From assembly GCF_004297105.1 (NCBI RefSeq), contig NZ_SCVE01000012.1, positions 186,001 to 250,000 of the forward strand: 64,000 nucleotides of DNA, given 5' to 3'. Position 1 is the first letter of the stretch, and each line of letters starts with the position of its first letter. Under the pieces are notes generated by a model that saw only the letters and a list, made by a program, of their open reading frames with translations, was not told where the DNA came from and searched no databases. A program made the translations under genes and the position numbers. Below are positions 1 to 64,000 of the stretch, in pieces. The DNA is from Herbiconiux sp. (GTDB taxonomy: Bacteria; Actinomycetota; Actinomycetes; Actinomycetales; Microbacteriaceae).

Positions 1-399
1 ACACTGTCCTACGCGCTCAACAAGGCGGCCCTGCGTGAGGCCGAGCGGCGCGGCGCCGACGACGTGATCTTCGTCAGCACCGACGACATCGTGCTGGAGG
101 GACCGACGTCGAACGTGCTGGTTCGGCACGGCGACCGCTTCCGCACCCCGCGCACCGACCTCGGCATCCTCGCCGGCACCACCCAGGCGGCCGTCTTCGA
201 CACGCTCGACGCGATGGGCTTCGACACCGCCGAGGCGGTCATCTCCTCCGCCGAGCTCGCCTCGGCCGACGCGATCTGGCTGCTCTCGAGCGGCCGGCTG
301 ATCGCGCCCGTGCGCGAGCTCGACGGCGCCCCACTCGCGGTCGACGCCGAGTTCACCGCGACCCTCCTCCAGAAGACCTTCGGCCTCGGCCCGGCCTGA
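1..399 (+). CDS. Aminotransferase class IV, PabC-like, 5' end missing
   Basis: This is the C-terminal 132 residues of a PLP-dependent fold-type IV enzyme, cut by the window edge. The segment LSYALNKAALREAE, then ADDVIFVS and LEGPTSNVLV, is the pattern of 4-amino-4-deoxychorismate lyase (last step of p-aminobenzoate synthesis) and of branched-chain aminotransferases; EGPTSNV is the conserved cofactor/substrate loop. The catalytic lysine lies upstream of the window, so lyase and aminotransferase cannot be separated. The gene converges on mtnB, with a hairpin array between them. An aminotransferase could in principle close methionine salvage, but the opposite orientation argues against a shared operon. 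Confidence 0.75.
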   Translation, partial: TLSYALNKAALREAERRGADDVIFVSTDDIVLEGPTSNVLVRHGDRFRTPRTDLGILAGTTQAAVFDTLDAMGFDTAEAVISSAELASADAIWLLSSGRLIAPVRELDGAPLAVDAEFTATLLQKTFGLGPA

Positions 400-442
400 G
401 CCGCTACCTCTGCGTCGGCCCCGGGCGCATCCCTCCGCCTCG

Positions 443-959
443 GGTTGCCACAACATGTGGCAACCCTCATCCCGAGGCGACACTTTCTGACAAATGGATG
501 ACGCACGTCACCGCGGGCGCAAGTCCGCTTGCCACAAGTTGTGGCGTGGGCACGCGAGTTGCCACAACATGTGGCAACCGCCGACACGCGCATGCCCCCG
601 CCAGCCCCGCCGATCCACTTGCCACAAGCTGTGGCCTGCGCACGCACGTTGCCACAACATGTGGCAACCCTCATCCCGAGGCGACACTTCCTGACAACCG
701 GATGACGCACGTCACGGCAGGCGCAAGCCCGCTTGCCACAAGTTGCGGCGTGGGCACGCGGGTTGCCACAACATGTGGCAACCGCCGACACGCGCATGCC
801 CCGCCAGCCCCGCCGATCCACTTGCCACACGATGCTGCATACGCACCCGGGTTGCCACAACATGTGGCAACCGCCGACACGCGGATGCCCCCGCGGGCGC
901 AAGTCCGCTTGCCACAAGTTGTGGCGTGCGCACGCGGGTTGCCACATGTTGTGGCAACC
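443..959. repeat. Array of paired palindromic hairpins with a 204-bp tandem duplication
   Basis: The space between convergent genes (400-971) is filled by two palindrome types. Type 1 has arms GGTTGCCACA and TGTGGCAACC around ACA, near 443, 557, 648, 761 and 850, and inverted (spacer TGT) at 937-959. Type 2 has core GCCACAAGTTGTGGC, near 528, 618, 732 and 908, with a decayed copy at 821. A type 2 hairpin is always followed about 30 bp later by a type 1. Positions 466-669 recur almost base for base from 670 on, a 204-bp tandem duplication, and a third partial unit follows. The same core occurs at 38.7 kb. Spacing is too regular for chance and too irregular for CRISPR. REP-like elements or bidirectional terminators are the likeliest readings. 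Confidence 0.9.
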
Positions 960-971
960 CGCGTGGGCACC

Positions 972-1682
972 TCAGCGGGTGGCGAGCGCGATCTGCAGCA
1001 GTGCCTCGGTGAGCTCGAGGTGCCAGCGCGCCTGACGCAGGTCGGCGCCCCAGGCGTAGATGCCGTGGTCGGCCACGATGAGAGCGGGCACCTCGCCGAC
1101 CGAATCGGTGCGGCCCGTGTAGACGCGCTCGAAGGCATCGCCGAGCACGCGCATGTCCTGATGGTTCTGCACCACGGGGATGACCACCCGCTCGCCGTGG
1201 GCACTGTGACCGATGCCCTTCAGCATCTCGAGGTCGTGCAGCACCACGCCCTCGGGCCAGGCGCGTCCCGCGCGCACGGCGGCCAGGGCGTGCACGTGGA
1301 TGCCGGCACCCGCACCGGTCACCCGGGCGATGCGGGCGTGCAGGCCCGCCTCGGCCGAGGGCTTGCGGGCCAGCCCGAGCGACTCGGTGAGGCCGTCGTC
1401 GGCACCCGCGCCCGAACCGGTCCAGTCGCCGTTGCCATCGACCAGCACGATGTCCGAAGCCGTGAGCTCGCCCTTGTCGAGCCCGGATGCCGTCACCGCC
1501 AGCCGCAGCGGGTCGCGGTCGAGCGTGATCGACAGGTTTCCGGCAGTGCCGGGCATCCAGCCGAGCGCCGCGAAACGCGCCGCCTCCGCCGCCAGCGCCG
1601 CCCCCGCATCCGTGACCGTCGAAGCGGTCAGGCCCTCGGGCGAGAAGACGTTGGGCGCCCAGGCGCCCGTGCCGGTGCTCAC
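972..1682 (-). CDS. mtnB: Methylthioribulose-1-phosphate dehydratase
   Basis: A 236-residue class II aldolase-fold enzyme of the methylthioadenosine salvage pathway. It removes water from 5-methylthioribulose 1-phosphate to give the diketo phosphate used by MtnC. Seen: GTAGNLS near residue 46, the zinc-ligand pair in GIHVHAL (His129, His131), and a third histidine in VADHGIYAWG. The GTG start overlaps the mtnC stop as GTGA, which fixes the start and implies translational coupling. It is the last gene of mtnA-K-C-B and runs into the hairpin array. Family assignment rests on these motifs plus the operon. Confidence 0.9.
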   Translation of the reverse strand: MSTGTGAWAPNVFSPEGLTASTVTDAGAALAAEAARFAALGWMPGTAGNLSITLDRDPLRLAVTASGLDKGELTASDIVLVDGNGDWTGSGAGADDGLTESLGLARKPSAEAGLHARIARVTGAGAGIHVHALAAVRAGRAWPEGVVLHDLEMLKGIGHSAHGERVVIPVVQNHQDMRVLGDAFERVYTGRTDSVGEVPALIVADHGIYAWGADLRQARWHLELTEALLQIALATR

Positions 1683-2452
1683 GAGGGCACGACCTCCACG
1701 TCGTCGAACGACGAGACGACGGATGAGCCCCCGAAGTCGGCCTCGAAGAACGGCTCGCCCTCGCGCGAGAACGCCACGACCTGCCAGCCGGCCTCGAGGG
1801 CCGCCGACACCTCGCCCGGGTTGTCGGTGAAGAACACGATCTCCGCCGCGGGAACGCCGAGCGCCGCCGCGATGCGGTCGTACGACGACGACTCCTTCTT
1901 CGGGCCCGCCTTGATGGTGTCGAAGTAGTCGGTGATGAGCGACGTGAGGTCGCCGTCGGGCGAGTGCCGGAACCACGGCACCTGCGAGGCCACCGAGCCC
2001 GACGAGAACACCGCGAGGCCGAGGCCGTGCGCGTGCCACTCGCGCAGCTTCGGGATGACGTCGTCGAAGAAGTGCGACGAGATCTCGTCGCGCGCGAAGC
2101 CCTCGGCCCAGATCTGTCCCTGCACGGTCTTGAGCGGCGTGGCCTTGACGTCGCGTTCCATCCACTCGTGCATGACGGCCACGATCTCGTCGGTGGAGGC
2201 ATCCGTCGGCAGCGACGCGTCGTGGATGACCTGCGCGCGCGCCTCGGCGATCGCGGGGTCGGAGGCGTGCGCGTCGAGCCAGGCGGCGAGGCGCGGGCGC
2301 GCGTAGTCGTAGAGGTCGCCCAGGATGAAGCCGGCCGCGCTCGTGGTGCCCTCGAGGTCGACCACGAGGTACTTCGCATCGACGACGAGCGGATCAGGCG
2401 TGGGGGTGGGCTCGGGCGTCAGCGCGGATTCGGGGTGCGGGGCGTCGGTCAC
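1679..2452 (-). CDS. mtnC: 2,3-diketo-5-methylthiopentyl-1-phosphate enolase-phosphatase
   Basis: A 257-residue HAD-superfamily enzyme that enolises and dephosphorylates the MtnB product to an acireductone. The HAD nucleophile motif is VVDLEGTTS (DLEGT at 32-36), in which EGT replaces the usual DGT as is typical of MtnC. FSSGSV and the acidic FFTDNPGEV motif follow. The first 22 residues are a Pro/Thr/Glu-rich extension. It overlaps mtnK by ATGA and mtnB by GTGA. No acireductone dioxygenase (mtnD), which would take the product, lies in this cluster. Confidence 0.9.
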   Translation of the reverse strand: MTDAPHPESALTPEPTPTPDPLVVDAKYLVVDLEGTTSAAGFILGDLYDYARPRLAAWLDAHASDPAIAEARAQVIHDASLPTDASTDEIVAVMHEWMERDVKATPLKTVQGQIWAEGFARDEISSHFFDDVIPKLREWHAHGLGLAVFSSGSVASQVPWFRHSPDGDLTSLITDYFDTIKAGPKKESSSYDRIAAALGVPAAEIVFFTDNPGEVSAALEAGWQVVAFSREGEPFFEADFGGSSVVSSFDDVEVVPS

Positions 2453-3645
2453 GAGGAGGTCCTTCCGGAGGCGGGTGAACGGGCGGGATCGGCGGGCGAC
2501 TCGGTGCCCGTGAGGAGGTGATGGCGGGCTGCATCGAAAAGACGCACCGAGGCATCCGCCCGGGCGGGTTCCGGCAGCGACTCGATGTCGGCGGCGTGCG
2601 AGTAGCCTGCGGCACGGCGGATGCCCTCGACCCCGGCGAAGCGCCAGGCGTCGGCCACGATCGTGGCGAGGGTGCTGTCGTCGTTCCAGGCGGCGGCGAA
2701 GGCGTCGAGGCTCGCCGGGATGGCGGCCGAGCGTGCGCGGGCGAGGTCGTGCGCCCCCACCACGTCGGCGGCGATCGCGGCAATCTCCAGGTTGGCCCAG
2801 AACAGCCCGAGGTCCATTCCGATCGGCCCCACGAAGCTGAACTCCGGGTCGAACACCTTCACGAGCTGCCGATCGTCGGCGGGAGCACGCCCCACCATCA
2901 CCGATCCGGAGTGCAGGTCACCGTGGATGAGCGCCTCATGCCGCTCGAGGAATATGCCCCGCACGTGGGCCACGGCCTCGCGCACCGCGGAGTTGCCGCG
3001 CAGCGCCCGCACCCGCTCGTCGAGCGCGGGATGCCAGTGGTTGTGCTCGTGCTCGCGGTACGGCTCATCGAGCACCACGTCGAGCGTGAGGGCACAGAGT
3101 TCGGGGTTCGCCGCGAGGGCCACCAGCTCGGCGTGCGCGGTCGCGCCGAGCGCGGCAACGGATGTCGACACGGCCAGTTCACCCACGAAGCGCCCCACCA
3201 CGGCGCCGAGTCCTGCGAGATCCAGCGTCGACGACGCAGAAGCACCGGATGCCAGCTCCGCCACGAGAACGTCGCGCAGCACCTCGAGCCCCGAGAGGTC
3301 TTCCATGACGATCACGTACCGGTCGGCGTCGAACGCCACCACGGCGGGGATCGACTCCGGCACCCGCGAGGCGAGCAGCTCGTACGTGCGCGCCTCCGAG
3401 GCGATGCGCGCCGGGTCGATCGGCCATTCCGGGCCCGCCACCTGCACCCAGGGCGGCGCCTGCTTGACCGCGAGCGACCCGAGGGGACCTCGGGCGATGA
3501 AGACCCGGTTCATGTTGCCGGCGGTGACCTCCACCACCTCGACGACCTCCGCGTCGGCGGCCAGCCGCCCCAGGTGACCGGCCTCCGCGAGGTAGCGCAC
3601 CACGTCGTCGCGCGTGACGAGCAGCTCGTACGGAGAGTCGGTCAT
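2449..3645 (-). CDS. mtnK: S-methyl-5-thioribose kinase
   Basis: A 398-residue aminoglycoside-phosphotransferase-fold kinase that phosphorylates 5-methylthioribose, so the cell cleaves methylthioadenosine with a nucleosidase rather than MtnP. Motifs: N-terminal nucleotide-binding segment with AVKQAPPWVQ, the catalytic loop HGDLHSGSV (241-248) and the metal-binding DPEFSFVGP (266-274). Length matches the family. It overlaps mtnA (ATGA, 3642-3645) and mtnC (ATGA), so the whole cluster is coupled. Confidence 0.92.
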   Translation of the reverse strand: MTDSPYELLVTRDDVVRYLAEAGHLGRLAADAEVVEVVEVTAGNMNRVFIARGPLGSLAVKQAPPWVQVAGPEWPIDPARIASEARTYELLASRVPESIPAVVAFDADRYVIVMEDLSGLEVLRDVLVAELASGASASSTLDLAGLGAVVGRFVGELAVSTSVAALGATAHAELVALAANPELCALTLDVVLDEPYREHEHNHWHPALDERVRALRGNSAVREAVAHVRGIFLERHEALIHGDLHSGSVMVGRAPADDRQLVKVFDPEFSFVGPIGMDLGLFWANLEIAAIAADVVGAHDLARARSAAIPASLDAFAAAWNDDSTLATIVADAWRFAGVEGIRRAAGYSHAADIESLPEPARADASVRLFDAARHHLLTGTESPADPARSPASGRTSS

Positions 3646-4715
3646 GCCGATGCTCCCGCAACGGCCGGCGCGAAGTAGTCGGACACCCGCTCCGGCACGA
3701 ACACCCCGCGATCGGTGGCGATGCGGGTGACGAAACGCGGCGGCGTCACGTCGAAGGCGGGGTACCAGGCATCCGTGACCAGGGCGGATGCCGTGCGCCG
3801 GCCGAGCGTGTGCAGCACCTCGGCGGGGTCGCGCTGCTCCATCACGATGTCGGCGGCCGTGGGCGCCTCGGGATCGGGCGACTGCACGAGCGCGTAGAAC
3901 GGCACATCGAACGCCGACGCGGCGATCGCGAGGCCGAGCGTGCCCACCTTGTTCACGACGCTGCCATCGAGTGCCACACGGTCGGCTGCCGTGACGAGCG
4001 CATCGATCGGGCCGATGGCCGAGCCGGGAGCGAGCGCCGCAGCGCCCATGCTGTCGGTGATGAGGGTGACGTGCTCGCCGAATTCGGCGAGCGTGTGCGC
4101 GGTGAGCCGGGCACCCTGCAGGTAGGGGCGCGTCTCGGTGGCCACCCAGTCGAAGCGCTTGCCCACCTCGCGGGCCGCCCGTACGAGCTCGATCAGGTAG
4201 CTGTCCATCCAGCAGTGGGTGAGCAGGCGGGCGCCGTCGGGCAGCAGCTCGACGGCGGCGGTGGCGAGGCGGTGGCTGCGCTCCCGGTAGAGACGCGCGC
4301 CGGAGCGCGCCGCATCGACTGCGGCCTCGACGAGCTGCGCGGTCGTGGCACCGGGAGCCTGGGCGGCCTCGTCGACGGCGGCGAGCACGCGCTGAACGGC
4401 TTCGCGCGGGTGGTTGTTGGTGGGCCGCGCGGTCTCGAGGGCGTGGCCGGCGACGCGCATCCGCTCGCGGGCCGCATCCGGAGCGAGGCCGGTCAGCTGA
4501 CCGGCCGTGATCTCGAGCCCGGCGTAGGCGGCATACAGAGGGCCCGAGCTCTGGGTGACCATCGCGGCGATGGCCGCGGCCACCTCCTCGGCGTCATGCG
4601 CCGTGACCCAGTCGACCGCCTCGGGAAAGACCCGGCGATCGAGGATGCGCACGACCCCGCCCTCGACGCGAACGGAGTCGTCGAGCGCGGGTGTGTTGCC
4701 GAAGCCAGTGCTCAT
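3642..4715 (-). CDS. mtnA: S-methyl-5-thioribose-1-phosphate isomerase
   Basis: A 357-residue MtnA/eIF2B-alpha family isomerase converting methylthioribose 1-phosphate to the ribulose form. Motifs: LTHCWMDSYL with the catalytic-site Cys168, TRPYLQGARLTA near 196-206, and TAADRVALDGSVVNKVGT with the catalytic Asp245. The residue after Cys168 is Trp, not the Asn of the usual THCN version. The frame is open to 4841, but a putative -10 box TATCCT at 4742-4747 places transcription start near 4735, so the ATG at 4763 should not be transcribed. ATG 4715 or 4721 is preferred. First gene of the salvage operon. Confidence 0.88.
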   Translation of the reverse strand: MSTGFGNTPALDDSVRVEGGVVRILDRRVFPEAVDWVTAHDAEEVAAAIAAMVTQSSGPLYAAYAGLEITAGQLTGLAPDAARERMRVAGHALETARPTNNHPREAVQRVLAAVDEAAQAPGATTAQLVEAAVDAARSGARLYRERSHRLATAAVELLPDGARLLTHCWMDSYLIELVRAAREVGKRFDWVATETRPYLQGARLTAHTLAEFGEHVTLITDSMGAAALAPGSAIGPIDALVTAADRVALDGSVVNKVGTLGLAIAASAFDVPFYALVQSPDPEAPTAADIVMEQRDPAEVLHTLGRRTASALVTDAWYPAFDVTPPRFVTRIATDRGVFVPERVSDYFAPAVAGASA

Positions 4716-4741
4716 GCCCATCCCGTCGAAGTCCCCAGACG

Positions 4742-4771
4742 AGGATACCGGTTCGGTGGGCATCGTATGCT
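4742..4771. promoter_or_regulatory. Divergent promoter pair of mtnA and the DUF2510 gene
   Basis: TATCCT on the minus strand (4742-4747) and TATGCT on the plus strand (4766-4771) both fit the TAnnnT -10 consensus. They predict starts near 4735 (mtnA) and 4778 (DUF2510 gene). Clear -35 boxes are not seen. Confidence 0.5.
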
Positions 4772-4797
4772 TGCCTCGTCCGTCAGAAAGGGACCAC

Positions 4798-5499
4798 GTG
4801 AGCGACTCGACCGGCAACCCCACCACCTCATCCGGCAGCACCCCGCCCGGCTGGCATGCCGACCCCGCCGGGTCACCTCAGCTGCGCTGGTGGGACGGCA
4901 CGCAGTGGACCGAGCACCTGCAGTGGCCGCACGCAGGCGCCCAAGCCGCATCGAGCTACCCCTCCGCTCCCGCCTACGCGTTCACGCCGCAGCCCATCGC
5001 CACGGTACCCCCGGGTGCGCCGGTGTACGGCCCCCTCATCTGGGCCATCACCTTGATGCCGCTGCTCAACCTCCTGCTGCTGCCCCTCTCGTTCACCGAG
5101 TTCGACCGCGGCATCACCGAGGCCACCAATCCGTACTCGTCGTCGACCTACGGCGGCTACTCGACAGCCGGTCTGCTCGCGCAGGGCATCAGCACCCTGC
5201 TCACCTTCGCCATCGCCGCCGCGATCATCGTGCTGTCGTATTTCGACCACCGCTGGCTGCGCCGCAACGGCTTCGTGCGGCCGTTCCACTGGGCCTGGAG
5301 CTTCTTCGCCCTGGTCGGCGCCCCCGTCTACGCCATCGGCCGCTCGGTGATCGCGCGCCGTCGCTCCGGCCGTGGAATCGCCCCGATGTGGGTGTCGATC
5401 GCCCTCTACGCCCTGAGCTGGATCATCAGCATCATCGTGGTGATCGTGGTGATCCAGGCCGCCTTCAACTCGGCCGTGCTCACCGGGAGCTACACCTGA
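4798..5499 (+). CDS. DUF2510-domain membrane protein
   Basis: A 233-residue protein of unknown function. Residues about 12-40 (PPGWHADPAGSPQLRWWDG then TQWTEH) are a DUF2510 module, a short Trp-rich motif at the N-terminus of many actinobacterial membrane proteins. About four hydrophobic segments follow. The GTG start has AGAAAGGGA upstream at good spacing and a TATGCT -10 box. Its 3' end overlaps the convergent HAD gene by 10 bp. A general envelope role is all that can be inferred. Confidence 0.8.
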   Translation: MSDSTGNPTTSSGSTPPGWHADPAGSPQLRWWDGTQWTEHLQWPHAGAQAASSYPSAPAYAFTPQPIATVPPGAPVYGPLIWAITLMPLLNLLLLPLSFTEFDRGITEATNPYSSSTYGGYSTAGLLAQGISTLLTFAIAAAIIVLSYFDHRWLRRNGFVRPFHWAWSFFALVGAPVYAIGRSVIARRRSGRGIAPMWVSIALYALSWIISIIVVIVVIQAAFNSAVLTGSYT

Positions 5500-6167
5500 G
5501 CGACTGACCCGACGGGGTCGTCGACCTGGATGAGGCCCACGAGCTCGTCCAGCGACGAGATGACGTGGGCGGCGCCAGCTGCGCGCAACAGGCGGGCCGA
5601 TTCATCCGCGAACCCCGGGCTCACGCCGACGGCGATGTAGTCGGCGGCGGAGGCGCACCGCATGTCGTCAGCCGAGTCGCCCACGTAGTAGGCGCGGGTG
5701 CGGGTGGGCCGGTGGCGCAACAGCGCCTCGAACTTGTCGTCGATCGACGCGTCGACCATGTGGAACACCGGGGGCACGGCGAGCGACCGCTGGTCGAAGC
5801 GCACCGCGGCGGCGGATGACGCCGACAACACCCCCAGCCACGCTCCGTCCTGCGCCAACGACACGAGGCACTCCGGGGCGCCGGGGCACAGGCGAGTGCG
5901 CATCGTGGAGAGCTCCGTGTTCCACTCCTCCTCGGCGGCGGGCCGGTCGTCCGCCTCGATGCCGAGCCGCCCGAGCAGCTCCGAGAACGGGAGACGGAAG
6001 CGCATCGAGAACTCGGCCTCACCGAACGCCGGCAGGCCGCGACGCCCGAGCACGAGGTTCAGAGCGGCGCGCGCGTGATCGGCGTCGACCACGATCGTGC
6101 CGTTCCAGTCGAACAGCACCATGGTGTCACCGAGGACGGCTCCCGCGCGTCGCTCGTGTCTGTTCAC
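5490..6167 (-). CDS. HAD-family phosphatase
   Basis: A 225-residue haloacid-dehalogenase-like hydrolase. Seen: nucleophile motif LFDWNGTIV (residues 18-26), motif II LSASSAA, and motif IV YYVGDSADDM, with a helical cap between. Asn in DWNGT replaces the second Asp's neighbour, as in several HAD phosphatases. The substrate cannot be told. GTG 6167 has GGGGAC upstream; an internal ATG at residue 16 is the alternative start. The 3' end overlaps the DUF2510 gene tail to tail. Confidence 0.8.
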   Translation of the reverse strand: MNRHERRAGAVLGDTMVLFDWNGTIVVDADHARAALNLVLGRRGLPAFGEAEFSMRFRLPFSELLGRLGIEADDRPAAEEEWNTELSTMRTRLCPGAPECLVSLAQDGAWLGVLSASSAAAVRFDQRSLAVPPVFHMVDASIDDKFEALLRHRPTRTRAYYVGDSADDMRCASAADYIAVGVSPGFADESARLLRAAGAAHVISSLDELVGLIQVDDPVGSVAQV

Positions 6168-6324
6168 GTCGTCCCCGTCCGGCCGTCACGCTCGGCCATC
6201 CCGAGGTTCCGTCAATCCTCCGCCACGCACCGGAGTGCGCGACTGAGGCTCTGCCGACCTGCGGATGAACGGATCGTGAACCCTGGGAACGCCCGGCCGC
6301 ACCGACCGATGCCGGGGCGGACCG

Positions 6325-7200
6325 TCAGCAGTACTTGGCGACGTAACCGGGTTTGTCGTCGGGCAGCAGCTTGCGGTCGCGCAGCACGCTCGCGGGAGGC
6401 AGCTGCGGATCTTCGCAGATCGCCGTCCACGTCTCCATCATGTTGTCGGAGTACTCGATGTCGATCACCTGGTCGCCGTAGACCCCGGTGTACGCGGCGC
6501 ACTCGTCGTAGCGCTGGCACTCCTCGGACACGGCGAAGTCGAAGCCGATCTCGTCCCGTCCTCGCGCGCCCAGCTCCGGCGTGTTCTTCTGCCCCACGGC
6601 GAGTCCTGCGCGATGGGCGCTCGTGACCAGGAGCGTGGCGTAGGCCACGGCGTCTTCGATCCCGAAGGCGCCGTCGGCCCGGGTGAAGGAGTCGAGGTTG
6701 TCGAACTCCACGGCGTCGAAGCCAGCCCCGGCGCATCCGGCCACCGTCACGGCGATCTTGTCGGCGATCGCCGCCCGGTTGTCGGGCGTGGAGATGTCGA
6801 GGATGTTCTCGTCGGGCCAATCGGGGTCGGTGACCTTCTCGCCGGAGGCGTCGTGCAGCACGAGGGAGTTGGGCCAGAGCTCGCCGGGCTGGGTCTGGAA
6901 GCCGTTGACGTAGCAGATGGAGTAGACGTCTTTCACGGGCTGCTGGCCGCTGTCGCGTGCCACCACGGTGACGTCGGGCTCGGGATCGTAGGCCCCGCCG
7001 AGCTGGTAGTCGACCTTGGCCGCGGCGGGCAGCGGCACGACGGCGAGCGGATCGACCGGGGTGGGTGTGGGAGTGGGAGTCTCGCTCGCCGTGGGTGTGG
7101 AGGAGGTCACCGCCGCCTGACCGGAGGAATCGGCCACGCACCCGGTGAGAGCCAGTGCGGCCACGGCCACGACGCTGATGGCGAGAAGACGACGATCCAC
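6325..7200 (-). CDS. GH114 family secreted lipoprotein (endo-alpha-1,4-polygalactosaminidase-like)
   Basis: A 291-residue exported protein. The N-terminus VDRRLLAISVVAVAAL then ALTGC is a lipoprotein signal peptide with Cys21, followed by a Ser/Thr/Pro linker (25-50). The rest matches the GH114/TM1410 TIM barrel: VDYQLGG, ICYVNGFQ, ILDIST, AGFDAVEFDNLDS and the C-terminal YSDN. Characterised GH114 enzymes cut galactosaminogalactan-type polymers, but most members are uncharacterised. The GTG start at 7200 is supported by TAGCAT at -13 to -8 (leaderless mRNA). No operon partner. Confidence 0.82.
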   Translation of the reverse strand: MDRRLLAISVVAVAALALTGCVADSSGQAAVTSSTPTASETPTPTPTPVDPLAVVPLPAAAKVDYQLGGAYDPEPDVTVVARDSGQQPVKDVYSICYVNGFQTQPGELWPNSLVLHDASGEKVTDPDWPDENILDISTPDNRAAIADKIAVTVAGCAGAGFDAVEFDNLDSFTRADGAFGIEDAVAYATLLVTSAHRAGLAVGQKNTPELGARGRDEIGFDFAVSEECQRYDECAAYTGVYGDQVIDIEYSDNMMETWTAICEDPQLPPASVLRDRKLLPDDKPGYVAKYC

Positions 7201-7244
7201 GCGATCGATGCTATTGGGCCAACCCGAGGTTCTGCCGAATCGCC

Positions 7245-7946
7245 TCACACCAGGCCCACCGAATAGGCGAAAATCACGGCTTGCACCCTGTCGCGCAGCT
7301 CGAGTTTCATCAGCACGCGACCGACATGGGTCTTCACGGTCGATTCCGAGAGGAACAGGCGTCCCGCGATCTCGGTGTTGGTGAGGCCCTCCGCCATGGC
7401 CACCAGCACTTCGCGCTCCCGCTCGGTGAGGGTGGCGAGAAGAGTCTGTGCGGCGGCATCCGGCGCCTGCGACGGGGAGGCGTCGACCGTGGGCGCAGGG
7501 CCCGGCAGCTGTGGCCCGAAGATCTCGAGCAGCTTCCGGGTGACGCGCGGCGACACCGCTGCGTCTCCCGAGGCCACCGCGCGGATGGCCGACACGAGTT
7601 CGGCGGGCCGCGCATCCTTCAGCAGGAAGCCGCTGGCCCCCGCGTTCAGGCCCGCGAAGGCGTACTCGTCGAGGTCGAAGGTGGTGAGGATGATGATGCG
7701 GCTGGCCGGGTTCGTCGCCACGATCGAGCGGGTGGCCTCGATGCCGTCCAGGCCGGGCATCCGTACGTCCATCAGCACCACGTCGGGCCGCAGGCGCTGC
7801 ACCGCGGCGAGCGCCTCGTATCCGTCGCCGGCTTCGCCCACCACCTCGAGACCCTCTTCGGCGTCGAGCACCAGGCGCATGCCGAGGCGGATGAGCTGCT
7901 GGTCGTCGACCAGCAGGATGCGGATGGGGGCGGCGGGGTCGGTCAT
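7245..7946 (-). CDS. NarL/LuxR-family response regulator
   Basis: A 233-residue response regulator. The receiver domain (about 8-125) has the acidic pair DD at 14-15, phospho-acceptor Asp60 in VVLMDVRMPG, and the conserved Lys in FLLKDA. A LuxR-type HTH (about 170-228: LTEREREVLVAMAEGLTNTE) ends the protein. Start overlaps the kinase stop (ATGA). It is the last gene of an ABC exporter/two-component operon, so it most likely controls that exporter. Confidence 0.92.
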   Translation of the reverse strand: MTDPAAPIRILLVDDQQLIRLGMRLVLDAEEGLEVVGEAGDGYEALAAVQRLRPDVVLMDVRMPGLDGIEATRSIVATNPASRIIILTTFDLDEYAFAGLNAGASGFLLKDARPAELVSAIRAVASGDAAVSPRVTRKLLEIFGPQLPGPAPTVDASPSQAPDAAAQTLLATLTEREREVLVAMAEGLTNTEIAGRLFLSESTVKTHVGRVLMKLELRDRVQAVIFAYSVGLV

Positions 7947-9316
7947 CGGTCTCCGTCTGAGGTCGGTACGGGGGCAGGTGCGGGGGCGGCAGCCGGGGCG
8001 GGTGCGGCCGGGTGGGTGGGCATCGTGACCGCGGCGACGGGCAGTACGGCGCGCACCCGCCAGCCGCGGCTTCCGGCAGGCCCCGTCTCGACCCGCCCAC
8101 CGTAGACGGCCACGCGCTCGCGCATGCCGATGATGCCGCGGCCCGAGCCGGCCGACGGCGCACCGCGACCGGGATCGATCCCGTCGTCGCTCACCTCGAT
8201 GGTGATGCCGCCCGAATCGTACGCGAGAACGACATCCACCGCCGTCACCTGCACGGCGTAGCGCAGCGCATTCGTGAGCGCCTCCTGGAGCACGCGGAAG
8301 ACGGTGAGCTGCAGCACCGGATCGGCGGGCGGGTCCCCGTGCACGGTGTAGCGAACGGGAAGGCCTGCGGCGCGGAACGAGGCGATGAGCTCGGGCAGCT
8401 CGCTCACCCCGGGCTGGGGCGCGAGCGCGGCATCCGCTGCCCCCGGCGCCTCGGTGAGCACGCCGAGCGAGCGTCGCACGTCGGCGAGAGCGCGCCGGGC
8501 CGTGATGCCGGTCTGGCGCACGGCCTCGCGCGCGGTCTCGGGTGAGCGGTCGAGGCTCGCTTCTGCCCCGTCGGAGAGCGCCACGATCACGGTGAGGCTG
8601 TGCGCCACGATGTCGTGCATCTCCCGGGCGATGCGCGCCCGTTCGGCCGCCGCCGCGAGCTGCGCCCGCTGGTCGCGTTCGCGCGCGAGCTGGGCCGCCC
8701 GGTCGAGGAGTGCCTGGATGTAGCGCCGACGGTTACCGAAGGTGATGCCCACGAGGGTGGCGATCACGAACACGAGGGCGGAGAGCACCGCGTTGCCGAT
8801 ATTGCCCGCCAGGTCGTCGGGCGAGTAGATGAGCAACGACCCGGTGCTGGCGGCCACAGCGATGGCGACCCAGATCCAGGCCGAGCGCGCCGTGCGGTAG
8901 ACCGCGAGGGCGTAGAGCGCGAACATCATGGGCAGCCCGTCCGCCTGCGAGGCGGGGCTGATCGGCACGAGCAGCGCCACCGCGCAGATGGTGGCGGTGA
9001 TCACCGGCACGTGCCGCCGGAACAGCAGGCCGACGCTCACCGCCGCCGTGACGTAGAGGGCGGCCCCCGCGAAGATCGGACTGCTCCGCACGGGGTCGTC
9101 GCCCCAGGGCGCCGCCCCCATGACCGTGAGCACGAAGAGCACGAGCGAGGCGATGCCGACCGGCACCGCGTACGCCGCGGCGATCAGGCTGTCGAGCAGC
9201 CACGGATGCCTGGTGAAGAACGAGCGGATGAACCCCGGCGGTTTGGGCAGACGCAGATCCTCGGCGCCGGACGGGAAGGCCGGCGCCGAGGACGTGGTCT
9301 GTGGAGCCGAGGTCAG
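7943..9316 (-). CDS. Sensor histidine kinase (HisKA_3 type), apparent CTG start
   Basis: Membrane kinase with about five to six N-terminal TM segments, a HisKA_3 box with His234 in REMHDIVAHSLTV, and an HATPase domain ending GSGRGIIGMRERV. It pairs with the adjacent response regulator. There is no ATG, GTG or TTG in frame between the permease stop and the first TM segments. A CTG at 9314-9316 overlaps the permease TGA as CTGA, and a strong Shine-Dalgarno GGAGGGA (9320-9326) sits five bases upstream of it, giving 457 residues. A GTG about 17 codons further up, inside the permease gene, is the less likely alternative. Confidence 0.87.
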   Translation of the reverse strand: MTSAPQTTSSAPAFPSGAEDLRLPKPPGFIRSFFTRHPWLLDSLIAAAYAVPVGIASLVLFVLTVMGAAPWGDDPVRSSPIFAGAALYVTAAVSVGLLFRRHVPVITATICAVALLVPISPASQADGLPMMFALYALAVYRTARSAWIWVAIAVAASTGSLLIYSPDDLAGNIGNAVLSALVFVIATLVGITFGNRRRYIQALLDRAAQLARERDQRAQLAAAAERARIAREMHDIVAHSLTVIVALSDGAEASLDRSPETAREAVRQTGITARRALADVRRSLGVLTEAPGAADAALAPQPGVSELPELIASFRAAGLPVRYTVHGDPPADPVLQLTVFRVLQEALTNALRYAVQVTAVDVVLAYDSGGITIEVSDDGIDPGRGAPSAGSGRGIIGMRERVAVYGGRVETGPAGSRGWRVRAVLPVAAVTMPTHPAAPAPAAAPAPAPVPTSDGDR

Positions 9317-10134
9317 GCGTCCCTCCGTTTCAGCAGCACGGCGGCGGGAACCGCGAACACCGTGACCCACCCGAGCATAACCAGCACGGCCTGCCAGGGC
9401 TCGAAGATGTCGCTGCCGAAGAAGAGGCCCTGGCCCACCGAGCCGGGCAGCCACTGGCCGAGCACGGTCGACCAGTCGGCCACGATGAAGCTCAGCACGC
9501 TCGGCACCACGAGCAGCAGGCCGACGGCCGCAGCGATGCCGGCGGCGGTGTGGCGGAGCAGGGCTCCGATGAAGAAGGCGACGAGACCGACGAGGGCCAG
9601 GTAGCCGGCGCCGCCCACGAGGTGGGCCCAGACATCCGGGTCACCGAGGTCGGAGGTGATGCCCTTCGAGTCGAGCATCGGCCAGGTCACCGCGTAGGCC
9701 GCGATGATGGCGAGGAGGCCCACCACGAAGGTGCTCACGCCGAACACGAGCGCTTTCGCCCAGAGCACGGGCAGGCGCTTGGGTACTGCGGTGAGGCTCG
9801 AGCGGATCTGCCCGGTGCCGTACTCCCCGCTGATCACCAGCACGCCCAGCACCGCGATCACGAGCTGGTTGAAGATCAGCCCGATGCTCGCGGCGAACAC
9901 AGCGGTCTGTGCGGCTCCTTGGCTGGGGTCGCCGAAGCGGTCCTGGCTGAGCACCATCAGCGCGCCCATGCCGATCTGCAGGGCGAACAGGATGGCCCAG
10001 ATCCAGACGGTGGAGCGCAGGGTGGTGAGCTTGATCCACTCGCTCCTCAGCACTCCCGAGAAGCGCAGGCGCGCATCCGCAACCGGGCGGAGCGTGGCGC
10101 GGGCCACGACGGGGGTCTCGACGGCGGCGGTCAT
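9313..10134 (-). CDS. ABC-2 type transporter permease
   Basis: A 273-residue integral membrane protein with about six TM segments, beginning MTAAVETPVVARATLRP and carrying the SEWIKLTTLRSTVW entry helix typical of ABC-2 permeases of the bacitracin/multidrug exporter group. The substrate is unknown. ATG overlaps the ATPase stop (ATGA). The 3' end contains the Shine-Dalgarno of the following kinase gene, so membrane subunit and sensor are coupled. Confidence 0.88.
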   Translation of the reverse strand: MTAAVETPVVARATLRPVADARLRFSGVLRSEWIKLTTLRSTVWIWAILFALQIGMGALMVLSQDRFGDPSQGAAQTAVFAASIGLIFNQLVIAVLGVLVISGEYGTGQIRSSLTAVPKRLPVLWAKALVFGVSTFVVGLLAIIAAYAVTWPMLDSKGITSDLGDPDVWAHLVGGAGYLALVGLVAFFIGALLRHTAAGIAAAVGLLLVVPSVLSFIVADWSTVLGQWLPGSVGQGLFFGSDIFEPWQAVLVMLGWVTVFAVPAAVLLKRRDA

Positions 10135-11072
10135 CGAGCCACCTCCTCGGCGAGCGGCGCGGCATCCGGGGTGACGGCTGTGCGGTACTCCACTTCGTCG
10201 CGGGTGAGCTGCATGTAGGCGTCTTCGAGTGAACCGCTGATGGTGGTGAGCTCGTGCAGGGCGACACCGATCGAGAGCGCGGCGTCGCCGATCACCTCGG
10301 CGCCGAGCCCGCGTACCTCGATGGTGTCGGCCGCGACACCGGTGACGGTGACGTCGGGCTGCGTGAGCCGGCGGGCCACGTCGTCGATGCGCGGGCTGCG
10401 CACCCGCACGAACGTCTGAGTGGAGCCGACGATGTCGGCCACCGTGGAGTCGGCCACGATGCGGCCCTTGCCGAGCACGATGATGTGGTCGGCCGTGACG
10501 GCCATCTCGCTCATCAGGTGGCTCGAGAGCAGCACGGTGCGACCCTCGGCGGCGAGCTGCCGAACGAAGCCGCGCACCCAGAGCACGCCCTCCGGGTCGA
10601 GACCGTTCACGGGCTCGTCGAGGATGAGCGTGGCCGGGTCGCCGAGCAGCGCGGCAGCGAGACCGAGGCGCTGACCCATCCCGAGCGAGAAGCCGCCGAC
10701 GCGTTTGCGGGCGACGGTGTGCAGGCCGGTGAGGTCGATCACCTCGTCGACGCGGCGGGTGGGGATGCCGTGGGTCGCCGCGATGCCGCGCAGGTGGTTG
10801 CGGGCGCTGCGGCCGGTGTGCACGGCCTTCGCCTCGAGCAGGGCGCCCACCTCGTGGAGGGGCGAACGGTGCTCGGCGTAGGGCTTGCCGTTGACGAGCA
10901 CTCGGCCCTGGGTGGGGCGGTCGAGCCCCACGATCATGCGCATGGTGGTGGACTTGCCGGCGCCGTTGGGGCCGAGGAATCCGGTCACCTGTCCGGGTCG
11001 CACGGTGAAGCTCACGTCGTTCACGGCGGTGCGGGCACCGTAGCGTTTGGTCAGGGAAGTCGCCTCGATCAT
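10131..11072 (-). CDS. ABC transporter ATP-binding protein
   Basis: A 313-residue ATPase of the drug/bacitracin exporter (DrrA/BcrA) group. Walker A is GPNGAGKST near 35-43, the signature region FSLGMGQRLGLA is the usual LSxGQ variant of this group, and Walker B is LILDEPVNGLD. ATG with AGGAG upstream. It heads the operon ATPase-permease-kinase-regulator, a layout known for sensing and expelling cell-envelope-active compounds. That role here is inferred from layout only. Confidence 0.92.
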   Translation of the reverse strand: MIEATSLTKRYGARTAVNDVSFTVRPGQVTGFLGPNGAGKSTTMRMIVGLDRPTQGRVLVNGKPYAEHRSPLHEVGALLEAKAVHTGRSARNHLRGIAATHGIPTRRVDEVIDLTGLHTVARKRVGGFSLGMGQRLGLAAALLGDPATLILDEPVNGLDPEGVLWVRGFVRQLAAEGRTVLLSSHLMSEMAVTADHIIVLGKGRIVADSTVADIVGSTQTFVRVRSPRIDDVARRLTQPDVTVTGVAADTIEVRGLGAEVIGDAALSIGVALHELTTISGSLEDAYMQLTRDEVEYRTAVTPDAAPLAEEVAR

Positions 11073-11212
11073 GGGTTCTCCTGTGGTGTGATGGGCGCTC
11101 TCTGCGCCACATCTCCACGCTACGGATGCAGCCCTCCCGCCTCATCCGCCCCAGGTGCCGCCTCGGCCCGCCGCTCTACTCCCCCAGTAGTACCGAGGTA
11201 CCACCGCCCTCA

Positions 11213-11274
11213 TCGCGACTCGCCAAAAAACGGTCTCGAACCTGGGTTTTGGACCGTTTTTTGGCGAGTCGCGA
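11213..11274. terminator. 23-bp perfect inverted repeat after acyl-CoA oxidase
   Basis: Arms 11213-11235 and 11252-11274 pair perfectly (23 bp) around a 16-nt loop, with an A6 run in one arm and a T6 run in the other. It starts five bases after the stop of the minus-strand acyl-CoA oxidase gene. A rho-independent terminator is the simplest reading, but the stem is far longer than termination needs. Confidence 0.8.
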
Positions 11275-11279
11275 GGAGG

Positions 11280-13451
11280 TCAGGGGCGCTTGGGCTTCTT
11301 CTCCGGGGAAGGGAGGGTTCCCGCGGCGCGGGCCTCGCGGTAGTAGTCGCGCGCCTCGGTCTGGCGGGCCTTCTCGGCGCCCGTGGCGATGGCGGCGCGC
11401 ACGTGCTCGGGGCCGTAGCCGAAGGCCTTCACGAGGTCCTGCGCGTGGGGCCGGATGCGCGCCGCCAGGCGCTCGGTGTAGAGTCCCACTGCCTGGGCCC
11501 GCTTCGGCGAGAGGCGGCCGTTCATCAGGTACCAGGCGAGGTGCTTCTCCACGAGACCGAGTCCGAAGAGGTCGCGCAGCCAGGTGAGCACGACCCGCGT
11601 GCCGTCGTCCATGCCGGATGTCAGCCCCGCCTCGCCCTCGAGCGCCTCGGTGAACGCCTCCCACTGCAGCAGTTCCGCGTGGGCGCGCGCCGCCTCGATG
11701 ATCTGAGCCTGGTGCAGGTTGAAGAGGTCGGCCGCATCCTTCTTCGAGAGCTTCGACGCCGGGCGCAGAGCACCGGCGATCTCGGCCACCATCGTCTCGA
11801 CCCGGTCGGTGAGCAGCTGACGCTGAGCGGATGCCTCGCGCAGCTGTCCGACGGAGCGCGCGGTCGATCCGAGGTCGGCCACGCGCTGCGCCAGCGAGCG
11901 GAGTCCGCTGCTGTTCACCGTGCGGTCGGCGGCCTGCTCCACCACATAGCGGGCGAGCACACCGAAGTCGGCCTTGGCGAAGCGGCGGCTGTAGTCGCTG
12001 AGCAGACGCTTGGCCACGAGCTGCAGCAGCACGTGGTTGTCCCCCTCGAACGTGGCGTAGATGTCGAGGTCGGCGCGCAGGCCGACGAGGCGGTTCTCGG
12101 CGAGGAAGCCTGCCCCGCCGCAGGCTTCCCGGGCCTCCTGCAACGTCTCGAGCGCATGCCACGTGCTCAGGGGCTTGAGCGCGGCGGCCAGGGTCTCGAG
12201 ATCCTGACGGTCTTCGTCGGTGTCTGCGGCCCCGGAGAACACCTGATCGAACTTCGTGAGCAGCTGCTCGTGCGCGAAGCTCGCGGCATAGGTGGTGGCC
12301 AGCTTGGGGATGAGCCTCTTCTGGTGCAGCTGATAGTCGAGCAGCACCTCTTCGTCGGTATCGCTGCCGGCCGTGAACTGTCGGCGCTCGTTGCCGTAGG
12401 TGATGGCGATGGTGAGCGCGATCTTCGCCGCGGCGACGGATGCGCCATCCAGCGACACCCGGCCCTGCACGAGCGTGCCCAGCATCGTGAAGAATCGGCG
12501 GCCGGGGCTCTCGATGCTGGAGGAGTAGGTGCCGTCCTCGGCCACGTCGCCGTAGCGGTTCAGCAGGTTGGCGCGCGGGATGCGCACGTCGGTGAAGTGC
12601 AGGCGGCCGTTGTCGATGCCGTTGAGTCCACCCTTCAGGCCGTCGTCCTCTCCCCCGACACCGGGCAGGAAGTCGCCTGTGGCTGCATCCCGGATCGGCA
12701 CGTAGAAGGCGTGCACGCCGTGGTTGACGTTCTTGGTGACGAGTTGGGCGAACACCACGGCCGCGATGCCGTCTTTGGCCGCGTTGCCCAGGTAGTCCTT
12801 CCAGGCACCGCGGAACGGGGTGTCGAGCACGAACTCCTGGGTGGCCTCGTCGTAGGTGGCCGTGGTGCCGATGGCCGCGACATCCGACCCGTGGCCCGTC
12901 TCGGTCATGGCGAAGGCGCCGGGCACCTCGAGGCTCATGATGCCGGGCAGGAAGGTGTCGTGGTGGTACTGCGTGCCGAGGTGCAGAACCGCGGCACCGA
13001 AGAGACCCCACTGAACCCCCGACTTGATCTGCAGCGACGGATCCGCGGTGACGAGCTCCTCGAAGCCCGCGATGTTGCCACCGTGGTCGTCTTCGCCGCC
13101 GAGCGACTTCGGGAACGCCCGGTGCACCTGCCCGTTCTCGACCAGCAGCTTCAGCTGGCCGAACACGCGCTCGCGGTGCTCAGGGTAGGTCTGACCTTCG
13201 ACGCGCTGCAGCTCGGGGCGCGCCGTCAGCTCACGGGCGCCGAGCCGAACGGCGGCCCACGTGCCGAGGAGATACTCGCCGAGCCACTCGACGTCGGTGC
13301 GGGCGACGACCACGTCGTTCGTGCTCGCGCGGCGGTCACCGGCGCCTGCGGATGCTGCACCGCGCTTCAGGACGCGTGCCGAATCGTCGAGCTCTTTCTC
13401 GATCTCCTGCGCTTCGTTCGTGGGGTTGCTGGTGTCGACCGTGTCCGTCAT
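11280..13451 (-). CDS. Acyl-CoA oxidase/dehydrogenase
   Basis: A 723-residue flavoenzyme of the acyl-CoA oxidase family, first step of fatty acid beta-oxidation. Seen: FAMTETGHGSDVAAIGTTATYD (FAD/substrate region), NVNHGVHAFYVPIRD, and RRFFTMLGTLVQGRVSLDG, with the acyl-CoA dehydrogenase C-terminal helical domain after. The length fits acyl-CoA oxidases (about 650-720) rather than acyl-CoA dehydrogenases (about 390). ATG 13451 is supported by TAGCGT at -12 to -7. Single gene followed by a large hairpin. Confidence 0.88.
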   Translation of the reverse strand: MTDTVDTSNPTNEAQEIEKELDDSARVLKRGAASAGAGDRRASTNDVVVARTDVEWLGEYLLGTWAAVRLGARELTARPELQRVEGQTYPEHRERVFGQLKLLVENGQVHRAFPKSLGGEDDHGGNIAGFEELVTADPSLQIKSGVQWGLFGAAVLHLGTQYHHDTFLPGIMSLEVPGAFAMTETGHGSDVAAIGTTATYDEATQEFVLDTPFRGAWKDYLGNAAKDGIAAVVFAQLVTKNVNHGVHAFYVPIRDAATGDFLPGVGGEDDGLKGGLNGIDNGRLHFTDVRIPRANLLNRYGDVAEDGTYSSSIESPGRRFFTMLGTLVQGRVSLDGASVAAAKIALTIAITYGNERRQFTAGSDTDEEVLLDYQLHQKRLIPKLATTYAASFAHEQLLTKFDQVFSGAADTDEDRQDLETLAAALKPLSTWHALETLQEAREACGGAGFLAENRLVGLRADLDIYATFEGDNHVLLQLVAKRLLSDYSRRFAKADFGVLARYVVEQAADRTVNSSGLRSLAQRVADLGSTARSVGQLREASAQRQLLTDRVETMVAEIAGALRPASKLSKKDAADLFNLHQAQIIEAARAHAELLQWEAFTEALEGEAGLTSGMDDGTRVVLTWLRDLFGLGLVEKHLAWYLMNGRLSPKRAQAVGLYTERLAARIRPHAQDLVKAFGYGPEHVRAAIATGAEKARQTEARDYYREARAAGTLPSPEKKPKRP

Positions 13452-13552
13452 GCCTCCACGCTAGAACTCGGTACGGGGACGCGGAAATGTCCCGTTCGCG
13501 GCCTACAACTCCGCCCGCCGACGCCTGGCGGGCGACTGTCGGGTTCCCACAG

Positions 13553-14797
13553 TCAGGAGCGGGTTTCGAGTGACGAGTGAGACAAAGCAGGGGAGGGCGA
13601 ATCCGATCGCCGTGCCCGGGCGACGTCGATCAGAGCGAACAGGATGGCGGCCACGGCGAGCACGCCGAGGAGCGGCGCCATGATGTCGACCGCGACACCG
13701 AGACCGAGCGCTGTGGCGAGCGCGCCGGCACCCACCGCCGTGAGCGCCTGAAGCAGGTAGGAGAACAAGTAGACCAGCGAGAGAGTACCCCCGCGATGGC
13801 GCACGGGTGCCGCCTTGTTGATGAGGCCGAGGCCGCCGGTGAAGGCGAAGGAGTAGCCGATGCCACCCACGATGCACCAGGCGAAGAAGAGCGGCAGCGA
13901 TCCCCAGGCTGCTGCGCCGGCCATGACGAGCAGGCCGCCCAGCGACAGGATGCCGCCCACCACGATCGACACGTGCGCCGGCACCCCGCGCAAGAAGAGG
14001 GCGGTCATCCCGATCGCGATCGACGAGACGCCGAGCAGAGCACCGATCACGAGCAGATCGGTGGTGCCGGTGAGTTCACGGGCCATCTGGGCGCCGAGCG
14101 AGAGGAAGATCGCGCCCACGCTGTAGGCCACCGACACCGAGAGCACTGCGGCGATGAAGGCGAGCAGCATGCCCCGCGGCATCCGGATGGCTTTCGGCTT
14201 CCAGCTCGGTGCGCCGAGCCCCGCCGTGTCTGACGGCGTGAGTCCGACCGCCACGAACACGAGTGCGGCGACGACGAAGAGCACGGCGAACGAGAGCACC
14301 AGCGGGAACGGTGCGTATTGCGCCAGGAAGCCGGAGAGGATGAGGGCGACGGTGAGCCCCGTGGCGGTCGACGCCGTGGTGAGGGTGCTCGCGACGCGGG
14401 GGTTCGGCGAGGTGTTGTTCTCGACCAGGGCCGCACTGGCGGCGCCAAGGGCGAAACCGGTTCCCAGGCCTTGGAGGATTCGGCCGGCGAAGAGCCAGCC
14501 GACATTCGGCGCCAGCGCGAACACCGCCGCCGCGATCGCGATCAGCGCGACGCCGAGCAGCATCGCGCGGCGTCGGCCGATGCTGTCGGAGAGGCCACCG
14601 AAGAACAGCAGAACGATCAGCAGGGCGAGCGGATAGGCGCCGAACACGGAGGTGGTGACCACCGCGGGCAGGTGCCACTCGGCGGCATACACCGGGTACA
14701 GCACGCTCGGCGCCCCGCTGGCCCAGAGGCAGAGGGCGAGCACGGCCGCCGCCGACCAGAACGTGCCCCGCCGGGCGAAGCGCCACGAATTCGTCAT
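13553..14797 (-). CDS. MFS transporter
   Basis: A 414-residue, 12-TM major facilitator protein. The motif A region reads GGLSDSIGRRRAM after TM2 and motif C-like glycines occur in TM5, as in drug/proton antiporters. It is divergent from an HxlR regulator, a common arrangement for efflux pumps under redox or drug-responsive control. ATG 14797 has TAGGGT at -12 to -7 (leaderless). The exported substrate cannot be told. Confidence 0.87.
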   Translation of the reverse strand: MTNSWRFARRGTFWSAAAVLALCLWASGAPSVLYPVYAAEWHLPAVVTTSVFGAYPLALLIVLLFFGGLSDSIGRRRAMLLGVALIAIAAAVFALAPNVGWLFAGRILQGLGTGFALGAASAALVENNTSPNPRVASTLTTASTATGLTVALILSGFLAQYAPFPLVLSFAVLFVVAALVFVAVGLTPSDTAGLGAPSWKPKAIRMPRGMLLAFIAAVLSVSVAYSVGAIFLSLGAQMARELTGTTDLLVIGALLGVSSIAIGMTALFLRGVPAHVSIVVGGILSLGGLLVMAGAAAWGSLPLFFAWCIVGGIGYSFAFTGGLGLINKAAPVRHRGGTLSLVYLFSYLLQALTAVGAGALATALGLGVAVDIMAPLLGVLAVAAILFALIDVARARRSDSPSPALSHSSLETRS

Positions 14798-14803
14798 GGG
14801 GCG

Positions 14804-14856
14804 ACCCTAATCGCTCTGAGTTGGAATTTCCAATTTAGATGCGATCGTCGTACTCT
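14804..14856. promoter_or_regulatory. Divergent leaderless promoters with a shared palindromic operator
   Basis: The palindrome TTGGAATTTCCAA at 14821-14833 has 6-bp arms around one base. It sits in the -35 zone of both -10 boxes: TAGGGT for the MFS gene (minus, 14804-14809) and TACTCT for hxlR (plus, 14851-14856). It is the obvious operator for the HxlR protein. Confidence 0.65.
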
Positions 14857-14862
14857 GTGGGC

Positions 14863-15366
14863 ATGAACGAGATCGTGGACACCGCCGTCGACGCCGCCTC
14901 CGCCGCTGCGTCAGCCGACCTCGTCGCGCGCTGCCAGATCGTGCGCACCCTCGACATCGTGGGCGAGAAGTGGTCGCTGCTGATCGTGCGAGACGCTTTC
15001 CGGGGGCGCACCCGCTTCTCCGAGTTCCGTGACTCGCTCGGGGCGCCGAGCGACATCCTCTCGAACCGCCTGGCGAAGCTGGTCGACGCCGGGGTTCTCG
15101 AGAAGCGCGGCTACCGTGACCCGGGTTCGCGCGAGCGGTTCAGCTACCACCTCACCGAGAGCGGGCAGGGCCTGTCGATCGTGCTGGGCGCCCTCGTGCA
15201 GTGGGGCGACACGTACAACCCGTACGCGGGTGGCGCGTCCTCCCGCGTGGTCGACGCGGCGAGCGGCGAGCCCGCGCGCCTCGAGTTCGTGCGGCCCGAT
15301 GGGGCCGTGGTGCAGCCCGACGCCGTGGCGATCGTGCCGGGCCCGGCGGCCCGAACCGCCTGGTGA
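14863..15366 (+). CDS. HxlR-family winged-helix regulator
   Basis: A 167-residue MarR-fold regulator: CQIVRTLDIVGEKWSLLIVRD then FSEFRDSLGAPSDILSNRLAKLVDAG then the wing RERFSYHLTE, all standard HxlR (residues about 26-100). A C-terminal segment of about 60 residues follows. ATG 14863 is favoured over 14839 because TACTCT lies exactly at -12 to -7. It probably controls the divergent MFS gene and itself. Confidence 0.9.
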   Translation: MNEIVDTAVDAASAAASADLVARCQIVRTLDIVGEKWSLLIVRDAFRGRTRFSEFRDSLGAPSDILSNRLAKLVDAGVLEKRGYRDPGSRERFSYHLTESGQGLSIVLGALVQWGDTYNPYAGGASSRVVDAASGEPARLEFVRPDGAVVQPDAVAIVPGPAARTAW

Positions 15367-15372
15367 GTGCCC

Positions 15373-15495
15373 ATCCGTCAGTTCGCGCCCTCCGGGCCAC
15401 GTCGTGGGTCCGCACCTGCCGGACCCCGCCACCCACTTCCCGATCCGTCAGTTCGCGCCCCAAGAACTGCCCCTGAGGGCCACAACTGACGGATC
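15373..15495. repeat. ATCCGTCAGTT repeats between convergent genes
   Basis: ATCCGTCAGTTCGCGCCC occurs twice as a direct repeat (15373-15390, 15443-15460). The second copy pairs with an inverted copy, AACTGACGGATC at 15484-15495, giving 12-bp arms around 30 nt. The element fills the gap between hxlR and the acyltransferase gene. It shares GATCCGTCA with the hairpin at 27.3 kb. Confidence 0.75.
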
Positions 15496-15509
15496 CGCCG
15501 ATGGCCGGA

Positions 15510-16241
15510 TCAGATCGGGTCGCCCGCGCCCGACTCGGGATCGTTGCGGCGCATGGCGCGCTTGACGCGCTCCACCACGGAGGCGGCCGGCGGCTCGTTG
15601 TAGGTGCCCGCGAGTTCCTGGCCCGACATCGCGCCGATCGCGCTCATCACGTCTTCGGTCAGCCGCCGCCGCGCTCGGGCCGACGAGGCATCGCCGTAGC
15701 TCGCCGCGTCGATCGGCTCGCCGAACTGAATCGAGACAGGGCGGATGCGCGGCACCGTCGTGTCGACCGGCAACAGCTCCTGGGTGCCGCTGAGAGCGAC
15801 GGGCACGATGGGGCATCCGGTGGTCAGGGCCAGCCAGGCCACGCCGGTGCGGCCTCGGTACAGGCGCCCGTCGCGAGAACGGGTTCCCTCGGGATAGATC
15901 GCGAACGCGCCGCCCGCGTCGAGCACTTCGCGGCCGCGCTCGAGCGAGTCCTGGGCGGCGGTCGCGCTGGATCGATCGACCGGGATGGCTCCGATGGACT
16001 CGAAGAAGGAACGCGAGACGCGGCCCTTCATGCCCTCGCCGGTGAAGTACTCCGCCTTCGCGAGGAAGCGCACATCGCGCGGGGCGATGAGCGTGATCAC
16101 GACGCTGTCGATGAAGCTGAGATGGTTGCTGGCGAACAGCACGGGACCTTCGAGCGGCACGTTCTGCCGTCCGGTCACCGTGGGCCGGTAGACGACGCGG
16201 GCGATCGGCCGCACGACTCCCCTGGCCACAGTCTTGAACAT
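15510..16241 (-). CDS. 1-acyl-sn-glycerol-3-phosphate acyltransferase family protein
   Basis: A 243-residue PlsC-type acyltransferase making phosphatidic acid or a related lipid. The catalytic NHxxxxD motif reads SNHLSFIDSV (about 38-47) and the phosphate-binding motif is YPEGTRSRDG. ATG 16241 has GGGGG upstream. The long open frame upstream of it is read through the divergent DUF3105 gene and is not coding. Actinobacteria carry several paralogues, so the acyl acceptor is uncertain. Confidence 0.9.
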   Translation of the reverse strand: MFKTVARGVVRPIARVVYRPTVTGRQNVPLEGPVLFASNHLSFIDSVVITLIAPRDVRFLAKAEYFTGEGMKGRVSRSFFESIGAIPVDRSSATAAQDSLERGREVLDAGGAFAIYPEGTRSRDGRLYRGRTGVAWLALTTGCPIVPVALSGTQELLPVDTTVPRIRPVSIQFGEPIDAASYGDASSARARRRLTEDVMSAIGAMSGQELAGTYNEPPAASVVERVKRAMRRNDPESGAGDPI

Positions 16242-16367
16242 CCCCCGATCTTCACACGAGGGGTATTCCGCTGCGGGTATGCATTCACACCGATTGCACA
16301 GACATGGATCTCCCAGGCATCCTAGGAATAGTTGTCGCTTCAACTCCTGATTTCCGCCGATACCGAA

Positions 16368-17072
16368 ATGAGAGCCGTGCCCTCCGACTCCCCCTCCTCG
16401 ATCCCGCCGAAAGCCAAAGACCAGGCGAAGAAGCTCACCGTCAAGCAGGAGCGCGATGCGCGCCGTGCCGAGAAGGTCGCTGCGATGGTGGCGGAGCAGA
16501 AGCGCCAGCAGCGCAATCGCCGTTTCGCCTGGATCGGCGGCAGCGTGGCGGGGGTGCTCGTCATAGGGCTCGTGATCGGCTTCGTGGTGTCGAGCGCGAA
16601 GCCGCAGGTCGACCCCGCGTCGATCTCGATCGGCGACCTCAAGACCTACTCCGGGCTCACCTCGAACCACGTCACGGGCACGGTCGACTACGCACAGACC
16701 CCACCCGCCGGCGGCGACCACGCGGGCGTCTGGCTGAACTGCGGCGTGTACAGCGAGGCCGTTCCGAACGAGAACGCGGTGCACGCGCTCGAGCACGGCT
16801 CCGTGTGGGTCACCTACGATCCGGCGGTGATCGATGAGGCAGGGGTGCAGAAGATCCGCTCCCAGCTGCCCGACACCTACGTCGTCGTCTCGCCCTACCC
16901 CGGCCTCCCGTCGCCCGTCGTCGCATCGGCGTGGGGCAACCAGGTGTTCATGGACTCGCCCGACGACGAGCGTCTCGGCGAGTTCGTGCAGAAGTTCTGG
17001 CGGTCCAACGACGCACCCGAGCCCGGCGCAGCCTGCACCGGCGGACTCGATGCACCCGGCAAGGTGGCCTGA
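16368..17072 (+). CDS. DUF3105 membrane-anchored protein
   Basis: About 234 residues: a Lys/Arg/Glu-rich cytoplasmic helix (about 15-45), one TM segment (WIGGSVAGVLVIGLVIGFVV) and an outside DUF3105 domain with HAGVWLNCGVY, the signature HALEHGSVWVTYDP, and a late Cys. DUF3105 has no settled function; the His-rich signature and two Cys suggest metal or redox chemistry. ATG 16368 is chosen, but TTG 16332 and GTG 16377 cannot be excluded because no start has a good Shine-Dalgarno. Five bases separate it from the DUF305 gene. Confidence 0.8.
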   Translation: MRAVPSDSPSSIPPKAKDQAKKLTVKQERDARRAEKVAAMVAEQKRQQRNRRFAWIGGSVAGVLVIGLVIGFVVSSAKPQVDPASISIGDLKTYSGLTSNHVTGTVDYAQTPPAGGDHAGVWLNCGVYSEAVPNENAVHALEHGSVWVTYDPAVIDEAGVQKIRSQLPDTYVVVSPYPGLPSPVVASAWGNQVFMDSPDDERLGEFVQKFWRSNDAPEPGAACTGGLDAPGKVA

Positions 17073-17077
17073 TCGCC

Positions 17078-17872
17078 GTGACGGATGAGGGCAGCGGCAG
17101 CACGGGGCCGGGCTCCGGTGAGAGCACGGCCGAGGCATCCGGTGCCCGGGCGGCTTCCACGACCGCCGCACCTCGTTCGCGGGGGCGGATCGCCCTGGCG
17201 GCGATCGTGGCGGCGGTGCTGATCGGTGTCGGCGCCTTCGCCGCAGGCTGGCTCGCCGCACCGCGCGTGCCCACCCCGGGCGACACGAGTGTGGAAGCCG
17301 GCTTCGCCCGCGACATGCAGGAGCACCACAACCAGGCCGTGGAGATGGCGATGATCATCCGCCAGCAGACCGACGACCCCGAGATCAGCTCGCTCGCCTA
17401 CGACATCGCCACGTCGCAGGCGAACCAGTCGGGTCAGATGTACGGCTGGCTGAACTCGTGGGGGCTGCCGCAGGCGTCGTCGCAGCCCTCGATGACGTGG
17501 ATGCTGCAGCCGACGCTCGACGACTCGGATGCCCATGCCCACGGGGGCTCCACTGCGGCCACGGCCGATCCGTCGTCGTCTTCGACCGCGGCGGCCGGGA
17601 CAGCCGGGACGGAGCCGATGGTGCCGGGAGGCACCATGCCGGGCATGGCCTCCTCCGATGACATCGCACGCCTCTCGACGCTGTCGGGGGTCGAGGCGGA
17701 GCGCCTCTTCCTCGAGCTCATGATCGCCCACCACCAGGGCGGTGTGGAGATGGCGGATGCGGCCATCGCCCGCACCACGAACCCGCTCGTACTGGCGCTC
17801 GCGAACGCCGTCGTCTTCGCCCAGACGGGCGAGATCACCTACATGCAGGAACTGCTGGCCGCTCGGCAGTAG
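17078..17872 (+). CDS. DUF305 membrane-anchored protein
   Basis: A 264-residue protein: disordered N-terminus, one TM segment near 32-58, then the DUF305 ferritin-like four-helix domain with two His pairs, QEHHNQAVEMA and IAHHQGGVEMA. A Ser/Ala/Thr-rich linker (about 155-190) splits the domain. DUF305 proteins are often linked to copper handling, with the His/Met motifs as ligands; this is family knowledge, not shown here. The GTG start follows the DUF3105 stop closely, so the two are co-expressed. Confidence 0.85.
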   Translation: MTDEGSGSTGPGSGESTAEASGARAASTTAAPRSRGRIALAAIVAAVLIGVGAFAAGWLAAPRVPTPGDTSVEAGFARDMQEHHNQAVEMAMIIRQQTDDPEISSLAYDIATSQANQSGQMYGWLNSWGLPQASSQPSMTWMLQPTLDDSDAHAHGGSTAATADPSSSSTAAAGTAGTEPMVPGGTMPGMASSDDIARLSTLSGVEAERLFLELMIAHHQGGVEMADAAIARTTNPLVLALANAVVFAQTGEITYMQELLAARQ

Positions 17873-17967
17873 CGTCGCTGTTCTCTCTCACTCGCTCACT
17901 CACCCGAGCCGCGACGCGCGAGCACGAGGTGCGCCCGGCGGCGCCGACCGCTCCGCTCCGCCGGTGA

Positions 17968-20085
<2,118 letters not shown>

Positions 20086-20179
20086 GCGTCGAGCCTAGTT
20101 CGCCGGGCCGACATCCGAGGCCGGAGCCCGGATCGGGGAGAACCCTCCCAGTGAGCGCGACCTGTGCAGGAGAAGACGC

Positions 20180-22189
20180 TCACCGCTCGAGCGCGACCTC
20201 CAGGATGCTCGGCCCCGCCGGCGGCGACGCCAGCGCCGAATCGAGATCGCCACGCGTGGAGATGGCGCGATGCTCCCAGCCGTAGGCGGCCGCCAGGGCG
20301 GCGATGCCGACATCCTGAGGCGTGAACATGACGCGATCGAAGGCCTCCCGCACGGCCGTGGAGGCCACCTCGAGCCCGTCGAAGATCGTGCCGCCCCCGT
20401 CGTTTCCGACCACGAGCTGGATACGCGGCCGCCGCTCGCCCGGCGTGAGCAGCAGCGCACCCACATCGTGCAGCAGCGCGAGATCGCCGAGGAGCACGCG
20501 CGTCGTGCCGGCCCGCTGCTGAGCGAGCGACCCCGCGCCGGTGCCGGACTGGCTCGCTGCGGCGATGCCGAGCGCGGTGGAGATCGTGCCGTCGATCCCC
20601 GCCAGCCCGCGGTTCGCGTGCACGGTGACCTTCTTGCCCCCGGCCGCGACATCGAGCTCCCGGATCAGCCGCGAGGCCCCCAGCACGAGCCGATCGTGCG
20701 GCCAGGTGGCCTGCCAGGTGGCGAGCGCGAGCGCACGACGGCTCACCGGTGCCCGTAATGCGGCGAGTTCGGCGCGAGCGAACTCACGTGCCCCGGCGGG
20801 GTCGTCGGCACCACCCCGCACGTCGAGCGGAGCAGCCACCTCGTCGTCGGCCGCCTCCCGGTCGAGCAGCTCGCGGCCGGCGAACACCCACTGACCGGTC
20901 CAGGCGCGGGACGCCCGGTCGGCGCGGTCTTCGGCGTCGGCCGTGACCTCGTCGACGACCACGGCGAGCGCGCTGGGCACGAACGGCTCCCCGCGCCCGC
21001 GCACCACCACCGTCTCGAGGTCGTCGCGCCCCACGAGGGCCGCGACCTGCCGGCTGAGCGTCGGATGCCCGAACACCACCACGCGCTCGATGCGCTCCGC
21101 GAAGTCGGGGTGGTCGAGCAGCCGCCGATAGGCGGGCACGAGGTTCGGCCCGAACCGCGCGCCGCTCGAAACCTCGGCGATGAGCGGCCAGCCCGCGTGC
21201 AGGGCGAAGGCGTTGGCGCCGTCGCCTGCGTCGGCACCCGCCACCACGAGCGTGCGAGGGCCGGGCGCCAGGTGCAGGGCGCGCCTCGGAGAAGCGGATG
21301 CCGCTGCCGCAGCTCCTGGCGCCGACACCTCGGAGTCGCCGGAGCCGGATGCGGCGGTCGGGGAGGGGGAATCGGATGCCGCAGCGGTCTCGGCAGCAGA
21401 ATCGGGTACCGCAGCGGTCTCGGCAGCAGAATCGGAGTGAGACCTGGGCTCCGAGGACAAGGAAGCCGAAGCCGAAGCACCGGCTGACGACACCGGATCC
21501 GCAACCCCCGGCGTGGTCCCGGATGCGGGCGCCGATCCGGATGCCGCGCCCGACAGCGCTTCGGTCTCGTCGACGAAGGCGCCCGACAGCGCTTCGGCCT
21601 CGTCGATGAACGCGCCCGACAGCGGTTCGGGCTCCTCGATGAGCGCCCCCGACAGCGGCTCCACGAACTGGAGGTTGAGATGCACGGGCCCCGCGGCGGC
21701 GGCCGAGGTCGCCGTGCGGTACGCGGTGTCGGCGAGAGCGCGCGCATCCGGGATCGCGTCGGCGGTGGGCGCCGGCACATCGACCTCGCCTCGAGCGAAA
21801 CGGCCGAAGACACCGGGCTGCCACGTGGTCTGGTTCGAGCCCGTTCCGCGCAACCGCGCCGGCCGGTCGGCGGTGAGGAGCAGCATCGGCACACCCGAGT
21901 GCGAGGCCTCCATCACGGCCGGCAGCAGGTTGGCGACCGCCGTGCCCGAGGTGGTGACCACGAGTGCCGGCCGCCCCGTCTCCCGCGCGATGCCGAGCGC
22001 GGTGAACGCGGCCACCCGCTCATCGATGCGCACGTGCAGCGCGAGTGCACCGCGCGCCTCGAGCTCCGCGAGCGCCAGCGCCAGGGCCTGCGAGCGGGAG
22101 CCCGGCGACACGACGGCATGCTGAACGCCCAGCTCGACGAAGGCGTCGAGCAGCCGGGTGGCGAACGTCGCCGCAGCGCTCGGGGTCAC
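20180..22189 (-). CDS. menD: 2-succinyl-5-enolpyruvyl-6-hydroxy-3-cyclohexene-1-carboxylate synthase (MenD) with a repeat insertion
   Basis: A ThDP-dependent enzyme of menaquinone synthesis joining isochorismate and 2-oxoglutarate. Seen: VVSPGSRSQAL (28-38), IDERVAAF with the ThDP-activating Glu57, TTSGTAVANLLPAV, a middle domain resuming at LAPGPRTLVV, and the cofactor region ending GIDGTISTALGIA. At 669 residues it is about 100 longer than usual. The excess, residues about 178-303, is a low-complexity insert with tandem repeats between the N-terminal and middle domains. GTG start overlaps the upstream gene (GTGA). Confidence 0.92.
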   Translation of the reverse strand: MTPSAAATFATRLLDAFVELGVQHAVVSPGSRSQALALALAELEARGALALHVRIDERVAAFTALGIARETGRPALVVTTSGTAVANLLPAVMEASHSGVPMLLLTADRPARLRGTGSNQTTWQPGVFGRFARGEVDVPAPTADAIPDARALADTAYRTATSAAAAGPVHLNLQFVEPLSGALIEEPEPLSGAFIDEAEALSGAFVDETEALSGAASGSAPASGTTPGVADPVSSAGASASASLSSEPRSHSDSAAETAAVPDSAAETAAASDSPSPTAASGSGDSEVSAPGAAAAASASPRRALHLAPGPRTLVVAGADAGDGANAFALHAGWPLIAEVSSGARFGPNLVPAYRRLLDHPDFAERIERVVVFGHPTLSRQVAALVGRDDLETVVVRGRGEPFVPSALAVVVDEVTADAEDRADRASRAWTGQWVFAGRELLDREAADDEVAAPLDVRGGADDPAGAREFARAELAALRAPVSRRALALATWQATWPHDRLVLGASRLIRELDVAAGGKKVTVHANRGLAGIDGTISTALGIAAASQSGTGAGSLAQQRAGTTRVLLGDLALLHDVGALLLTPGERRPRIQLVVGNDGGGTIFDGLEVASTAVREAFDRVMFTPQDVGIAALAAAYGWEHRAISTRGDLDSALASPPAGPSILEVALER
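21281..21661 (-). repeat. Tandem repeats encoding a disordered insert in MenD
   Basis: At 21530-21661 four 33-nt units encode 11-residue repeats (EPLSGALIEEP, EPLSGAFIDEA, EALSGAFVDET, EALSGAASGSA). At 21374-21433 two nearly identical 30-nt units encode DSAAETAAVP and DSAAETAAAS. The rest is Ala/Ser/Pro rich. Unit lengths are multiples of three, so copy-number change keeps the frame. Confidence 0.9.
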
Positions 22190-22536
22190 CGGTCGGTTCT
22201 GCCGTTGTCCTGCTCGTCGTCGGTCTCGGCGAGGCGCTTCTCGAGCTCGCGGATGCGCTCGTCTTCATTGGGGTCGTGAATGGGGCGGATGGTTCCCAGG
22301 AAATCGGGATCGTCATCCGGGCCCATGGCGCGTCTGGGCTGCGCGGTGACCCGGCGACCGCGGCCGAACAGCAGCCACAAGACACCGCCGATGGGCGTGA
22401 ACAGAAGGATGATGAACACCCACGCGACCCGCGGGAGAGCCTTGACCCTCGACTTCGGGAGCATCAGGCAGTCGACGAGCGCGTACACCGTGAACGCCAC
22501 CACCACGATGATGAGGGCGAGGAGTAGGCGAGCCAT
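22186..22536 (-). CDS. PLDc_N domain membrane protein
   Basis: A 116-residue protein with two TM segments (about 3-23 and 36-58) and the short phospholipase-D N-terminal-like motif ALVDCLMLP then WVFIILLFTPIGGVLWLLFG, followed by an acidic tail with EDERIRELEKRLAE. Many actinobacteria have this protein near menaquinone genes; function unknown. ATG 22536 has TACAGT at -12 to -7 and no Shine-Dalgarno, so the menD transcript is probably leaderless and begins here. Confidence 0.83.
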   Translation of the reverse strand: MARLLLALIIVVVAFTVYALVDCLMLPKSRVKALPRVAWVFIILLFTPIGGVLWLLFGRGRRVTAQPRRAMGPDDDPDFLGTIRPIHDPNEDERIRELEKRLAETDDEQDNGRTDR

Positions 22537-22641
22537 GCAGTAACTGTACCCCCGGGATCCGGGAGCCTGCCGCGAGTCCGCGAGCTCGTTCTGAGCGCTC
22601 CGTGGAGCACTCGGTCAGGATGCGCGACTTAGACTTCAGAG

Positions 22642-22947
22642 GTGAAACCAGGACGTACGTGGCTCGTGTACACCCTCATCCGCGTGGGGATCTTCGCGGT
22701 GGTGCTCGCGGTGCTGCTCCTGCTGCAGATCCAGCCGTTCATCGCCGCGATCGTGGCGGCGCTCATCTCGCTCTGCATCTCGATCATCTTCTTGCGCAAG
22801 CCGCGCGAGGAGGCATCGAAGACGCTGCACGCGGCACGCGAGAACCGGGGTCAGGCCGCTCGCGCGAAGGCCATGTCGACCTCCGACGACGAAGACGTCG
22901 AAGACACCGCGGTCGACGACGCGACCCGGCGCACCGAGGCACCGTAG
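22642..22947 (+). CDS. DUF4229 small membrane protein
   Basis: A 101-residue protein with two hydrophobic helices (about 8-27 and 30-50), then FLRKPREEASKTLHAARENR and an acidic tail. This is the DUF4229 family, typical of the men region of actinobacteria; function unknown. GTG 22642 is supported by TAGACT at -12 to -7 (leaderless). It converges on menA. Confidence 0.82.
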   Translation: MKPGRTWLVYTLIRVGIFAVVLAVLLLLQIQPFIAAIVAALISLCISIIFLRKPREEASKTLHAARENRGQAARAKAMSTSDDEDVEDTAVDDATRRTEAP

Positions 22948-23046
22948 CGGCCCTTTCCCCTGCGTGCGCGGCCCCGTGACGCTTCGCGCTCGTCATGACG
23001 GCAGCGAACCGTCAGAGCGGGCGCGCAGACTCGGGATGGCCGCCGG

Positions 23047-24006
23047 TCAGAAGGCGAACGACAGGCCGAGGCCGATGCCGTAGAGCAGACCGAACAGGCT
23101 GGTGAGCTGGAGCACGGTGATGAACTCGCGCGGCTTCTTCGCGGTGAGCATGATCACGATGGCGGGCAGCGTGAGCAGCAGTGTGAAGAACACCAGCAGC
23201 GCCTTCGGGTAGAGCAACGCGAAGAACGCCAGCACCGCGTAGGCGACGAGCAGCCAGAACACGTAGACGATGCGCGACGCCGTGCGGCCGATCAGCACGG
23301 CGAGGGTGCGCTTCTTCACGAGCTTGTCCTGCTCGATGTCGCGGATGTTGTTGGCCATCAGCACCGCGCACGCGATCGCGCCCATGGCGACGCCGCCCGC
23401 CCAGCTCTCGAAGTTCACGTCACCGGCCAGGATGAACGTGGTGCCGGCTGTGGCCACGAGACCGAAGAACACGAACACGAACAGCTCGCCGAGCGCGTAG
23501 TACCCGTACGGGTGCTTGCCGCCCGTGTAGAACCACCCCGCGGCGATGGCGGCGGCACCAACCGCCAGGAGCCACCAGTGCCCGGTGATGACGGTGATGG
23601 CGAGACCGGATGCGGCGGCCAGGCCGAAGAACACGAGGGCCACGACGAGCACCCGCCTGGCAGGCACCAGCCCCGAACCGGTGAGGCGCGGCGGCCCCAC
23701 GCGCACGTCATCGGTGCCGCGCACCCCGTCGGAGTAGTCGTTGGCGTAGTTCACGCCGATCTGCAGGAAGACCGCGACGAGCAGGCAGAGCAGCACGAGC
23801 CACTTGGAGATGTCGGTCATGACCATGGCGGCACCGGTGCCGAGGGCGACCGGTGCGACGCCGAGTGGCAGGGTGCGCAACCGGGCTCCGGCGATCCAGG
23901 CGCCGGCGGCGGTGCGCGGGCCCTGGGGCCGGGTGGCGGGACCCTTGCGGGTGGAGGCGTTGATGCGGGCGGGGTGACCGGAGCGCCGCTTCTTGGTTGT
24001 GGACAT
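23047..24006 (-). CDS. menA: 1,4-dihydroxy-2-naphthoate polyprenyltransferase
   Basis: A 319-residue UbiA-superfamily membrane enzyme that prenylates and decarboxylates dihydroxynaphthoate to demethylmenaquinone. The first Asp-rich motif is NYANDYSDGVRGTDD near 88-102 and the second lies in MANNIRDIEQD. About nine TM segments. A basic N-terminal extension of about 30 residues (STTKKRRSGH and on) precedes the membrane part. Its -10 box TAGAAT overlaps the menE stop, so it may have its own promoter 12 bp behind menE. Confidence 0.93.
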   Translation of the reverse strand: MSTTKKRRSGHPARINASTRKGPATRPQGPRTAAGAWIAGARLRTLPLGVAPVALGTGAAMVMTDISKWLVLLCLLVAVFLQIGVNYANDYSDGVRGTDDVRVGPPRLTGSGLVPARRVLVVALVFFGLAAASGLAITVITGHWWLLAVGAAAIAAGWFYTGGKHPYGYYALGELFVFVFFGLVATAGTTFILAGDVNFESWAGGVAMGAIACAVLMANNIRDIEQDKLVKKRTLAVLIGRTASRIVYVFWLLVAYAVLAFFALLYPKALLVFFTLLLTLPAIVIMLTAKKPREFITVLQLTSLFGLLYGIGLGLSFAF

Positions 24007-24014
24007 CGGGCCTG

Positions 24015-24020
24015 ATTCTA
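24015..24020 (-). promoter_or_regulatory. -10 box of menA formed on the menE stop codon
   Basis: Minus-strand TAGAAT lies at -14 to -9 from the menA ATG. Its first three bases are the TAG stop of menE. Confidence 0.5.
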
Positions 24021-25253
24021 GTGAGGGTCGTCTTGGAGCCGGCTGGCGATCAGCTGACGGTCGGGCTTGCCCGACGAGAGCCGGGACACGCGCTCGACGA
24101 CCAGCAGCCGCGCGGGCGCTGCCGCACGCCCGGCCGCGTCGGCGACGACCCGCCGAACCTGCTCCAGCGGATCCGCACCGCCGACCTGCACACCGGCCGC
24201 GGCCAGCGCGGACTCCTCGACCACCACGACGCCGACCTGACCCCAGACCTCATCGGCCGCGCCCACGACCACGGCTTCTTCGAAACCGGGCACCCACTGC
24301 ACGATGCGCTCGACGCGGTCGAGCGAGACCTTGATGCCGCCCGAGATGATGACGTTGTCGAGCCGGCCCGTCACGGTGACCGAACCACCTGCCACCGCAC
24401 CCGCGATCCCGGAGGCGTCGCCGCCCTCGATCGTGCCCGCGTCGCCCGTGCGATACCAGCGCACCCCCTCGTCGGTGAAGAACTTGGCCTCGTTGAGTTC
24501 CTCGTCGCCCAGGTAGCCCACCGCGAGCGACGGACCCGACAGCTCGAGCTCTCCGCCCCGCGTGCGCGCGAGGGTCTGCCCGATCGGCAGGCCGTCGTAG
24601 ACGCAGCCGCCCGCGGTCTCGCTGGATCCGTAGGTGCGCACCACGGCGATCCCCAGGGCCAGCGCCCGCTCGTGCAGCGCGGCCGGCAACGCCTGCCCGC
24701 CCACGAGCACGGCATCGAAGCGCGAGACCGAGCGGCGGATGCCGGCATCCGCCTCTGCGGCGGTGACGAGCCGCGCGAGCTGCGCCGGCACGAGCGAGGT
24801 GTAGCGCACGGGCGCCTCGAGCCGATCGGCCAGCGCGGCGAAATCGGCCGCCGAGAAGTGCCCTCGCCCGAGTACGAGCGGCGTGGTGCCCGCCGCGATC
24901 GACCGCACGAGCACCTGAACCCCCGCGATGTAGTGGGTGGGCAGGGCGAGCAGCCACTGCCCCGGCCCGCCCAGCGCGCCCTCGGCCGCTGCGGCGGACG
25001 CCAGCAGCGCATCCGCGCTGAGGGCCACCCGCTTCGGCAACCCCGATGAGCCCGAGGTCTCGATCACGAGCGCGATCGCCCGCGGCACCTCGGCGGGGAG
25101 CGTCGACGTGCGCCCCACGGAGGGGTCGCCGAGCGGCACCACATCGACGAACTCGCGCGGCAGCAGCGCCGGCCCGTCATTCGCCAGGGCCACGCGCAAC
25201 GCGCGCCCCACCACCGACGGGTCGGACCCGTCGATCACCTCCAGCCGGCGCAC
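24018..25253 (-). CDS. menE: o-Succinylbenzoate-CoA ligase
   Basis: A 411-residue acyl-adenylate enzyme activating o-succinylbenzoate. Seen: ETSGSSGLPKRVAL (P-loop), RTYGSSETAGGCVYDG (A5 region), YRTGDAG and the hinge GRLDNVIISGGIKVSLDRVE, ending with the catalytic lysine region SSGKPDRQ. It is shorter than general acyl-CoA synthetases, as usual for actinobacterial MenE. The GTG at 25253, 13 bases after the menB stop, is the likely start; no ATG fits. Order on the minus strand is menB, menE, menA. Confidence 0.9.
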   Translation of the reverse strand: MRRLEVIDGSDPSVVGRALRVALANDGPALLPREFVDVVPLGDPSVGRTSTLPAEVPRAIALVIETSGSSGLPKRVALSADALLASAAAAEGALGGPGQWLLALPTHYIAGVQVLVRSIAAGTTPLVLGRGHFSAADFAALADRLEAPVRYTSLVPAQLARLVTAAEADAGIRRSVSRFDAVLVGGQALPAALHERALALGIAVVRTYGSSETAGGCVYDGLPIGQTLARTRGGELELSGPSLAVGYLGDEELNEAKFFTDEGVRWYRTGDAGTIEGGDASGIAGAVAGGSVTVTGRLDNVIISGGIKVSLDRVERIVQWVPGFEEAVVVGAADEVWGQVGVVVVEESALAAAGVQVGGADPLEQVRRVVADAAGRAAAPARLLVVERVSRLSSGKPDRQLIASRLQDDPH

Positions 25254-25266
25254 GGTGCCGCCGATC

Positions 25267-26184
25267 TCAGAAGTGATAAGGGAAGGCCGACCAGTCGGGA
25301 TCCCGCTTCTCGAGGAAGGAGTCGCGCCCCTCGACGGCCTCGTCGCTCGCGTACGCGAGCCGAGTCGCCTCCCCTGCGAACACCTGCTGACCCACGAGCC
25401 CATCGTCGACCGCGTTGAACGAGTACTTCAGCATGCGGATGGCGGTGGGCGACTTGCCGAGGATGGTGCGCGCCCAGCGCAGCGCCTCGGCCTCGAGCTC
25501 CTCGTGCGGCACGACACGGTTCACCGCACCCATCTCGTAGGCCCGCTGCGCGCTGTACTCCTCGGCCAGGAAGAACACCTCGCGCGCGAACTTCTGCCCG
25601 ATCTGGCGGGCGAAGTAGGCACTGCCGTAGCCGCCGTCGAACGAGCCGACGTCGGCATCCGTCTGCTTGAACCGGCCGTGCTCGGCGCTCGCGATGGTGA
25701 GGTCACACACGACGTGCAGCGAGTGGCCGCCGCCCGCGGCCCAGCCGGGAACGACCGCGATGACCACCTTGGGCATGAAGCGGATGAGGCGCTGCACCTC
25801 GAGGATGTGCAGCCGCCCGGCGCGCGCGACGTCGATGCCCGCCGCCGTCTCCTCCTCGGAGTACTTGTAGCCGTCGCGGCCCCGGATGCGCTGGTCGCCC
25901 CCGCTGCAGAACGCCCAGCCGCCGTCGCGCGGGCTCGGGCCGTTGCCGGTGAGGAGCACGACGCCCACCTTGGGGTTCTGCCGAGCGTCGTCGAGCGCGG
26001 CATAGAGCTCGTCGACCGTCTTCGGCCGGAAGGCGTTGCGCACCTCGGGCCGGTCGAATGCGATGCGCGCCACTCGCCCCGCGACATCGAGGTGGTAGGT
26101 GATGTCGGTGAACCCCTCGGAGCCGGGGGCGACGACCCACTCCGCGGGGTCGAAGATGTCGGAGACGGTGGTGCTTTCGGTCAT
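25267..26184 (-). CDS. menB: 1,4-dihydroxy-2-naphthoyl-CoA synthase
   Basis: A 305-residue crotonase-fold enzyme closing the naphthoate ring. Seen: RPEVRNAFRPKTVDEL, GWAFCSGGDQRIRG (oxyanion-hole region), VPGWAAGGGHSLHVVCDL, the catalytic-loop Asp in TDADVGSFDGGYGSAY, and the C-terminal RDPDWSAFPYHF end typical of MenB. ATG 26184 is supported by TACCCT at -12 to -7. First gene of menB-menE-menA and divergent from menC. Confidence 0.95.
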   Translation of the reverse strand: MTESTTVSDIFDPAEWVVAPGSEGFTDITYHLDVAGRVARIAFDRPEVRNAFRPKTVDELYAALDDARQNPKVGVVLLTGNGPSPRDGGWAFCSGGDQRIRGRDGYKYSEEETAAGIDVARAGRLHILEVQRLIRFMPKVVIAVVPGWAAGGGHSLHVVCDLTIASAEHGRFKQTDADVGSFDGGYGSAYFARQIGQKFAREVFFLAEEYSAQRAYEMGAVNRVVPHEELEAEALRWARTILGKSPTAIRMLKYSFNAVDDGLVGQQVFAGEATRLAYASDEAVEGRDSFLEKRDPDWSAFPYHF

Positions 26185-26234
26185 GCTCCCAGGGTAGTCC
26201 GGCTGGCGGAGCAGCGATCCAGGAGGCCGGGTTT

Positions 26235-27269
26235 GTGGAGAACTCGGCCGGGGCAGAGACTTGTGGAGTGCAAGACGTTCCGGACCACCGCCCCGAGGCC
26301 GCCGAGCTCCTCGACGGCCTGCAGGTCGTGGCCATCCCCCTGCACACGCGCTTTCGCGGCCAGACGGTGCGCGAGATGGCGCTCCTCGAGGGCCCACAGG
26401 GGTGGACCGAGTTCTCCCCCTTCCCCGAATACGGCGATGAGGAGGCCGCGCACTGGCTTCGCGCCGCCCTCGACTTCGGCTGGTCGCCGGCGCCCGCCCG
26501 CCAGCGCGACCGCATCCCGGTCAACGCCACCCTCCCCGCTGTCGCACCCGACGACGTCGAGCGGGTGCTCGCCCACTACGACGGGTGCCGCACCGTCAAG
26601 GTGAAGGTCGCCGAACGCGGCCAGTCCCTCGACGACGACGTGGCCCGCGTGCGGCGCGTGCGCGACGTGATCGGAGCGGAAGGCCGCATCCGCGTCGACG
26701 CCAATGGCGGCTGGAACGTGGATGAGGCCGAGCACGCCGTGCACCGCCTGGCCGAGTTCGACCTCGAGTACGTCGAGCAGCCCTGCGCCCGCGTCGACGA
26801 GCTGGCCGAGTTGCGCGAGCGCATCGCCTACCTCGGCATCCTCGTGGCGGCGGATGAGAGCGTGCGCAAGGCCGAGGATCCGCTCGCCGTCGCCCGCGCC
26901 GGTGCCGCCGACCTCCTCGTGGTGAAGGCCCAGCCGCTCGGCGGCATCCGTCGTGCGCTGGCCATCGTGGCCGAGGCGGGCCTCCCCGCCGTCATCTCCT
27001 CAGCCCTGGAGAGCTCGGTCGGCATCGCGATGGGCGCTCATCTCGCCGCCGCGCTCCCCGATCTCGACTACGACTGCGGGCTGGCGACCGTCGATCTCTT
27101 CACGGGCGACGTGGTTCCGGATGCCCGCAGTCTCGTTCCCCGCGGCGGCAGCATCCCGGTCGAGCGCCCCGAGGTCGACCCGGCGCTGCTGGCGCGGCAC
27201 CGCGCCTCACCGGAGCGCGAACAGTGGTGGCGCGAGCGCGTCATCCGCTGTCACGCCCTCCTCACCTGA
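26235..27269 (+). CDS. menC: o-Succinylbenzoate synthase
   Basis: A 344-residue enolase-superfamily dehydratase giving o-succinylbenzoate. Seen: KVKVAERG with the catalytic KxK lysines, RIRVDANGGW (metal Asp), EYVEQPC (metal Glu), VAADES (metal Asp), and the base lysine in LLVVKAQPLGG, ending with SALESSVGIAMG. GTG 26235 is preferred because AGGAGG stands at 26221-26226, eight bases upstream; GTG 26268 is the alternative. Divergent from menB with about 50 bp between. Confidence 0.93.
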   Translation: MENSAGAETCGVQDVPDHRPEAAELLDGLQVVAIPLHTRFRGQTVREMALLEGPQGWTEFSPFPEYGDEEAAHWLRAALDFGWSPAPARQRDRIPVNATLPAVAPDDVERVLAHYDGCRTVKVKVAERGQSLDDDVARVRRVRDVIGAEGRIRVDANGGWNVDEAEHAVHRLAEFDLEYVEQPCARVDELAELRERIAYLGILVAADESVRKAEDPLAVARAGAADLLVVKAQPLGGIRRALAIVAEAGLPAVISSALESSVGIAMGAHLAAALPDLDYDCGLATVDLFTGDVVPDARSLVPRGGSIPVERPEVDPALLARHRASPEREQWWRERVIRCHALLT

Positions 27270-27291
27270 GCACGACCGCCCCGAGAGTTCG

Positions 27292-27349
27292 CAGATCCGT
27301 CACTTTTTGCGCGAAAATCGCTCAGAACGCGCAAAAAGTGACGGATCTG
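27292..27349. terminator. 22-bp perfect hairpin between menC and ccsB
   Basis: Arms 27292-27313 and 27328-27349 are perfectly complementary (22 bp) around a 14-nt loop, with T5 and A5 tracts inside the arms. It sits exactly between two convergent genes and can end transcription from both sides. It shares GATCCGTCA with the element at 15.4 kb. Confidence 0.85.
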
Positions 27350-27364
27350 GGAGGGGTGCAGGGG

Positions 27365-28438
27365 TCAGAGGCCCGAGTACGCGTGCAGGCCTTTGAAGAA
27401 CACGTTCACGATGCCGAAGTTGAACAGCACCGCGGCGAAGCCCACGATGGCCAGCCAGGCAGACCGCGACCCGCGCCAGCCCCGTGTGGCACGCGCGTGG
27501 ATGTAGCCCGCGTAGATGACCCAGATGATGAAGGTCCACACCTCTTTGGTGTCCCAGCCCCAGTACCGGCCCCACGCGCGCTCGGCCCAGATGGCGCCCG
27601 CGATGAGCGTGAACGTCCAGAACACGAAGCCGACGATGTTGACCCGGTAGGCGAGACGCTCGAGCGTCTCGGCATCCGGCAGGGTGCGGAGGAACCGCAG
27701 GCGCAGCGCCGAACCCAGCCGCCCGACCGCGTCGCCCTTGGTCTGCAGCAGCTGCACGATCGAGAGCGCACCACCGAGCGCGAAGAACGCCGTGCCGAGA
27801 CTCGCCACGAAGACGTGGATCACGAGCCAGGCCGACTGCAGTGCGGGAGGAAGCGGCGAAACGCTCACGTAGTAGTTGACGGTGGAGATACCGAGCAGGA
27901 TGAGCACCAGGCCGGTGACGAAGGTGCCCAGGAAGCGCAGGTCTTCGCGCAGCAGCACCACCAGGAACACGGCCACGATCAGCAGCGTGCCCGTGATCGA
28001 GAACTCGTACATGTTGGCCCACGGCACCCGCGCGGCGGCGATGCCGCGCAGCACCACGCCGACGAGCTGGATCACCCAGGCCAGGATCGTGAACGACACC
28101 CCGAGGCGCAGCGCGATCGAGCGCTTGCCGGAGGCGTCACGCCCGTCGAGCGACACGAGGCTCGCGTCATCGGCGGGCGTGCCGGGAGCGCCGGATCCGA
28201 AGCCACCGACGGGGGTCGAGACCGACGACGAACCGGAGGCCGTGGCGGGCGCCGACGCCGAGACCGGCACCGGGACATCAGCGGCGACGACGTCGTCCGC
28301 GAGAGCCACGCTGGTCGCCTTCTTCACCGTCGACGACCGGCGCGCCAGATCCAGTGCGAACGCGATGAACGCGAGCGCGTACACGGCCATGGCCGAGTAG
28401 ATGAGGATGATCGAGATCTCGTCGAGGGTTTGCGTCAC
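27365..28438 (-). CDS. ccsB: Cytochrome c biogenesis protein CcsB/ResC
   Basis: A 357-residue multi-TM heme-handling protein of the system II cytochrome c maturation complex. The heme-binding motif WGWDTKEVWTFIIWVIYAGYIH lies in the last third, with conserved His in ANMYEFSI and IHVFVASL regions. An Ala/Ser/Thr-rich segment (about 45-85) follows TM1. GTG 28438 has TAGGCT at -12 to -7, which overlaps the resB stop. Works with ResB as heme exporter and ligase. Confidence 0.93.
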   Translation of the reverse strand: MTQTLDEISIILIYSAMAVYALAFIAFALDLARRSSTVKKATSVALADDVVAADVPVPVSASAPATASGSSSVSTPVGGFGSGAPGTPADDASLVSLDGRDASGKRSIALRLGVSFTILAWVIQLVGVVLRGIAAARVPWANMYEFSITGTLLIVAVFLVVLLREDLRFLGTFVTGLVLILLGISTVNYYVSVSPLPPALQSAWLVIHVFVASLGTAFFALGGALSIVQLLQTKGDAVGRLGSALRLRFLRTLPDAETLERLAYRVNIVGFVFWTFTLIAGAIWAERAWGRYWGWDTKEVWTFIIWVIYAGYIHARATRGWRGSRSAWLAIVGFAAVLFNFGIVNVFFKGLHAYSGL

Positions 28439-28444
28439 GGATAG

Positions 28445-28450
28445 AGCCTA
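28445..28450 (-). promoter_or_regulatory. -10 box of ccsB formed on the resB stop codon
   Basis: Minus-strand TAGGCT is exactly at -12 to -7 from the ccsB GTG. Its TAG (28448-28450) is the resB stop codon. ccsB may therefore also be expressed as a leaderless mRNA from inside the operon. Confidence 0.5.
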
Positions 28451-30103
28451 AGCCTTGGGATCGGGTGAGAACGAGGTGGAATGCTTGTCGGCCAGCGCGG
28501 TCACAGCTTCGACGAGTCGCGGGTCGTCGCCCCGTGCGAGCCCCGCGTACTCCACGTGCACCGAGCCGTCTCCGCGGTCGGTCGCCTTCACCCAGAGCCG
28601 CCGGCGCGGAATGAAGAGCGAGGTCAACAGCCCCGCGAGCACCAGGATCGCGAACGTGAGCACCCAGAGCTGCGTGGCGTCGTGATGGATGTCGAACGAC
28701 GCGAAGCGCTTCACCCCATCCAGCGACACCGTGCCGAGGCCGTTCGGCAGCTCCATGGACTCCCCCGGCTTGAGCTCGATCGACTTCACCCCGGTCGACC
28801 CGCCTGTCAGCTGCGTCATCGAGTCGGTGTTCAGCGAGTACACGGATGCGGGCACCCCGCCGTCGAGGCCCAGATCACCCTCGTACACGTTGAGCGTGAG
28901 CACCGGGTACTGCAGATCGGGGAAGGAGGAGTAGTAGGCCCCTGTCGACGACTGCGCCTGCGTGGGGTAGAAGAAGCCGATCATTCCCAGCTGCTCGTCG
29001 AGGCCATCCGGAACCTTCACCACACCGAGCGAGGTGAGGCTCGCATCCTGCGGCAGGAAAGGCACCGAATCGGTGAAGACCACGTTGCCGTCGTTGTCGC
29101 GCACCGTGATGGTGGGGGCGTAGCCGTTGCCGAGGAGGTAGACGTCGGTGCCGCCGATCTTCAGTGGGCTGTTCACCTTGATCGACTCGGACGACGTGGT
29201 GCCCGATTCATCCGTGGTGGTCACCTTGGCCTCGTAGTCGAGGGGCTGGCCGAAGGCCTTGAGAGACTGCGTCTCGTAGGTGGCGCTGAACGAGTCGAGC
29301 GAGAGGGTGTAGCGCGAGAGCTGGCTGTCGGTGAAGAAGCGGCCCGGGTTGAAGGAGTCGTAGGCGAGCAGCGTGTTGACGAACGTCTGCCCCTCGACCA
29401 CGACGCGCTGGCCCTGGTAGCCGAACCCGCCACCGATTCCCACGGTGATCAGGATGCCGACGAGCGCCGAGTGGAACACCAGGTTGCCGGTCTCGCGCAT
29501 GTACCCGCGCTCGGCCGACACCGACACCGTCTCGGCTCCGGTCGCGCGGTCGACGCCCGTGAACACGACCGTGCGGTAGCGCTGCCGCTTCAGCAGCGTG
29601 CGGGCCGAATCGACGACGGATGCGGCGGTCGCTCCGCTCTCGGCGGCTGCGATGTCGCGCGTGGTGAAGCCCGCGAGCCGCGACAGCCTGGCCGGGGTGC
29701 GCGGCGGCTTCGCCCGCAGCGCGTCGAAGTGGTGCTTCGTGCGCGGGACGACGCAGCCGATCAGCGAGACGAAGAGCAGCAGGTAGATGGCCGAGAACCA
29801 CACCGACGTGTAGACGTCGAAGGCCTGCACCTTGTCGAGGATCGGCGCCAGATCGGGGTTGTCGACGAAGTACTGGGTGACACCGTTCGGGTCGGCGGCG
29901 CGCTGCGGCACGAGCGAGCCCGGAACCGCCGCGAGGGCGAGCAGGAGCAGCAGGAAGAGCGCCGTGCGCATGCTCGTGAGCTGCCGCCAGAACCAGCGCA
30001 GCCAGCCCACGGGGCCGAGCTTGGGGCTGACGATGTCGTCGGAGTCGCCGCCCTTCGCGGGCGCCGGTTCGGCGGAGTCGTAATGATCAGATGGACGGGA
30101 CAA
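28448..30103 (-). CDS. resB: Cytochrome c biogenesis protein ResB
   Basis: A 551-residue membrane protein with three N-terminal TM segments (LTSMRTALFLLLLLALAAVP at the first), a large extracytoplasmic domain, and a last TM (WVLTFAILVLAGLLTSLFIP) before a cytoplasmic tail. With CcsB it forms the system II holocytochrome c synthetase. Its first 17 bases overlap the end of ccdA, and ccsB starts nine bases after its stop, so ccdA-resB-ccsB form one operon. Confidence 0.93.
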   Translation of the reverse strand: MSRPSDHYDSAEPAPAKGGDSDDIVSPKLGPVGWLRWFWRQLTSMRTALFLLLLLALAAVPGSLVPQRAADPNGVTQYFVDNPDLAPILDKVQAFDVYTSVWFSAIYLLLFVSLIGCVVPRTKHHFDALRAKPPRTPARLSRLAGFTTRDIAAAESGATAASVVDSARTLLKRQRYRTVVFTGVDRATGAETVSVSAERGYMRETGNLVFHSALVGILITVGIGGGFGYQGQRVVVEGQTFVNTLLAYDSFNPGRFFTDSQLSRYTLSLDSFSATYETQSLKAFGQPLDYEAKVTTTDESGTTSSESIKVNSPLKIGGTDVYLLGNGYAPTITVRDNDGNVVFTDSVPFLPQDASLTSLGVVKVPDGLDEQLGMIGFFYPTQAQSSTGAYYSSFPDLQYPVLTLNVYEGDLGLDGGVPASVYSLNTDSMTQLTGGSTGVKSIELKPGESMELPNGLGTVSLDGVKRFASFDIHHDATQLWVLTFAILVLAGLLTSLFIPRRRLWVKATDRGDGSVHVEYAGLARGDDPRLVEAVTALADKHSTSFSPDPKA

Positions 30104-30884
30104 AACCGGAGATCACCGCCTGGAGTTCGTAGATCCAGATGGTCCAGAGACCCGAGACCATGAGGATGCCGATGGCCACCAGCAGTGCGCCGCCGACGAT
30201 GTTGATCACGCGGATGTGCCGCTTGAGGAACGAGACCGAGCTCGTCACCCAGTCGAGACCGAGGGCCACGAGCAGGAACGGGACTCCGAGGCCGATGCAG
30301 TAGAAGAGGCCGAGCAGCACCCCGCTCCACGCCGACCCGCCGCTGAGGCTGAGCGCCTGGATCGCTCCGAGCGTCGGGCCGATGCAGGGAGTCCAGCCGA
30401 GGCCGAACACGATGCCGAGGATAGGGGCGCCGGCGAGGCCGGTGGCGGGCCGCCAGCTCGGCTTGAACGTGCGCTGCAGAAAGCTGAACTGGCCGATGAA
30501 GACGAGGCCCAGAGCGATCACCACCACGCCCATGATGCGGGTGATCACGTCCTGCCAGACCACGAGCCAGGTGCCCAGCACGCCGAACACAGCGGAGTAG
30601 GCGAGGAAGATCGCCGAGAAGCCGAGGATGAAGAGGGCGACGCCGAGCAGCATCCGCCGACGGGCCGCCTTGCGGCCGGCCGCGTCGGTGTCGCCATCCG
30701 CTCCCGCCGCGGCGGTTCCGGTGACGCGCCCCGCTTCGGAGATGCCCCCCACGTAGGCGAGGTAGCCCGGCACGAGTGGCAGCACACACGGCGACGCGAA
30801 GGACACGAGGCCCGCCAGCAGGGCGATCGGGATGGCCAGCAGCAGCTGACCGCTCAGCACGATCTCGGCGAAGGGGTTGCCCAT
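30087..30884 (-). CDS. ccdA: Cytochrome c biogenesis protein CcdA
   Basis: A 265-residue, six-TM thiol-reductant transporter carrying electrons across the membrane to keep apocytochrome c cysteines reduced. The paired reactive cysteines lie in VSFASPCVLPLVPGYLAYVGG (TM1) and FGLGWTPCIGPTLG (TM4). The loop after TM1 carries a 20-residue Ala/Gly/Asp-rich insert. It lies three bases after the thioredoxin-like gene, its likely periplasmic-side partner. Confidence 0.94.
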   Translation of the reverse strand: MGNPFAEIVLSGQLLLAIPIALLAGLVSFASPCVLPLVPGYLAYVGGISEAGRVTGTAAAGADGDTDAAGRKAARRRMLLGVALFILGFSAIFLAYSAVFGVLGTWLVVWQDVITRIMGVVVIALGLVFIGQFSFLQRTFKPSWRPATGLAGAPILGIVFGLGWTPCIGPTLGAIQALSLSGGSAWSGVLLGLFYCIGLGVPFLLVALGLDWVTSSVSFLKRHIRVINIVGGALLVAIGILMVSGLWTIWIYELQAVISGFVPSI

Positions 30885-30887
30885 GCC

Positions 30888-31484
30888 TCAGCCCGCTAGG
30901 TTCGACGTGATGAGGGTGTCGAGGATCGACGCCTCGCTCACCCGGCCCAGGATGCGCGCGGCCACTCGGCCCTGCGTGTCGAGCACGAGGGTGGTGGGCA
31001 CCGCGTTGGGGGCCACCGTGCCGGAGAAGGCGAACTGCAGGGCGCCATCCGTGTCGACGATCGAGGGATAGGTGATGCCGTAGTTCTTCTCGAACGAGAG
31101 GGCCGTGTCGGCCTGATCGCGCACGTTCACACCGAGGAACGAGACATCCGCACCCTGGTGCTCCGTGTTGAGCTGCTCGAGAAGAGGGGCCTCGGCGCGG
31201 CAGGGCGCGCATCCGGCGTACCAGAAGTTGAGAACGAGAACCTTGCCGGCGTAGTCGCTCGACGAGATCGTGTTGCCCTCGACGTCGGTGCCCTCGAACT
31301 GCACGGGAGCGCCGCGATCGGCCTCAGCGACCTCGGTGACGGTGCCGTCACCCGAGATGTAGCCCTTGTTGTCGCCATTGAGGTACTGCTGGGCGAGCGG
31401 GTCGCTGGTGCACGCTGCCAGGAGCAGGGTGGCTCCGACGGCGGCGACCGCAACGGCGGCCCGGAGTGTGCGGGGAAGCTTCAC
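30888..31484 (-). CDS. TlpA/ResA-like thioredoxin lipoprotein
   Basis: A 198-residue exported thiol-disulfide protein. Signal peptide with lipobox LLAAC (Cys25), then a thioredoxin fold with active site WYAGCAPCRAEAPLLEQL and the cis-Pro region PTTLVLDTQGRV. It most likely takes electrons from CcdA and reduces the CXXCH cysteines of apocytochrome c (CcsX/ResA role). GTG start overlaps the phosphatase stop (GTGA). Confidence 0.92.
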   Translation of the reverse strand: MKLPRTLRAAVAVAAVGATLLLAACTSDPLAQQYLNGDNKGYISGDGTVTEVAEADRGAPVQFEGTDVEGNTISSSDYAGKVLVLNFWYAGCAPCRAEAPLLEQLNTEHQGADVSFLGVNVRDQADTALSFEKNYGITYPSIVDTDGALQFAFSGTVAPNAVPTTLVLDTQGRVAARILGRVSEASILDTLITSNLAG

Positions 31485-32125
31485 ACCGCCCCCACGTCGG
31501 TGGCGCCGGCGGCGAGAGCCGCGGCCGGGTCGGTGTAGCCGACCTCGACGAAGCGGTCACCCCGACGCTCGAAGGTGGTGATGCTGGAGAGAGCGCACCG
31601 GCGCTTGCGCGGGTCGTGCGGGAGCGACTCTCCCATGATCGTGCGGTGAGCGATCCAGATCGGCGACTGGTGGCTGACCATCACGACGTCGCCCTCGTCG
31701 ACGGAGGCGTGTGCATCCGTCATCGCCGCCATCATGCGGGTGGAGAGACTCGTGAACGACTCGCCCCACGACGGGCGCCACGGGTTGTAGAAGAAGCGCC
31801 ACATGCGCGGATCGCGGAGCGCGCCGCCTGGGCCCGACATCTTTCGGCCCTCGAACGCGTTCGTGGGCTCGATGATGCGCTCCTCGATGCGAGGCTCGAG
31901 GCCGAGGCCGGCCGCGATCGGCTCGCCCGATTCGCGGGCCCGCTGCAGGGGCGAGGTGTAGAGGCGCGAGATGCGGCGATCGCGGGCGATCAGGTCGTCA
32001 GCGGCCGCCTGTGCCATCGCCCGACCGAGGTCGGAGAGGTGGAACCCGGGGATGCGGCCGTAGAGCACTCCATCGGGGTTGAAGACCTCGCCGTGACGGA
32101 CGAGGTGGATCTGATCGGCGGGCAC
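31481..32125 (-). CDS. Histidine phosphatase family protein
   Basis: A 214-residue phosphoglycerate-mutase-like phosphatase. The phospho-histidine motif is LVRHGEVFNP (residues 8-17), the second Arg is in LYTSPLQRARESGE, and the late His is in VMVSHQSPIW. The substrate is unknown. GTG 32125 has TAGACT at -13 to -8. First gene of the phosphatase-resA-ccdA-resB-ccsB operon, a layout seen in many actinobacteria. Confidence 0.88.
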   Translation of the reverse strand: MPADQIHLVRHGEVFNPDGVLYGRIPGFHLSDLGRAMAQAAADDLIARDRRISRLYTSPLQRARESGEPIAAGLGLEPRIEERIIEPTNAFEGRKMSGPGGALRDPRMWRFFYNPWRPSWGESFTSLSTRMMAAMTDAHASVDEGDVVMVSHQSPIWIAHRTIMGESLPHDPRKRRCALSSITTFERRGDRFVEVGYTDPAAALAAGATDVGAV

Positions 32126-32189
32126 GCTCTCCAGTCTACGAGCGGTGTTGCCGTGTATCCGCCGAGAGCGGCGTTCGTGAAGCTGAACT

Positions 32190-32226
32190 ACATCGGATGT
32201 GTAGAACTATGCGATTGTGCTGCACA
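32190..32226. promoter_or_regulatory. Two short palindromes upstream of a small ORF
   Basis: ACATCGGATGT (32190-32200) and TGTGCTGCACA (32216-32226) are perfect 11-bp palindromes in the 139-bp gap before the small membrane peptide gene. They look like operator half-sites, but no regulator is assigned. Confidence 0.35.
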
Positions 32227-32264
32227 GTGAACGCTGGTGGAATAGAGGTCAGAAAGGCTTACTC

Positions 32265-32378
32265 ATGACCATCATCACGCTCTCCGTTTTCGCTCTCCTC
32301 GCCGCCGCCGGCGTCATCGCCACCATCCGCACCGTGCGGGTCGACGGCTACCGCGCCGTGCCCAGCAGCCGCGCCTGA
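32265..32378 (+). CDS. Small single-TM membrane peptide
   Basis: A 37-residue ORF: one hydrophobic helix (TIITLSVFALLAAAGVIATI) then the basic tail RTVRVDGYRAVPSSRA. ATG 32265 has AGAAAGG nine bases upstream, and codons are GC-rich at third positions. Function unknown. I believe similar peptides occur in related Micrococcales, but that is memory, not a search. Confidence 0.6.
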   Translation: MTIITLSVFALLAAAGVIATIRTVRVDGYRAVPSSRA

Positions 32379-32410
32379 TCCGGCGCCCCGCGCTGCCGTT
32401 CCGCCACGGG

Positions 32411-32416
32411 TAGACT
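32411..32416 (+). promoter_or_regulatory. -10 box of aspS
   Basis: TAGACT predicts transcription start near 32423, downstream of the ATG at 32419. That makes GTG 32425 the likely aspS start. Confidence 0.55.
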
Positions 32417-32424
32417 CAATGCCC

Positions 32425-33744
<1,320 letters not shown>

Positions 33745-33759
33745 CCGTGTAACTACGCG

Positions 33760-33803
33760 AAAAAGGAGGACCGACGCCGTATAGGGCGTCGGTCCTCCTT
33801 TTT
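33760..33803. terminator. Bidirectional rho-independent terminator
   Basis: Arms 33760-33778 and 33785-33803 (19 bp, starting AAAAAGGAGGACC) pair around a 6-nt loop, with A5 on one side and T5 on the other. It lies between convergent aspS and the acetyltransferase gene. Confidence 0.92.
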
Positions 33804-33810
33804 CCCGTAC

Positions 33811-34356
33811 TTACACCGGTCGATCGATCACGAACCGCACATGCGGCCGCAACCGCGACGCCTCAGGCACGCGCGGATGCTCGAAAGACTCGATCTCGCG
33901 CATGCCGATGCGCCGCATCACGGCTTGCGACCGCACGTTGAGCACGGCGGTGATCGAACTCACCTCCGCCAACCCGAGCGTGCCGAACGCGGAGTCGAGC
34001 GCGGCCCGCGCCGCCTCCGTGGCGTAGCCGGCGCCCCAGAACGGGCGCGCCAGCCGCCAGCCGACCTCGACCCCGCCGGTCGGCCCGACTCCCTCCGGCA
34101 GCGGCGCAAGCCCGGTGAACCCGATGAACTCGCCGGTCGCCCGCAGCTCGAGCGCCCACAGGCCGAAGCCACGAGTCTCGAAGCCGCCGTCGGCCCGCGC
34201 CGCGAGCGCGTCACTCTGCACCCGCGTCAGGGGCGCCGGAAAGAACTCCATCACCTCGGCGTCGGCGTTCATCGCCGCAAACGGCTCGAGGTCGAGCTCC
34301 CGCCACCGCCGCAGCACCAGCCGCTCGGTCTCGAGCTGAGGGCCGCGTGGGGTCAC
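33811..34356 (-). CDS. GNAT family N-acetyltransferase
   Basis: A 181-residue acetyltransferase of the RimJ/RimL group: LETERLVLRRWRELDLEPF at the start, the acetyl-CoA motif region VGWRLARPFWGAGYATEAARAALD, then SITAVLNVRSQAVMRRIGM. The substrate is unknown. GTG 34356 overlaps the stop of the upstream gene (GTGA), which fixes the start; the longer open frame is read over the neighbours. Confidence 0.87.
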   Translation of the reverse strand: MTPRGPQLETERLVLRRWRELDLEPFAAMNADAEVMEFFPAPLTRVQSDALAARADGGFETRGFGLWALELRATGEFIGFTGLAPLPEGVGPTGGVEVGWRLARPFWGAGYATEAARAALDSAFGTLGLAEVSSITAVLNVRSQAVMRRIGMREIESFEHPRVPEASRLRPHVRFVIDRPV

Positions 34357-34652
34357 AACTCGAAGTCGACCGCGACCCGCCCCGAGACGAGCGCCTTGAT
34401 CTGCGGCACCACCTCGAGGTGCGCCGGATGCGACTGGTAGGCCTCGAGGCCCTCGAGCGACTCGAAGTCGGCCACGAGCGCCACGTCCCAGTTCGATTCG
34501 AAGTACGCCCTGTTCGGCCCCACGGTCAGCGCCGAGATCGACGGCACCACGCCGACGAGCGACTGCAGCAGCCCGCTGATCGTGGCCGCATCCGCCGCCT
34601 TCTGCTCCTGCTCGGTGGCGGCCAGCTTCCATGCGACGACGTGACGGATCAT
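34353..34652 (-). CDS. Dabb (stress-responsive alpha/beta barrel) domain protein
   Basis: A 99-residue single-domain protein: MIRHVVAWKLAA opening strand, WDVALVADFESLEGLEAYQSHPAHLEVV as the conserved Dabb core. Such dimeric ferredoxin-like barrels include enzymes and stress proteins; no specific role is visible. It overlaps the glutaredoxin-like gene (ATGA) and the acetyltransferase gene (GTGA), forming a three-gene operon. Confidence 0.85.
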   Translation of the reverse strand: MIRHVVAWKLAATEQEQKAADAATISGLLQSLVGVVPSISALTVGPNRAYFESNWDVALVADFESLEGLEAYQSHPAHLEVVPQIKALVSGRVAVDFEL

Positions 34653-34927
34653 TCGGATGCCTCCAACAGGGCTCGACGAAGACGAGCCGGATCGACCCGC
34701 CAGATCGTGTGCACACGCCCGTCGATCATCACCACGGGTATCTCCTCCGCGAACTCGTCCATGAGCGCCGGGTTGTCGAGGATCGACAGCTCGGTCACCG
34801 TCACCTCGGGAGCCGAGACCGACGAGTCGGCCGCGAGATCGTCGAGCACGCCGCGCACCACGACCCGCGCGTCTTCACACAGGTGACAGTCGGGTTTGCC
34901 GATGAACGTGAGGGAGACGGATGCCAC
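34649..34927 (-). CDS. Glutaredoxin-like (DUF836) protein
   Basis: A 92-residue thioredoxin-fold protein with the active site GKPDCHLCEDA (CxxC) near residues 10-20 and the cis-Pro EEIPVVMIDGRVH. It probably acts as a small thiol-disulfide oxidoreductase. GTG 34927 has TATGCT exactly at -12 to -7, so the operon starts here as a leaderless mRNA. The longer open frame upstream is not needed. Confidence 0.88.
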   Translation of the reverse strand: MASVSLTFIGKPDCHLCEDARVVVRGVLDDLAADSSVSAPEVTVTELSILDNPALMDEFAEEIPVVMIDGRVHTIWRVDPARLRRALLEASE

Positions 34928-34959
34928 ACCCCAAGCATACCGAGCGGCGCCGTGACCGG

Positions 34960-35274
34960 TCACAGCACGAAGTCGGGCTTGATCGCCCACGACGTCGCCG
35001 CCTCCAGGGCGGCGAGCAGCGCGAGCGCACTCATCGCCGCGTGATCCTGGCTGAGCGTCGAGTAGACGTCGAGCGCCAACGGCGGCGGTTCGCCGAACTT
35101 GGGGATCTCGATCTCGACGCGCGCGCCGCCCTCGAGCTCGATGAACGGATGCACCGATCCCGCACCTGAGATCGGCCGGTCGACCGCGAGGGCCACGATC
35201 GCGAGCGCGTCGAGCTTGGTCACCGCGACTTGGATGATCAGGGTGCAGCAGTATTCGGAGTCTGAAGACGTCAT
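34960..35274 (-). CDS. Hypothetical protein
   Basis: A 104-residue protein I do not recognise. Seen: adjacent cysteines near the start (SEYCCTLI), a predicted alpha/beta composition, no signal peptide or TM segment, and a hydrophobic C-terminus ATSWAIKPDFVL. ATG 35274 has no clear Shine-Dalgarno or -10 box. It lies between a strong terminator and the glutaredoxin gene, so it is probably transcribed alone. Codon use matches the neighbours. Confidence 0.6.
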   Translation of the reverse strand: MTSSDSEYCCTLIIQVAVTKLDALAIVALAVDRPISGAGSVHPFIELEGGARVEIEIPKFGEPPPLALDVYSTLSQDHAAMSALALLAALEAATSWAIKPDFVL

Positions 35275-35298
35275 ATCGTTTTACGCTCTGTGCCTATT

Positions 35299-35349
35299 TT
35301 TTTGCGTGCGCAAGCGCACGCAAAAAGCGCCAGACCGAAGCCTGACGCT
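35299..35349 (-). terminator. Two stacked terminators after the bS22-like gene
   Basis: First hairpin: 35326-35333 pairs with 35342-35349 (8 bp, one G-U) and is followed on the minus strand by T4. Second: arms 35299-35310 and 35315-35326 (TTTTTGCGTGCG and its complement) around CAAG, flanked by T and A runs, so it works both ways. Confidence 0.8.
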
Positions 35350-35384
35350 CTGCTCGCGAAGTGCAGCGAGACGAAAGTCTCGTG

Positions 35385-35483
35385 CTACTTCTTGTTGCGA
35401 CGCTGGTGGCGGGTCTTGCGAAGCAGCTTGCGGTGCTTCTTCTTCGCCATGCGCTTGCGACGCTTCTTGATTACGGAACCCAC
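35385..35483 (-). CDS. AURKAIP1/COX24-domain ribosomal protein bS22
   Basis: A 32-residue, extremely basic ORF: GSVIKKRRKRMAKKKHRK then LLRKTRHQRRNKK. This is the actinobacterial AURKAIP1/COX24-domain protein, seen in mycobacterial 30S ribosomes as bS22 at the decoding-centre side (family knowledge). GTG 35483 has TGAGG five bases upstream. It is followed by two terminators and preceded by the HTH gene, the same pairing as Rv0500A-Rv0500B of Mycobacterium tuberculosis. Confidence 0.9.
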   Translation of the reverse strand: MGSVIKKRRKRMAKKKHRKLLRKTRHQRRNKK

Positions 35484-35566
35484 AGAGACCTCACACGTAT
35501 TGGAAGTGACCGCGCCGTTCGGCGGTCAGGGGCTGAAACAGCCTCGCAGAAGTGTAGCAGTCTGCG

Positions 35567-35773
35567 CTAGGCAGTATCTGCGGCGCTGTCGGCGATGTGG
35601 TTGGTGAGCGCATGCGCCACCGCTGATTCGGGCACGCGGAACGAGCGACCGAAGCGGATGGCGGGGAGTTCACCCGAGTGCACGAGGCGGTAGACCGTCA
35701 TCTTCGAGACGCGCATCATCTCCGCGACCTCGGCGACGGTGAGGAACCGCACGTCATCGAGGTCTTGAGCCAT
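35567..35773 (-). CDS. Excisionase/BldC-like helix-turn-helix protein
   Basis: A 68-residue single-domain DNA-binding protein: FLTVAEVAEMMRVSKMTVYRLVHSGELPAIRFGRSFRVPESAV is a MerR/excisionase-type winged helix. It belongs to the chromosomal regulators conserved next to bS22 in actinobacteria, not to a mobile element, since no integrase is near. ATG 35773 has TAGTGT at -12 to -7 (leaderless). Confidence 0.88.
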   Translation of the reverse strand: MAQDLDDVRFLTVAEVAEMMRVSKMTVYRLVHSGELPAIRFGRSFRVPESAVAHALTNHIADSAADTA

Positions 35774-35858
35774 GGCGAAACACTAGCGTCATAGGCGTCG
35801 CACATACAAGACGCGTCACTCACGTCACATCTGCCCCAGGCCGGGCGAGCACGGAGGG

Positions 35859-36320
35859 TCAGCGACGGAGCTTCGACACCAGGTCTTCGGTGACCGACTT
35901 CACCGCGTGCGAGGTGGCCGCCGCGCGACGGCCGACATTGGCTCCGAAGGTGGAGGCGGCCGACTTCACGGCGTCGGAGGCGTTCTCCCACAGCTCGTCT
36001 TCTTCGGTGGAGTCGAAGTCGGCGGAGAGGAAGGGGATGATCCAGTCCTCCACGTCTTCGAGGGGGGTCACGTCGATCTTGTAGAAGCGGTGCTGGCCCT
36101 CTTCGCGCACCACCACGAGCCCCGCATCGCGCAGCACCTTGAGGTGCTTCGACACCGTGGGCTGACTCAGTTCGAGCTGGGAGACGAGCTCGGAGACACT
36201 GAATTCCCCTTCGCCCGCTCCGGATGCGCTGGCCTGGTCGGCGGCCACGTAGCGCTCGAGCAGCAACGACAGGAGCTGACGCCTCGTGGGGTCAGCAATC
36301 ACTGAGAAGATGTCGGCCAT
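35859..36320 (-). CDS. ArsR-family winged-helix regulator
   Basis: A 153-residue regulator: DIFSVIADPTRRQLLSLLLE, then FSVSELVSQLELSQPTVSKHLKVLRDAGLV and a wing ending RFYKID (residues about 3-85). The C-terminal 65 residues are acidic then Ala/Lys rich (SDAVKSAASTFGANVGRR). No metal-binding ELCVCDL motif, so it is probably not a metal sensor. ATG 36320 has TAGCCT at -12 to -7. Divergent from ktrB. Confidence 0.88.
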   Translation of the reverse strand: MADIFSVIADPTRRQLLSLLLERYVAADQASASGAGEGEFSVSELVSQLELSQPTVSKHLKVLRDAGLVVVREEGQHRFYKIDVTPLEDVEDWIIPFLSADFDSTEEDELWENASDAVKSAASTFGANVGRRAAATSHAVKSVTEDLVSKLRR

Positions 36321-36440
36321 GCGACAAGGCTAGTGGGGAAGACCTGCAAAAGTGCCACCTTCGACGAGCGTGTAACCCCCGGTAGCATTGCAGCGTTCGC
36401 GGAGGGTCGCCCGGACGCCTGCCTGATGCGAGGATGAGAG

Positions 36441-37928
36441 ATGACCAGTCGCAGCACCGCGATCAGCCGCAATCCGCTGAATCGCAGCCGCTCCGTGGCC
36501 GGCCGGGTGCGCAACGGCTTCCGCGAGTTCTCGGAGAACTCGCCCTCGCGTTTCGCGATCCTCATCTTCGCCAGCCTCATCGTCATCTTCACCGTGCTGT
36601 TCTCGCTCCCCATCGCGAGCGCCGACGGCACGGTCACCGGCCTCGCCGACTCCCTCTTCACCGCCGTCTCGGTGATCTGCGTCACCGGCCTCGCGACCGT
36701 CGACATGGCCACCCACTGGTCGGCGTTCGGCCACGTCATCATCTTCATCGGGGTGCAGATCGGGGCGCTCGGCGTGCTGACCCTGGCGAGCATCCTGGGT
36801 CTGGCCGTGTCCCGCCGACTCGGTCTGCGCGCCCGGCTCATCGCCGCCAGCGACACCAACCCCCTCCGGATGCACCACGGGCCGGTCGCCGAGGGCCAAG
36901 CCGTGCGCCTCGGCGAGATCGGCAGTCTGCTGGCCACCGTCGCCATCAGCGCCGCCGTGATCGAGGTGGTGCTCGCGGGTCTGCTGTTCCCCCGGATGCT
37001 GCTCGACGGCATCCCCGTCGGCGAGGCCGTGTGGCACAGCTTCTACTACTCGGCCATGGCCTTCACGAACACCGGATTCTCGCCGAACGCCGAGGGGCTC
37101 ACGCCGTTCGCGAACGACTACTTCTTCTTGACCATCCTCATGGTGGGGGTCTTCCTCGGCAGCATCGGCTTCCCGGTGATCTACACGCTCTCGCGCAGCC
37201 TCAAGGCCTGGCACGTGCGCCGCAAGACCAAGAAGCGGCCCGAGACCCGGGTGCGCTGGTCGGTGCACGTGAAGCTCACCCTCGTCACGAGCGCCCTGCT
37301 CATCGTGGCGGGCGCGGTGCTCTACATCGTGCTGGAGTTCGACAACCCCGACACCTTCGGCGGGCTGAACGCCGGAGACACGGTCTTTCAGAGCTTCTTC
37401 CTCTCGGTGATGACGCGCTCGGGCGGCTTCTCCACCATCTCGATTCCCGACCTGAACGGGTCGAGCCTGCTGGTCACCGACATGCTCATGTTCATCGGCG
37501 GCGGCTCGGCGTCGACGGCCGGTGGCATCAAGGTCACCACGCTCGCCGTCCTCTTCCTCGCCGCGTTCGCCGAGGCGCGCGGCGTGCAGGACATGGAGTC
37601 GTTCGGCCGGCGCATCCCCGGCGACGTGCTGCGCCTCGGCGTCTCGGTGGTGCTGTGGGGGGCGACCACGGTGGCGGTGTCGAGCATCCTCATCCTGCAG
37701 ATCTCGAAGGCGCCGCTCGATTTCGTGCTGTTCGACGTGATCTCGGCGTTCGCGACCTCCGGCCTCACCACCGGTCTCACCGCTTCTCTCCCGGATGCGG
37801 GCGTGTACATCATGGCGGCCACGATGTTCATGGGGCGCGTTGGTACTGTGACACTTGCCGCCGCCCTCGCCGCGAGCCAGCGGCAGCAGCTCTACAAACG
37901 CCCGGAAGAGAGGCCCATCGTTGGTTGA
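36441..37928 (+). CDS. ktrB: Potassium uptake protein, TrkH/KtrB family
   Basis: A 495-residue K+ channel-like translocating subunit with four membrane-pore-membrane repeats; filter-like glycines are seen in VSVICVTGLATVD, AMAFTNTGFSPN, VMTRSGGFSTIS and FATSGLTTGLT. It works with the cytoplasmic KtrA ring and drives K+ uptake, perhaps with Na+. ATG 36441 follows GAGGATGAGAG. The 3' end overlaps ktrA by 8 bp. No c-di-AMP riboswitch is recognisable in the 120 bp upstream. Confidence 0.93.
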   Translation: MTSRSTAISRNPLNRSRSVAGRVRNGFREFSENSPSRFAILIFASLIVIFTVLFSLPIASADGTVTGLADSLFTAVSVICVTGLATVDMATHWSAFGHVIIFIGVQIGALGVLTLASILGLAVSRRLGLRARLIAASDTNPLRMHHGPVAEGQAVRLGEIGSLLATVAISAAVIEVVLAGLLFPRMLLDGIPVGEAVWHSFYYSAMAFTNTGFSPNAEGLTPFANDYFFLTILMVGVFLGSIGFPVIYTLSRSLKAWHVRRKTKKRPETRVRWSVHVKLTLVTSALLIVAGAVLYIVLEFDNPDTFGGLNAGDTVFQSFFLSVMTRSGGFSTISIPDLNGSSLLVTDMLMFIGGGSASTAGGIKVTTLAVLFLAAFAEARGVQDMESFGRRIPGDVLRLGVSVVLWGATTVAVSSILILQISKAPLDFVLFDVISAFATSGLTTGLTASLPDAGVYIMAATMFMGRVGTVTLAAALAASQRQQLYKRPEERPIVG

Positions 37929-38592
37929 CCGGATCAAGCACGACGCACCCGTGCTCGTCATCGGGCTCGGCCGCTTCGGCGCCGCCACCGCCGGCGAGCT
38001 CGACCGCCTGGGCCGCGAGGTGCTCGCGATCGACGAAGACGAGCGGCTCGTGCAGAAGTGGTCGGAGCGCGTCACGCACACGGTGCAGGCGGATGCCAAG
38101 AACGTCGAAGCTCTGCGGCAGATCGGGGCGCAGGAGTTCCAGGTCGCCGTGGTGGCCGTCGGCTCGTCGATCGAGGCCTCCGTGCTGATCACCGCGAACC
38201 TCGTCGACCTGAAGGTGCCGCAGATCTGGGCGAAGGCCATCTCGCGCTCGCACGGCAAGATCCTGGAGCGCATCGGGGCGAACCACGTGATCTATCCCGA
38301 GGCCGAGGCCGGCGAGCGCGTCGCCCACCTGGTGTCGGGCCGGATGCTCGACTTCATCGAGTTCGACGACGACTTCGCGCTCGTGAAGATGTACCCGCCG
38401 AAGCCGATCCGGGGTCTCAACCTCACCGAGTCGGGCGTGCGGTCGAAGTACCACGTGACGGTCGTGGGCGTGAAGAGCCCGGGCAAGCCGTTCACCTATG
38501 CCACGGAGTCGACCGTGGTCTCGAACCATGACCTCATCATCGTCTCGGGCAAGAGCTCGGACATCGAGACGTTCGCCGCGCTCGGCAACTGA
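37921..38592 (+). CDS. ktrA: Potassium uptake regulatory subunit, TrkA/KtrA family
   Basis: A 223-residue cytoplasmic gating protein. RCK_N Rossmann domain with VLVIGLGRFGAATAGEL (nucleotide loop) and the acidic end of beta2 (AIDEDERL), then an RCK_C domain (about 140-215). The TTG start at 37921 lies inside the end of ktrB with AGAGG upstream, so the two are coupled. It is followed by palindromic repeats and convergent proC. Confidence 0.93.
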   Translation: MVDRIKHDAPVLVIGLGRFGAATAGELDRLGREVLAIDEDERLVQKWSERVTHTVQADAKNVEALRQIGAQEFQVAVVAVGSSIEASVLITANLVDLKVPQIWAKAISRSHGKILERIGANHVIYPEAEAGERVAHLVSGRMLDFIEFDDDFALVKMYPPKPIRGLNLTESGVRSKYHVTVVGVKSPGKPFTYATESTVVSNHDLIIVSGKSSDIETFAALGN

Positions 38593-38671
38593 CCGTCGCT
38601 GGTTGGCGGGGCTCGCCGCCGGGCGACCCGGCGGGCGGGTTGCCCGGCTGCCGGAACGGCCGGCTGCCGGC

Positions 38672-38798
38672 TTGCCACAAGGTGTGGCAACCGGATGCGA
38701 CTTGCCACAACTTGTGGCAAGTCGCGAGCGTGGTTCGCAGCCGAGTTGACAGTAGTTGTCGCCTGGAGGGGCGACTTGCCACAAGTTGTGGCAAGTCG
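38672..38798. repeat. Three palindromes of the 0.4-kb family between ktrA and proC
   Basis: TTGCCACA/TGTGGCAA around AGG at 38672-38690; 14-bp arms GCGACTTGCCACAA/TTGTGGCAAGTCGC around C at 38697-38725; 13-bp arms around G at 38772-38798. The core is the same as in the 443-959 array, and again the genes on both sides converge. Confidence 0.9.
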
Positions 38799-38805
38799 AG
38801 AGTGC

Positions 38806-39669
38806 CTAGCCCGCGGCGAGTTCCTTGGCGCGGGCCAGCGCCGCGTCGGTGGCCTTCGTGAAGAGGGCCGGGAGGTCGGCATCCTGCAGCACGGCGATCG
38901 CGCGCTCGGTGGTGCCCTTGGGGCTGGTCACCTGGATGCGTAGGTCGGTGGGCGTCTTGCCCGAGGCCACCAGGAGCTCCGCCGCGCCGGCGAAGGTGCC
39001 GTTCACGAGGATCGCCGCCTGCTCGTCGGTGAACCCCTTCTCCACAGCGGCAGCGGTCATCGCTTCTATCAACAGAAACACGTACGCGGGGCCCGACCCG
39101 GAGATCGTGCTGAGAGCATCGAGCTGTGATTCCGGAACCTCGACCACCGTCCCCACCGTCTCGAACAGCGCACGCACGAGCGCCAGCTCGGGGTCGGTCG
39201 AGCGCGTTCCGGGCGAGATCCCCGTCACGGCCTTGCCCACCACCGCAGGGGTGTTCGGCATCGAGCGGATGACGGCGATGCCCTCCGGCAGGTGCTCCTC
39301 GAAGGTGGCCACGGTCACGCCGGCGGCGACGCTCACCACCACGGTCCCGGGCTCGAGCGCGTCGGCGACCTCGTCGAGCAGATCGGGCACCATCGCCGGC
39401 TTCACCGCCACGAGAACCACGGATGCCCCGGCCACCGCGCGACGGTTCGCATCGGGGTCGTCGTCGGTGGCGAAGGCGGTGACGGCGGGCTCATCGTCGA
39501 ACTCCGCAGCCTTCGCGGCCGAGCGGTTCGTCACCCGGATGCCGCCGGTCACGTGCACGTGCGGGGCCAGCAGCCCGGAGAGGATGGCGCGGCCCATCGA
39601 ACCGGCGCCGAGAACGGCGATCGAGGGGAGTTCAGTGGTCTGTGATTCGTCGGACTCAGCGCTGCTCAT
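38806..39669 (-). CDS. proC: Pyrroline-5-carboxylate reductase
   Basis: A 287-residue NAD(P)H enzyme, last step of proline synthesis. Dinucleotide loop IAVLGAGSMGRAILSGLL (17-34), AVKPAMVPDLLDEV, and the conserved C-terminal DALSTISGSGPAYVFLLIEAM with the substrate loop. Length fits. ATG 39669 has TAGGAT at -12 to -7 (leaderless); that box is half of a palindrome shared with the divergent efflux gene. Confidence 0.94.
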   Translation of the reverse strand: MSSAESDESQTTELPSIAVLGAGSMGRAILSGLLAPHVHVTGGIRVTNRSAAKAAEFDDEPAVTAFATDDDPDANRRAVAGASVVLVAVKPAMVPDLLDEVADALEPGTVVVSVAAGVTVATFEEHLPEGIAVIRSMPNTPAVVGKAVTGISPGTRSTDPELALVRALFETVGTVVEVPESQLDALSTISGSGPAYVFLLIEAMTAAAVEKGFTDEQAAILVNGTFAGAAELLVASGKTPTDLRIQVTSPKGTTERAIAVLQDADLPALFTKATDAALARAKELAAG

Positions 39670-39675
39670 CCGACC

Positions 39676-39685
39676 ATCCTAGGAT
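39676..39685. promoter_or_regulatory. Palindromic -10 box shared by proC and the CDF gene
   Basis: ATCCTAGGAT is a perfect 10-bp palindrome giving TAGGAT on both strands: minus 39676-39681 (proC, leaderless) and plus 39680-39685 (efflux gene, start near 39692). The two -10 boxes overlap by two bases. Confidence 0.6.
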
Positions 39686-39752
39686 TGGCGGCAGCGGAGT
39701 CGATGGGCCGAAGAACGACGCCGATCGCCGCGGAACGAGAAGAGGACGAGAC

Positions 39753-40715
39753 GTGAGCACTTCTGGTGGCACCCGGGCGATCATCGCGGCCCTGCTGGCG
39801 AACGTCGGGATCGCGATCGCGAAGTTCGTGGCGTTCTTCCTCTCCGGCTCGTCTTCGATGCTCGCAGAAGGTGTGCACTCGCTCGCCGACTCCGGCAACC
39901 AGCTCCTCCTGCTCCTCGGCGGCCGCCAGGCGAAGAAGAAGGCCGACAAGGAACATCCGTTCGGCTACGGCCGCGAGCGTTACGTGTACGCCTTCGTGGT
40001 GTCGATCATCCTGTTCTCGGTGGGTGGCGTCTTCGCCATCTACGAGGGCATCGAGAAGATCACCCACCCGCACGCGATCGAGCTGCCGTGGATCCCGATC
40101 GCCGTGCTCGTGATTGCCATCGGGCTCGAGAGCTTCTCGCTTCGCACCGCCATCAAGGAGTCGAACCACACCCGCGGAAAGCAGAGCTGGGTGCAGTTCG
40201 TGCGCCGCGCCAAGGCCCCCGAGCTGCCCGTGGTGCTGCTCGAAGACACGGCGGCGCTCACCGGTCTGGCGTTCGCCTTCCTCGGCGTGGGGCTCTCGGT
40301 CATCACGGGCAATGGCATCTGGGACGGCATCGGAACCCTCTTCATCGGCGCCCTGCTCGTGGTCGTGGCGATCATCCTGGGCATCGAGACCAAGAGCCTG
40401 CTCGTGGGCGAGGGCGCGACGGATGCCGACCACGATGCCATCGTGGCGGCCATCGAGTCGACCCCCAAGGTCGACCGCCTCATCCACATCAAGACCCTCT
40501 ACCTCGGGCCCGACGAACTGCTCGTCGGTGCGAAGATCGCGCTCGACCCCGAATCGGAGCTGCGCGACGTGGCCGAGACCATCAATGAGGTCGAAGGCAA
40601 CATCCGGGAGGCGGTCCCCCTGGCACGGGTGATCTACATCGAGCCCGACGTGTTCGTGGCACCGGTCGAGACCGAGTTGAACACCTCGGCCATCATCATC
40701 AAGAGCGCCGATTGA
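39753..40715 (+). CDS. Cation diffusion facilitator family transporter
   Basis: A 320-residue, six-TM metal/proton antiporter, likely exporting Zn, Mn or Fe. Metal-site motifs: MLAEGVHSLADSGNQ in TM2 (HxxxD) and LLEDTAALTGLAFAFLG in TM5, plus a C-terminal ferredoxin-like cytoplasmic domain (about 225-310). GTG 39753 has GAGGAC upstream; the longer open frame starts before the promoter. It overlaps the next gene as TTGA. Confidence 0.88.
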   Translation: MSTSGGTRAIIAALLANVGIAIAKFVAFFLSGSSSMLAEGVHSLADSGNQLLLLLGGRQAKKKADKEHPFGYGRERYVYAFVVSIILFSVGGVFAIYEGIEKITHPHAIELPWIPIAVLVIAIGLESFSLRTAIKESNHTRGKQSWVQFVRRAKAPELPVVLLEDTAALTGLAFAFLGVGLSVITGNGIWDGIGTLFIGALLVVVAIILGIETKSLLVGEGATDADHDAIVAAIESTPKVDRLIHIKTLYLGPDELLVGAKIALDPESELRDVAETINEVEGNIREAVPLARVIYIEPDVFVAPVETELNTSAIIIKSAD

Positions 40716-41431
40716 GCAGGCAGCGGCGGCGGGCGGCGGTCATCCGCCACGAAGCCCACGTGCATCTCGGCAACTTCGAGACGGTGCTCGACGAGCACGG
40801 GTACGACATCGAGATCGTCGACGCGAGTGCACCGGGGTTCGAGCAGGCGCTGACGGGGGCGGCCGACGCCGACCTGCTCATCGTGCTCGGCTCCACGGCC
40901 GGCGTCTACGAGAGCGATCGCCACACCTTCATCGCCACCGAGCTCGCCGCCGTGCGCGAACGCCTGGCGTCGGAGCGGCCCACACTCGGCGTCTGCTTCG
41001 GTGCCCAGCTGATCGCGGCGGCGCTCGGCAGCGAGGTGCGCAGAGGCGGCCGGGTCGATGTGGGCTACCGCCCTCTCGCGCTGACGGATGCGGGGCTCAC
41101 GTCGCCCGTGCGCCACACCGTCGGCGTCGCGATGGCCGAGTGGCACGGCGACACCTTCGACCTCCCCGAGGGCACCACGCTGCTCGCCTCGTCGGCCGCG
41201 TACGAGAACGAGGCCTACGGCATCGGCGAGTGGATGCTCGCGGTGCAGTTCCACCCCGAGCTCACCGACGAGATGCACGAGCAGTGGCTCACGGGCGACC
41301 TGCGCTACGTCACCGAGGCCGGCTACACGCCCGAGGCGCTGCGCGCCGACCGCGAGCGGCACGGCGCCGCCATGCAGGAGGCCTCGGCCCGCATGCTCGC
41401 CGACTACCTCGGGCGCCTCGATGCGCCCTAG
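40712..41431 (+). CDS. Type 1 glutamine amidotransferase-like protein
   Basis: A 239-residue class I GATase: nucleophile Cys in LGVCFGAQLIAAALG (elbow) and catalytic His-x-Glu in AVQFHPELTDEM. It resembles the stand-alone GMP-synthase-like amidotransferases, with no synthetase partner nearby, so the acceptor is unknown. The TTG start overlaps the stop of the CDF gene. Confidence 0.85.
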   Translation: MSRQRRRAAVIRHEAHVHLGNFETVLDEHGYDIEIVDASAPGFEQALTGAADADLLIVLGSTAGVYESDRHTFIATELAAVRERLASERPTLGVCFGAQLIAAALGSEVRRGGRVDVGYRPLALTDAGLTSPVRHTVGVAMAEWHGDTFDLPEGTTLLASSAAYENEAYGIGEWMLAVQFHPELTDEMHEQWLTGDLRYVTEAGYTPEALRADRERHGAAMQEASARMLADYLGRLDAP

Positions 41432-41606
41432 AAACGTCGAGCACCAAACATCCGCTCTCCCCTCGCGGTCGTAGCGGGGTGCGCACTCCGACCGTCCGCG
41501 AGCGCTCCGCCTGCCCGCCCGCCGGCGGACAACTCCACACCTAGACGCAAGCGACGGCTCTACGGGGCCGGTTTCGCGGAGGATTGTGGATGTCCGCGGC
41601 GGCAGA

Positions 41607-42092
41607 TCACTCCGACGGGCGGGATCGGAAGAACGTCGTGAGCAGCTCGGCCCCGGCCTCCGCCGACACCCCGCCCACCACCTCGACCCGGTGGTTGAGC
41701 CGCCGGTCGCGCAGCAGGTCGTAGACGGAGCCCGCGGCCCCGGCCTTCTCGTCCCACGCGCCGAACACCACCCGCGGGATACGGGCTGCCAGGATGGCGC
41801 CGGCACACATCACACAGGGTTCGAGGGTCACCACGAGCGTCGCATCCGCGAGCTGCCACGCCCCTCGCGCCGACGTGGCCTGGCGGATGGCCTCGACCTC
41901 GGCGTGCGCCGTCGGGTCGTGGCGATGCTCCTTCTCGTTGCGGCCCACGCCGATCACCGCACCGGATGCATCGAACACGATCGCGCCCACGGGCACATCA
42001 TCCGTGGCCAGTGCGGCCCGCGCCTCGGCGATCGCTAGATCCATCCACTCACCGAGGGTCTCGACGGACGGGAGGACACCGGGATCGGTCAC
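41607..42092 (-). CDS. tadA: tRNA adenosine(34) deaminase / nucleoside deaminase
   Basis: A 161-residue zinc deaminase: HAEVEAIR (catalytic His, Glu) and LEPCVMCAGAIL (two zinc Cys). It forms inosine at the tRNA-Arg wobble position. GTG 42092 is chosen because AAGGA lies upstream of it. An ATG at 42122 is open but overlaps the upp start and promoter. Divergent from upp with 28 bp between starts. Confidence 0.9.
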   Translation of the reverse strand: MTDPGVLPSVETLGEWMDLAIAEARAALATDDVPVGAIVFDASGAVIGVGRNEKEHRHDPTAHAEVEAIRQATSARGAWQLADATLVVTLEPCVMCAGAILAARIPRVVFGAWDEKAGAAGSVYDLLRDRRLNHRVEVVGGVSAEAGAELLTTFFRSRPSE

Positions 42093-42108
42093 CGCGCATC
42101 CTTTCCAG

Positions 42109-42114
42109 TAGATT
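42109..42114 (+). promoter_or_regulatory. -10 box of upp (leaderless)
   Basis: TAGATT stands at -12 to -7 from the upp ATG, and no Shine-Dalgarno is present. Confidence 0.6.
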
Positions 42115-42120
42115 GACCTC

Positions 42121-42753
42121 ATGCGAGTTCACGTTGCCGACCACCCGCTCATCACCCACAAACTCACGGTGCTGCGCGACGTGACGACGCCCTCCCCCAC
42201 CTTCCGTTCGCTGGCCGAAGAGCTCGTGACGCTTCTCGCCTATGAGGCTACCCGCAACGTGCGCGTGCATCCGGTGACGATCCAGACCCCGGTGGCCGAG
42301 ACCACCGGCGTGGCCATCAGCGACCCGCGGCCGCTCGTGGTGCCGATCCTGCGCGCCGGGCTGGGCATGCTCGAGGGCATGGTGAAGCTCGTACCGAGCG
42401 CCGAGGTCGGCTTTCTCGGCATGGTGCGCAACGAGGAGACCCTCGAGCCCACCACCTACGCCGAGCGCCTGCCCGACGACCTCTCCGACCGACAGTGCTT
42501 CGTGCTCGACCCGATGCTGGCCACCGGTGGCTCACTCGGCGCGGCCATCGAGTTCCTCTTCGCCCGCGGGGCGCAGGATGTCACGGCCATCTGCCTCCTC
42601 GCCGCACCCGAGGGTGTGGCGGCCCTCGAGAAGGCCACCGAGGGCCGCGACGTCACTCTCGTGCTCGGCGCCCTCGACGAGCGCCTGAACGAGAAGGGCT
42701 ACATCGTCCCGGGCCTCGGCGACGCCGGCGACCGCCTCTACGGTACGGTCTGA
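42121..42753 (+). CDS. upp: Uracil phosphoribosyltransferase
   Basis: A 210-residue pyrimidine salvage enzyme making UMP from uracil and PRPP. Seen: [22 protein letters not shown] at the start, [13 protein letters not shown], the PRPP loop [17 protein letters not shown], and the uracil-binding C-terminal [15 protein letters not shown]. Length is typical. Likely leaderless. Terminator hairpin follows directly. Confidence 0.97.
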
Positions 42754-42761
42754 ATTTTCTG

Positions 42762-42788
42762 CTCGCGCCGCCGCCTCTGCGGCGCGAG
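42762..42788. terminator. GC-rich terminator hairpin after upp
   Basis: Arms CTCGCGCCGC and GCGGCGCGAG (10 bp) around CGCCTCT, between convergent upp and an MFS gene. The inner 21 nt recur exactly at 45.46 kb. Confidence 0.8.
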
Positions 42789-42890
42789 GCGACATGTTCG
42801 CGTGCCGTCACTGCCGACCGCACACCACGCGACTGAAAGCTGCTGGGCCTTATCGACGGCCCAAGGCGGGACAGTCGCCGGGTCGTGACT

Positions 42891-44357
42891 CTAGTTCGCG
42901 GCTTTGGCTCTGCGCCGGAGGTCGACCAGGCCTATGAGCAGGGCGACCAGCACCAGCGCCAGCGTCACCAGGAAGCCGTTGCGGTAGCCCTCGTGGTAGG
43001 TGTCGACCATGTCGGCGCCCGGGGCCTCGCGGTAGAGCGTCGCGAAGAAGAGCGACGAGGCCGCTGCAACCCCCACCGCGGTGCCGACCCGCTGCCCCAC
43101 CTGGGCCATCGACCCCGCCACACCGCCCTCGGTCACCGGGATCTCGGCGAGCGTCAGCGTCTGGTTCGGTGAGATCACGAGACCGCCCCCGATGCCGGCC
43201 ACGGCCATCGCACCGCCCATCCACCAGATCGAGTACTCGGCCGGCGGCACCTCCGCCGCCACGAGCAGCAGTACGAACCCCACGAATGCGATGCCGAGCC
43301 CGAGCACCACGAGGGAGCGCCCGTAGCGGTTCACCAACCGGCCGCCGATGAGCGAACTGACCGCCGAGGTCAGCGCGAACGGGATGCTCACCATGCCCGC
43401 GAACACCGGCGGATACCCGAGCCCCTGCTGCAGGAACAGCGTCGTCAGGAGAAACACCGCCGGGATGGCGGCGAAGTAGGCCGTGGCCAGCAGCAGCCCG
43501 TTGCGGTAGGAGCCGAGCCGGAACAGCGCGAACTGGATGGCGGGCGACTTGCCCGCCGCTTCGTAGCGCCGCTCCCAGAGCACGAACAGAGCGATCGCGG
43601 CCGCGCTCGCGGCGAGCCACAGCCAGCGCAGGGGAGCGTCGTCAGGCCCTCCCGTCGTCAGCACGAACGGCAGCATGAAGGCGAACACACCGATGCCGAG
43701 CAGCACGATGCCGACGAGGTCGAGGTTGCGCGCCCCCGGCTGGTGCGGCTGGGTGCGGGGGAGCAGCCGAAGGGCGAAGGCGAGCGCGATGATGCCGAGG
43801 GGCACGTTCATCCAGAACAGCAGCCGCCAGCCATCCGTTGCTCCGCCCACCGCGATGAGAAGACCCCCGAGCGTCGGCCCGAATGCCGTCGCGACGCCGA
43901 TCGTGGCACCGAAGAGCCCGAACGCCCGGCCGCGTGCCTCACCCTGGAACAGCTGCTGCACCAGACCGAGCACCTGCGGCATCTGAACACCCGCCGCCAC
44001 ACCCTGCAGGATGCGCGCCACCAGCAGGGTCTCGATGTTCGGCGCCAGCGCGCACAATGCACTCGCCACGGTGAATCCGCTCAGGCCGATGACGAACATC
44101 ACTTTGCGCGAGTAGAGATCACCCAGCCGGCCGGCCGGCACCAGCGCGAGCCCGAAGGCGAGCGCATAGCCCGCCACGATCACCTGCAGTGCCGACGAAT
44201 CGGCACCGAGTGATTTCTCGATCGACGGCAGACCGACATTCACCTTCGACAGATCGAGGATCGTGAGGGCCGCCACGGCGATGCACACCGCGAAGGCCTG
44301 CCATTGGGATCGACTCGAGAGATTCGCAAGGGACGAAGACGAGCCGGGTGCAGTCAC
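42891..44357 (-). CDS. MFS transporter, DHA2 (14-TM) family
   Basis: A 488-residue drug/proton antiporter-like protein. Motif A-like GRLGDLYSRKVMFVIGLSGF, motif C-like GPTLGGLL in TM5, and 14 predicted TM segments, as in the EmrB/QacA group. GTG 44357 has TAGATT at -12 to -7 (leaderless). The substrate is unknown, and there is no TetR or MarR gene next to it. Confidence 0.87.
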   Translation of the reverse strand: MTAPGSSSSLANLSSRSQWQAFAVCIAVAALTILDLSKVNVGLPSIEKSLGADSSALQVIVAGYALAFGLALVPAGRLGDLYSRKVMFVIGLSGFTVASALCALAPNIETLLVARILQGVAAGVQMPQVLGLVQQLFQGEARGRAFGLFGATIGVATAFGPTLGGLLIAVGGATDGWRLLFWMNVPLGIIALAFALRLLPRTQPHQPGARNLDLVGIVLLGIGVFAFMLPFVLTTGGPDDAPLRWLWLAASAAAIALFVLWERRYEAAGKSPAIQFALFRLGSYRNGLLLATAYFAAIPAVFLLTTLFLQQGLGYPPVFAGMVSIPFALTSAVSSLIGGRLVNRYGRSLVVLGLGIAFVGFVLLLVAAEVPPAEYSIWWMGGAMAVAGIGGGLVISPNQTLTLAEIPVTEGGVAGSMAQVGQRVGTAVGVAAASSLFFATLYREAPGADMVDTYHEGYRNGFLVTLALVLVALLIGLVDLRRRAKAAN

Positions 44358-44423
44358 CTTCCGAATCTATACCGGCAGCAACTATCTCCCCAGGACTGGG
44401 GGCAGAGAATGCGCCCGATCCGG

Positions 44424-44446
44424 TTGACAACGGATGCGCACATCCG
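44424..44446 (+). promoter_or_regulatory. Possible promoter and operator upstream of the leader ORF
   Basis: TTGACA at 44424-44429 is a consensus -35 box, unusual in this window. A palindrome with arms CGGATG/CATCCG follows at 44431-44446. No clear -10 box is seen at 17 bp. Confidence 0.35.
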
Positions 44447-44514
44447 CTTGACTACTGCACATGACTGACAACGCGCACGCCCTGACCTCCTTTGAGGCCC
44501 CTGGGAATGCCGGC

Positions 44515-44562
44515 ATGATGATGGCCGGCAGCGTCGTCATGTGTTGTCGAATGTGTCTCTGA
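44515..44562 (+). CDS. Cysteine-rich leader peptide (putative)
   Basis: A 15-residue ORF, MMMAGSVVMCCRMCL, ending 172 bp before the winged-helix regulator; ATG 44461 extends it in frame to 33 residues. All three Cys codons are TGT, rare in such a GC-rich genome, and two are adjacent. GGGAA lies upstream. A hairpin-forming stretch (GGCA, CCGG / CCGG, TGCC near 44627-44650) follows. This resembles actinobacterial Cys-responsive leader ORFs, but the downstream gene is not a sulfur gene. Confidence 0.45.
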   Translation: MMMAGSVVMCCRMCL

Positions 44563-44734
44563 CGAGAATCCTCCGTCCGAGTTCCGACCCCCGCCGCCGC
44601 TGAAGGCGCGGAGCGAGTCGAACTCCCGGCATCCGGAATCATCCGGTGCCCTCCCGTGGATCCGCATCCGGATCCCGAAAACACGACACATTTCCGGCCC
44701 GCCATCCCTGGGTCGCTGCCTGAAGGACATCCCC

Positions 44735-45439
44735 ATGTCGATCGCACACCTTGACACCCGCCCCTCCACTCTCTCGACCGTCACGCCGCTGAAGCGGGTC
44801 GAGCAGATCACCCCCGCTCCCCACATCCGCGCGGTGCCCGAAGGCACCGAGGCCCGCGGCTTCGTTCTCTACGTGGGCATCGACGAAGCCAAGGCCGCCG
44901 CCGACGGCACCGACCTCGGCCGCATCGTCGAAGCCCTCAAGGCCCTCGCCGCCGAGATCGCCCCCTCCTCGAGCACGTACGCCGCCGTGGCACTCGCCCC
45001 CCGCGGTGCGGGCGGCCGCGACGTCGACGTGGTGCGCCTCGCCCTGCAGGACCCGGCGGCGCTGGCCAAGCACCGCCAGGTTCCGGATGCCGACGACCGC
45101 GCCCGCGACGGAGTGGTGGTCGACCTCTCCCGCAAGCGGGTGCTGCTCGACAATGAGACGGCGAACCTCACCTACAAGGAGTTCGAGCTGCTGCAGTACC
45201 TCGTGCTGCGCGAGGGCCGCACCATCGAGCGCGCCGAGCTGATCAGCGCCCTGTGGAGCGCGGGCGACGACGAGGTGCCGAACGAGCGCACGATCGACGT
45301 GCACGTGCGGCGCCTGCGCTCGAAGCTCGGCGACTACGAAGACATCGTGCGCACCGTGCGCGGCGTGGGCTACCGCTTCGACCGCCACGCGGACGTGTCG
45401 GTTCGGCACAGTTCTACTCCGTCTCCCGATCTCTTTTAG
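44735..45439 (+). CDS. Winged-helix regulator without receiver domain
   Basis: A 234-residue protein whose C-terminal about 95 residues are an OmpR/PhoB effector domain (GVVVDLSRKRVLLDNE then YKEFELLQYLVLREGR then ERTIDVHVRRLRSKLGDYEDIV). The N-terminal 130 residues are not a response-regulator receiver: no Asp pocket, instead GFVLYVGIDEAKAAADGTDLG and YAAVALAPRGAGGRDVDVVRLAL, which I cannot assign. It may sense a ligand or a protein. A Cys-rich leader ORF lies in the 377-bp space upstream. Confidence 0.82.
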   Translation: MSIAHLDTRPSTLSTVTPLKRVEQITPAPHIRAVPEGTEARGFVLYVGIDEAKAAADGTDLGRIVEALKALAAEIAPSSSTYAAVALAPRGAGGRDVDVVRLALQDPAALAKHRQVPDADDRARDGVVVDLSRKRVLLDNETANLTYKEFELLQYLVLREGRTIERAELISALWSAGDDEVPNERTIDVHVRRLRSKLGDYEDIVRTVRGVGYRFDRHADVSVRHSSTPSPDLF

Positions 45440-45555
45440 AGATCGGGAGACGCTGCGCCGCCGCCTCTGCGGCGCAGCTCGGCACACGTTGCCCGTCCCT
45501 TCCTTGAGACGCCTCTCACGGTGAAAAGCGACGTACACGCCGCCGCTTTTCACCG
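45421..45555. terminator. Three successive hairpins between convergent genes
   Basis: 45421-45451: 13-bp arms GTCTCCCGATCTC and complement around TTTTA, starting inside the regulator gene. 45452-45478: arms GCTGCGCCGC/GCGGCGCAGC around CGCCTCT, whose inner 21 nt equal those of the upp hairpin. 45519-45555: 12-bp arms CGGTGAAAAGCG/CGCTTTTCACCG around 13 nt. Confidence 0.82.
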
Positions 45556-45596
45556 CGCCGCAGGGGCTTCGCAGGGCATTGCTCCTTTGCTTTTCC

Positions 45597-46910
45597 TTAA
45601 TAGCTGGTGTGGCGTTCGGCTCGTAGGGCGGGGAGGTAGAGGAGGGCGCCGAGGATGCTGAAGGTGCCTGCCGCGATCATGGCTGTTGCCGGGGTGGTCG
45701 CTTCGGCGAGTGGCGTGAGGGCCAGGAGGCCGAGGCTGTAGGCGCCGCCGGCCACCATGGAGTTCACCGACAGCACCGTGGCGCGGTTCGCCGCGACCGC
45801 CTGGCGGTGCAGGAGGGTGCTGTGCATCGGTCCCGCGGCACCGTGGGTGGCGTACGCCAGCCAATAGCCCGCCACGAGGCCTGGCAGACCCGCCGCCACA
45901 CCCATCAGCACGACGAAGGCGCCGTTCAGCACGCGGGCCACGATCGCGGTCCACGCCACGCCGATCCATCGGCTCGCGAAGCCCGCCACTGCGGAGCCCG
46001 CCGCGAACACGGCCCAGGCCACGGCCGACATCGGGCCGAAGAGCGCGCCCGCGGCATCCTCGCCCCCGACGAGTTCGGCCAGGCGGATGGGCGTGAGCGT
46101 CTCGAAGGCGATCATCGCGATGCTCCAGAACACCTCGACGAGCACGAGCGCCCGCAGCACCCGCGAGCCGCCCACCACGCGCACGCCCTCGACCACCGCC
46201 GCCGGGGCGCCGCGCACCGCCCGGCCGACCGTGCCACGCGCTGCGTGCAGAATCACTTCGATGCGGGCCGCCGCACGGCGCGAGTCCGACGCGTCGCCGT
46301 TCGGTTTCCCCGTATCCGTCGCTCCTGACTCACGCACGAGCAGCGCCGTCAGCAGCGTGTGACCCGCGGAGAGCACCGCGGCCATCACGAACGGCGGCAC
46401 CAGGGCAGAGACCGCAGCGATCGGATGCCACGCCACGAGCGCTCCGCCGAGGAGCGCTCCCACCGCGATCGCGCCGCCGAGCACCGTGGCCGCCCGGCTC
46501 AGAGCGCGGTCGATGGGCACGTGCGGATCCGAGGCCTGGGCCGTGTCGACGTACCAGGCCTCGAGCGGCCCGGAGTCGAGCGCCCGGAACACGCCCTGCA
46601 GCACCATGGCGATGGCGAACATCCAGAACATGTCGGCCACGACGAAGAGCACCGTCGACAGCACCGCCAGCACCCCGGATGCCACCAGCAACGGCCGGCG
46701 GCCGATCGAGTCGGCGAGGCCACCCGTCGGCAGCTCGAGCCCCAGCACCACGAATCCCTGCACCGACAGAAGCACTCCGAGCTGCACCAGGGTGATGCCT
46801 CGCTCGAGCGGCAACAGCAGGGTGAGCCCGAAAGTGAGGCCGACGGGGAGCCAGCGTGTGGTGGTGAGGATCAGCAGGCGCCGTTCCGCCTGCGCGGCGG
46901 TCAGGATCAC
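45597..46910 (-). CDS. MFS transporter
   Basis: A 437-residue, about 12-TM transporter: LPTGGLADSIGRRPLLVASG is motif A after TM2. Arg/Ala-rich central loop (about 200-235). The GTG start overlaps the stop of the ArsR-like gene (GTGA), so pump and regulator are co-translated; efflux of a toxic compound sensed by that regulator is the likely role. Confidence 0.86.
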   Translation of the reverse strand: MILTAAQAERRLLILTTTRWLPVGLTFGLTLLLPLERGITLVQLGVLLSVQGFVVLGLELPTGGLADSIGRRPLLVASGVLAVLSTVLFVVADMFWMFAIAMVLQGVFRALDSGPLEAWYVDTAQASDPHVPIDRALSRAATVLGGAIAVGALLGGALVAWHPIAAVSALVPPFVMAAVLSAGHTLLTALLVRESGATDTGKPNGDASDSRRAAARIEVILHAARGTVGRAVRGAPAAVVEGVRVVGGSRVLRALVLVEVFWSIAMIAFETLTPIRLAELVGGEDAAGALFGPMSAVAWAVFAAGSAVAGFASRWIGVAWTAIVARVLNGAFVVLMGVAAGLPGLVAGYWLAYATHGAAGPMHSTLLHRQAVAANRATVLSVNSMVAGGAYSLGLLALTPLAEATTPATAMIAAGTFSILGALLYLPALRAERHTSY

Positions 46911-47497
46911 TCGGGCAGAACGCTTGCGGGATCGACCGGGCTGGTGTGCACCACGACGAACACACGCCGGGCCCGCTCGTCACCCTCTCCAGCCGTCCGA
47001 TACCGCGCGATGACGGCCGAGACCTCGCCGGCCATCGCCTCGGCCTGCTCGGGCGTCACCGTCACGACCGAATCGGACAGCCCGAGACGGTCGACCCACT
47101 CCGCCGGCCAGTGGTGCTGGGCGTCGAGCCACGCCTCGGCCCGGTGTGCGAACTGGCGCACATAGTCACGCTCGAGCCATCCCAGTGCCGTCTGCGCATC
47201 GTCGTCGTGGGCGAAGTCGGAACTCACCCAGCTGTGGAATTCGGTCGATGCACGCCACACCCGCCGTTTACCGACACCGTCGCCGGTGTCGGTGACGAGC
47301 CCCACACCCTCGAGGGCGCGGAGGTGATAACTGGTGGCGCCGGTGTTCGTGACCAGAGCTGTGGCGAGTTCGGTGGCCGTCGCCGGCCCGTGCAGTCGTA
47401 GCCGGCTCAGGATGCGCGAGCGCAGAGGATGCGCGAGCACGCGCACCGCCTTCTCATCGAGGCGGAGGCCGGTATACGAGGCATCATCGTGAGGCAT
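46907..47497 (-). CDS. ArsR-like winged-helix regulator
   Basis: A 196-residue regulator: EKAVRVLAHPLRSRILSRLRLHGPATATELATALVTNTGATSYHLRALEGVGLV (residues about 14-67), wing KRRVWRAST, then a helical domain with WLERDYVRQFAHRAEAWLDAQ. ATG 47497 is preferred over 47545 because the latter falls inside a long operator-like palindrome. It probably represses its own operon with the MFS gene. Confidence 0.86.
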   Translation of the reverse strand: MPHDDASYTGLRLDEKAVRVLAHPLRSRILSRLRLHGPATATELATALVTNTGATSYHLRALEGVGLVTDTGDGVGKRRVWRASTEFHSWVSSDFAHDDDAQTALGWLERDYVRQFAHRAEAWLDAQHHWPAEWVDRLGLSDSVVTVTPEQAEAMAGEVSAVIARYRTAGEGDERARRVFVVVHTSPVDPASVLPE

Positions 47498-47517
47498 GGA
47501 GACAGCATGCCATGCCT

Positions 47518-47550
47518 GATTTGTGTGCACAAGTATTCTGCACACAAATC
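47518..47550. promoter_or_regulatory. Operator palindrome of the ArsR-like/MFS operon
   Basis: Perfect 12-bp arms GATTTGTGTGCA and TGCACACAAATC around nine bases, 21-53 bp upstream of the regulator start. It covers the likely -10 region and fits an autorepressor site. Confidence 0.7.
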
Positions 47551-47603
47551 ATGCTCTCCCGACGTCGTGTGACCTTTCCGAGGCTTTTGACCGGTCGCGA
47601 CGG

Positions 47604-48500
47604 TCAGGTGGCGGTTGTCGAGGCGAGGGGGAAGGTGGTGTGAGTGAGTTCTTCGGAGACCACCCAGAGGTGGCGTGCGAGCTGAACGTCATGCGCTGCC
47701 GCTGAGCGGTTGACCAGGGTTGCGGGGCCACGGACTCCGAATCGGCTGGGGCCGGCGAAGGAGTCGCCGGGAACCTCGCCCGTGGTGGCGAGGAGAGTGG
47801 GGAGGGCTCCTCCTTCCGGACCGTGTGCCATCAGTGGGGTGGCGAGGGCGCTCAGGCGGTCGATGACGCGATTGCCGCTGGTGATGGTGAATCCTGTCGA
47901 GGCCCAGCCGGGATGGGCGGCGTTCGAGCGCACGAGTGACCCCGCATCCGTGAGGCGTCGTTGCAGTTCGGCCGTGAACAAGAGGTTTGCCAGCTTCGAC
48001 TGTCCGTAGGCACCGAATGGACGGTAGCGCCGGTGTTCCCACTGCAAGTCGTCGAAGTCAATGGACGCGGAGTTGTGCGCGGTGGACGTGACGGTCACGA
48101 CGCGGGCGGTGACGCGATCGATCAGGAGGTTCGTGAGGGCGAAGTGTCCGAGGTGGTTCACGCCGAACTGGCTTTCGAAGCCATCCCTGGTGGCCTGCCG
48201 GGTGCTGCTCATGGCCCCGGCGTTGTTGATCAGGTAGTCGATCGATCCGTCGAATCCGTCGGCGAATTCGCGCACCGAGGACAGCGACGACAGGTCCAGG
48301 CGGCGAGCTTCTGCGCCGGATCCGATCGCCTGCGCTGCGGCCCGGCCTTTCTCGAGGTCGCGGACCGCGAGGACCACCCGGGCACCCTTCGCGGAGAGCG
48401 CTGCCGCCGCCGCGTAACCGATACCGCTGTTGCCGCCCGTGATCACCGCCGTACGTCCGGTCTGGTCGGGAATGAGGGACGAAGAAGGGAGTCGTGTCAT
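47604..48500 (-). CDS. Short-chain dehydrogenase/reductase
   Basis: A 298-residue SDR oxidoreductase: cofactor motif AVITGGNSGIGYAAAAAL (18-35), NNAG (91-94), catalytic Ser in VTVTSTAHN and YGQSKLANLL with Tyr and Lys. It resembles the retinol-dehydrogenase-like atypical group; the substrate is unknown. ATG 48500 has TACTGT at -12 to -7. Divergent from a tetR gene that probably represses it. Confidence 0.88.
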   Translation of the reverse strand: MTRLPSSSLIPDQTGRTAVITGGNSGIGYAAAAALSAKGARVVLAVRDLEKGRAAAQAIGSGAEARRLDLSSLSSVREFADGFDGSIDYLINNAGAMSSTRQATRDGFESQFGVNHLGHFALTNLLIDRVTARVVTVTSTAHNSASIDFDDLQWEHRRYRPFGAYGQSKLANLLFTAELQRRLTDAGSLVRSNAAHPGWASTGFTITSGNRVIDRLSALATPLMAHGPEGGALPTLLATTGEVPGDSFAGPSRFGVRGPATLVNRSAAAHDVQLARHLWVVSEELTHTTFPLASTTAT

Positions 48501-48506
48501 GCCTCC

Positions 48507-48556
48507 ACAGTAGGCAGTGCCAACATTGTTGTCAATGACAACACACGCGGTAGGCT
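48507..48556. promoter_or_regulatory. Divergent leaderless promoters with a TetR operator
   Basis: The palindrome TGTTGTCAATGACAACA (48527-48543) lies between TACTGT (minus -10, 48507-48512) and TAGGCT (plus -10, 48551-48556), so one bound repressor would block both genes. Confidence 0.75.
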
Positions 48557-48562
48557 ATCCCT

Positions 48563-49171
48563 ATGGCAGACACCACTCCTTATCGACGGAGCAATCTCCG
48601 GGAGGCTCTTCTCGATCGAGCCATGATCGTTCTCGGTCACCGTGGCGCGGAAGCGTTGTCGCTTCGCGAGCTGGCGCGGGATCTCGGGGTCTCCCATGCA
48701 GCGCCGGCCCGGCATTTCGCCGACCGCCAGCGCCTGCTCCAAGCGCTGGCTGTTGAGGGATTTCACCAGCTCGCCGAGGAGATCTCCCGGGCGATCGCGT
48801 CGACACCCGAGCTGCAGGGCCAAGCGCGCCGGGTGGCGGGGGCTTACGTCGCCTTCGGGATCGAGAAGCCGAACCTTGTCGATGTCATGTTCCGGCACGA
48901 GAGCGAAGACGGTGAGGGGGTGATCGGGGCGAGCGCGGCCAAGACGTTCGAGCCCCTCCTGCAGCTTTTTCGCGACGCAGAACACGACGGGGTCGTGCCT
49001 GCCGGGGAGGCCGAAGTCACGGCCACGGTGTTCTTGGCGGCGCTTCAAGGGATCGCCGCGTTGGTGAATTGCGGCGTGGTGTCGCCGGACACCGTGCCTC
49101 ACCTCGTGGACAACGCCGTGCCCCGGTTCATCGCTTCGCCGGACGACAACGGGCGGGCTGTGCGCTCGTGA
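48563..49171 (+). CDS. TetR-family regulator
   Basis: A 202-residue regulator. HTH domain: REALLDRAMIVLGHRGAEALSLRELARDLGVSHAAPARHFADRQRLLQALAVEG (about 12-66), then a TetR_C-like ligand domain with the FLAALQGIAALV helix. ATG 48563 has TAGGCT at -12 to -7 (leaderless). It presumably controls the divergent SDR gene through the palindrome between them. Confidence 0.92.
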   Translation: MADTTPYRRSNLREALLDRAMIVLGHRGAEALSLRELARDLGVSHAAPARHFADRQRLLQALAVEGFHQLAEEISRAIASTPELQGQARRVAGAYVAFGIEKPNLVDVMFRHESEDGEGVIGASAAKTFEPLLQLFRDAEHDGVVPAGEAEVTATVFLAALQGIAALVNCGVVSPDTVPHLVDNAVPRFIASPDDNGRAVRS

Positions 49172-49223
49172 GCCGAGCCACCCCGCCACCTGAGGCCATG
49201 GCCTCATTACAGCTCGAGGCCGC

Positions 49224-50411
49224 TCAGCGCCCGGCGTCGTCCAGCACCTGTCCGAGCGCGTCCACGATCGCGGTTCCCCGGGGGTCGTCGGCCTCCATCC
49301 GGTTGGTGAGGAAGGCGAAGCCGATCTCATGTCGCCGGTCGGCGAAGGCCACCTGCCCGCCCGCACCGTCGTGGCCGAAGCTCTCGGCCCCGAGATAGCG
49401 GCGCGCTGCGGAATCGAGCTGGAACCCCATCCCCCAGCGCGGCCACGGCCCGGGGGCCGTGAAGTGCGGCGGCCCGGCGCTCTGCTCCCGGGTGGCGAGC
49501 TCGAGGGTCGCGTCATCCAGCAACCGTTGTCCGTTCGTGGCATGGACGGTGGCCGACCAGATCGTGGCGAGAGCCCGGGCGGAGGCGATCCCGCCGGCCC
49601 CCGGGATCTGGGCGGCCTGCACATCGGCGCGATTGAAACCATCGTCGTCCCCGACGAGTTCGGGAGGCAATGCGCCGCCGAGGGTCATCGCACGGCCGAG
49701 CCAATCGACATCGAGGTGTCGCGCCTCATCGGCCTGCCGAGCGGTGAGGTCGCGCAGCGTCGGCCCGACCACCAGGTGCGCGACATCCGCATGGCGCTCT
49801 TCGGGCAGACCCACCCAGGCATCGACCGCGAGCGGTGTGGTGACGAGCTGCCTCAGGTACTCGCCCGGGAGGAGACCGGTGACGCGACGCACCAGTTCTC
49901 CGGTGAGCCAGCCGTGCGTGATGGCGTGATAGCTCCAGGCCGCCCCGGGGTGCCAGAGCGGTTCCTGCGCCTCGAGCAGCGCGACGGCCCGGCTCCAGTC
50001 GAGGATGTCCTCCCGCGACCAGTCGACCCGAGGCGCCGACAGTCCCGCCCGGTGCGAGATGGCGTGCTTGACCTGTGTGGCCGACTTGCCCGCGACGGCG
50101 TATTCGGGCCAGTAGTCGGCGACCGGCGCCTCGTAGTCGAGGCGCCCCTCCTGCACGAGTCGCGCGAGGAGGATCGACATCACTCCCTTGGTGCAGGAGA
50201 AGATGACACTGGGGGTGTCGCCCGTCCACTCCCGGCCGGTGCGCGAATCGGCGACGCCCGTCCACAGATCCACGACGACCTCTCCGCGGTGGCGGATGCT
50301 CAGCGCCGCCCCGGTGCCGGCGTCCCCGTCGGCCGAGAGCCGGAACGCCTCGAGAACGGGCTCGAAGCCCGCGGCGACCGACCCTCCGATGTGCGCGCCC
50401 GTGCCGCTCAC
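49224..50411 (-). CDS. Serine hydrolase (beta-lactamase/esterase family)
   Basis: A 395-residue class C beta-lactamase-fold enzyme, EstB-like. The SxxK motif is SCTK (Ser72, Lys75), the Tyr motif lies in WSYHAITHGWL, and the late region FGHDGAGGQVAFAD supplies the HxG-type motif. No signal peptide, so it is cytoplasmic and more likely an esterase than a beta-lactamase. The GTG start overlaps the glycosidase stop (GTGA): last gene of the LacI-controlled sugar operon, perhaps removing acyl groups from the imported sugar. Confidence 0.85.
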   Translation of the reverse strand: MSGTGAHIGGSVAAGFEPVLEAFRLSADGDAGTGAALSIRHRGEVVVDLWTGVADSRTGREWTGDTPSVIFSCTKGVMSILLARLVQEGRLDYEAPVADYWPEYAVAGKSATQVKHAISHRAGLSAPRVDWSREDILDWSRAVALLEAQEPLWHPGAAWSYHAITHGWLTGELVRRVTGLLPGEYLRQLVTTPLAVDAWVGLPEERHADVAHLVVGPTLRDLTARQADEARHLDVDWLGRAMTLGGALPPELVGDDDGFNRADVQAAQIPGAGGIASARALATIWSATVHATNGQRLLDDATLELATREQSAGPPHFTAPGPWPRWGMGFQLDSAARRYLGAESFGHDGAGGQVAFADRRHEIGFAFLTNRMEADDPRGTAIVDALGQVLDDAGR

Positions 50412-51397
50412 CGCACGACCTCCGTGCGGCGGGCGACGAGTCGCCCGGTCTCGTCCCACTGCAGCGGCACCGGATCGGACAGCCGCCCGATGAATGATCC
50501 GCTCGAGCCGATGTTCTCGAAGCCGAGCAGCGCCCATCCCCCCTCGGGAAGGCTCACGGCCCGGCCGGCATACAGCTCGTCGCCGGTCACCGCGTGCGCG
50601 TCGCGCAAGGAGAGGAGCTCTCCCGAGAACAGTCCGCCCTCGGGCACGGCCAGCGCCCAGACGCCCCCGCGCTCGCCGACGCGTTCTCCGGCCAGGTGAG
50701 GCGAGTCGCACGAGAACAGCAGCGCCTGGCGCCCGTCGATCTCGACGAGTTGCAGCACCTCGAGGTGCGCGAAGCCCTCTCCCGGCGCGCTCAGGGGCTC
50801 GGCCACCCGCCAGCGGTGGAGGTCGGCCGAGATCGCGTGCCCGATCACGCCGCGGTCGCGGGGATCGACGCCGTCGGCGACCGATCGCGACCGAGCGGTG
50901 ATCAGCATGTGCCAGGCGCCGTCCGCGTCCTGCGCGATCCAGGGATCCCGCCAGGCCTCCTCGTGCCAGGTGCCGTCGGCGAGGGTCTCGTACCAGTCGG
51001 GATCGGCCGAGAGCGTCACGGCCGGGTCTTTCGTCCAGGTGTGGAGATCCGCCGAGGTGGCCGAGAGCACGGTCTCGATGTTGGTGCGCTCCTCCTCCGC
51101 CGGGAACCGCGACCCGGTGTAGAACATGCGCCACACGCCGGACGGATCGCGCAGGACGCTTCCGGTCCAGGTCGCGGTCGCGTCCGCGGCATCCGGGAGT
51201 CCGTGCTCGATCACCGGGCCGTGATCGGTCCAGGTGCGCAGGTCGGTCGACGTGGCGTGGCCGATGGCGGCGTTGCGGTGCCGCAGCTCCGGGTCACCGA
51301 GTTCCTTGGGCGCGTGGAGGTAGTAGAGGTGGAAGGTGTCACCCTCGCGGGCGGTCCAGAAGTCCCACACCCAGGCGTGCGGAAGGGAGAAGGTCAC
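50408..51397 (-). CDS. GH32/68/43-like five-bladed glycosidase
   Basis: A 329-residue protein of the furanosidase superfamily. Motifs: VWDFWTAREGDTFHLYYLHAP (nucleophile Asp), TWTGSVLRDPSGVWRMFYTG, EAWRDPWIAQDADG (RDP) and HLEVLQLVEIDGRQALLFSC (acid/base Glu). It lacks the C-terminal beta-sandwich of full GH32 enzymes and any signal peptide, so it acts on an imported oligosaccharide, plausibly a fructoside. GTG start seven bases after the permease stop. Confidence 0.8.
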   Translation of the reverse strand: MTFSLPHAWVWDFWTAREGDTFHLYYLHAPKELGDPELRHRNAAIGHATSTDLRTWTDHGPVIEHGLPDAADATATWTGSVLRDPSGVWRMFYTGSRFPAEEERTNIETVLSATSADLHTWTKDPAVTLSADPDWYETLADGTWHEEAWRDPWIAQDADGAWHMLITARSRSVADGVDPRDRGVIGHAISADLHRWRVAEPLSAPGEGFAHLEVLQLVEIDGRQALLFSCDSPHLAGERVGERGGVWALAVPEGGLFSGELLSLRDAHAVTGDELYAGRAVSLPEGGWALLGFENIGSSGSFIGRLSDPVPLQWDETGRLVARRTEVVR

Positions 51398-51404
51398 GGA
51401 GGTT

Positions 51405-52229
51405 CTAGCCTTTCACGGCACCCTGGAGCAGGGCGCCGATGAACTGTCGTTGGAAGATGATGTAGACGATGACGGTGGGCACCATGACCAGCAACGATGC
51501 CGCGAACAGCAAGGGCAGTGCATCGATGTACTGGCCCTGGAAGGCGCCGAGGGCGCCGGCCATTGTGCGCTTGTCGGGGTCGTCGATCATCACGAGGGGC
51601 AGCAGGAACTGGTTCCAGGTCCACAGGAACAGGAGGATCCCGAGCGCCGAGAGCGCCGGCCGGGCCAGGGGCAGCTGGATGCTGCGCAGCTCCTGCCAGA
51701 CGCTCGCTCCGTCGACCCGGGCCGCCTCGGAGATCTCGCGCGGCACGCCGACGAAGTGCGCCCGCATCCAGAACACGCTGAAGGGCATGTACAGACCGAT
51801 CAGGGGGAGGATCACGGCCCACTGGGTGTTGATGACGCCGTAGGAGGTGAGCTGGTAGTAGAGCGGGATCACGATCGCCTCGAACGGGATGGTGAGCCCG
51901 ACGATCATGCCGATCAGAACCACGCGGCCGCCGGGGATGCGCAGATTGCCCAGCGCGTACCCCGCGAGGGTGGAGAAGACCAGACACACGGGAACGACGA
52001 TCGCCACGATGAACAGGCTCGAGAGCATGAGCGTGCCGATGTTGCCGACCACGAAGGCCGTGACGAAGTTCTCCCAGTGCGGGTCGGTCGGCCACGCGAA
52101 GCCGTTCGGGATGCGATCGGGTGACTGCAGAGCAGCGGCGAGCATGCTCGCGAAGGGCAGCAGGGTGAGCAGCAGGATGACGACGAGCAGGATGCGCCCG
52201 ACGATCAGCTCGGTGCGGTTGACGATCAC
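51405..52229 (-). CDS. Carbohydrate ABC transporter permease (MalG type)
   Basis: A 274-residue, six-TM permease of the CUT1 family. The EAA loop reads EISEAARVDGASVWQELRSIQLPLARPALS. It pairs with the MalF-type permease. No ATPase gene lies in the operon, so a shared MsmK-like ATPase elsewhere must energise it. The GTG start overlaps the upstream stop (GTGA). Confidence 0.92.
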   Translation of the reverse strand: MIVNRTELIVGRILLVVILLLTLLPFASMLAAALQSPDRIPNGFAWPTDPHWENFVTAFVVGNIGTLMLSSLFIVAIVVPVCLVFSTLAGYALGNLRIPGGRVVLIGMIVGLTIPFEAIVIPLYYQLTSYGVINTQWAVILPLIGLYMPFSVFWMRAHFVGVPREISEAARVDGASVWQELRSIQLPLARPALSALGILLFLWTWNQFLLPLVMIDDPDKRTMAGALGAFQGQYIDALPLLFAASLLVMVPTVIVYIIFQRQFIGALLQGAVKG

Positions 52230-53188
52230 TGGTCACGCTCCCGGGAGAGTCTCTGGATGGGGATCACGATGATCAGCACGAACACGAGCAGCACGATGCC
52301 GAACGCCGAGGCGAGACCGACCTGGCTCTGCACGAAGGCGAGCCGGAAGATCGAGATGCCGGGCACGAGCGTGGTGGTGCCCGGGCCGCCCTTCGTGGTG
52401 GTGTAGATGATGTCGAAGGTGCTGAGCGCGGCGATCACCGTGATGGTCACCAGAACCGCGATCTCCTGACGGAGGCCGGGGAGGGTGACGGTGATGAACT
52501 CCCGGAACCAGCCTGCGCCGTCGAGGCGAACCGCTTCGTAGAGCGATCCGTCGATCTTGCCCATGCCGGTCAGCAGCAGCACGGTGCACAGCCCGGTCAG
52601 CACCCAGGAGCCGATGAGGCCCACCGCGGGCAGGGCCGTGTCGAACTCCCCCAGCCACGAGCGGGAGAGGAAGCCGAGCCCCACGGCATTCAGGATCGAG
52701 TTGATTGTTCCGGTCTGGGCGTACATCCACGACCAGGCGATGCCCGCCGCGACCAGCGGCACGATCTGCGGCAGGAAGAGGATGGTTCGCGAGGCGGTGG
52801 CGAACGGTCCCGGCTTCATGGTGCGCAGGAGGTTCGCCAGTGCGAGCCCGGCGACGATCGGGATGCCGGAGAAGAACAGAATGAGGATGAGGGCATTGAA
52901 GATCGGGGCGAGCAGCTCGGGGCTCGTGAAGATCTCCACGTAGTTGCCGATGCCCACCCAGGTGGACGCGCCGATGCCGTTCCACTTGTAGAACGAGTAC
53001 TGCACGGCCGTGATCAGGGGGTAGATCACGAAGCAGAGGTAGGCCAGCAGGGCCGGGAGGAGCATCAGCCAGCCGGCCAGGATCATCCGTCGGGCTGCGC
53101 GCCCCCGGCGCCGCCGGGGAGCACGGGCCGGCCCGGCCGGGGTGGTGCGAGCCACCCCGGCCGAGCTGCCTTGTCGCGTGGTCGTCAC
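52226..53188 (-). CDS. Carbohydrate ABC transporter permease (MalF type)
   Basis: A 320-residue permease: Arg-rich cytoplasmic N-terminus, six TM segments, and an EAA-type loop SLYEAVRLDGAGWFREFITVTLPGLRQ. CUT1 family partner of the MalG-type protein. GTG start overlaps the binding-protein stop. Confidence 0.92.
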   Translation of the reverse strand: MTTTRQGSSAGVARTTPAGPARAPRRRRGRAARRMILAGWLMLLPALLAYLCFVIYPLITAVQYSFYKWNGIGASTWVGIGNYVEIFTSPELLAPIFNALILILFFSGIPIVAGLALANLLRTMKPGPFATASRTILFLPQIVPLVAAGIAWSWMYAQTGTINSILNAVGLGFLSRSWLGEFDTALPAVGLIGSWVLTGLCTVLLLTGMGKIDGSLYEAVRLDGAGWFREFITVTLPGLRQEIAVLVTITVIAALSTFDIIYTTTKGGPGTTTLVPGISIFRLAFVQSQVGLASAFGIVLLVFVLIIVIPIQRLSRERDQ

Positions 53189-54534
53189 TTCGCTGCGAGA
53201 TCGTTCTCGTAGAACTCCTGCGTCGACTTCAGGAAGTCCTCGGGCGTGATCTTGCTGGTCAGCAGCAACTGCTCGTTGGGCTGCAGCGAGCCCTGGTAGA
53301 TGCCCGCGGTGGAGTTCGCCATGAAGTCGGTGAATCCGTCATCCGCACCGACCTCGGCCGAGACCTCGAGGGCCTTCGCGATCAGGGTGCCGTCTTCGAC
53401 CGTCGGGAGGGCCTGAGCGGGGTCGCCGCCCGGGGAGGCGCCCGTGACATCCACCACGATCTGGCGGGCCTTGTCGTTGGTGGCGATCCAGTTCAGGAAG
53501 AAGGCGGTGGCGTCGGCGTTCTTCGCCTTCGCGGGGATGGCGAAGGTGTTGCCGGTGCCCATGGCCACGTAGTCACCGCCCTCTTCGACGGGAGGCATCA
53601 GGAAGAACTGGGCGTTGCCCTTGCCGAGCCCGGTGTCGATGTTGGCCGCATCCCAGTTGCCGTCCCACATGAACAGGCCCTGGCCCGACGTGAAGTTGGA
53701 GACCATCGTGGTGTAGTTGATGGCGTTGACGTCGGAGGGGAGGTAGCCCTTCTCGGCCCACTCCTGGAACGTCGTCGCTCCCTTGAGGGCGGCGTCGGTC
53801 TCGATCGTGGCGCCGGGCTTGTTGAACATCCAGTCGACGAGTTCCTGCTTGTCGCCGTACTGGTTGATGAGGGCCTGCAGCACGAAGGTGCCCACGCCGT
53901 CCTGCATGCCGGTCTGGATGGGCAGCACGCCGGCGTCCTTGGCCTTCTGCAGATCGGCCTCGAGCTCGTCGAGGGTGGCCGGGACCTCGGTGATGCCCAC
54001 CTGGTCGGCGAGCGCCTGGTTCATGTAGATGCCGGTGACGCTGTAGCCGATGCCGAACTGCCAGAGCGATCCGTCGCCGCGCACGCCGTTGTCGTCCATC
54101 CGGGCGCCGGCCAGCTGGCCCGCGGGGAACGTGTCCCAGCCATAGGCGTCGAAGTACGGGTCGAGGTTCGTGAGCAGGCCGTCCTTGACCGTCGTGCCGA
54201 GGGTGGAGAGCCGGATGAGGTCGGGCGCGTCGTCGCTGGCCAGCAGGCGCGGGGAGTTCGCCAGGAGGTTCTGGAAGCTGTCGCGCTTGATGTCGAATTT
54301 CACGTTCGGGTACTGCTTCGTGAACTCGTCGGCGAGGTCGGAGGTGACCGGGAACCCGGTCTCGTCCTGGATGGTGATGGTGATGTCGCCGGTCGGCGCC
54401 GCGGTGTCGACCGTGCCGCTCGCCTGGGTGGCGGGGGCGGACGATCCGGGGGCGCATGCGGCGAGGCCGAGCAGCAGAACGGCTGCGGTGGCCGTTCCGG
54501 CGACGGCGCGCCGTCGGGTATTTCGTAGTGCCAT
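53185..54534 (-). CDS. Extracellular sugar-binding lipoprotein (CUT1)
   Basis: A 449-residue solute-binding protein: signal peptide with lipobox LAAC (Cys27), Ser/Thr linker, and the family 1 fold (DEFTKQYPNVKFDIKRDSF, GQGLFMWDGNWDAANID, GTGNTFAIPAKAKNADAT). It captures the sugar for the two permeases. ATG 54534 has AAGGAG six bases upstream; the open frame extends further but overlaps the operator. First gene of the operon. Confidence 0.93.
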   Translation of the reverse strand: MALRNTRRRAVAGTATAAVLLLGLAACAPGSSAPATQASGTVDTAAPTGDITITIQDETGFPVTSDLADEFTKQYPNVKFDIKRDSFQNLLANSPRLLASDDAPDLIRLSTLGTTVKDGLLTNLDPYFDAYGWDTFPAGQLAGARMDDNGVRGDGSLWQFGIGYSVTGIYMNQALADQVGITEVPATLDELEADLQKAKDAGVLPIQTGMQDGVGTFVLQALINQYGDKQELVDWMFNKPGATIETDAALKGATTFQEWAEKGYLPSDVNAINYTTMVSNFTSGQGLFMWDGNWDAANIDTGLGKGNAQFFLMPPVEEGGDYVAMGTGNTFAIPAKAKNADATAFFLNWIATNDKARQIVVDVTGASPGGDPAQALPTVEDGTLIAKALEVSAEVGADDGFTDFMANSTAGIYQGSLQPNEQLLLTSKITPEDFLKSTQEFYENDLAAK

Positions 54535-54584
54535 GATGACTCCTTCGTCAGGACGTAATGCTAGGGATGCGGTGGGTCGACCAC

Positions 54585-54604
54585 TTGGTAAATGCATTTA
54601 CCAA
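54585..54604. promoter_or_regulatory. LacI-type operator
   Basis: A perfect 20-bp palindrome with halves TTGGTAAATG and CATTTACCAA, 51 bp upstream of the binding-protein start and 84 bp upstream of lacI. It has the symmetry and size of LacI-family operators and probably controls both directions. Confidence 0.85.
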
Positions 54605-54687
54605 TGGCTGGGGATATGATTGCTCGATCAGGCAGACATGTCAAGCGGCTCCCCCGGCCGAACCGACGTCGAGTGGGAAGGGAGTGC

Positions 54688-55794
54688 ATGTTCGCGAAGC
54701 GGACCACGCTGGCGGATGTCGCCCGGATGGCCGGGTTGTCGCCGACGGCGGCGTCTCTCATCCTCAACGGGAAGCCCGATACCCGGTTCTCCGCCGAGGC
54801 GCACGCGCGCGTGCACGCGGCGGCCGCTGAACTGGGCTACCGGCCCAACATCGGGGCCCGCGCCCTCCGCACCGACCGTACGCTCTCGATCGCGTTCATC
54901 TCGGATGTCGTCGCCACGACCCGATTCGCCAGCGGCCTGATCCAGGGTGCTCTGGAGGAGGCCGAGCGAGCCGGGCACGTGGTGCTCGTCATGGAGACCC
55001 GCGGTGAGCCGGCCCGCGAGGTCGAGGCGATCGAAGCCGTGCTCGACCGCCAGGTCGACGGCATCATCTTCGGTACCGTGCGGGCCAGGGAGCTGTACGT
55101 TCCCGACCTGCCCGAGGCCACGAAGGTGGTCATGCTCAATGCGACCAACCCGCGTCACGGCGTCTCGGTGCTGCCCGACGAGGAGGCCGGCGGCCGGGCC
55201 GCCGTGGATCTCCTCGCGGCGGCGGGCCACTCCGAGGGAATCGCGCTCATCGGGCAGAACGACGAGGCCGAACGCGACCTGTTCCGCTCCGCCACGGTCG
55301 ACCGGAGGATCCGCGGACTGCGCTCGGAGCTGGCGCAACTCGGCCTCACCCTCGTGGCGGAGGAGTCGTGCTGGGACTGGGAGCCCCACAACGGCTACGA
55401 CCTCACCGCCGAGCTGCTCGACCGCCGCACCGATGTGCGGGCGCTGTTGTGCATGAACGACCGGCTCGCCTTCGGCGCCTACCAGGCCTGCACCGAACGC
55501 GGGCTGACCGTCGGCCAGGACATCTCGATCGTGTCGTTCGACAACGACGAACTCGCCTCCTACCTCCGCCCCGGGCTCACCACGATCGGTCTCCCCCACG
55601 TGGTGATGGGCCGGGAGGCCGTGCGGCTCCTGCTCTCGAACGCGGGCCCGGGCGAACGCCTGATCCCGATGCCCGTCGTCGAGCGCAGCTCGATCGCCAG
55701 GGTGACTCCGGCCCGGAGCGGCACCGCCGATCTCGCGACGAGACGGCTTGCCGAACTCCGGGCCGGAACCGGCGCGGACGCCGCCGACGCCTGA
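54688..55794 (+). CDS. LacI-family transcriptional regulator
   Basis: A 368-residue repressor: HTH TLADVARMAGLSPTAASLILNGKP (about 5-28) with hinge, then the periplasmic-binding-fold effector domain (IAFISDVVATTRFASGLIQGAL, DGIIFGTV, SIVSFDNDELASYLRPGLTTI). ATG 54688 follows GGGAAGGGAG; upstream in-frame starts run into the operator. It should repress the divergent sugar operon until its sugar binds. Confidence 0.94.
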   Translation: MFAKRTTLADVARMAGLSPTAASLILNGKPDTRFSAEAHARVHAAAAELGYRPNIGARALRTDRTLSIAFISDVVATTRFASGLIQGALEEAERAGHVVLVMETRGEPAREVEAIEAVLDRQVDGIIFGTVRARELYVPDLPEATKVVMLNATNPRHGVSVLPDEEAGGRAAVDLLAAAGHSEGIALIGQNDEAERDLFRSATVDRRIRGLRSELAQLGLTLVAEESCWDWEPHNGYDLTAELLDRRTDVRALLCMNDRLAFGAYQACTERGLTVGQDISIVSFDNDELASYLRPGLTTIGLPHVVMGREAVRLLLSNAGPGERLIPMPVVERSSIARVTPARSGTADLATRRLAELRAGTGADAADA

Positions 55795-55798
55795 GCGC

Positions 55799-56068
55799 CT
55801 ACTCGGCGTCGAGGTCGGTCTCGAGCAGGGCCACCAATTCGGTGAGCGCGCCGTCGGCGCCCTCGCCCTCGGCGGCGAGCACGACCGCGTCGCCGTTGCC
55901 CGCGCCGAGGCTCATGATCGACAGGATGCTCGACGCATCCATCGGCGTGCTGCCGTCTTTCGAGATGGTGACCTTCACCGGCTGGCGCTTGACGGCCTCG
56001 ATGAAGAGCGATGCGGGCCGGGCGTGGAGCCCGACGCGGCTGGCGATGATGGCGGTTCTCTCGGTCAT
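55799..56068 (-). CDS. ptsH: Phosphocarrier protein HPr
   Basis: An 89-residue HPr: active-site His15 in GLHARPAS and a Ser at position 46 (DASSILSIMSLG). It passes phosphate from enzyme I to the sugar-specific EIIA. It sits 30 bp after fruA and probably belongs to the fru operon. Enzyme I (ptsI) is not in the window. AAAGG precedes the ATG. Converges on lacI with four bases between. Confidence 0.95.
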   Translation of the reverse strand: MTERTAIIASRVGLHARPASLFIEAVKRQPVKVTISKDGSTPMDASSILSIMSLGAGNGDAVVLAAEGEGADGALTELVALLETDLDAE

Positions 56069-56098
56069 TGTTCTGTGCCTTTCGGGAGAGGGGTGGTG

Positions 56099-58237
56099 CT
56101 ATCGGGTGACGACGGAGGTGCGCTCGGGCGCCACCTCGGTCGAGGCGGATGCCGCGTACGCGGGAGCAGGGCGGCCGTCCGCCAGCGGGCCGGCGGCGCT
56201 GCCGCGGCCGGTGGTCGCCGGCGCCGATGACCCGATGGAGGTGTTCTCCTCGCGCGGACGGCGGCGCACGAAGCGCTTGAGCACGACGACGAGCGCGGCG
56301 CTCACCACCATGCCGGCCAGGATTGCGAGCACGAACATCCCGAAGTTGCCGATGGCGAAGAACACCACGAAACCGCCGTGCGGTGCCTGCGAGGTGACGC
56401 CGGTTCCCATCACGATGGCTCCGGTGAGGGCGCTGCCGACGATGCCCGCGGGGATGACGCGCAGCGGGTCCGCCGCGGCGAACGGGATGGCGCCCTCGGA
56501 GATGAACGCCGCTCCGAGGAACCACGCCGCCTTGCCGTTCTCGCGCTCCGCCTGGCTGAAGAGCCGTCGGTCGATGACGGTGGCGAGAGCCAGGGCGAGC
56601 GGCGGAACCATACCGGCGGCCATGACCGCGGCCATGATCTGCCAGGGCGCCTGGTTCTCGACCGTTCCGGCGGCGAGGCCGGCCACGGCGAAGGCGTAGG
56701 CGACCTTGTTGATCGGGCCGCCGAGGTCGACCGCCATCATGGCACCCAGGATGACGCCCAGCAGGATCGCGGAGACTCCCGTGAGCGAGGACAGCCAGTC
56801 GTTCAGGCCGCTCATGAGCAGGGCGATCGGCCCACCGAGAACGAGCAGCATGAGTCCCGACGCGAAGATCGAGCCGAACAGCGGGATGATCACGACGGGC
56901 ATGAGCCCGCGGACCACCCGTGGCACGCGCAGCCGCCCGATGGCCCAGGCGATGAACCCGGCGAGGAGGCCGCCGACCAGTCCGCCGAGGAAGCCGGCGT
57001 TCATGATGAGAGCGACGGCACCCGCGGTGAAGCCCACGGCGATGCCCGGCCGGTCGGCGATCGCGTAGGCGATGTACCCCGCGAGCGCCGGCACCAGGAA
57101 GCCCATCGAGGCGGCGCCGATCACGAACGAGACCGCTCCGAGGTACGTGGCGAGCCCGCCGTCGGGCAGGTTCCAGAGCGAGTTGTTCAGCACGATGTCG
57201 GTGGCGCTCGCATTGATCTGGTAGCCCGCGAGCAGGAAGCCGAGGGCGATCAGCAGGCCGCCGCCCGCCACGAACGGGATCATGTAGCTCACACCGGTGA
57301 GCAGGTAGCGCTTGAGCTTCGCGCCGATGTGCTCGTCGGATGCGGCTGCACCCGCGGATGCGGACGACGAGTCACCGGCCACGCGACGCGCTGCGGGGTC
57401 GGTCGCGGCGGCGAGTGCCTCGGCGATCATCGCGTCGGGCTCGTCGATGCCTCGCTTCACGGGGGCCTGGATGACGGGCTTGCCCGCGAACCGGGCCTTG
57501 TCGCGCACATCGACGTCGACGGCGAAGACCACGGCGACCGCGCGGGCGATGAGGGCCGGATCGAGCGGATCCGCTCCCGAGGAGCCCTGCGTCTCGACGT
57601 GGAGTTCCACTCCGGCCCGTTCGGCGGCGGCCACGAGGGAGTCGGCCGCCATGTAGGTGTGCGCGATCCCGGTGGGGCAGGCGGTGACGCCCACGAGCAC
57701 GGGTCGTTCGCGCTCGGCCGCCGGGGCGACGGGCTCCGTCGCGGCGGCTGCCGCCGCAGGGGCCGCCGCTGAGGCAGCCGGCGTGGTGCCCGAGAGCGCA
57801 CCGTCGACGAGCGCCACGATCGCCTCCTTCGTGGGGGCATCCCGCAACGCCTGCACGAACTCGGGCTTGATCAGCGACCGGGCGAGCGTCGACAGCAGCA
57901 CGAGGTGCTCCTGGTCGGCGCCATCCGGTGCGGCGATGAAGAAGATGAGGTCGGCGGGACCATCGGCGGCGCCGAAGTCGACGCCCGGTCGCGGACGCGC
58001 CATGGCGAGGGTGGGCTCGAGCACCGCGGTCGAGCGGCAGTGCGGGATGGCGATGCCGCCGGGGATGCCGGTGTCGGTCTTGCTCTCCCGGTCCCAGGCG
58101 TCGGCGTAGAGAGCCTCGGCGTCGGTGGCGCGGCCCGAGGCCACGACCAGCTCGGCGAGCCGGCGGATGACCCGGGACTTCTCGGAGCCCAGGTCGAGGT
58201 CGAGAACGACCAGATCGGTGGTGATGAGTGCGGACAT
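56099..58237 (-). CDS. fruA: PTS fructose transporter EIIABC
   Basis: A 712-residue fused permease. EIIA (1-148) with phospho-His66 in GIAIPHCRST; Ala-rich linker; EIIB (about 178-280) with phospho-Cys187 in VGVTACPTGIAHTYMA; EIIC (about 310-690) with eight or more TM segments and the FISEGAIPFAAADP motif. It imports fructose as fructose 1-phosphate. Order A-B-C is standard for actinobacterial FruA. GGAGT Shine-Dalgarno, 20 bp after fruK. Confidence 0.95.
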   Translation of the reverse strand: MSALITTDLVVLDLDLGSEKSRVIRRLAELVVASGRATDAEALYADAWDRESKTDTGIPGGIAIPHCRSTAVLEPTLAMARPRPGVDFGAADGPADLIFFIAAPDGADQEHLVLLSTLARSLIKPEFVQALRDAPTKEAIVALVDGALSGTTPAASAAAPAAAAAATEPVAPAAERERPVLVGVTACPTGIAHTYMAADSLVAAAERAGVELHVETQGSSGADPLDPALIARAVAVVFAVDVDVRDKARFAGKPVIQAPVKRGIDEPDAMIAEALAAATDPAARRVAGDSSSASAGAAASDEHIGAKLKRYLLTGVSYMIPFVAGGGLLIALGFLLAGYQINASATDIVLNNSLWNLPDGGLATYLGAVSFVIGAASMGFLVPALAGYIAYAIADRPGIAVGFTAGAVALIMNAGFLGGLVGGLLAGFIAWAIGRLRVPRVVRGLMPVVIIPLFGSIFASGLMLLVLGGPIALLMSGLNDWLSSLTGVSAILLGVILGAMMAVDLGGPINKVAYAFAVAGLAAGTVENQAPWQIMAAVMAAGMVPPLALALATVIDRRLFSQAERENGKAAWFLGAAFISEGAIPFAAADPLRVIPAGIVGSALTGAIVMGTGVTSQAPHGGFVVFFAIGNFGMFVLAILAGMVVSAALVVVLKRFVRRRPREENTSIGSSAPATTGRGSAAGPLADGRPAPAYAASASTEVAPERTSVVTR

Positions 58238-58257
58238 GGTGGGGGTGGACTCCTTCG

Positions 58258-59262
58258 TTATCTCCGGCCGGCGACGACGCGCGGACGGTGGCTGACGACG
58301 ATGTCGCCGGGATGGGTGAGGTCGGGGGTGGGCACGGTGGAACCGGGCAGGGATGCGGCGGCCGCGCCGTGCGCCACGGCCTGGGCGAGCGCCTCGGCGG
58401 CGGCGGCACCTCGTTCGGTTGCGAGGAGGTAGCCCGCCAGCGAGCAGTCCCCCGCGCCGACCGTGCTGCGGGCCACGATCACCGGTGCGCGCGCCGCGAG
58501 CACGTGCTGTTCGGAGACGAGCAGTGCTCCGCGCGAGCCGAGCGTGACGAGGACACGGCCGAGCGTCGGTGAGAGGAGGCTCTGGGCGACGGCCACGACC
58601 TGCGCCTCGTCGGCCTCGAAGTCGTCGACCGGGATGCCGGCCACCGGCTCACCGAGAGCCCCGGCCACCGCCAGCAGCTCTTCGCCGTTCGGTTTGATGA
58701 GGTCGACGGTTTCACCGGAGGAGAGCAGGGCGGAGAGCGGATCTCCCGAGCTGTCGACGGCGATCGAGGGGGCCGAGACCCCGTCGCGCGCGGCCCGCTG
58801 CCGGATGGCGGCGACGATGCGTGCGTAGAAGTCGGCCGGCGCTCCGGGAGGAAGAGAACCGGCGAGCACCACCCACGACGCCGCGGCGGACCGCCGGGCC
58901 ACGAGGTCCACGATGCCATCGAGGGCGTCGGGGCTGATCGGCGCACCCGGCTCATTGAGCTTGGTCGTGGTGCCGTCGGGTTCGGTGATCGTGGTGTTCG
59001 CACGGATGCTCGCGCCCACCGGTACGCACTCCACCGGGATCCCCGCCGCACCGAGCGCCTCGACCATCGGGTCGCCGGCGTCACCGGGCAGGATCGCCAG
59101 AGTGGCGCATCCGGCGGCCTGCAGGGCACGGGAGACGTTGACGCCCTTGCCTCCCGGCTCCTGCGTGGAATGGGAGACCCGCTGCACCTGGCCGTGCTGG
59201 AGGGGTTCGGCGAGGTCGATGGTGCGGTCGAACGACGGGTTGACGGTGACGGTGAGGATCAC
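58258..59262 (-). CDS. fruK: 1-Phosphofructokinase
   Basis: A 334-residue PfkB/ribokinase-fold kinase making fructose 1,6-bisphosphate. Seen: TVTVNPSFDRTI at the start, EPGGKGVNVSRAL (substrate), LIKPNGEEL and the anion-hole/catalytic Asp in VARSTVGAGDCSLAGYL. GTG 59262 overlaps the fruR stop (GTGA). Upstream in-frame codons are read through the regulator gene and are not part of it. Confidence 0.94.
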   Translation of the reverse strand: MILTVTVNPSFDRTIDLAEPLQHGQVQRVSHSTQEPGGKGVNVSRALQAAGCATLAILPGDAGDPMVEALGAAGIPVECVPVGASIRANTTITEPDGTTTKLNEPGAPISPDALDGIVDLVARRSAAASWVVLAGSLPPGAPADFYARIVAAIRQRAARDGVSAPSIAVDSSGDPLSALLSSGETVDLIKPNGEELLAVAGALGEPVAGIPVDDFEADEAQVVAVAQSLLSPTLGRVLVTLGSRGALLVSEQHVLAARAPVIVARSTVGAGDCSLAGYLLATERGAAAAEALAQAVAHGAAAASLPGSTVPTPDLTHPGDIVVSHRPRVVAGRR

Positions 59263-60044
59263 GCGACGATCACCTCGACCTCGTCGGCGTCGAGCGCCGC
59301 CGACAGCGTGCCGGAGGGATCCTGGTCGGAGATGAGAGTGTCGAGGTCGCGCAGTTCGGCGAAGCGGTGCAGCGCCTCGTCGCCGAGCTTCGTGGAATCG
59401 ACGAGCGCCACCGAGCGGCGGGCGCTGCGGATCATCGCCGACTTGACCGATGCCTCTCGCTCGTCGGGCGTGCTGAGGCCGAACTCGGCGCTGATGCCGT
59501 TCGCGCCCACGAAGGCGATGTCGGGCCGCAGGTGGGCGAGCTGATCGAGGGTGGTCGTGCCGACCGCCGCGCTCGTGACCCCGCGCACGGTACCGCCGAG
59601 CAGGTGGAGATCGATCGCCGGGTTGAGGTGCAGCAGCGCGGCGATGGGCACCGAGTTGGTGATGACGATGAGCTCGCGGCCATCCGCGGAGCGCCACCCG
59701 GCCAGTCGCTCGGCGAGGGCACCGGTCGTGGTACCGGAGTCGAGCAGCACCGACCCTGAGAAGCCCTCGCCGAGGAGAGCGAGGGCCGCATCCGCGATCG
59801 ATGCCTTGGCGCCCCGCGCACGGTCGACGCGGTCGGCGACGGTGGGCTCGATCAGGCTCGTCTTCGTGTTGGCCACGGCGCCCCCGTGCACGCGGCGCAG
59901 CAGGCCCTGCCGCTCGAGCAGGTCGAGATCGCGGCGCACCGTCTCGGAGGTGACACCGAGCGACTCGGCGAGCTCGGCCACCGTGACCCGGCCTCTGCTC
60001 CCGATGACGACGCCGATGCGTTCGTGGCGTTCGATGGCGTACAT
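59259..60044 (-). CDS. DeoR-family regulator of the fructose operon
   Basis: A 261-residue repressor: HTH RHERIGVVIGSRGRVTVAELAESLGVTSETVRRDLDLLERQGLLRRVHGGA (about 5-57), then the DeoR sensor domain (LLDSGTTTGALAERL, ITNSVPIAALL, ADRVxx and DSTKLG). Fructose 1-phosphate is the usual effector of such FruR proteins (family knowledge). ATG 60044 is likely; a start at 60086 is open. First gene of fruR-fruK-fruA. Confidence 0.9.
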   Translation of the reverse strand: MYAIERHERIGVVIGSRGRVTVAELAESLGVTSETVRRDLDLLERQGLLRRVHGGAVANTKTSLIEPTVADRVDRARGAKASIADAALALLGEGFSGSVLLDSGTTTGALAERLAGWRSADGRELIVITNSVPIAALLHLNPAIDLHLLGGTVRGVTSAAVGTTTLDQLAHLRPDIAFVGANGISAEFGLSTPDEREASVKSAMIRSARRSVALVDSTKLGDEALHRFAELRDLDTLISDQDPSGTLSAALDADEVEVIVA

Positions 60045-60072
60045 GTCGACGATGACCCTTCTGGACTCGGCT

Positions 60073-60159
60073 CTGAATCTGCGCATTTCTGCGTTTCTGT
60101 GACTTTAGATCCGAATGTCGGGAAAAGCAACATCCGAATGAAGATCGGCACAGATTCAG
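60073..60159. promoter_or_regulatory. Upstream region of the fructose operon with repeats
   Basis: ATCCGAATG occurs twice as a direct repeat, 60109-60117 and 60132-60140, 23 bp apart. CTGAATCTG (60073-60081) and CAGATTCAG (60151-60159) are inverted copies around it. Minus-strand TAAAGT (60102-60107) is a fair -10 box. Probable DeoR-type operators. Confidence 0.5.
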
Positions 60160-60181
60160 GCCGAGACCCGGGGGGGAATCG

Positions 60182-60757
60182 TCAGATGAAGGCGGCCAGG
60201 GCGCTCTCGAGATTGCCGGCAGCCCCGTCGGCGCTGTTGTCGAAGAGGATGTGGTGGGCACCCCGCCAGCGGCACTCCGAGGCCTGAGCGGTGGCCCAGA
60301 ACTCGTCCCAGTGGGCGAGCTTCCAGGCGTCGCGCTCGTAGCCGCGGGCATCCACCCGGTTCTTCACCCGGGAGCCCTCCACCGTCACGTGCACCACCAC
60401 GATCTCGACGTCGCGCGGCCAGTCGTGCTCCTCCGCGGCCTTCTCGAGGAAGTCGTCGCGCGGGAAGTAGCGCACGAAGGGCGCGTCGAGCACCACCGGG
60501 TTACCGAGCCGGAGGTTGTCGCCGGCGAGCCGCAGCAGAGTGCGGTACTCCAGGTCCATCACCACGCGCTGGTAGTACTCGTTGTTGTCGCGCTCGTGCT
60601 TGTCGGTGCCGGCCGCCTCGAGCAAGGCCTCGGTGAAGAAGGTCGCCACCGAGTCCTTATCGAGGTAGGCCGCGTGCATCCGCTCGGCGATCAGCGTGCT
60701 CACGGTCGACTTGCCGGAGCCCGCCGGGCCGATCACGAAGTACAGGGTGCTGCCCAT
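60182..60757 (-). CDS. P-loop small-molecule kinase-like protein
   Basis: A 191-residue AAA_33/gluconokinase-like P-loop protein: Walker A YFVIGPAGSGKSTVS (9-19), DKDSVATFF (Walker B-like acidic pair), VVLDAPFVRYFPRDD and an Arg-containing lid (KNRVDARGYERDAWKL). Position after a sugar-acid transporter and KDPG-type aldolase suggests it phosphorylates a sugar acid, but this is inference. ATG 60757 has TAGCCT at -12 to -7, formed on the transporter's stop codon. Confidence 0.75.
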   Translation of the reverse strand: MGSTLYFVIGPAGSGKSTVSTLIAERMHAAYLDKDSVATFFTEALLEAAGTDKHERDNNEYYQRVVMDLEYRTLLRLAGDNLRLGNPVVLDAPFVRYFPRDDFLEKAAEEHDWPRDVEIVVVHVTVEGSRVKNRVDARGYERDAWKLAHWDEFWATAQASECRWRGAHHILFDNSADGAAGNLESALAAFI

Positions 60758-60763
60758 GACGTC

Positions 60764-60769
60764 AGGCTA
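60764..60769 (-). promoter_or_regulatory. -10 box of the P-loop kinase formed on the transporter stop codon
   Basis: Minus-strand TAGCCT is exactly at -12 to -7 from the kinase ATG; its TAG (60767-60769) is the stop codon of the MFS gene. Confidence 0.5.
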
Positions 60770-62077
60770 CGCCGTCGTCACGGACTCGCTCGGGGCGGCC
60801 GGGCGCTCCTTGACGAACAGGCCGTAGGAGAGGGCGCCGACGAGCAGCAGCACTCCGCCGATGAGGAACACGAGCGTGTAGTTGCCCCCGGTCGAGGCGA
60901 GGATGGCACCGGTCACCACGGGCGCGACGGCCGCGCCGATGAATCCGCCGAAGTTCTGGATCGCACCCAGCGAGGCCACCTGATTGGAGGGCGCGATGTC
61001 GGAGGCGAGGGTCCAGAGGCATCCGATGGGAACCTGCGAGGCGAAGTAGCCCACCGAGAGCAGCACGATCGCGAGCGGAGTGCTGTCGACGTAGGCCACG
61101 GGGAGCACGGCTGCCGCAGCCAGCAGGGCGCCGCCGACGATGGGGATCTTTCGGGCGCGCACGGTGTTCACACCCCGTCCGACGAGGCGGCCGGAGAGCC
61201 AGCCACCGAAGATCACACCGATGATGCCGCACAGGAACGGGAGCGAGGCGAGCCAGCCGCTCTCGGCGAGGCTGAACCCGCGAGCGGTCTGCAGGTAGCT
61301 CGGCAGCCAGGTGAGGTAGACCCACACGGTGTAGAAGATGCCGAAGGCGCCGAGGATCATGAACCACGTGTTGCGGTACTTGAACAGCTGGCCCCAGCCG
61401 ACCTTCTCGTTGGTGGCCGCGACCCGCGCCTCGGCCTCCGCGCCCTTGATGAGGGCCTGCTCCTTGAGGGTGGGGTCGCGGTAGATGCGCAGCCAGACGA
61501 GGGCGATCACGATGCCGAAGGCGCCCACGATGATGAACATGCCCCGCCAGCTCATGGTGAGCAGCAGGAAGGTGAGGAGCGGAGGTGCGATGGCGTTCGC
61601 GATCTGCGATCCGGTGTTCACCAGCGAGACGGGGAGCGCACGCTCCTTCTTGTTGAACCAGCGCTCATTGACCTTGAGCGCCGAGGTGAAGAAGGGCGAC
61701 TCCGCGATACCGAGGGCGACACGGGCCGCGTAGAGGAAGCCGAAGGAGTTGGCGGCGGCCGTGACGATCGACACCAGCGACCAGGCGCCTGCGGCGAACG
61801 CGAACATCTTCTTGGGCCCGAACTTGTCGACGAGGTAGCCGGCCGGGAGGTTGGCGATGGCGTACGGCCAGGAGAACGCCGAGAGCAGCAGACCCATCTG
61901 CAGGGCGTCGAGGTTGAACTCCTGGGCGATGGTGGTGTTCGCCACGCTGAGCGTGGATCGATCGAGGTAGTTCACCACCCCACCGAGGATGAGGAAGCCC
62001 ACGAGGAACCAGCGGATCCTGACGGTCTTCTTCTCGGCCTTGCTGAGGACGGGTGCCTCGATGGTCGTCTGGCTCAT
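60767..62077 (-). CDS. MFS transporter, anion:cation symporter (sugar-acid) family
   Basis: A 436-residue, 12-TM protein of the ACS group (GudP, ExuT, DgoT relatives): VVNYLDRSTLSVANTTIAQEF in TM1, LPAGYLVDKFGPKKMF motif A, and ALGIAESPFFTSALKVNERWFNKKERA. Such proteins take up hexuronates, glucarate or galactonate with protons. ATG 62077 has AAAGGAG upstream. Between the aldolase and kinase genes. Confidence 0.87.
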   Translation of the reverse strand: MSQTTIEAPVLSKAEKKTVRIRWFLVGFLILGGVVNYLDRSTLSVANTTIAQEFNLDALQMGLLLSAFSWPYAIANLPAGYLVDKFGPKKMFAFAAGAWSLVSIVTAAANSFGFLYAARVALGIAESPFFTSALKVNERWFNKKERALPVSLVNTGSQIANAIAPPLLTFLLLTMSWRGMFIIVGAFGIVIALVWLRIYRDPTLKEQALIKGAEAEARVAATNEKVGWGQLFKYRNTWFMILGAFGIFYTVWVYLTWLPSYLQTARGFSLAESGWLASLPFLCGIIGVIFGGWLSGRLVGRGVNTVRARKIPIVGGALLAAAAVLPVAYVDSTPLAIVLLSVGYFASQVPIGCLWTLASDIAPSNQVASLGAIQNFGGFIGAAVAPVVTGAILASTGGNYTLVFLIGGVLLLVGALSYGLFVKERPAAPSESVTTA

Positions 62078-62117
62078 GCCATTCACTCCTTTGTGTGTGG
62101 GGGGATGTTCGGGGCTG

Positions 62118-62765
62118 TCAGGCGCGGGCGGCCGCGATCGCCGCAAGGAAGGCCTCGGCGGCGCGCGTGACCTTGGAGTAGTCGCCGTCGGGCCGTGCCG
62201 CCTTCGTGACGGCACTGCCGACGCCCACGGCGACGGCTCCCGCGGCGAACCAGGTGCCCACGTTCTCGGGCGTGGCGCCGCCGGCGGGCAGGATCGGCGC
62301 CTGAGCGAGCGGCGCCCTGACGGTCTTCAGGTAGTCGGGGCCCGCGATCTCGGTGGGGAAGAGCTTCACGATGTCGGCCCCGGCAGACATCGTGTCGACG
62401 ATCTCGGTGGGCGTGAAGGCGCCGCTGATCGAGACCGCCTGGTAGCGGGCCGCGGTGCGGATCATGCCCGGGTCGAGGTTGGGGCTCACGAGGATGCGCG
62501 CCCCGGCCTGCACGCAGGCGAACGCAGCCTCCGCGTCGAGTACGGTGCCCGCGCCGATGGCGACGCCCTGGCCGGCGTACTCGGTGGAGAGCATGCGGAT
62601 GACGCCCAGCGCATCCGGCACGCTCAGGGTGATCTCCAGCGCGCGGAAGCCGCCAGCGATGGCGGCCCTCGCGACCTGGAGGGCTTCGTCGGCGCTGTCG
62701 AGCCGGATGATCAAGACGGCACCGGTGTCATGGATGGCGCGCAGCACATCGAATTTGCTTAACAT
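62118..62765 (-). CDS. KDPG/KHG aldolase family protein
   Basis: A 215-residue class I aldolase: Glu44 in FRALEITLSVPDAL, Arg21 in VLIIRLDSADE, and Schiff-base Lys134 in ADIVKLFPTEIAG. It cleaves 2-keto-3-deoxy-6-phospho-gluconate or -galactonate to pyruvate and glyceraldehyde 3-phosphate. No dehydratase for making the substrate is in view. ATG 62765 has TATTGT at -14 to -9. Divergent from a deoR gene. Confidence 0.9.
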   Translation of the reverse strand: MLSKFDVLRAIHDTGAVLIIRLDSADEALQVARAAIAGGFRALEITLSVPDALGVIRMLSTEYAGQGVAIGAGTVLDAEAAFACVQAGARILVSPNLDPGMIRTAARYQAVSISGAFTPTEIVDTMSAGADIVKLFPTEIAGPDYLKTVRAPLAQAPILPAGGATPENVGTWFAAGAVAVGVGSAVTKAARPDGDYSKVTRAAEAFLAAIAAARA

Positions 62766-62771
62766 TGAGCA

Positions 62772-62839
62772 TCACAATAGCTCATAGATTCACAAACGTT
62801 CACACATTTTCTCGAATCTGTCCCACGGAGCGCTAGGCT
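62772..62839. promoter_or_regulatory. Divergent promoter region with TCACA repeats
   Basis: TCACA at 62772, and TTCACA at 62789-62794 and 62799-62804, the last two exactly one helix turn apart. Minus-strand TATTGT and plus-strand TAGGCT (62834-62839) are the -10 boxes of the aldolase and deoR genes. Likely DeoR sites. Confidence 0.5.
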
Positions 62840-62846
62840 CTGGGTC

Positions 62847-63638
62847 GTGAGCACCACCCCGCCTCTCATCCCCGAACAGCGCCATCAGGAGATCCTGCGG
62901 CTGCTCCGGAGCGCGGGTGTGCTGAGCATCCGGCACATCGTCGACCTCCTCGGCGTCTCGCACATGACCGTGCGGCGCGACATCGCCGCGCTCGAGGAGA
63001 GCGGTCAGGTGGTCTCCGTTCAGGGCGGGGTGCGGCTCAGCGAGTGGAAGGGCTCCGAACCCCCACGCGAGCGCGCCTCGCGGGCCGGGCTGGAGCTGCC
63101 CCGAAAACGAGCGATCGCCGAACTGGCCGCCGGCCTCGTCGACGACGACATGGTCGTGTTCCTGGATGCAGGAACGACCTGCGAGGCCGTCGTACCCTTC
63201 CTGGCCACCCGCCGCGGCCTCACCGTGGTGACCAACGACTTCTTCGTGGTCACCACGCTCCTCGACTACCCGAGCATCGAGACGATCCACACGGGAGGCG
63301 TGGTCGACGTCTCGAGCGGCTCATCGAGCGGCAGCCTCGCCGCCGCCACGCTCGGGTCGATCAGCCTCGACCTCTTCTTCTTGAGCACCGGCACCTGGGA
63401 TGTGGCGCACGGCGTCACCACCCCGGCCACCGACAAGGTGGTGCTGAAGAAGGCCGCCATGGCCGCCTCGTCCTCGTGCGTGCTCCTCGCCGACAGCACG
63501 AAGTTCGGCACCTTCGAGCGGTTCAAGGTCGCCCCCCTCGACGCCCTCGACATCGCCATCACCGACGCGGATCTGCCCCCCGACGCACGCGCATCACTCG
63601 GCGATCTCGGCCTCGACCTCCGCCTCGCCACAGTCTGA
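62847..63638 (+). CDS. DeoR-family transcriptional regulator
   Basis: A 263-residue regulator: HTH PEQRHQEILRLLRSAGVLSIRHIVDLLGVSHMTVRRDIAALEESGQVVSVQGG (about 8-60), then the sensor domain with VFLDAGTTCEAVVPFL, VVTNDFFVVTTLL and LADSTKFG. GTG 62847 with TAGGCT at -13 to -8. It likely controls the divergent aldolase-transporter-kinase genes; the effector should be a phosphorylated sugar acid. Confidence 0.9.
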   Translation: MSTTPPLIPEQRHQEILRLLRSAGVLSIRHIVDLLGVSHMTVRRDIAALEESGQVVSVQGGVRLSEWKGSEPPRERASRAGLELPRKRAIAELAAGLVDDDMVVFLDAGTTCEAVVPFLATRRGLTVVTNDFFVVTTLLDYPSIETIHTGGVVDVSSGSSSGSLAAATLGSISLDLFFLSTGTWDVAHGVTTPATDKVVLKKAAMAASSSCVLLADSTKFGTFERFKVAPLDALDIAITDADLPPDARASLGDLGLDLRLATV

Positions 63639-63741
63639 GCCCGGATCCGTCGGCCGGCGAGGGCAGGGGAATCGATATCGACGTGGTCGGCGGGAGGTCG
63701 AGCGCAGCGGGGTCGATCGGTTCGTCGCCCCAGAGGGTCAT
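63559..63741 (-). CDS. Short ORF coupled to the last gene (doubtful)
   Basis: A 60-residue frame starting MTLWGDEPIDPAALDLPP, with ATGA overlap to the stop of the upstream gene and GGG upstream. The C-terminal half is Arg/Gly-rich and read antisense to the end of deoR, so it may be spurious or a decayed remnant. Confidence 0.25.
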   Translation of the reverse strand: MTLWGDEPIDPAALDLPPTTSISIPLPSPADGSGLRLWRGGGRGRDRRVMRVRRGADPRR

Positions 63742-64000
63742 GGTGCGGTCGTCGCGATCGTGGTCTCGATCGCCGTGAGCTCGACGACCTCGTCGGGCCC
63801 CCAGCCGAACACGGTGGTTCCGGAGACGGTTCGTTCGCCGATGATCAGACCGGTGGCCGGATCGATGATGACCTCCTGCCGTTCGCCCGCACGCACGGGC
63901 TCGTTGCGGCCGATCGCGGTTCCCGTCACCCCATCGAGGTTGGCGACGTCATCCGTGGCGGTCACGCCTGGGATGCGCGACAGGGCATCGAGAAGGGCCG
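63738..64000 (-). CDS. CU044_5270-like protein, 5' end beyond the window
   Basis: The C-terminal 87 residues of a larger protein: ALLDALSRIPGV then TGTAIGR, RQEVIIDPATGLIIGERTV and a final Thr/Ala stretch. This matches the C-terminus of CU044_5270-type secreted or membrane-anchored proteins, which often follow an ECF sigma-factor gene in actinobacteria. That partner would lie outside the window. Confidence 0.65.
   Translation of the reverse strand, partial: ALLDALSRIPGVTATDDVANLDGVTGTAIGRNEPVRAGERQEVIIDPATGLIIGERTVSGTTVFGWGPDEVVELTAIETTIATTAP

Follow-up and report, generated by a model that had tools for sequence, protein, structure and literature searches.

The 64,000-nucleotide stretch of Herbiconiux sp. 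DNA analysed here (the window) opens with the 3′ part of an aminodeoxychorismate-lyase-like (pabC-like) gene (1–399, plus strand). This gene starts outside the window and was read whole from L084:4113-5000; its best NCBIfam matches fell just below cut-off, whereas the Pfam class IV aminotransferase family scored above cut-off. It converges, as had been described from the sequence alone, on mtnB, which encodes methylthioribulose-1-phosphate dehydratase (972–1682, minus strand; TIGR03328 above cut-off), and a palindrome array sits between the two. Six type-1 sites (P palindromes), each a 19-base palindromic copy of the word TTGCCACA-N3-TGTGGCAA, lie at 445–463 (central triplet ACA), 559–577, 649–667, 763–781, 852–870 and 939–957, and five type-2 sites (partners) at 529–547, 619–637, 733–751, 822–840 (badly decayed) and 909–927. 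A type-1 site occurred in none of 100 shuffles of the window. All eleven palindromes counted in the sequence-only reading are therefore present, but that count missed two decayed partners that start 30 bp to the right of their palindromes, at 475–493 (partner of the 445 palindrome) and, read from the sequence, at 679–697, the palindrome at 649 having a partner on each side. The claim that a type-2 site precedes each type-1 site by about 30 bp holds for five of the six, at exactly 30 bp, but not for the first, which has no left partner. The last type-1 site is inverted, as had been claimed (central triplet TGT rather than ACA), and Tandem Repeats Finder recovered the reported 204-bp tandem duplication at 444–872 (period 204, 2.1 copies, 92% matches), with 155 nt of the block 95% identical between copies. 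Two other tandem repeats in the window, at 21369–21436 and 21545–21657, have periods of 30 and 33, both multiples of three.

A second window locus carries P palindromes at 38672–38690 (centre AGG), 38702–38720 and 38776–38794. The first two, exactly 30 bp apart, form an intact doublet; the third lies 74 bp from the palindrome at 38702 and has a decayed partner 30 bp to its left (38746–38764). The left neighbour is a TrkA-domain gene (37951–38592, plus strand; L085:4352-4993) and the right neighbour is proC (38806–39669, minus strand; L085:5207-6070). Across the draft genome (20 contigs, 98.4% complete), TTGCCACA-N3-TGTGGCAA occurs at 152 exact sites in 49 clusters, and the pattern read backwards has no match there. 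The central triplets are AGT/ACT at 78 sites, fall into two other groups of 36 and 37, and differ at one more. A partner outer arm (at least six of seven letters) was found at exactly 30 bp, on either side, for 128 of the 152 sites; at other offsets between 20 and 70 the highest count was 5. Type-2 sites are decayed copies of the type-1 word, set at a fixed distance of 30 bp. In some doublets, such as 38672/38702, both palindromes are intact, and palindromes with partners on both sides, like that at 649, also occur in the congeners G004 and G009. The word recurs locally in 37 clusters, and the distribution of the sites shows that the repeat has spread between loci. We aligned one element from each of 51 of 54 clusters (alignment A1; 46 from the 49 clusters of this genome and all 5 from G005), L091, L092 and L095 having no partner above threshold. 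A viral or plasmid source was rejected, since the 19-mer had no match in viral_contigs and the window array matched no plasmid. A CRISPR array was rejected as well, because the spacers are themselves repeated within the array.

The dominant spacing of palindromes within an array tends to follow the turn of the DNA helix. Among 36 of the 37 clusters with neighbouring sites (some of them consisting of two sites; L057, with distances of 154 and 30, was omitted), the dominant spacings were 49, 72, 72, 74 (three clusters), 82–84 (15), 93–94 (seven), 102–104 (four), 108, 113, 114 and 123 bp. Two of these, 49 and 108, are outliers. When periods of 4 to 30 bp were scanned, the set peaked at 10.3 bp with R = 0.80, a value reached by none of 5,000 smooth resamplings at each of three bandwidths. 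Without the 82–85 class, the remaining 21 clusters gave R = 0.73. Counting each distinct length once gave R = 0.70 (0 of 5,000), in a test in which neighbouring integers clump. The nulls were jittered values for the pooled set described below and resampled or drawn integers for the others, array growth lying outside all of them. Fifteen hand-compiled arrays from G009 (10), G004 (4) and G005 (1) gave R = 0.93 at 10.4 bp, although nine of them are at 93–94 bp and may not be independent; a 134-bp pair of G009 (C57) was omitted, and C64 contributed one of its two spacings. Their phase was 0.1 bp and that of the Herbiconiux genome under study −0.3 bp. Both here and in three congeners, then, the dominant repeat length approximates a whole number of helical turns. 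This helical register, as expected of palindromic sites arrayed for a dimeric protein, is more weakly apparent when all distinct spacings are pooled (R = 0.58, 48 values). The window array itself has spacings of 114, 90, 114, 89 and 87 bp, only the two of 114 (two of five) being in register, and the pair distance of 30 bp corresponds to 2.9 turns, not 3. Both the strong and the weak R values could be accommodated if arrays start out in register and drift later. Cross-locus spacer matches numbered 51, all judged by eye to lie on the partner module; spacers of different loci share only this module, and the arrays therefore grew in place.

We next consider how far the family extends. The exact word is found in 1 of 98 relatives (the congener G005, with six sites) and is absent from the other 97. 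Since exact copies are missing from most congeners, any function is lineage-specific. A scan of named genomes for the 19-mer returned 35 stretches, two on contigs of Herbiconiux sp. nzgw89 and nearly all of the remainder being isolated matches in one archaeon or in unrelated bacteria. A covariance model of 51 elements gave, at E ≤ 0.1 and with at most 150 candidates scored per genome, 154 matches in the genome under study, 146 in G009, 90 in G004, 34 in G005 and 17 in G010, numbers that do not equal element numbers, as a palindrome may match on both strands. Six other congeners had one to three weak matches and five had none; the weak matches (E 0.016–0.07, in G002, G006, G008, G011, G013 and G015) were checked by eye and excluded from the members. 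Exact sites of the related word TTGGCACA-N3-TGTGTCAA number 32 in G004 and 65 in G009, with none in G005 or G010, and in G010 we found examples of TTGACACA..TGTGGCAA-like sites 30 bp apart. With these related elements in congeners and 152 sites at home, the family is neither restricted to two loci in the genome nor devoid of conservation in relatives, an outcome that had been named in advance as the one that would count against it.

A word unrelated to that of the genome under study, GGACAAAGTCCGTC, has 39 matches in G006 and 24 in G014 and none in the other 14 genomes, with one match of the reversed control, in G005. It forms 15 inverted doublets in G006 and 8 in G014, all 23 with the same offset and palindrome centres 31 bp apart; 17 other matches are single. 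In a noisy de novo search for enriched 9-mers, run on 200-kb samples taken from four congeners, one family of G006 alone stood out. Among 199 family genomes (the one under study included), four matched the covariance model at E ≤ 0.001 under stricter filters and with at most 25 candidates scored per genome; the inverted repeats of the three others end in CGAGTTGCC or CGACTTGCC and, in G139, come with tandem half units of 30 bp. A longer inverted repeat of a second kind (measuring about 83 bp where this was determined, with arms like GGTTC..AAACGCAA) lies in convergent gaps of G006 and G014 (L173:17579-17723 and L181:1372-1475), and similar sequence is found past mtnB in G004 and G009 (L135, L140). 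In another genus of the family, L210 (G187:C1:1153369-1153845) carries a similar inverted repeat three times with a 204-bp period, which it probably shares with the window array by chance.

Whether extragenic palindromes are selfish DNA, serve as the ends of RNAs or are sites for proteins has long been debated, and we weighed each of these for the repeat described here. As a REPIN-like selfish element, the doublet would be a miniature mobile unit, non-autonomous and useless to its host, that some enzyme copies in the form of a single-stranded hairpin, with gene-end gaps being where it does least harm. The 152 dispersed copies fit this account, as does the conservation of the partner arms as inverted outer ends. 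The places of the elements are also partly unshared between species: the pabC–mtnB array is present in only 1 of 14 genomes with mtnB (checked within 620 bp after the gene; some congeners have a different inverted repeat there), and five G004 stretches occupy a place that is not shared. Several places are nevertheless common to different species, namely L051/L074/L188 and, on one side, L083/L192 (by BLAST coordinates), and one further G004 element sits between orthologues of the neighbours of L087 and L092. The mover expected of such an element, suggested beforehand as a TnpA-REP, found no support: the Y1 transposase (PF01797) has no match in the draft genome (98.4% complete) and is absent from 14 of 15 congeners, whereas 5 of 14 control genomes match. 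It was rejected as the mover, since among the 16 genus genomes only G001 has one (L207; G001:C11:24558-24878). A single-stranded hairpin also offers no reason for spacing by helical turns. Taken together, we regard a selfish origin of this kind as possible but doubtful.

Known systems bear on the same question. The elements agree with the broad definition of a REP (a palindrome of 20–40 bp, high in copy and extragenic), being 19–27 bp long with 142 of the 152 sites in called intergenic gaps, and with doublets and a bias towards convergent genes the earlier suggestion of a dispersed palindromic repeat of REP/BIME type is supported. Tagged REPs of the GTAG and CGTC superfamilies are, in the passages that describe them, small high-copy extragenic palindromes that lie for the most part between genes running convergently or in the same direction, frequently as pairs, with some families confined to one species (PMC3733652). 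The elements described here resemble them in copy number, extragenic place, pairing and species-specific families, but those REPs are tagged and vary in dimer distance, whereas here the tag is missing as a rule, the distance is fixed at 30 bp and arrays are in helical register. Within 10 nt of 162 oriented elements, on either strand, CGTC occurred 11 times on the left and 10 on the right and GTAG once and four times, so that the tag is not the rule; the usual neighbours are CGAC/CGAG and GTCG/CCCG. The same passages name no Actinobacteria (0 occurrences) and include CGTC REP families that lack a known transposase (Di Nocera et al. 2013, PMC3733652), so that a missing Y1 is not enough on its own to rule out kinship with REPs. 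Tandem clusters that include flanking sequence are described for some REPINs, whose unit is the inverted doublet (Bertels and Rainey 2011, PMC3116915); the partner arm at exactly 30 bp recalls that unit, but the same paper gives REPINs a Y1 transposase (RAYT) companion and main doublet distances of 71 and 110 bp. The part of the RepRanger table consulted (PMC12306157) names three Actinomycetota, none of them Microbacteriaceae, and the matches listed in our literature search held no description of these elements, which is weak evidence of absence. We read the elements as an untagged REP-like variant, placed outside the REP, BIME and REPIN systems in that the tag is not the rule and no Y1 was found in the genome. 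In the BIMEs of E. coli, which are bound by IHF or gyrase, palindromes of related types alternate with set linkers in intergenic arrays. The window array shares this alternation, but its sequence is unrelated.

Alternatively, the palindromes could act in transcripts, as bidirectional terminators or 3′-end stabilisers to which tandem copies add strength. Their placement speaks for this. Counting gaps of at least 50 bp between genes called by a codon-usage script rather than taken from annotation, a site was present in 29 of 55 convergent gaps and in 18 of 194 tandem or divergent ones (Fisher p 2.6e-11); the stretches were chosen for holding sites, which inflates occupancy, but the comparison stays inside those stretches. 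The unselected window agrees on a small sample (2 of 12 convergent gaps, 0 of 23 others). By orientation, 93 of the 152 sites lie in convergent gaps, 44 in tandem and 5 in divergent ones, with 10 outside called gaps, and sites lie a median of 46 bp from a stop codon. Convergent clusters made up 15 of 24 in G004 and 2 of 5 in the G006 sample. Single palindromes can form stems of −19 kcal/mol, and bases just outside the core pair more often than expected (35 of 54 against 25.9 when each cluster contributes a single site; 85 of 158 against 74.1 over all sites), with a covariation score above all 500 shuffles. This flank pairing is hairpin-like and stands against a pure duplex reading, but copied subfamilies could give the same pattern.

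Within the core, by contrast with its flanks, letters rather than pairing are kept. In the 18 P-type sites that carry between one and three changes, arm pairs were broken in 20 cases and compensated in 1, RNAalifold reported no covarying pair in the core, and one stem pair is G-T in every exact copy of G004 and G009 by the pattern used. Mismatch within arrays rises from 1.1–1.4% in the arms (biased low, as units were chosen with at most one arm mismatch) to 14–17% in the partner, 18% in the central triplet, 27% in the 11-bp linker and 42% in the far spacer, in line with the earlier observation that arms are kept while linkers drift. An intrinsic bidirectional terminator is a hairpin-forming sequence between convergent genes. 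The window array differs from one in having no U-tract, many palindromes per gap and letters kept rather than pairing. The multi-step bidirectional terminator proposed earlier is accordingly unsupported in its canonical intrinsic form at the window array, the only one scanned, where no stem followed by a U-tract was found in positions 300–1100. A T-run was also absent from the ten commonest 4-mers after P. A known RNA family was rejected, as Rfam gave no match above its gathering score in the window. A role in RNA, which moreover gives no reason for helical spacing, therefore seems unlikely. Least probable is an ordinary and useless tandem duplication of a once-dispersed sequence, with a register that arose by accident in a small sample or from a history common to the arrays. 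Many clusters do show evident local duplication, and many arrays share a spacing near 83 or near 94 bp, but apart from the partner different loci have no spacer sequence in common, the arms stay conserved beside spacers that diverge to the extent given above, and the register survives both removal of the 82–85 class and the counting of each distinct length once.

We infer that recognition of the duplex by a dimeric protein is favoured by three features: pairs exactly 30 bp apart, a register close to whole turns in four genomes, and a core kept as letters. Our preferred reading, to which we give close to an even chance, is that the window array belongs to a REP/BIME-like repeat that is dispersed in the genome, specific to its lineage and locally arrayed, with a unit of two palindromes exactly 30 bp apart that is likely to be read as double-stranded DNA by a putative dimeric protein. 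The idea of selection for protein binding raised in the sequence-only reading thus gains from the helical register and the uncompensated core, but nothing ties the array to gyrase or a nucleoid protein, as it had also suggested. The observations behind this reading include a palindrome conserved nearly to the letter beside a decaying partner, and arrays that grew in place. If dimers occupy the palindromes, they would be placed on almost the same face of the helix, and this would account for arrays arising, or being retained, in register. An array covered by protein may also act as a roadblock or boundary where transcription units converge, a step for which we see less support.

A broader version of the preferred reading extends to the whole of the Microbacteriaceae, in which bipartite palindromes about three turns apart would be read as duplex by a fast-changing dimeric protein, with one word per lineage and copies added in whole turns, giving phased platforms at converging gene ends. 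We put this forward tentatively, as a conjecture that may well prove wrong. In the debate over extragenic palindromes, the register of the arrays speaks for duplex recognition. Within a single genus the architecture recurs with different words in different species, and the Y1 transposase is almost absent from the genomes searched. Should a protein co-vary with the word, these species would form a natural series of matched protein–site pairs.

A possible partner protein, which we treat as a lead only, is encoded between two elements in the genome under study by a DUF559/REase-like gene (L051:5725-6531, minus strand; DUF559 above cut-off, REase_MTES_1575 below). Its relative in G005 (L074:5217-5849, minus strand; 60% protein identity over 204 residues) is likewise placed between two elements, and the 525 called proteins from the retrieved loci and the window include no other. 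The same place in G004 holds, beside one element, an open reading frame that has no Pfam match (L188:3018-4043, plus strand). A TPP riboswitch lies at L051:6974-7081 (plus strand), just past the divergent element of that locus.
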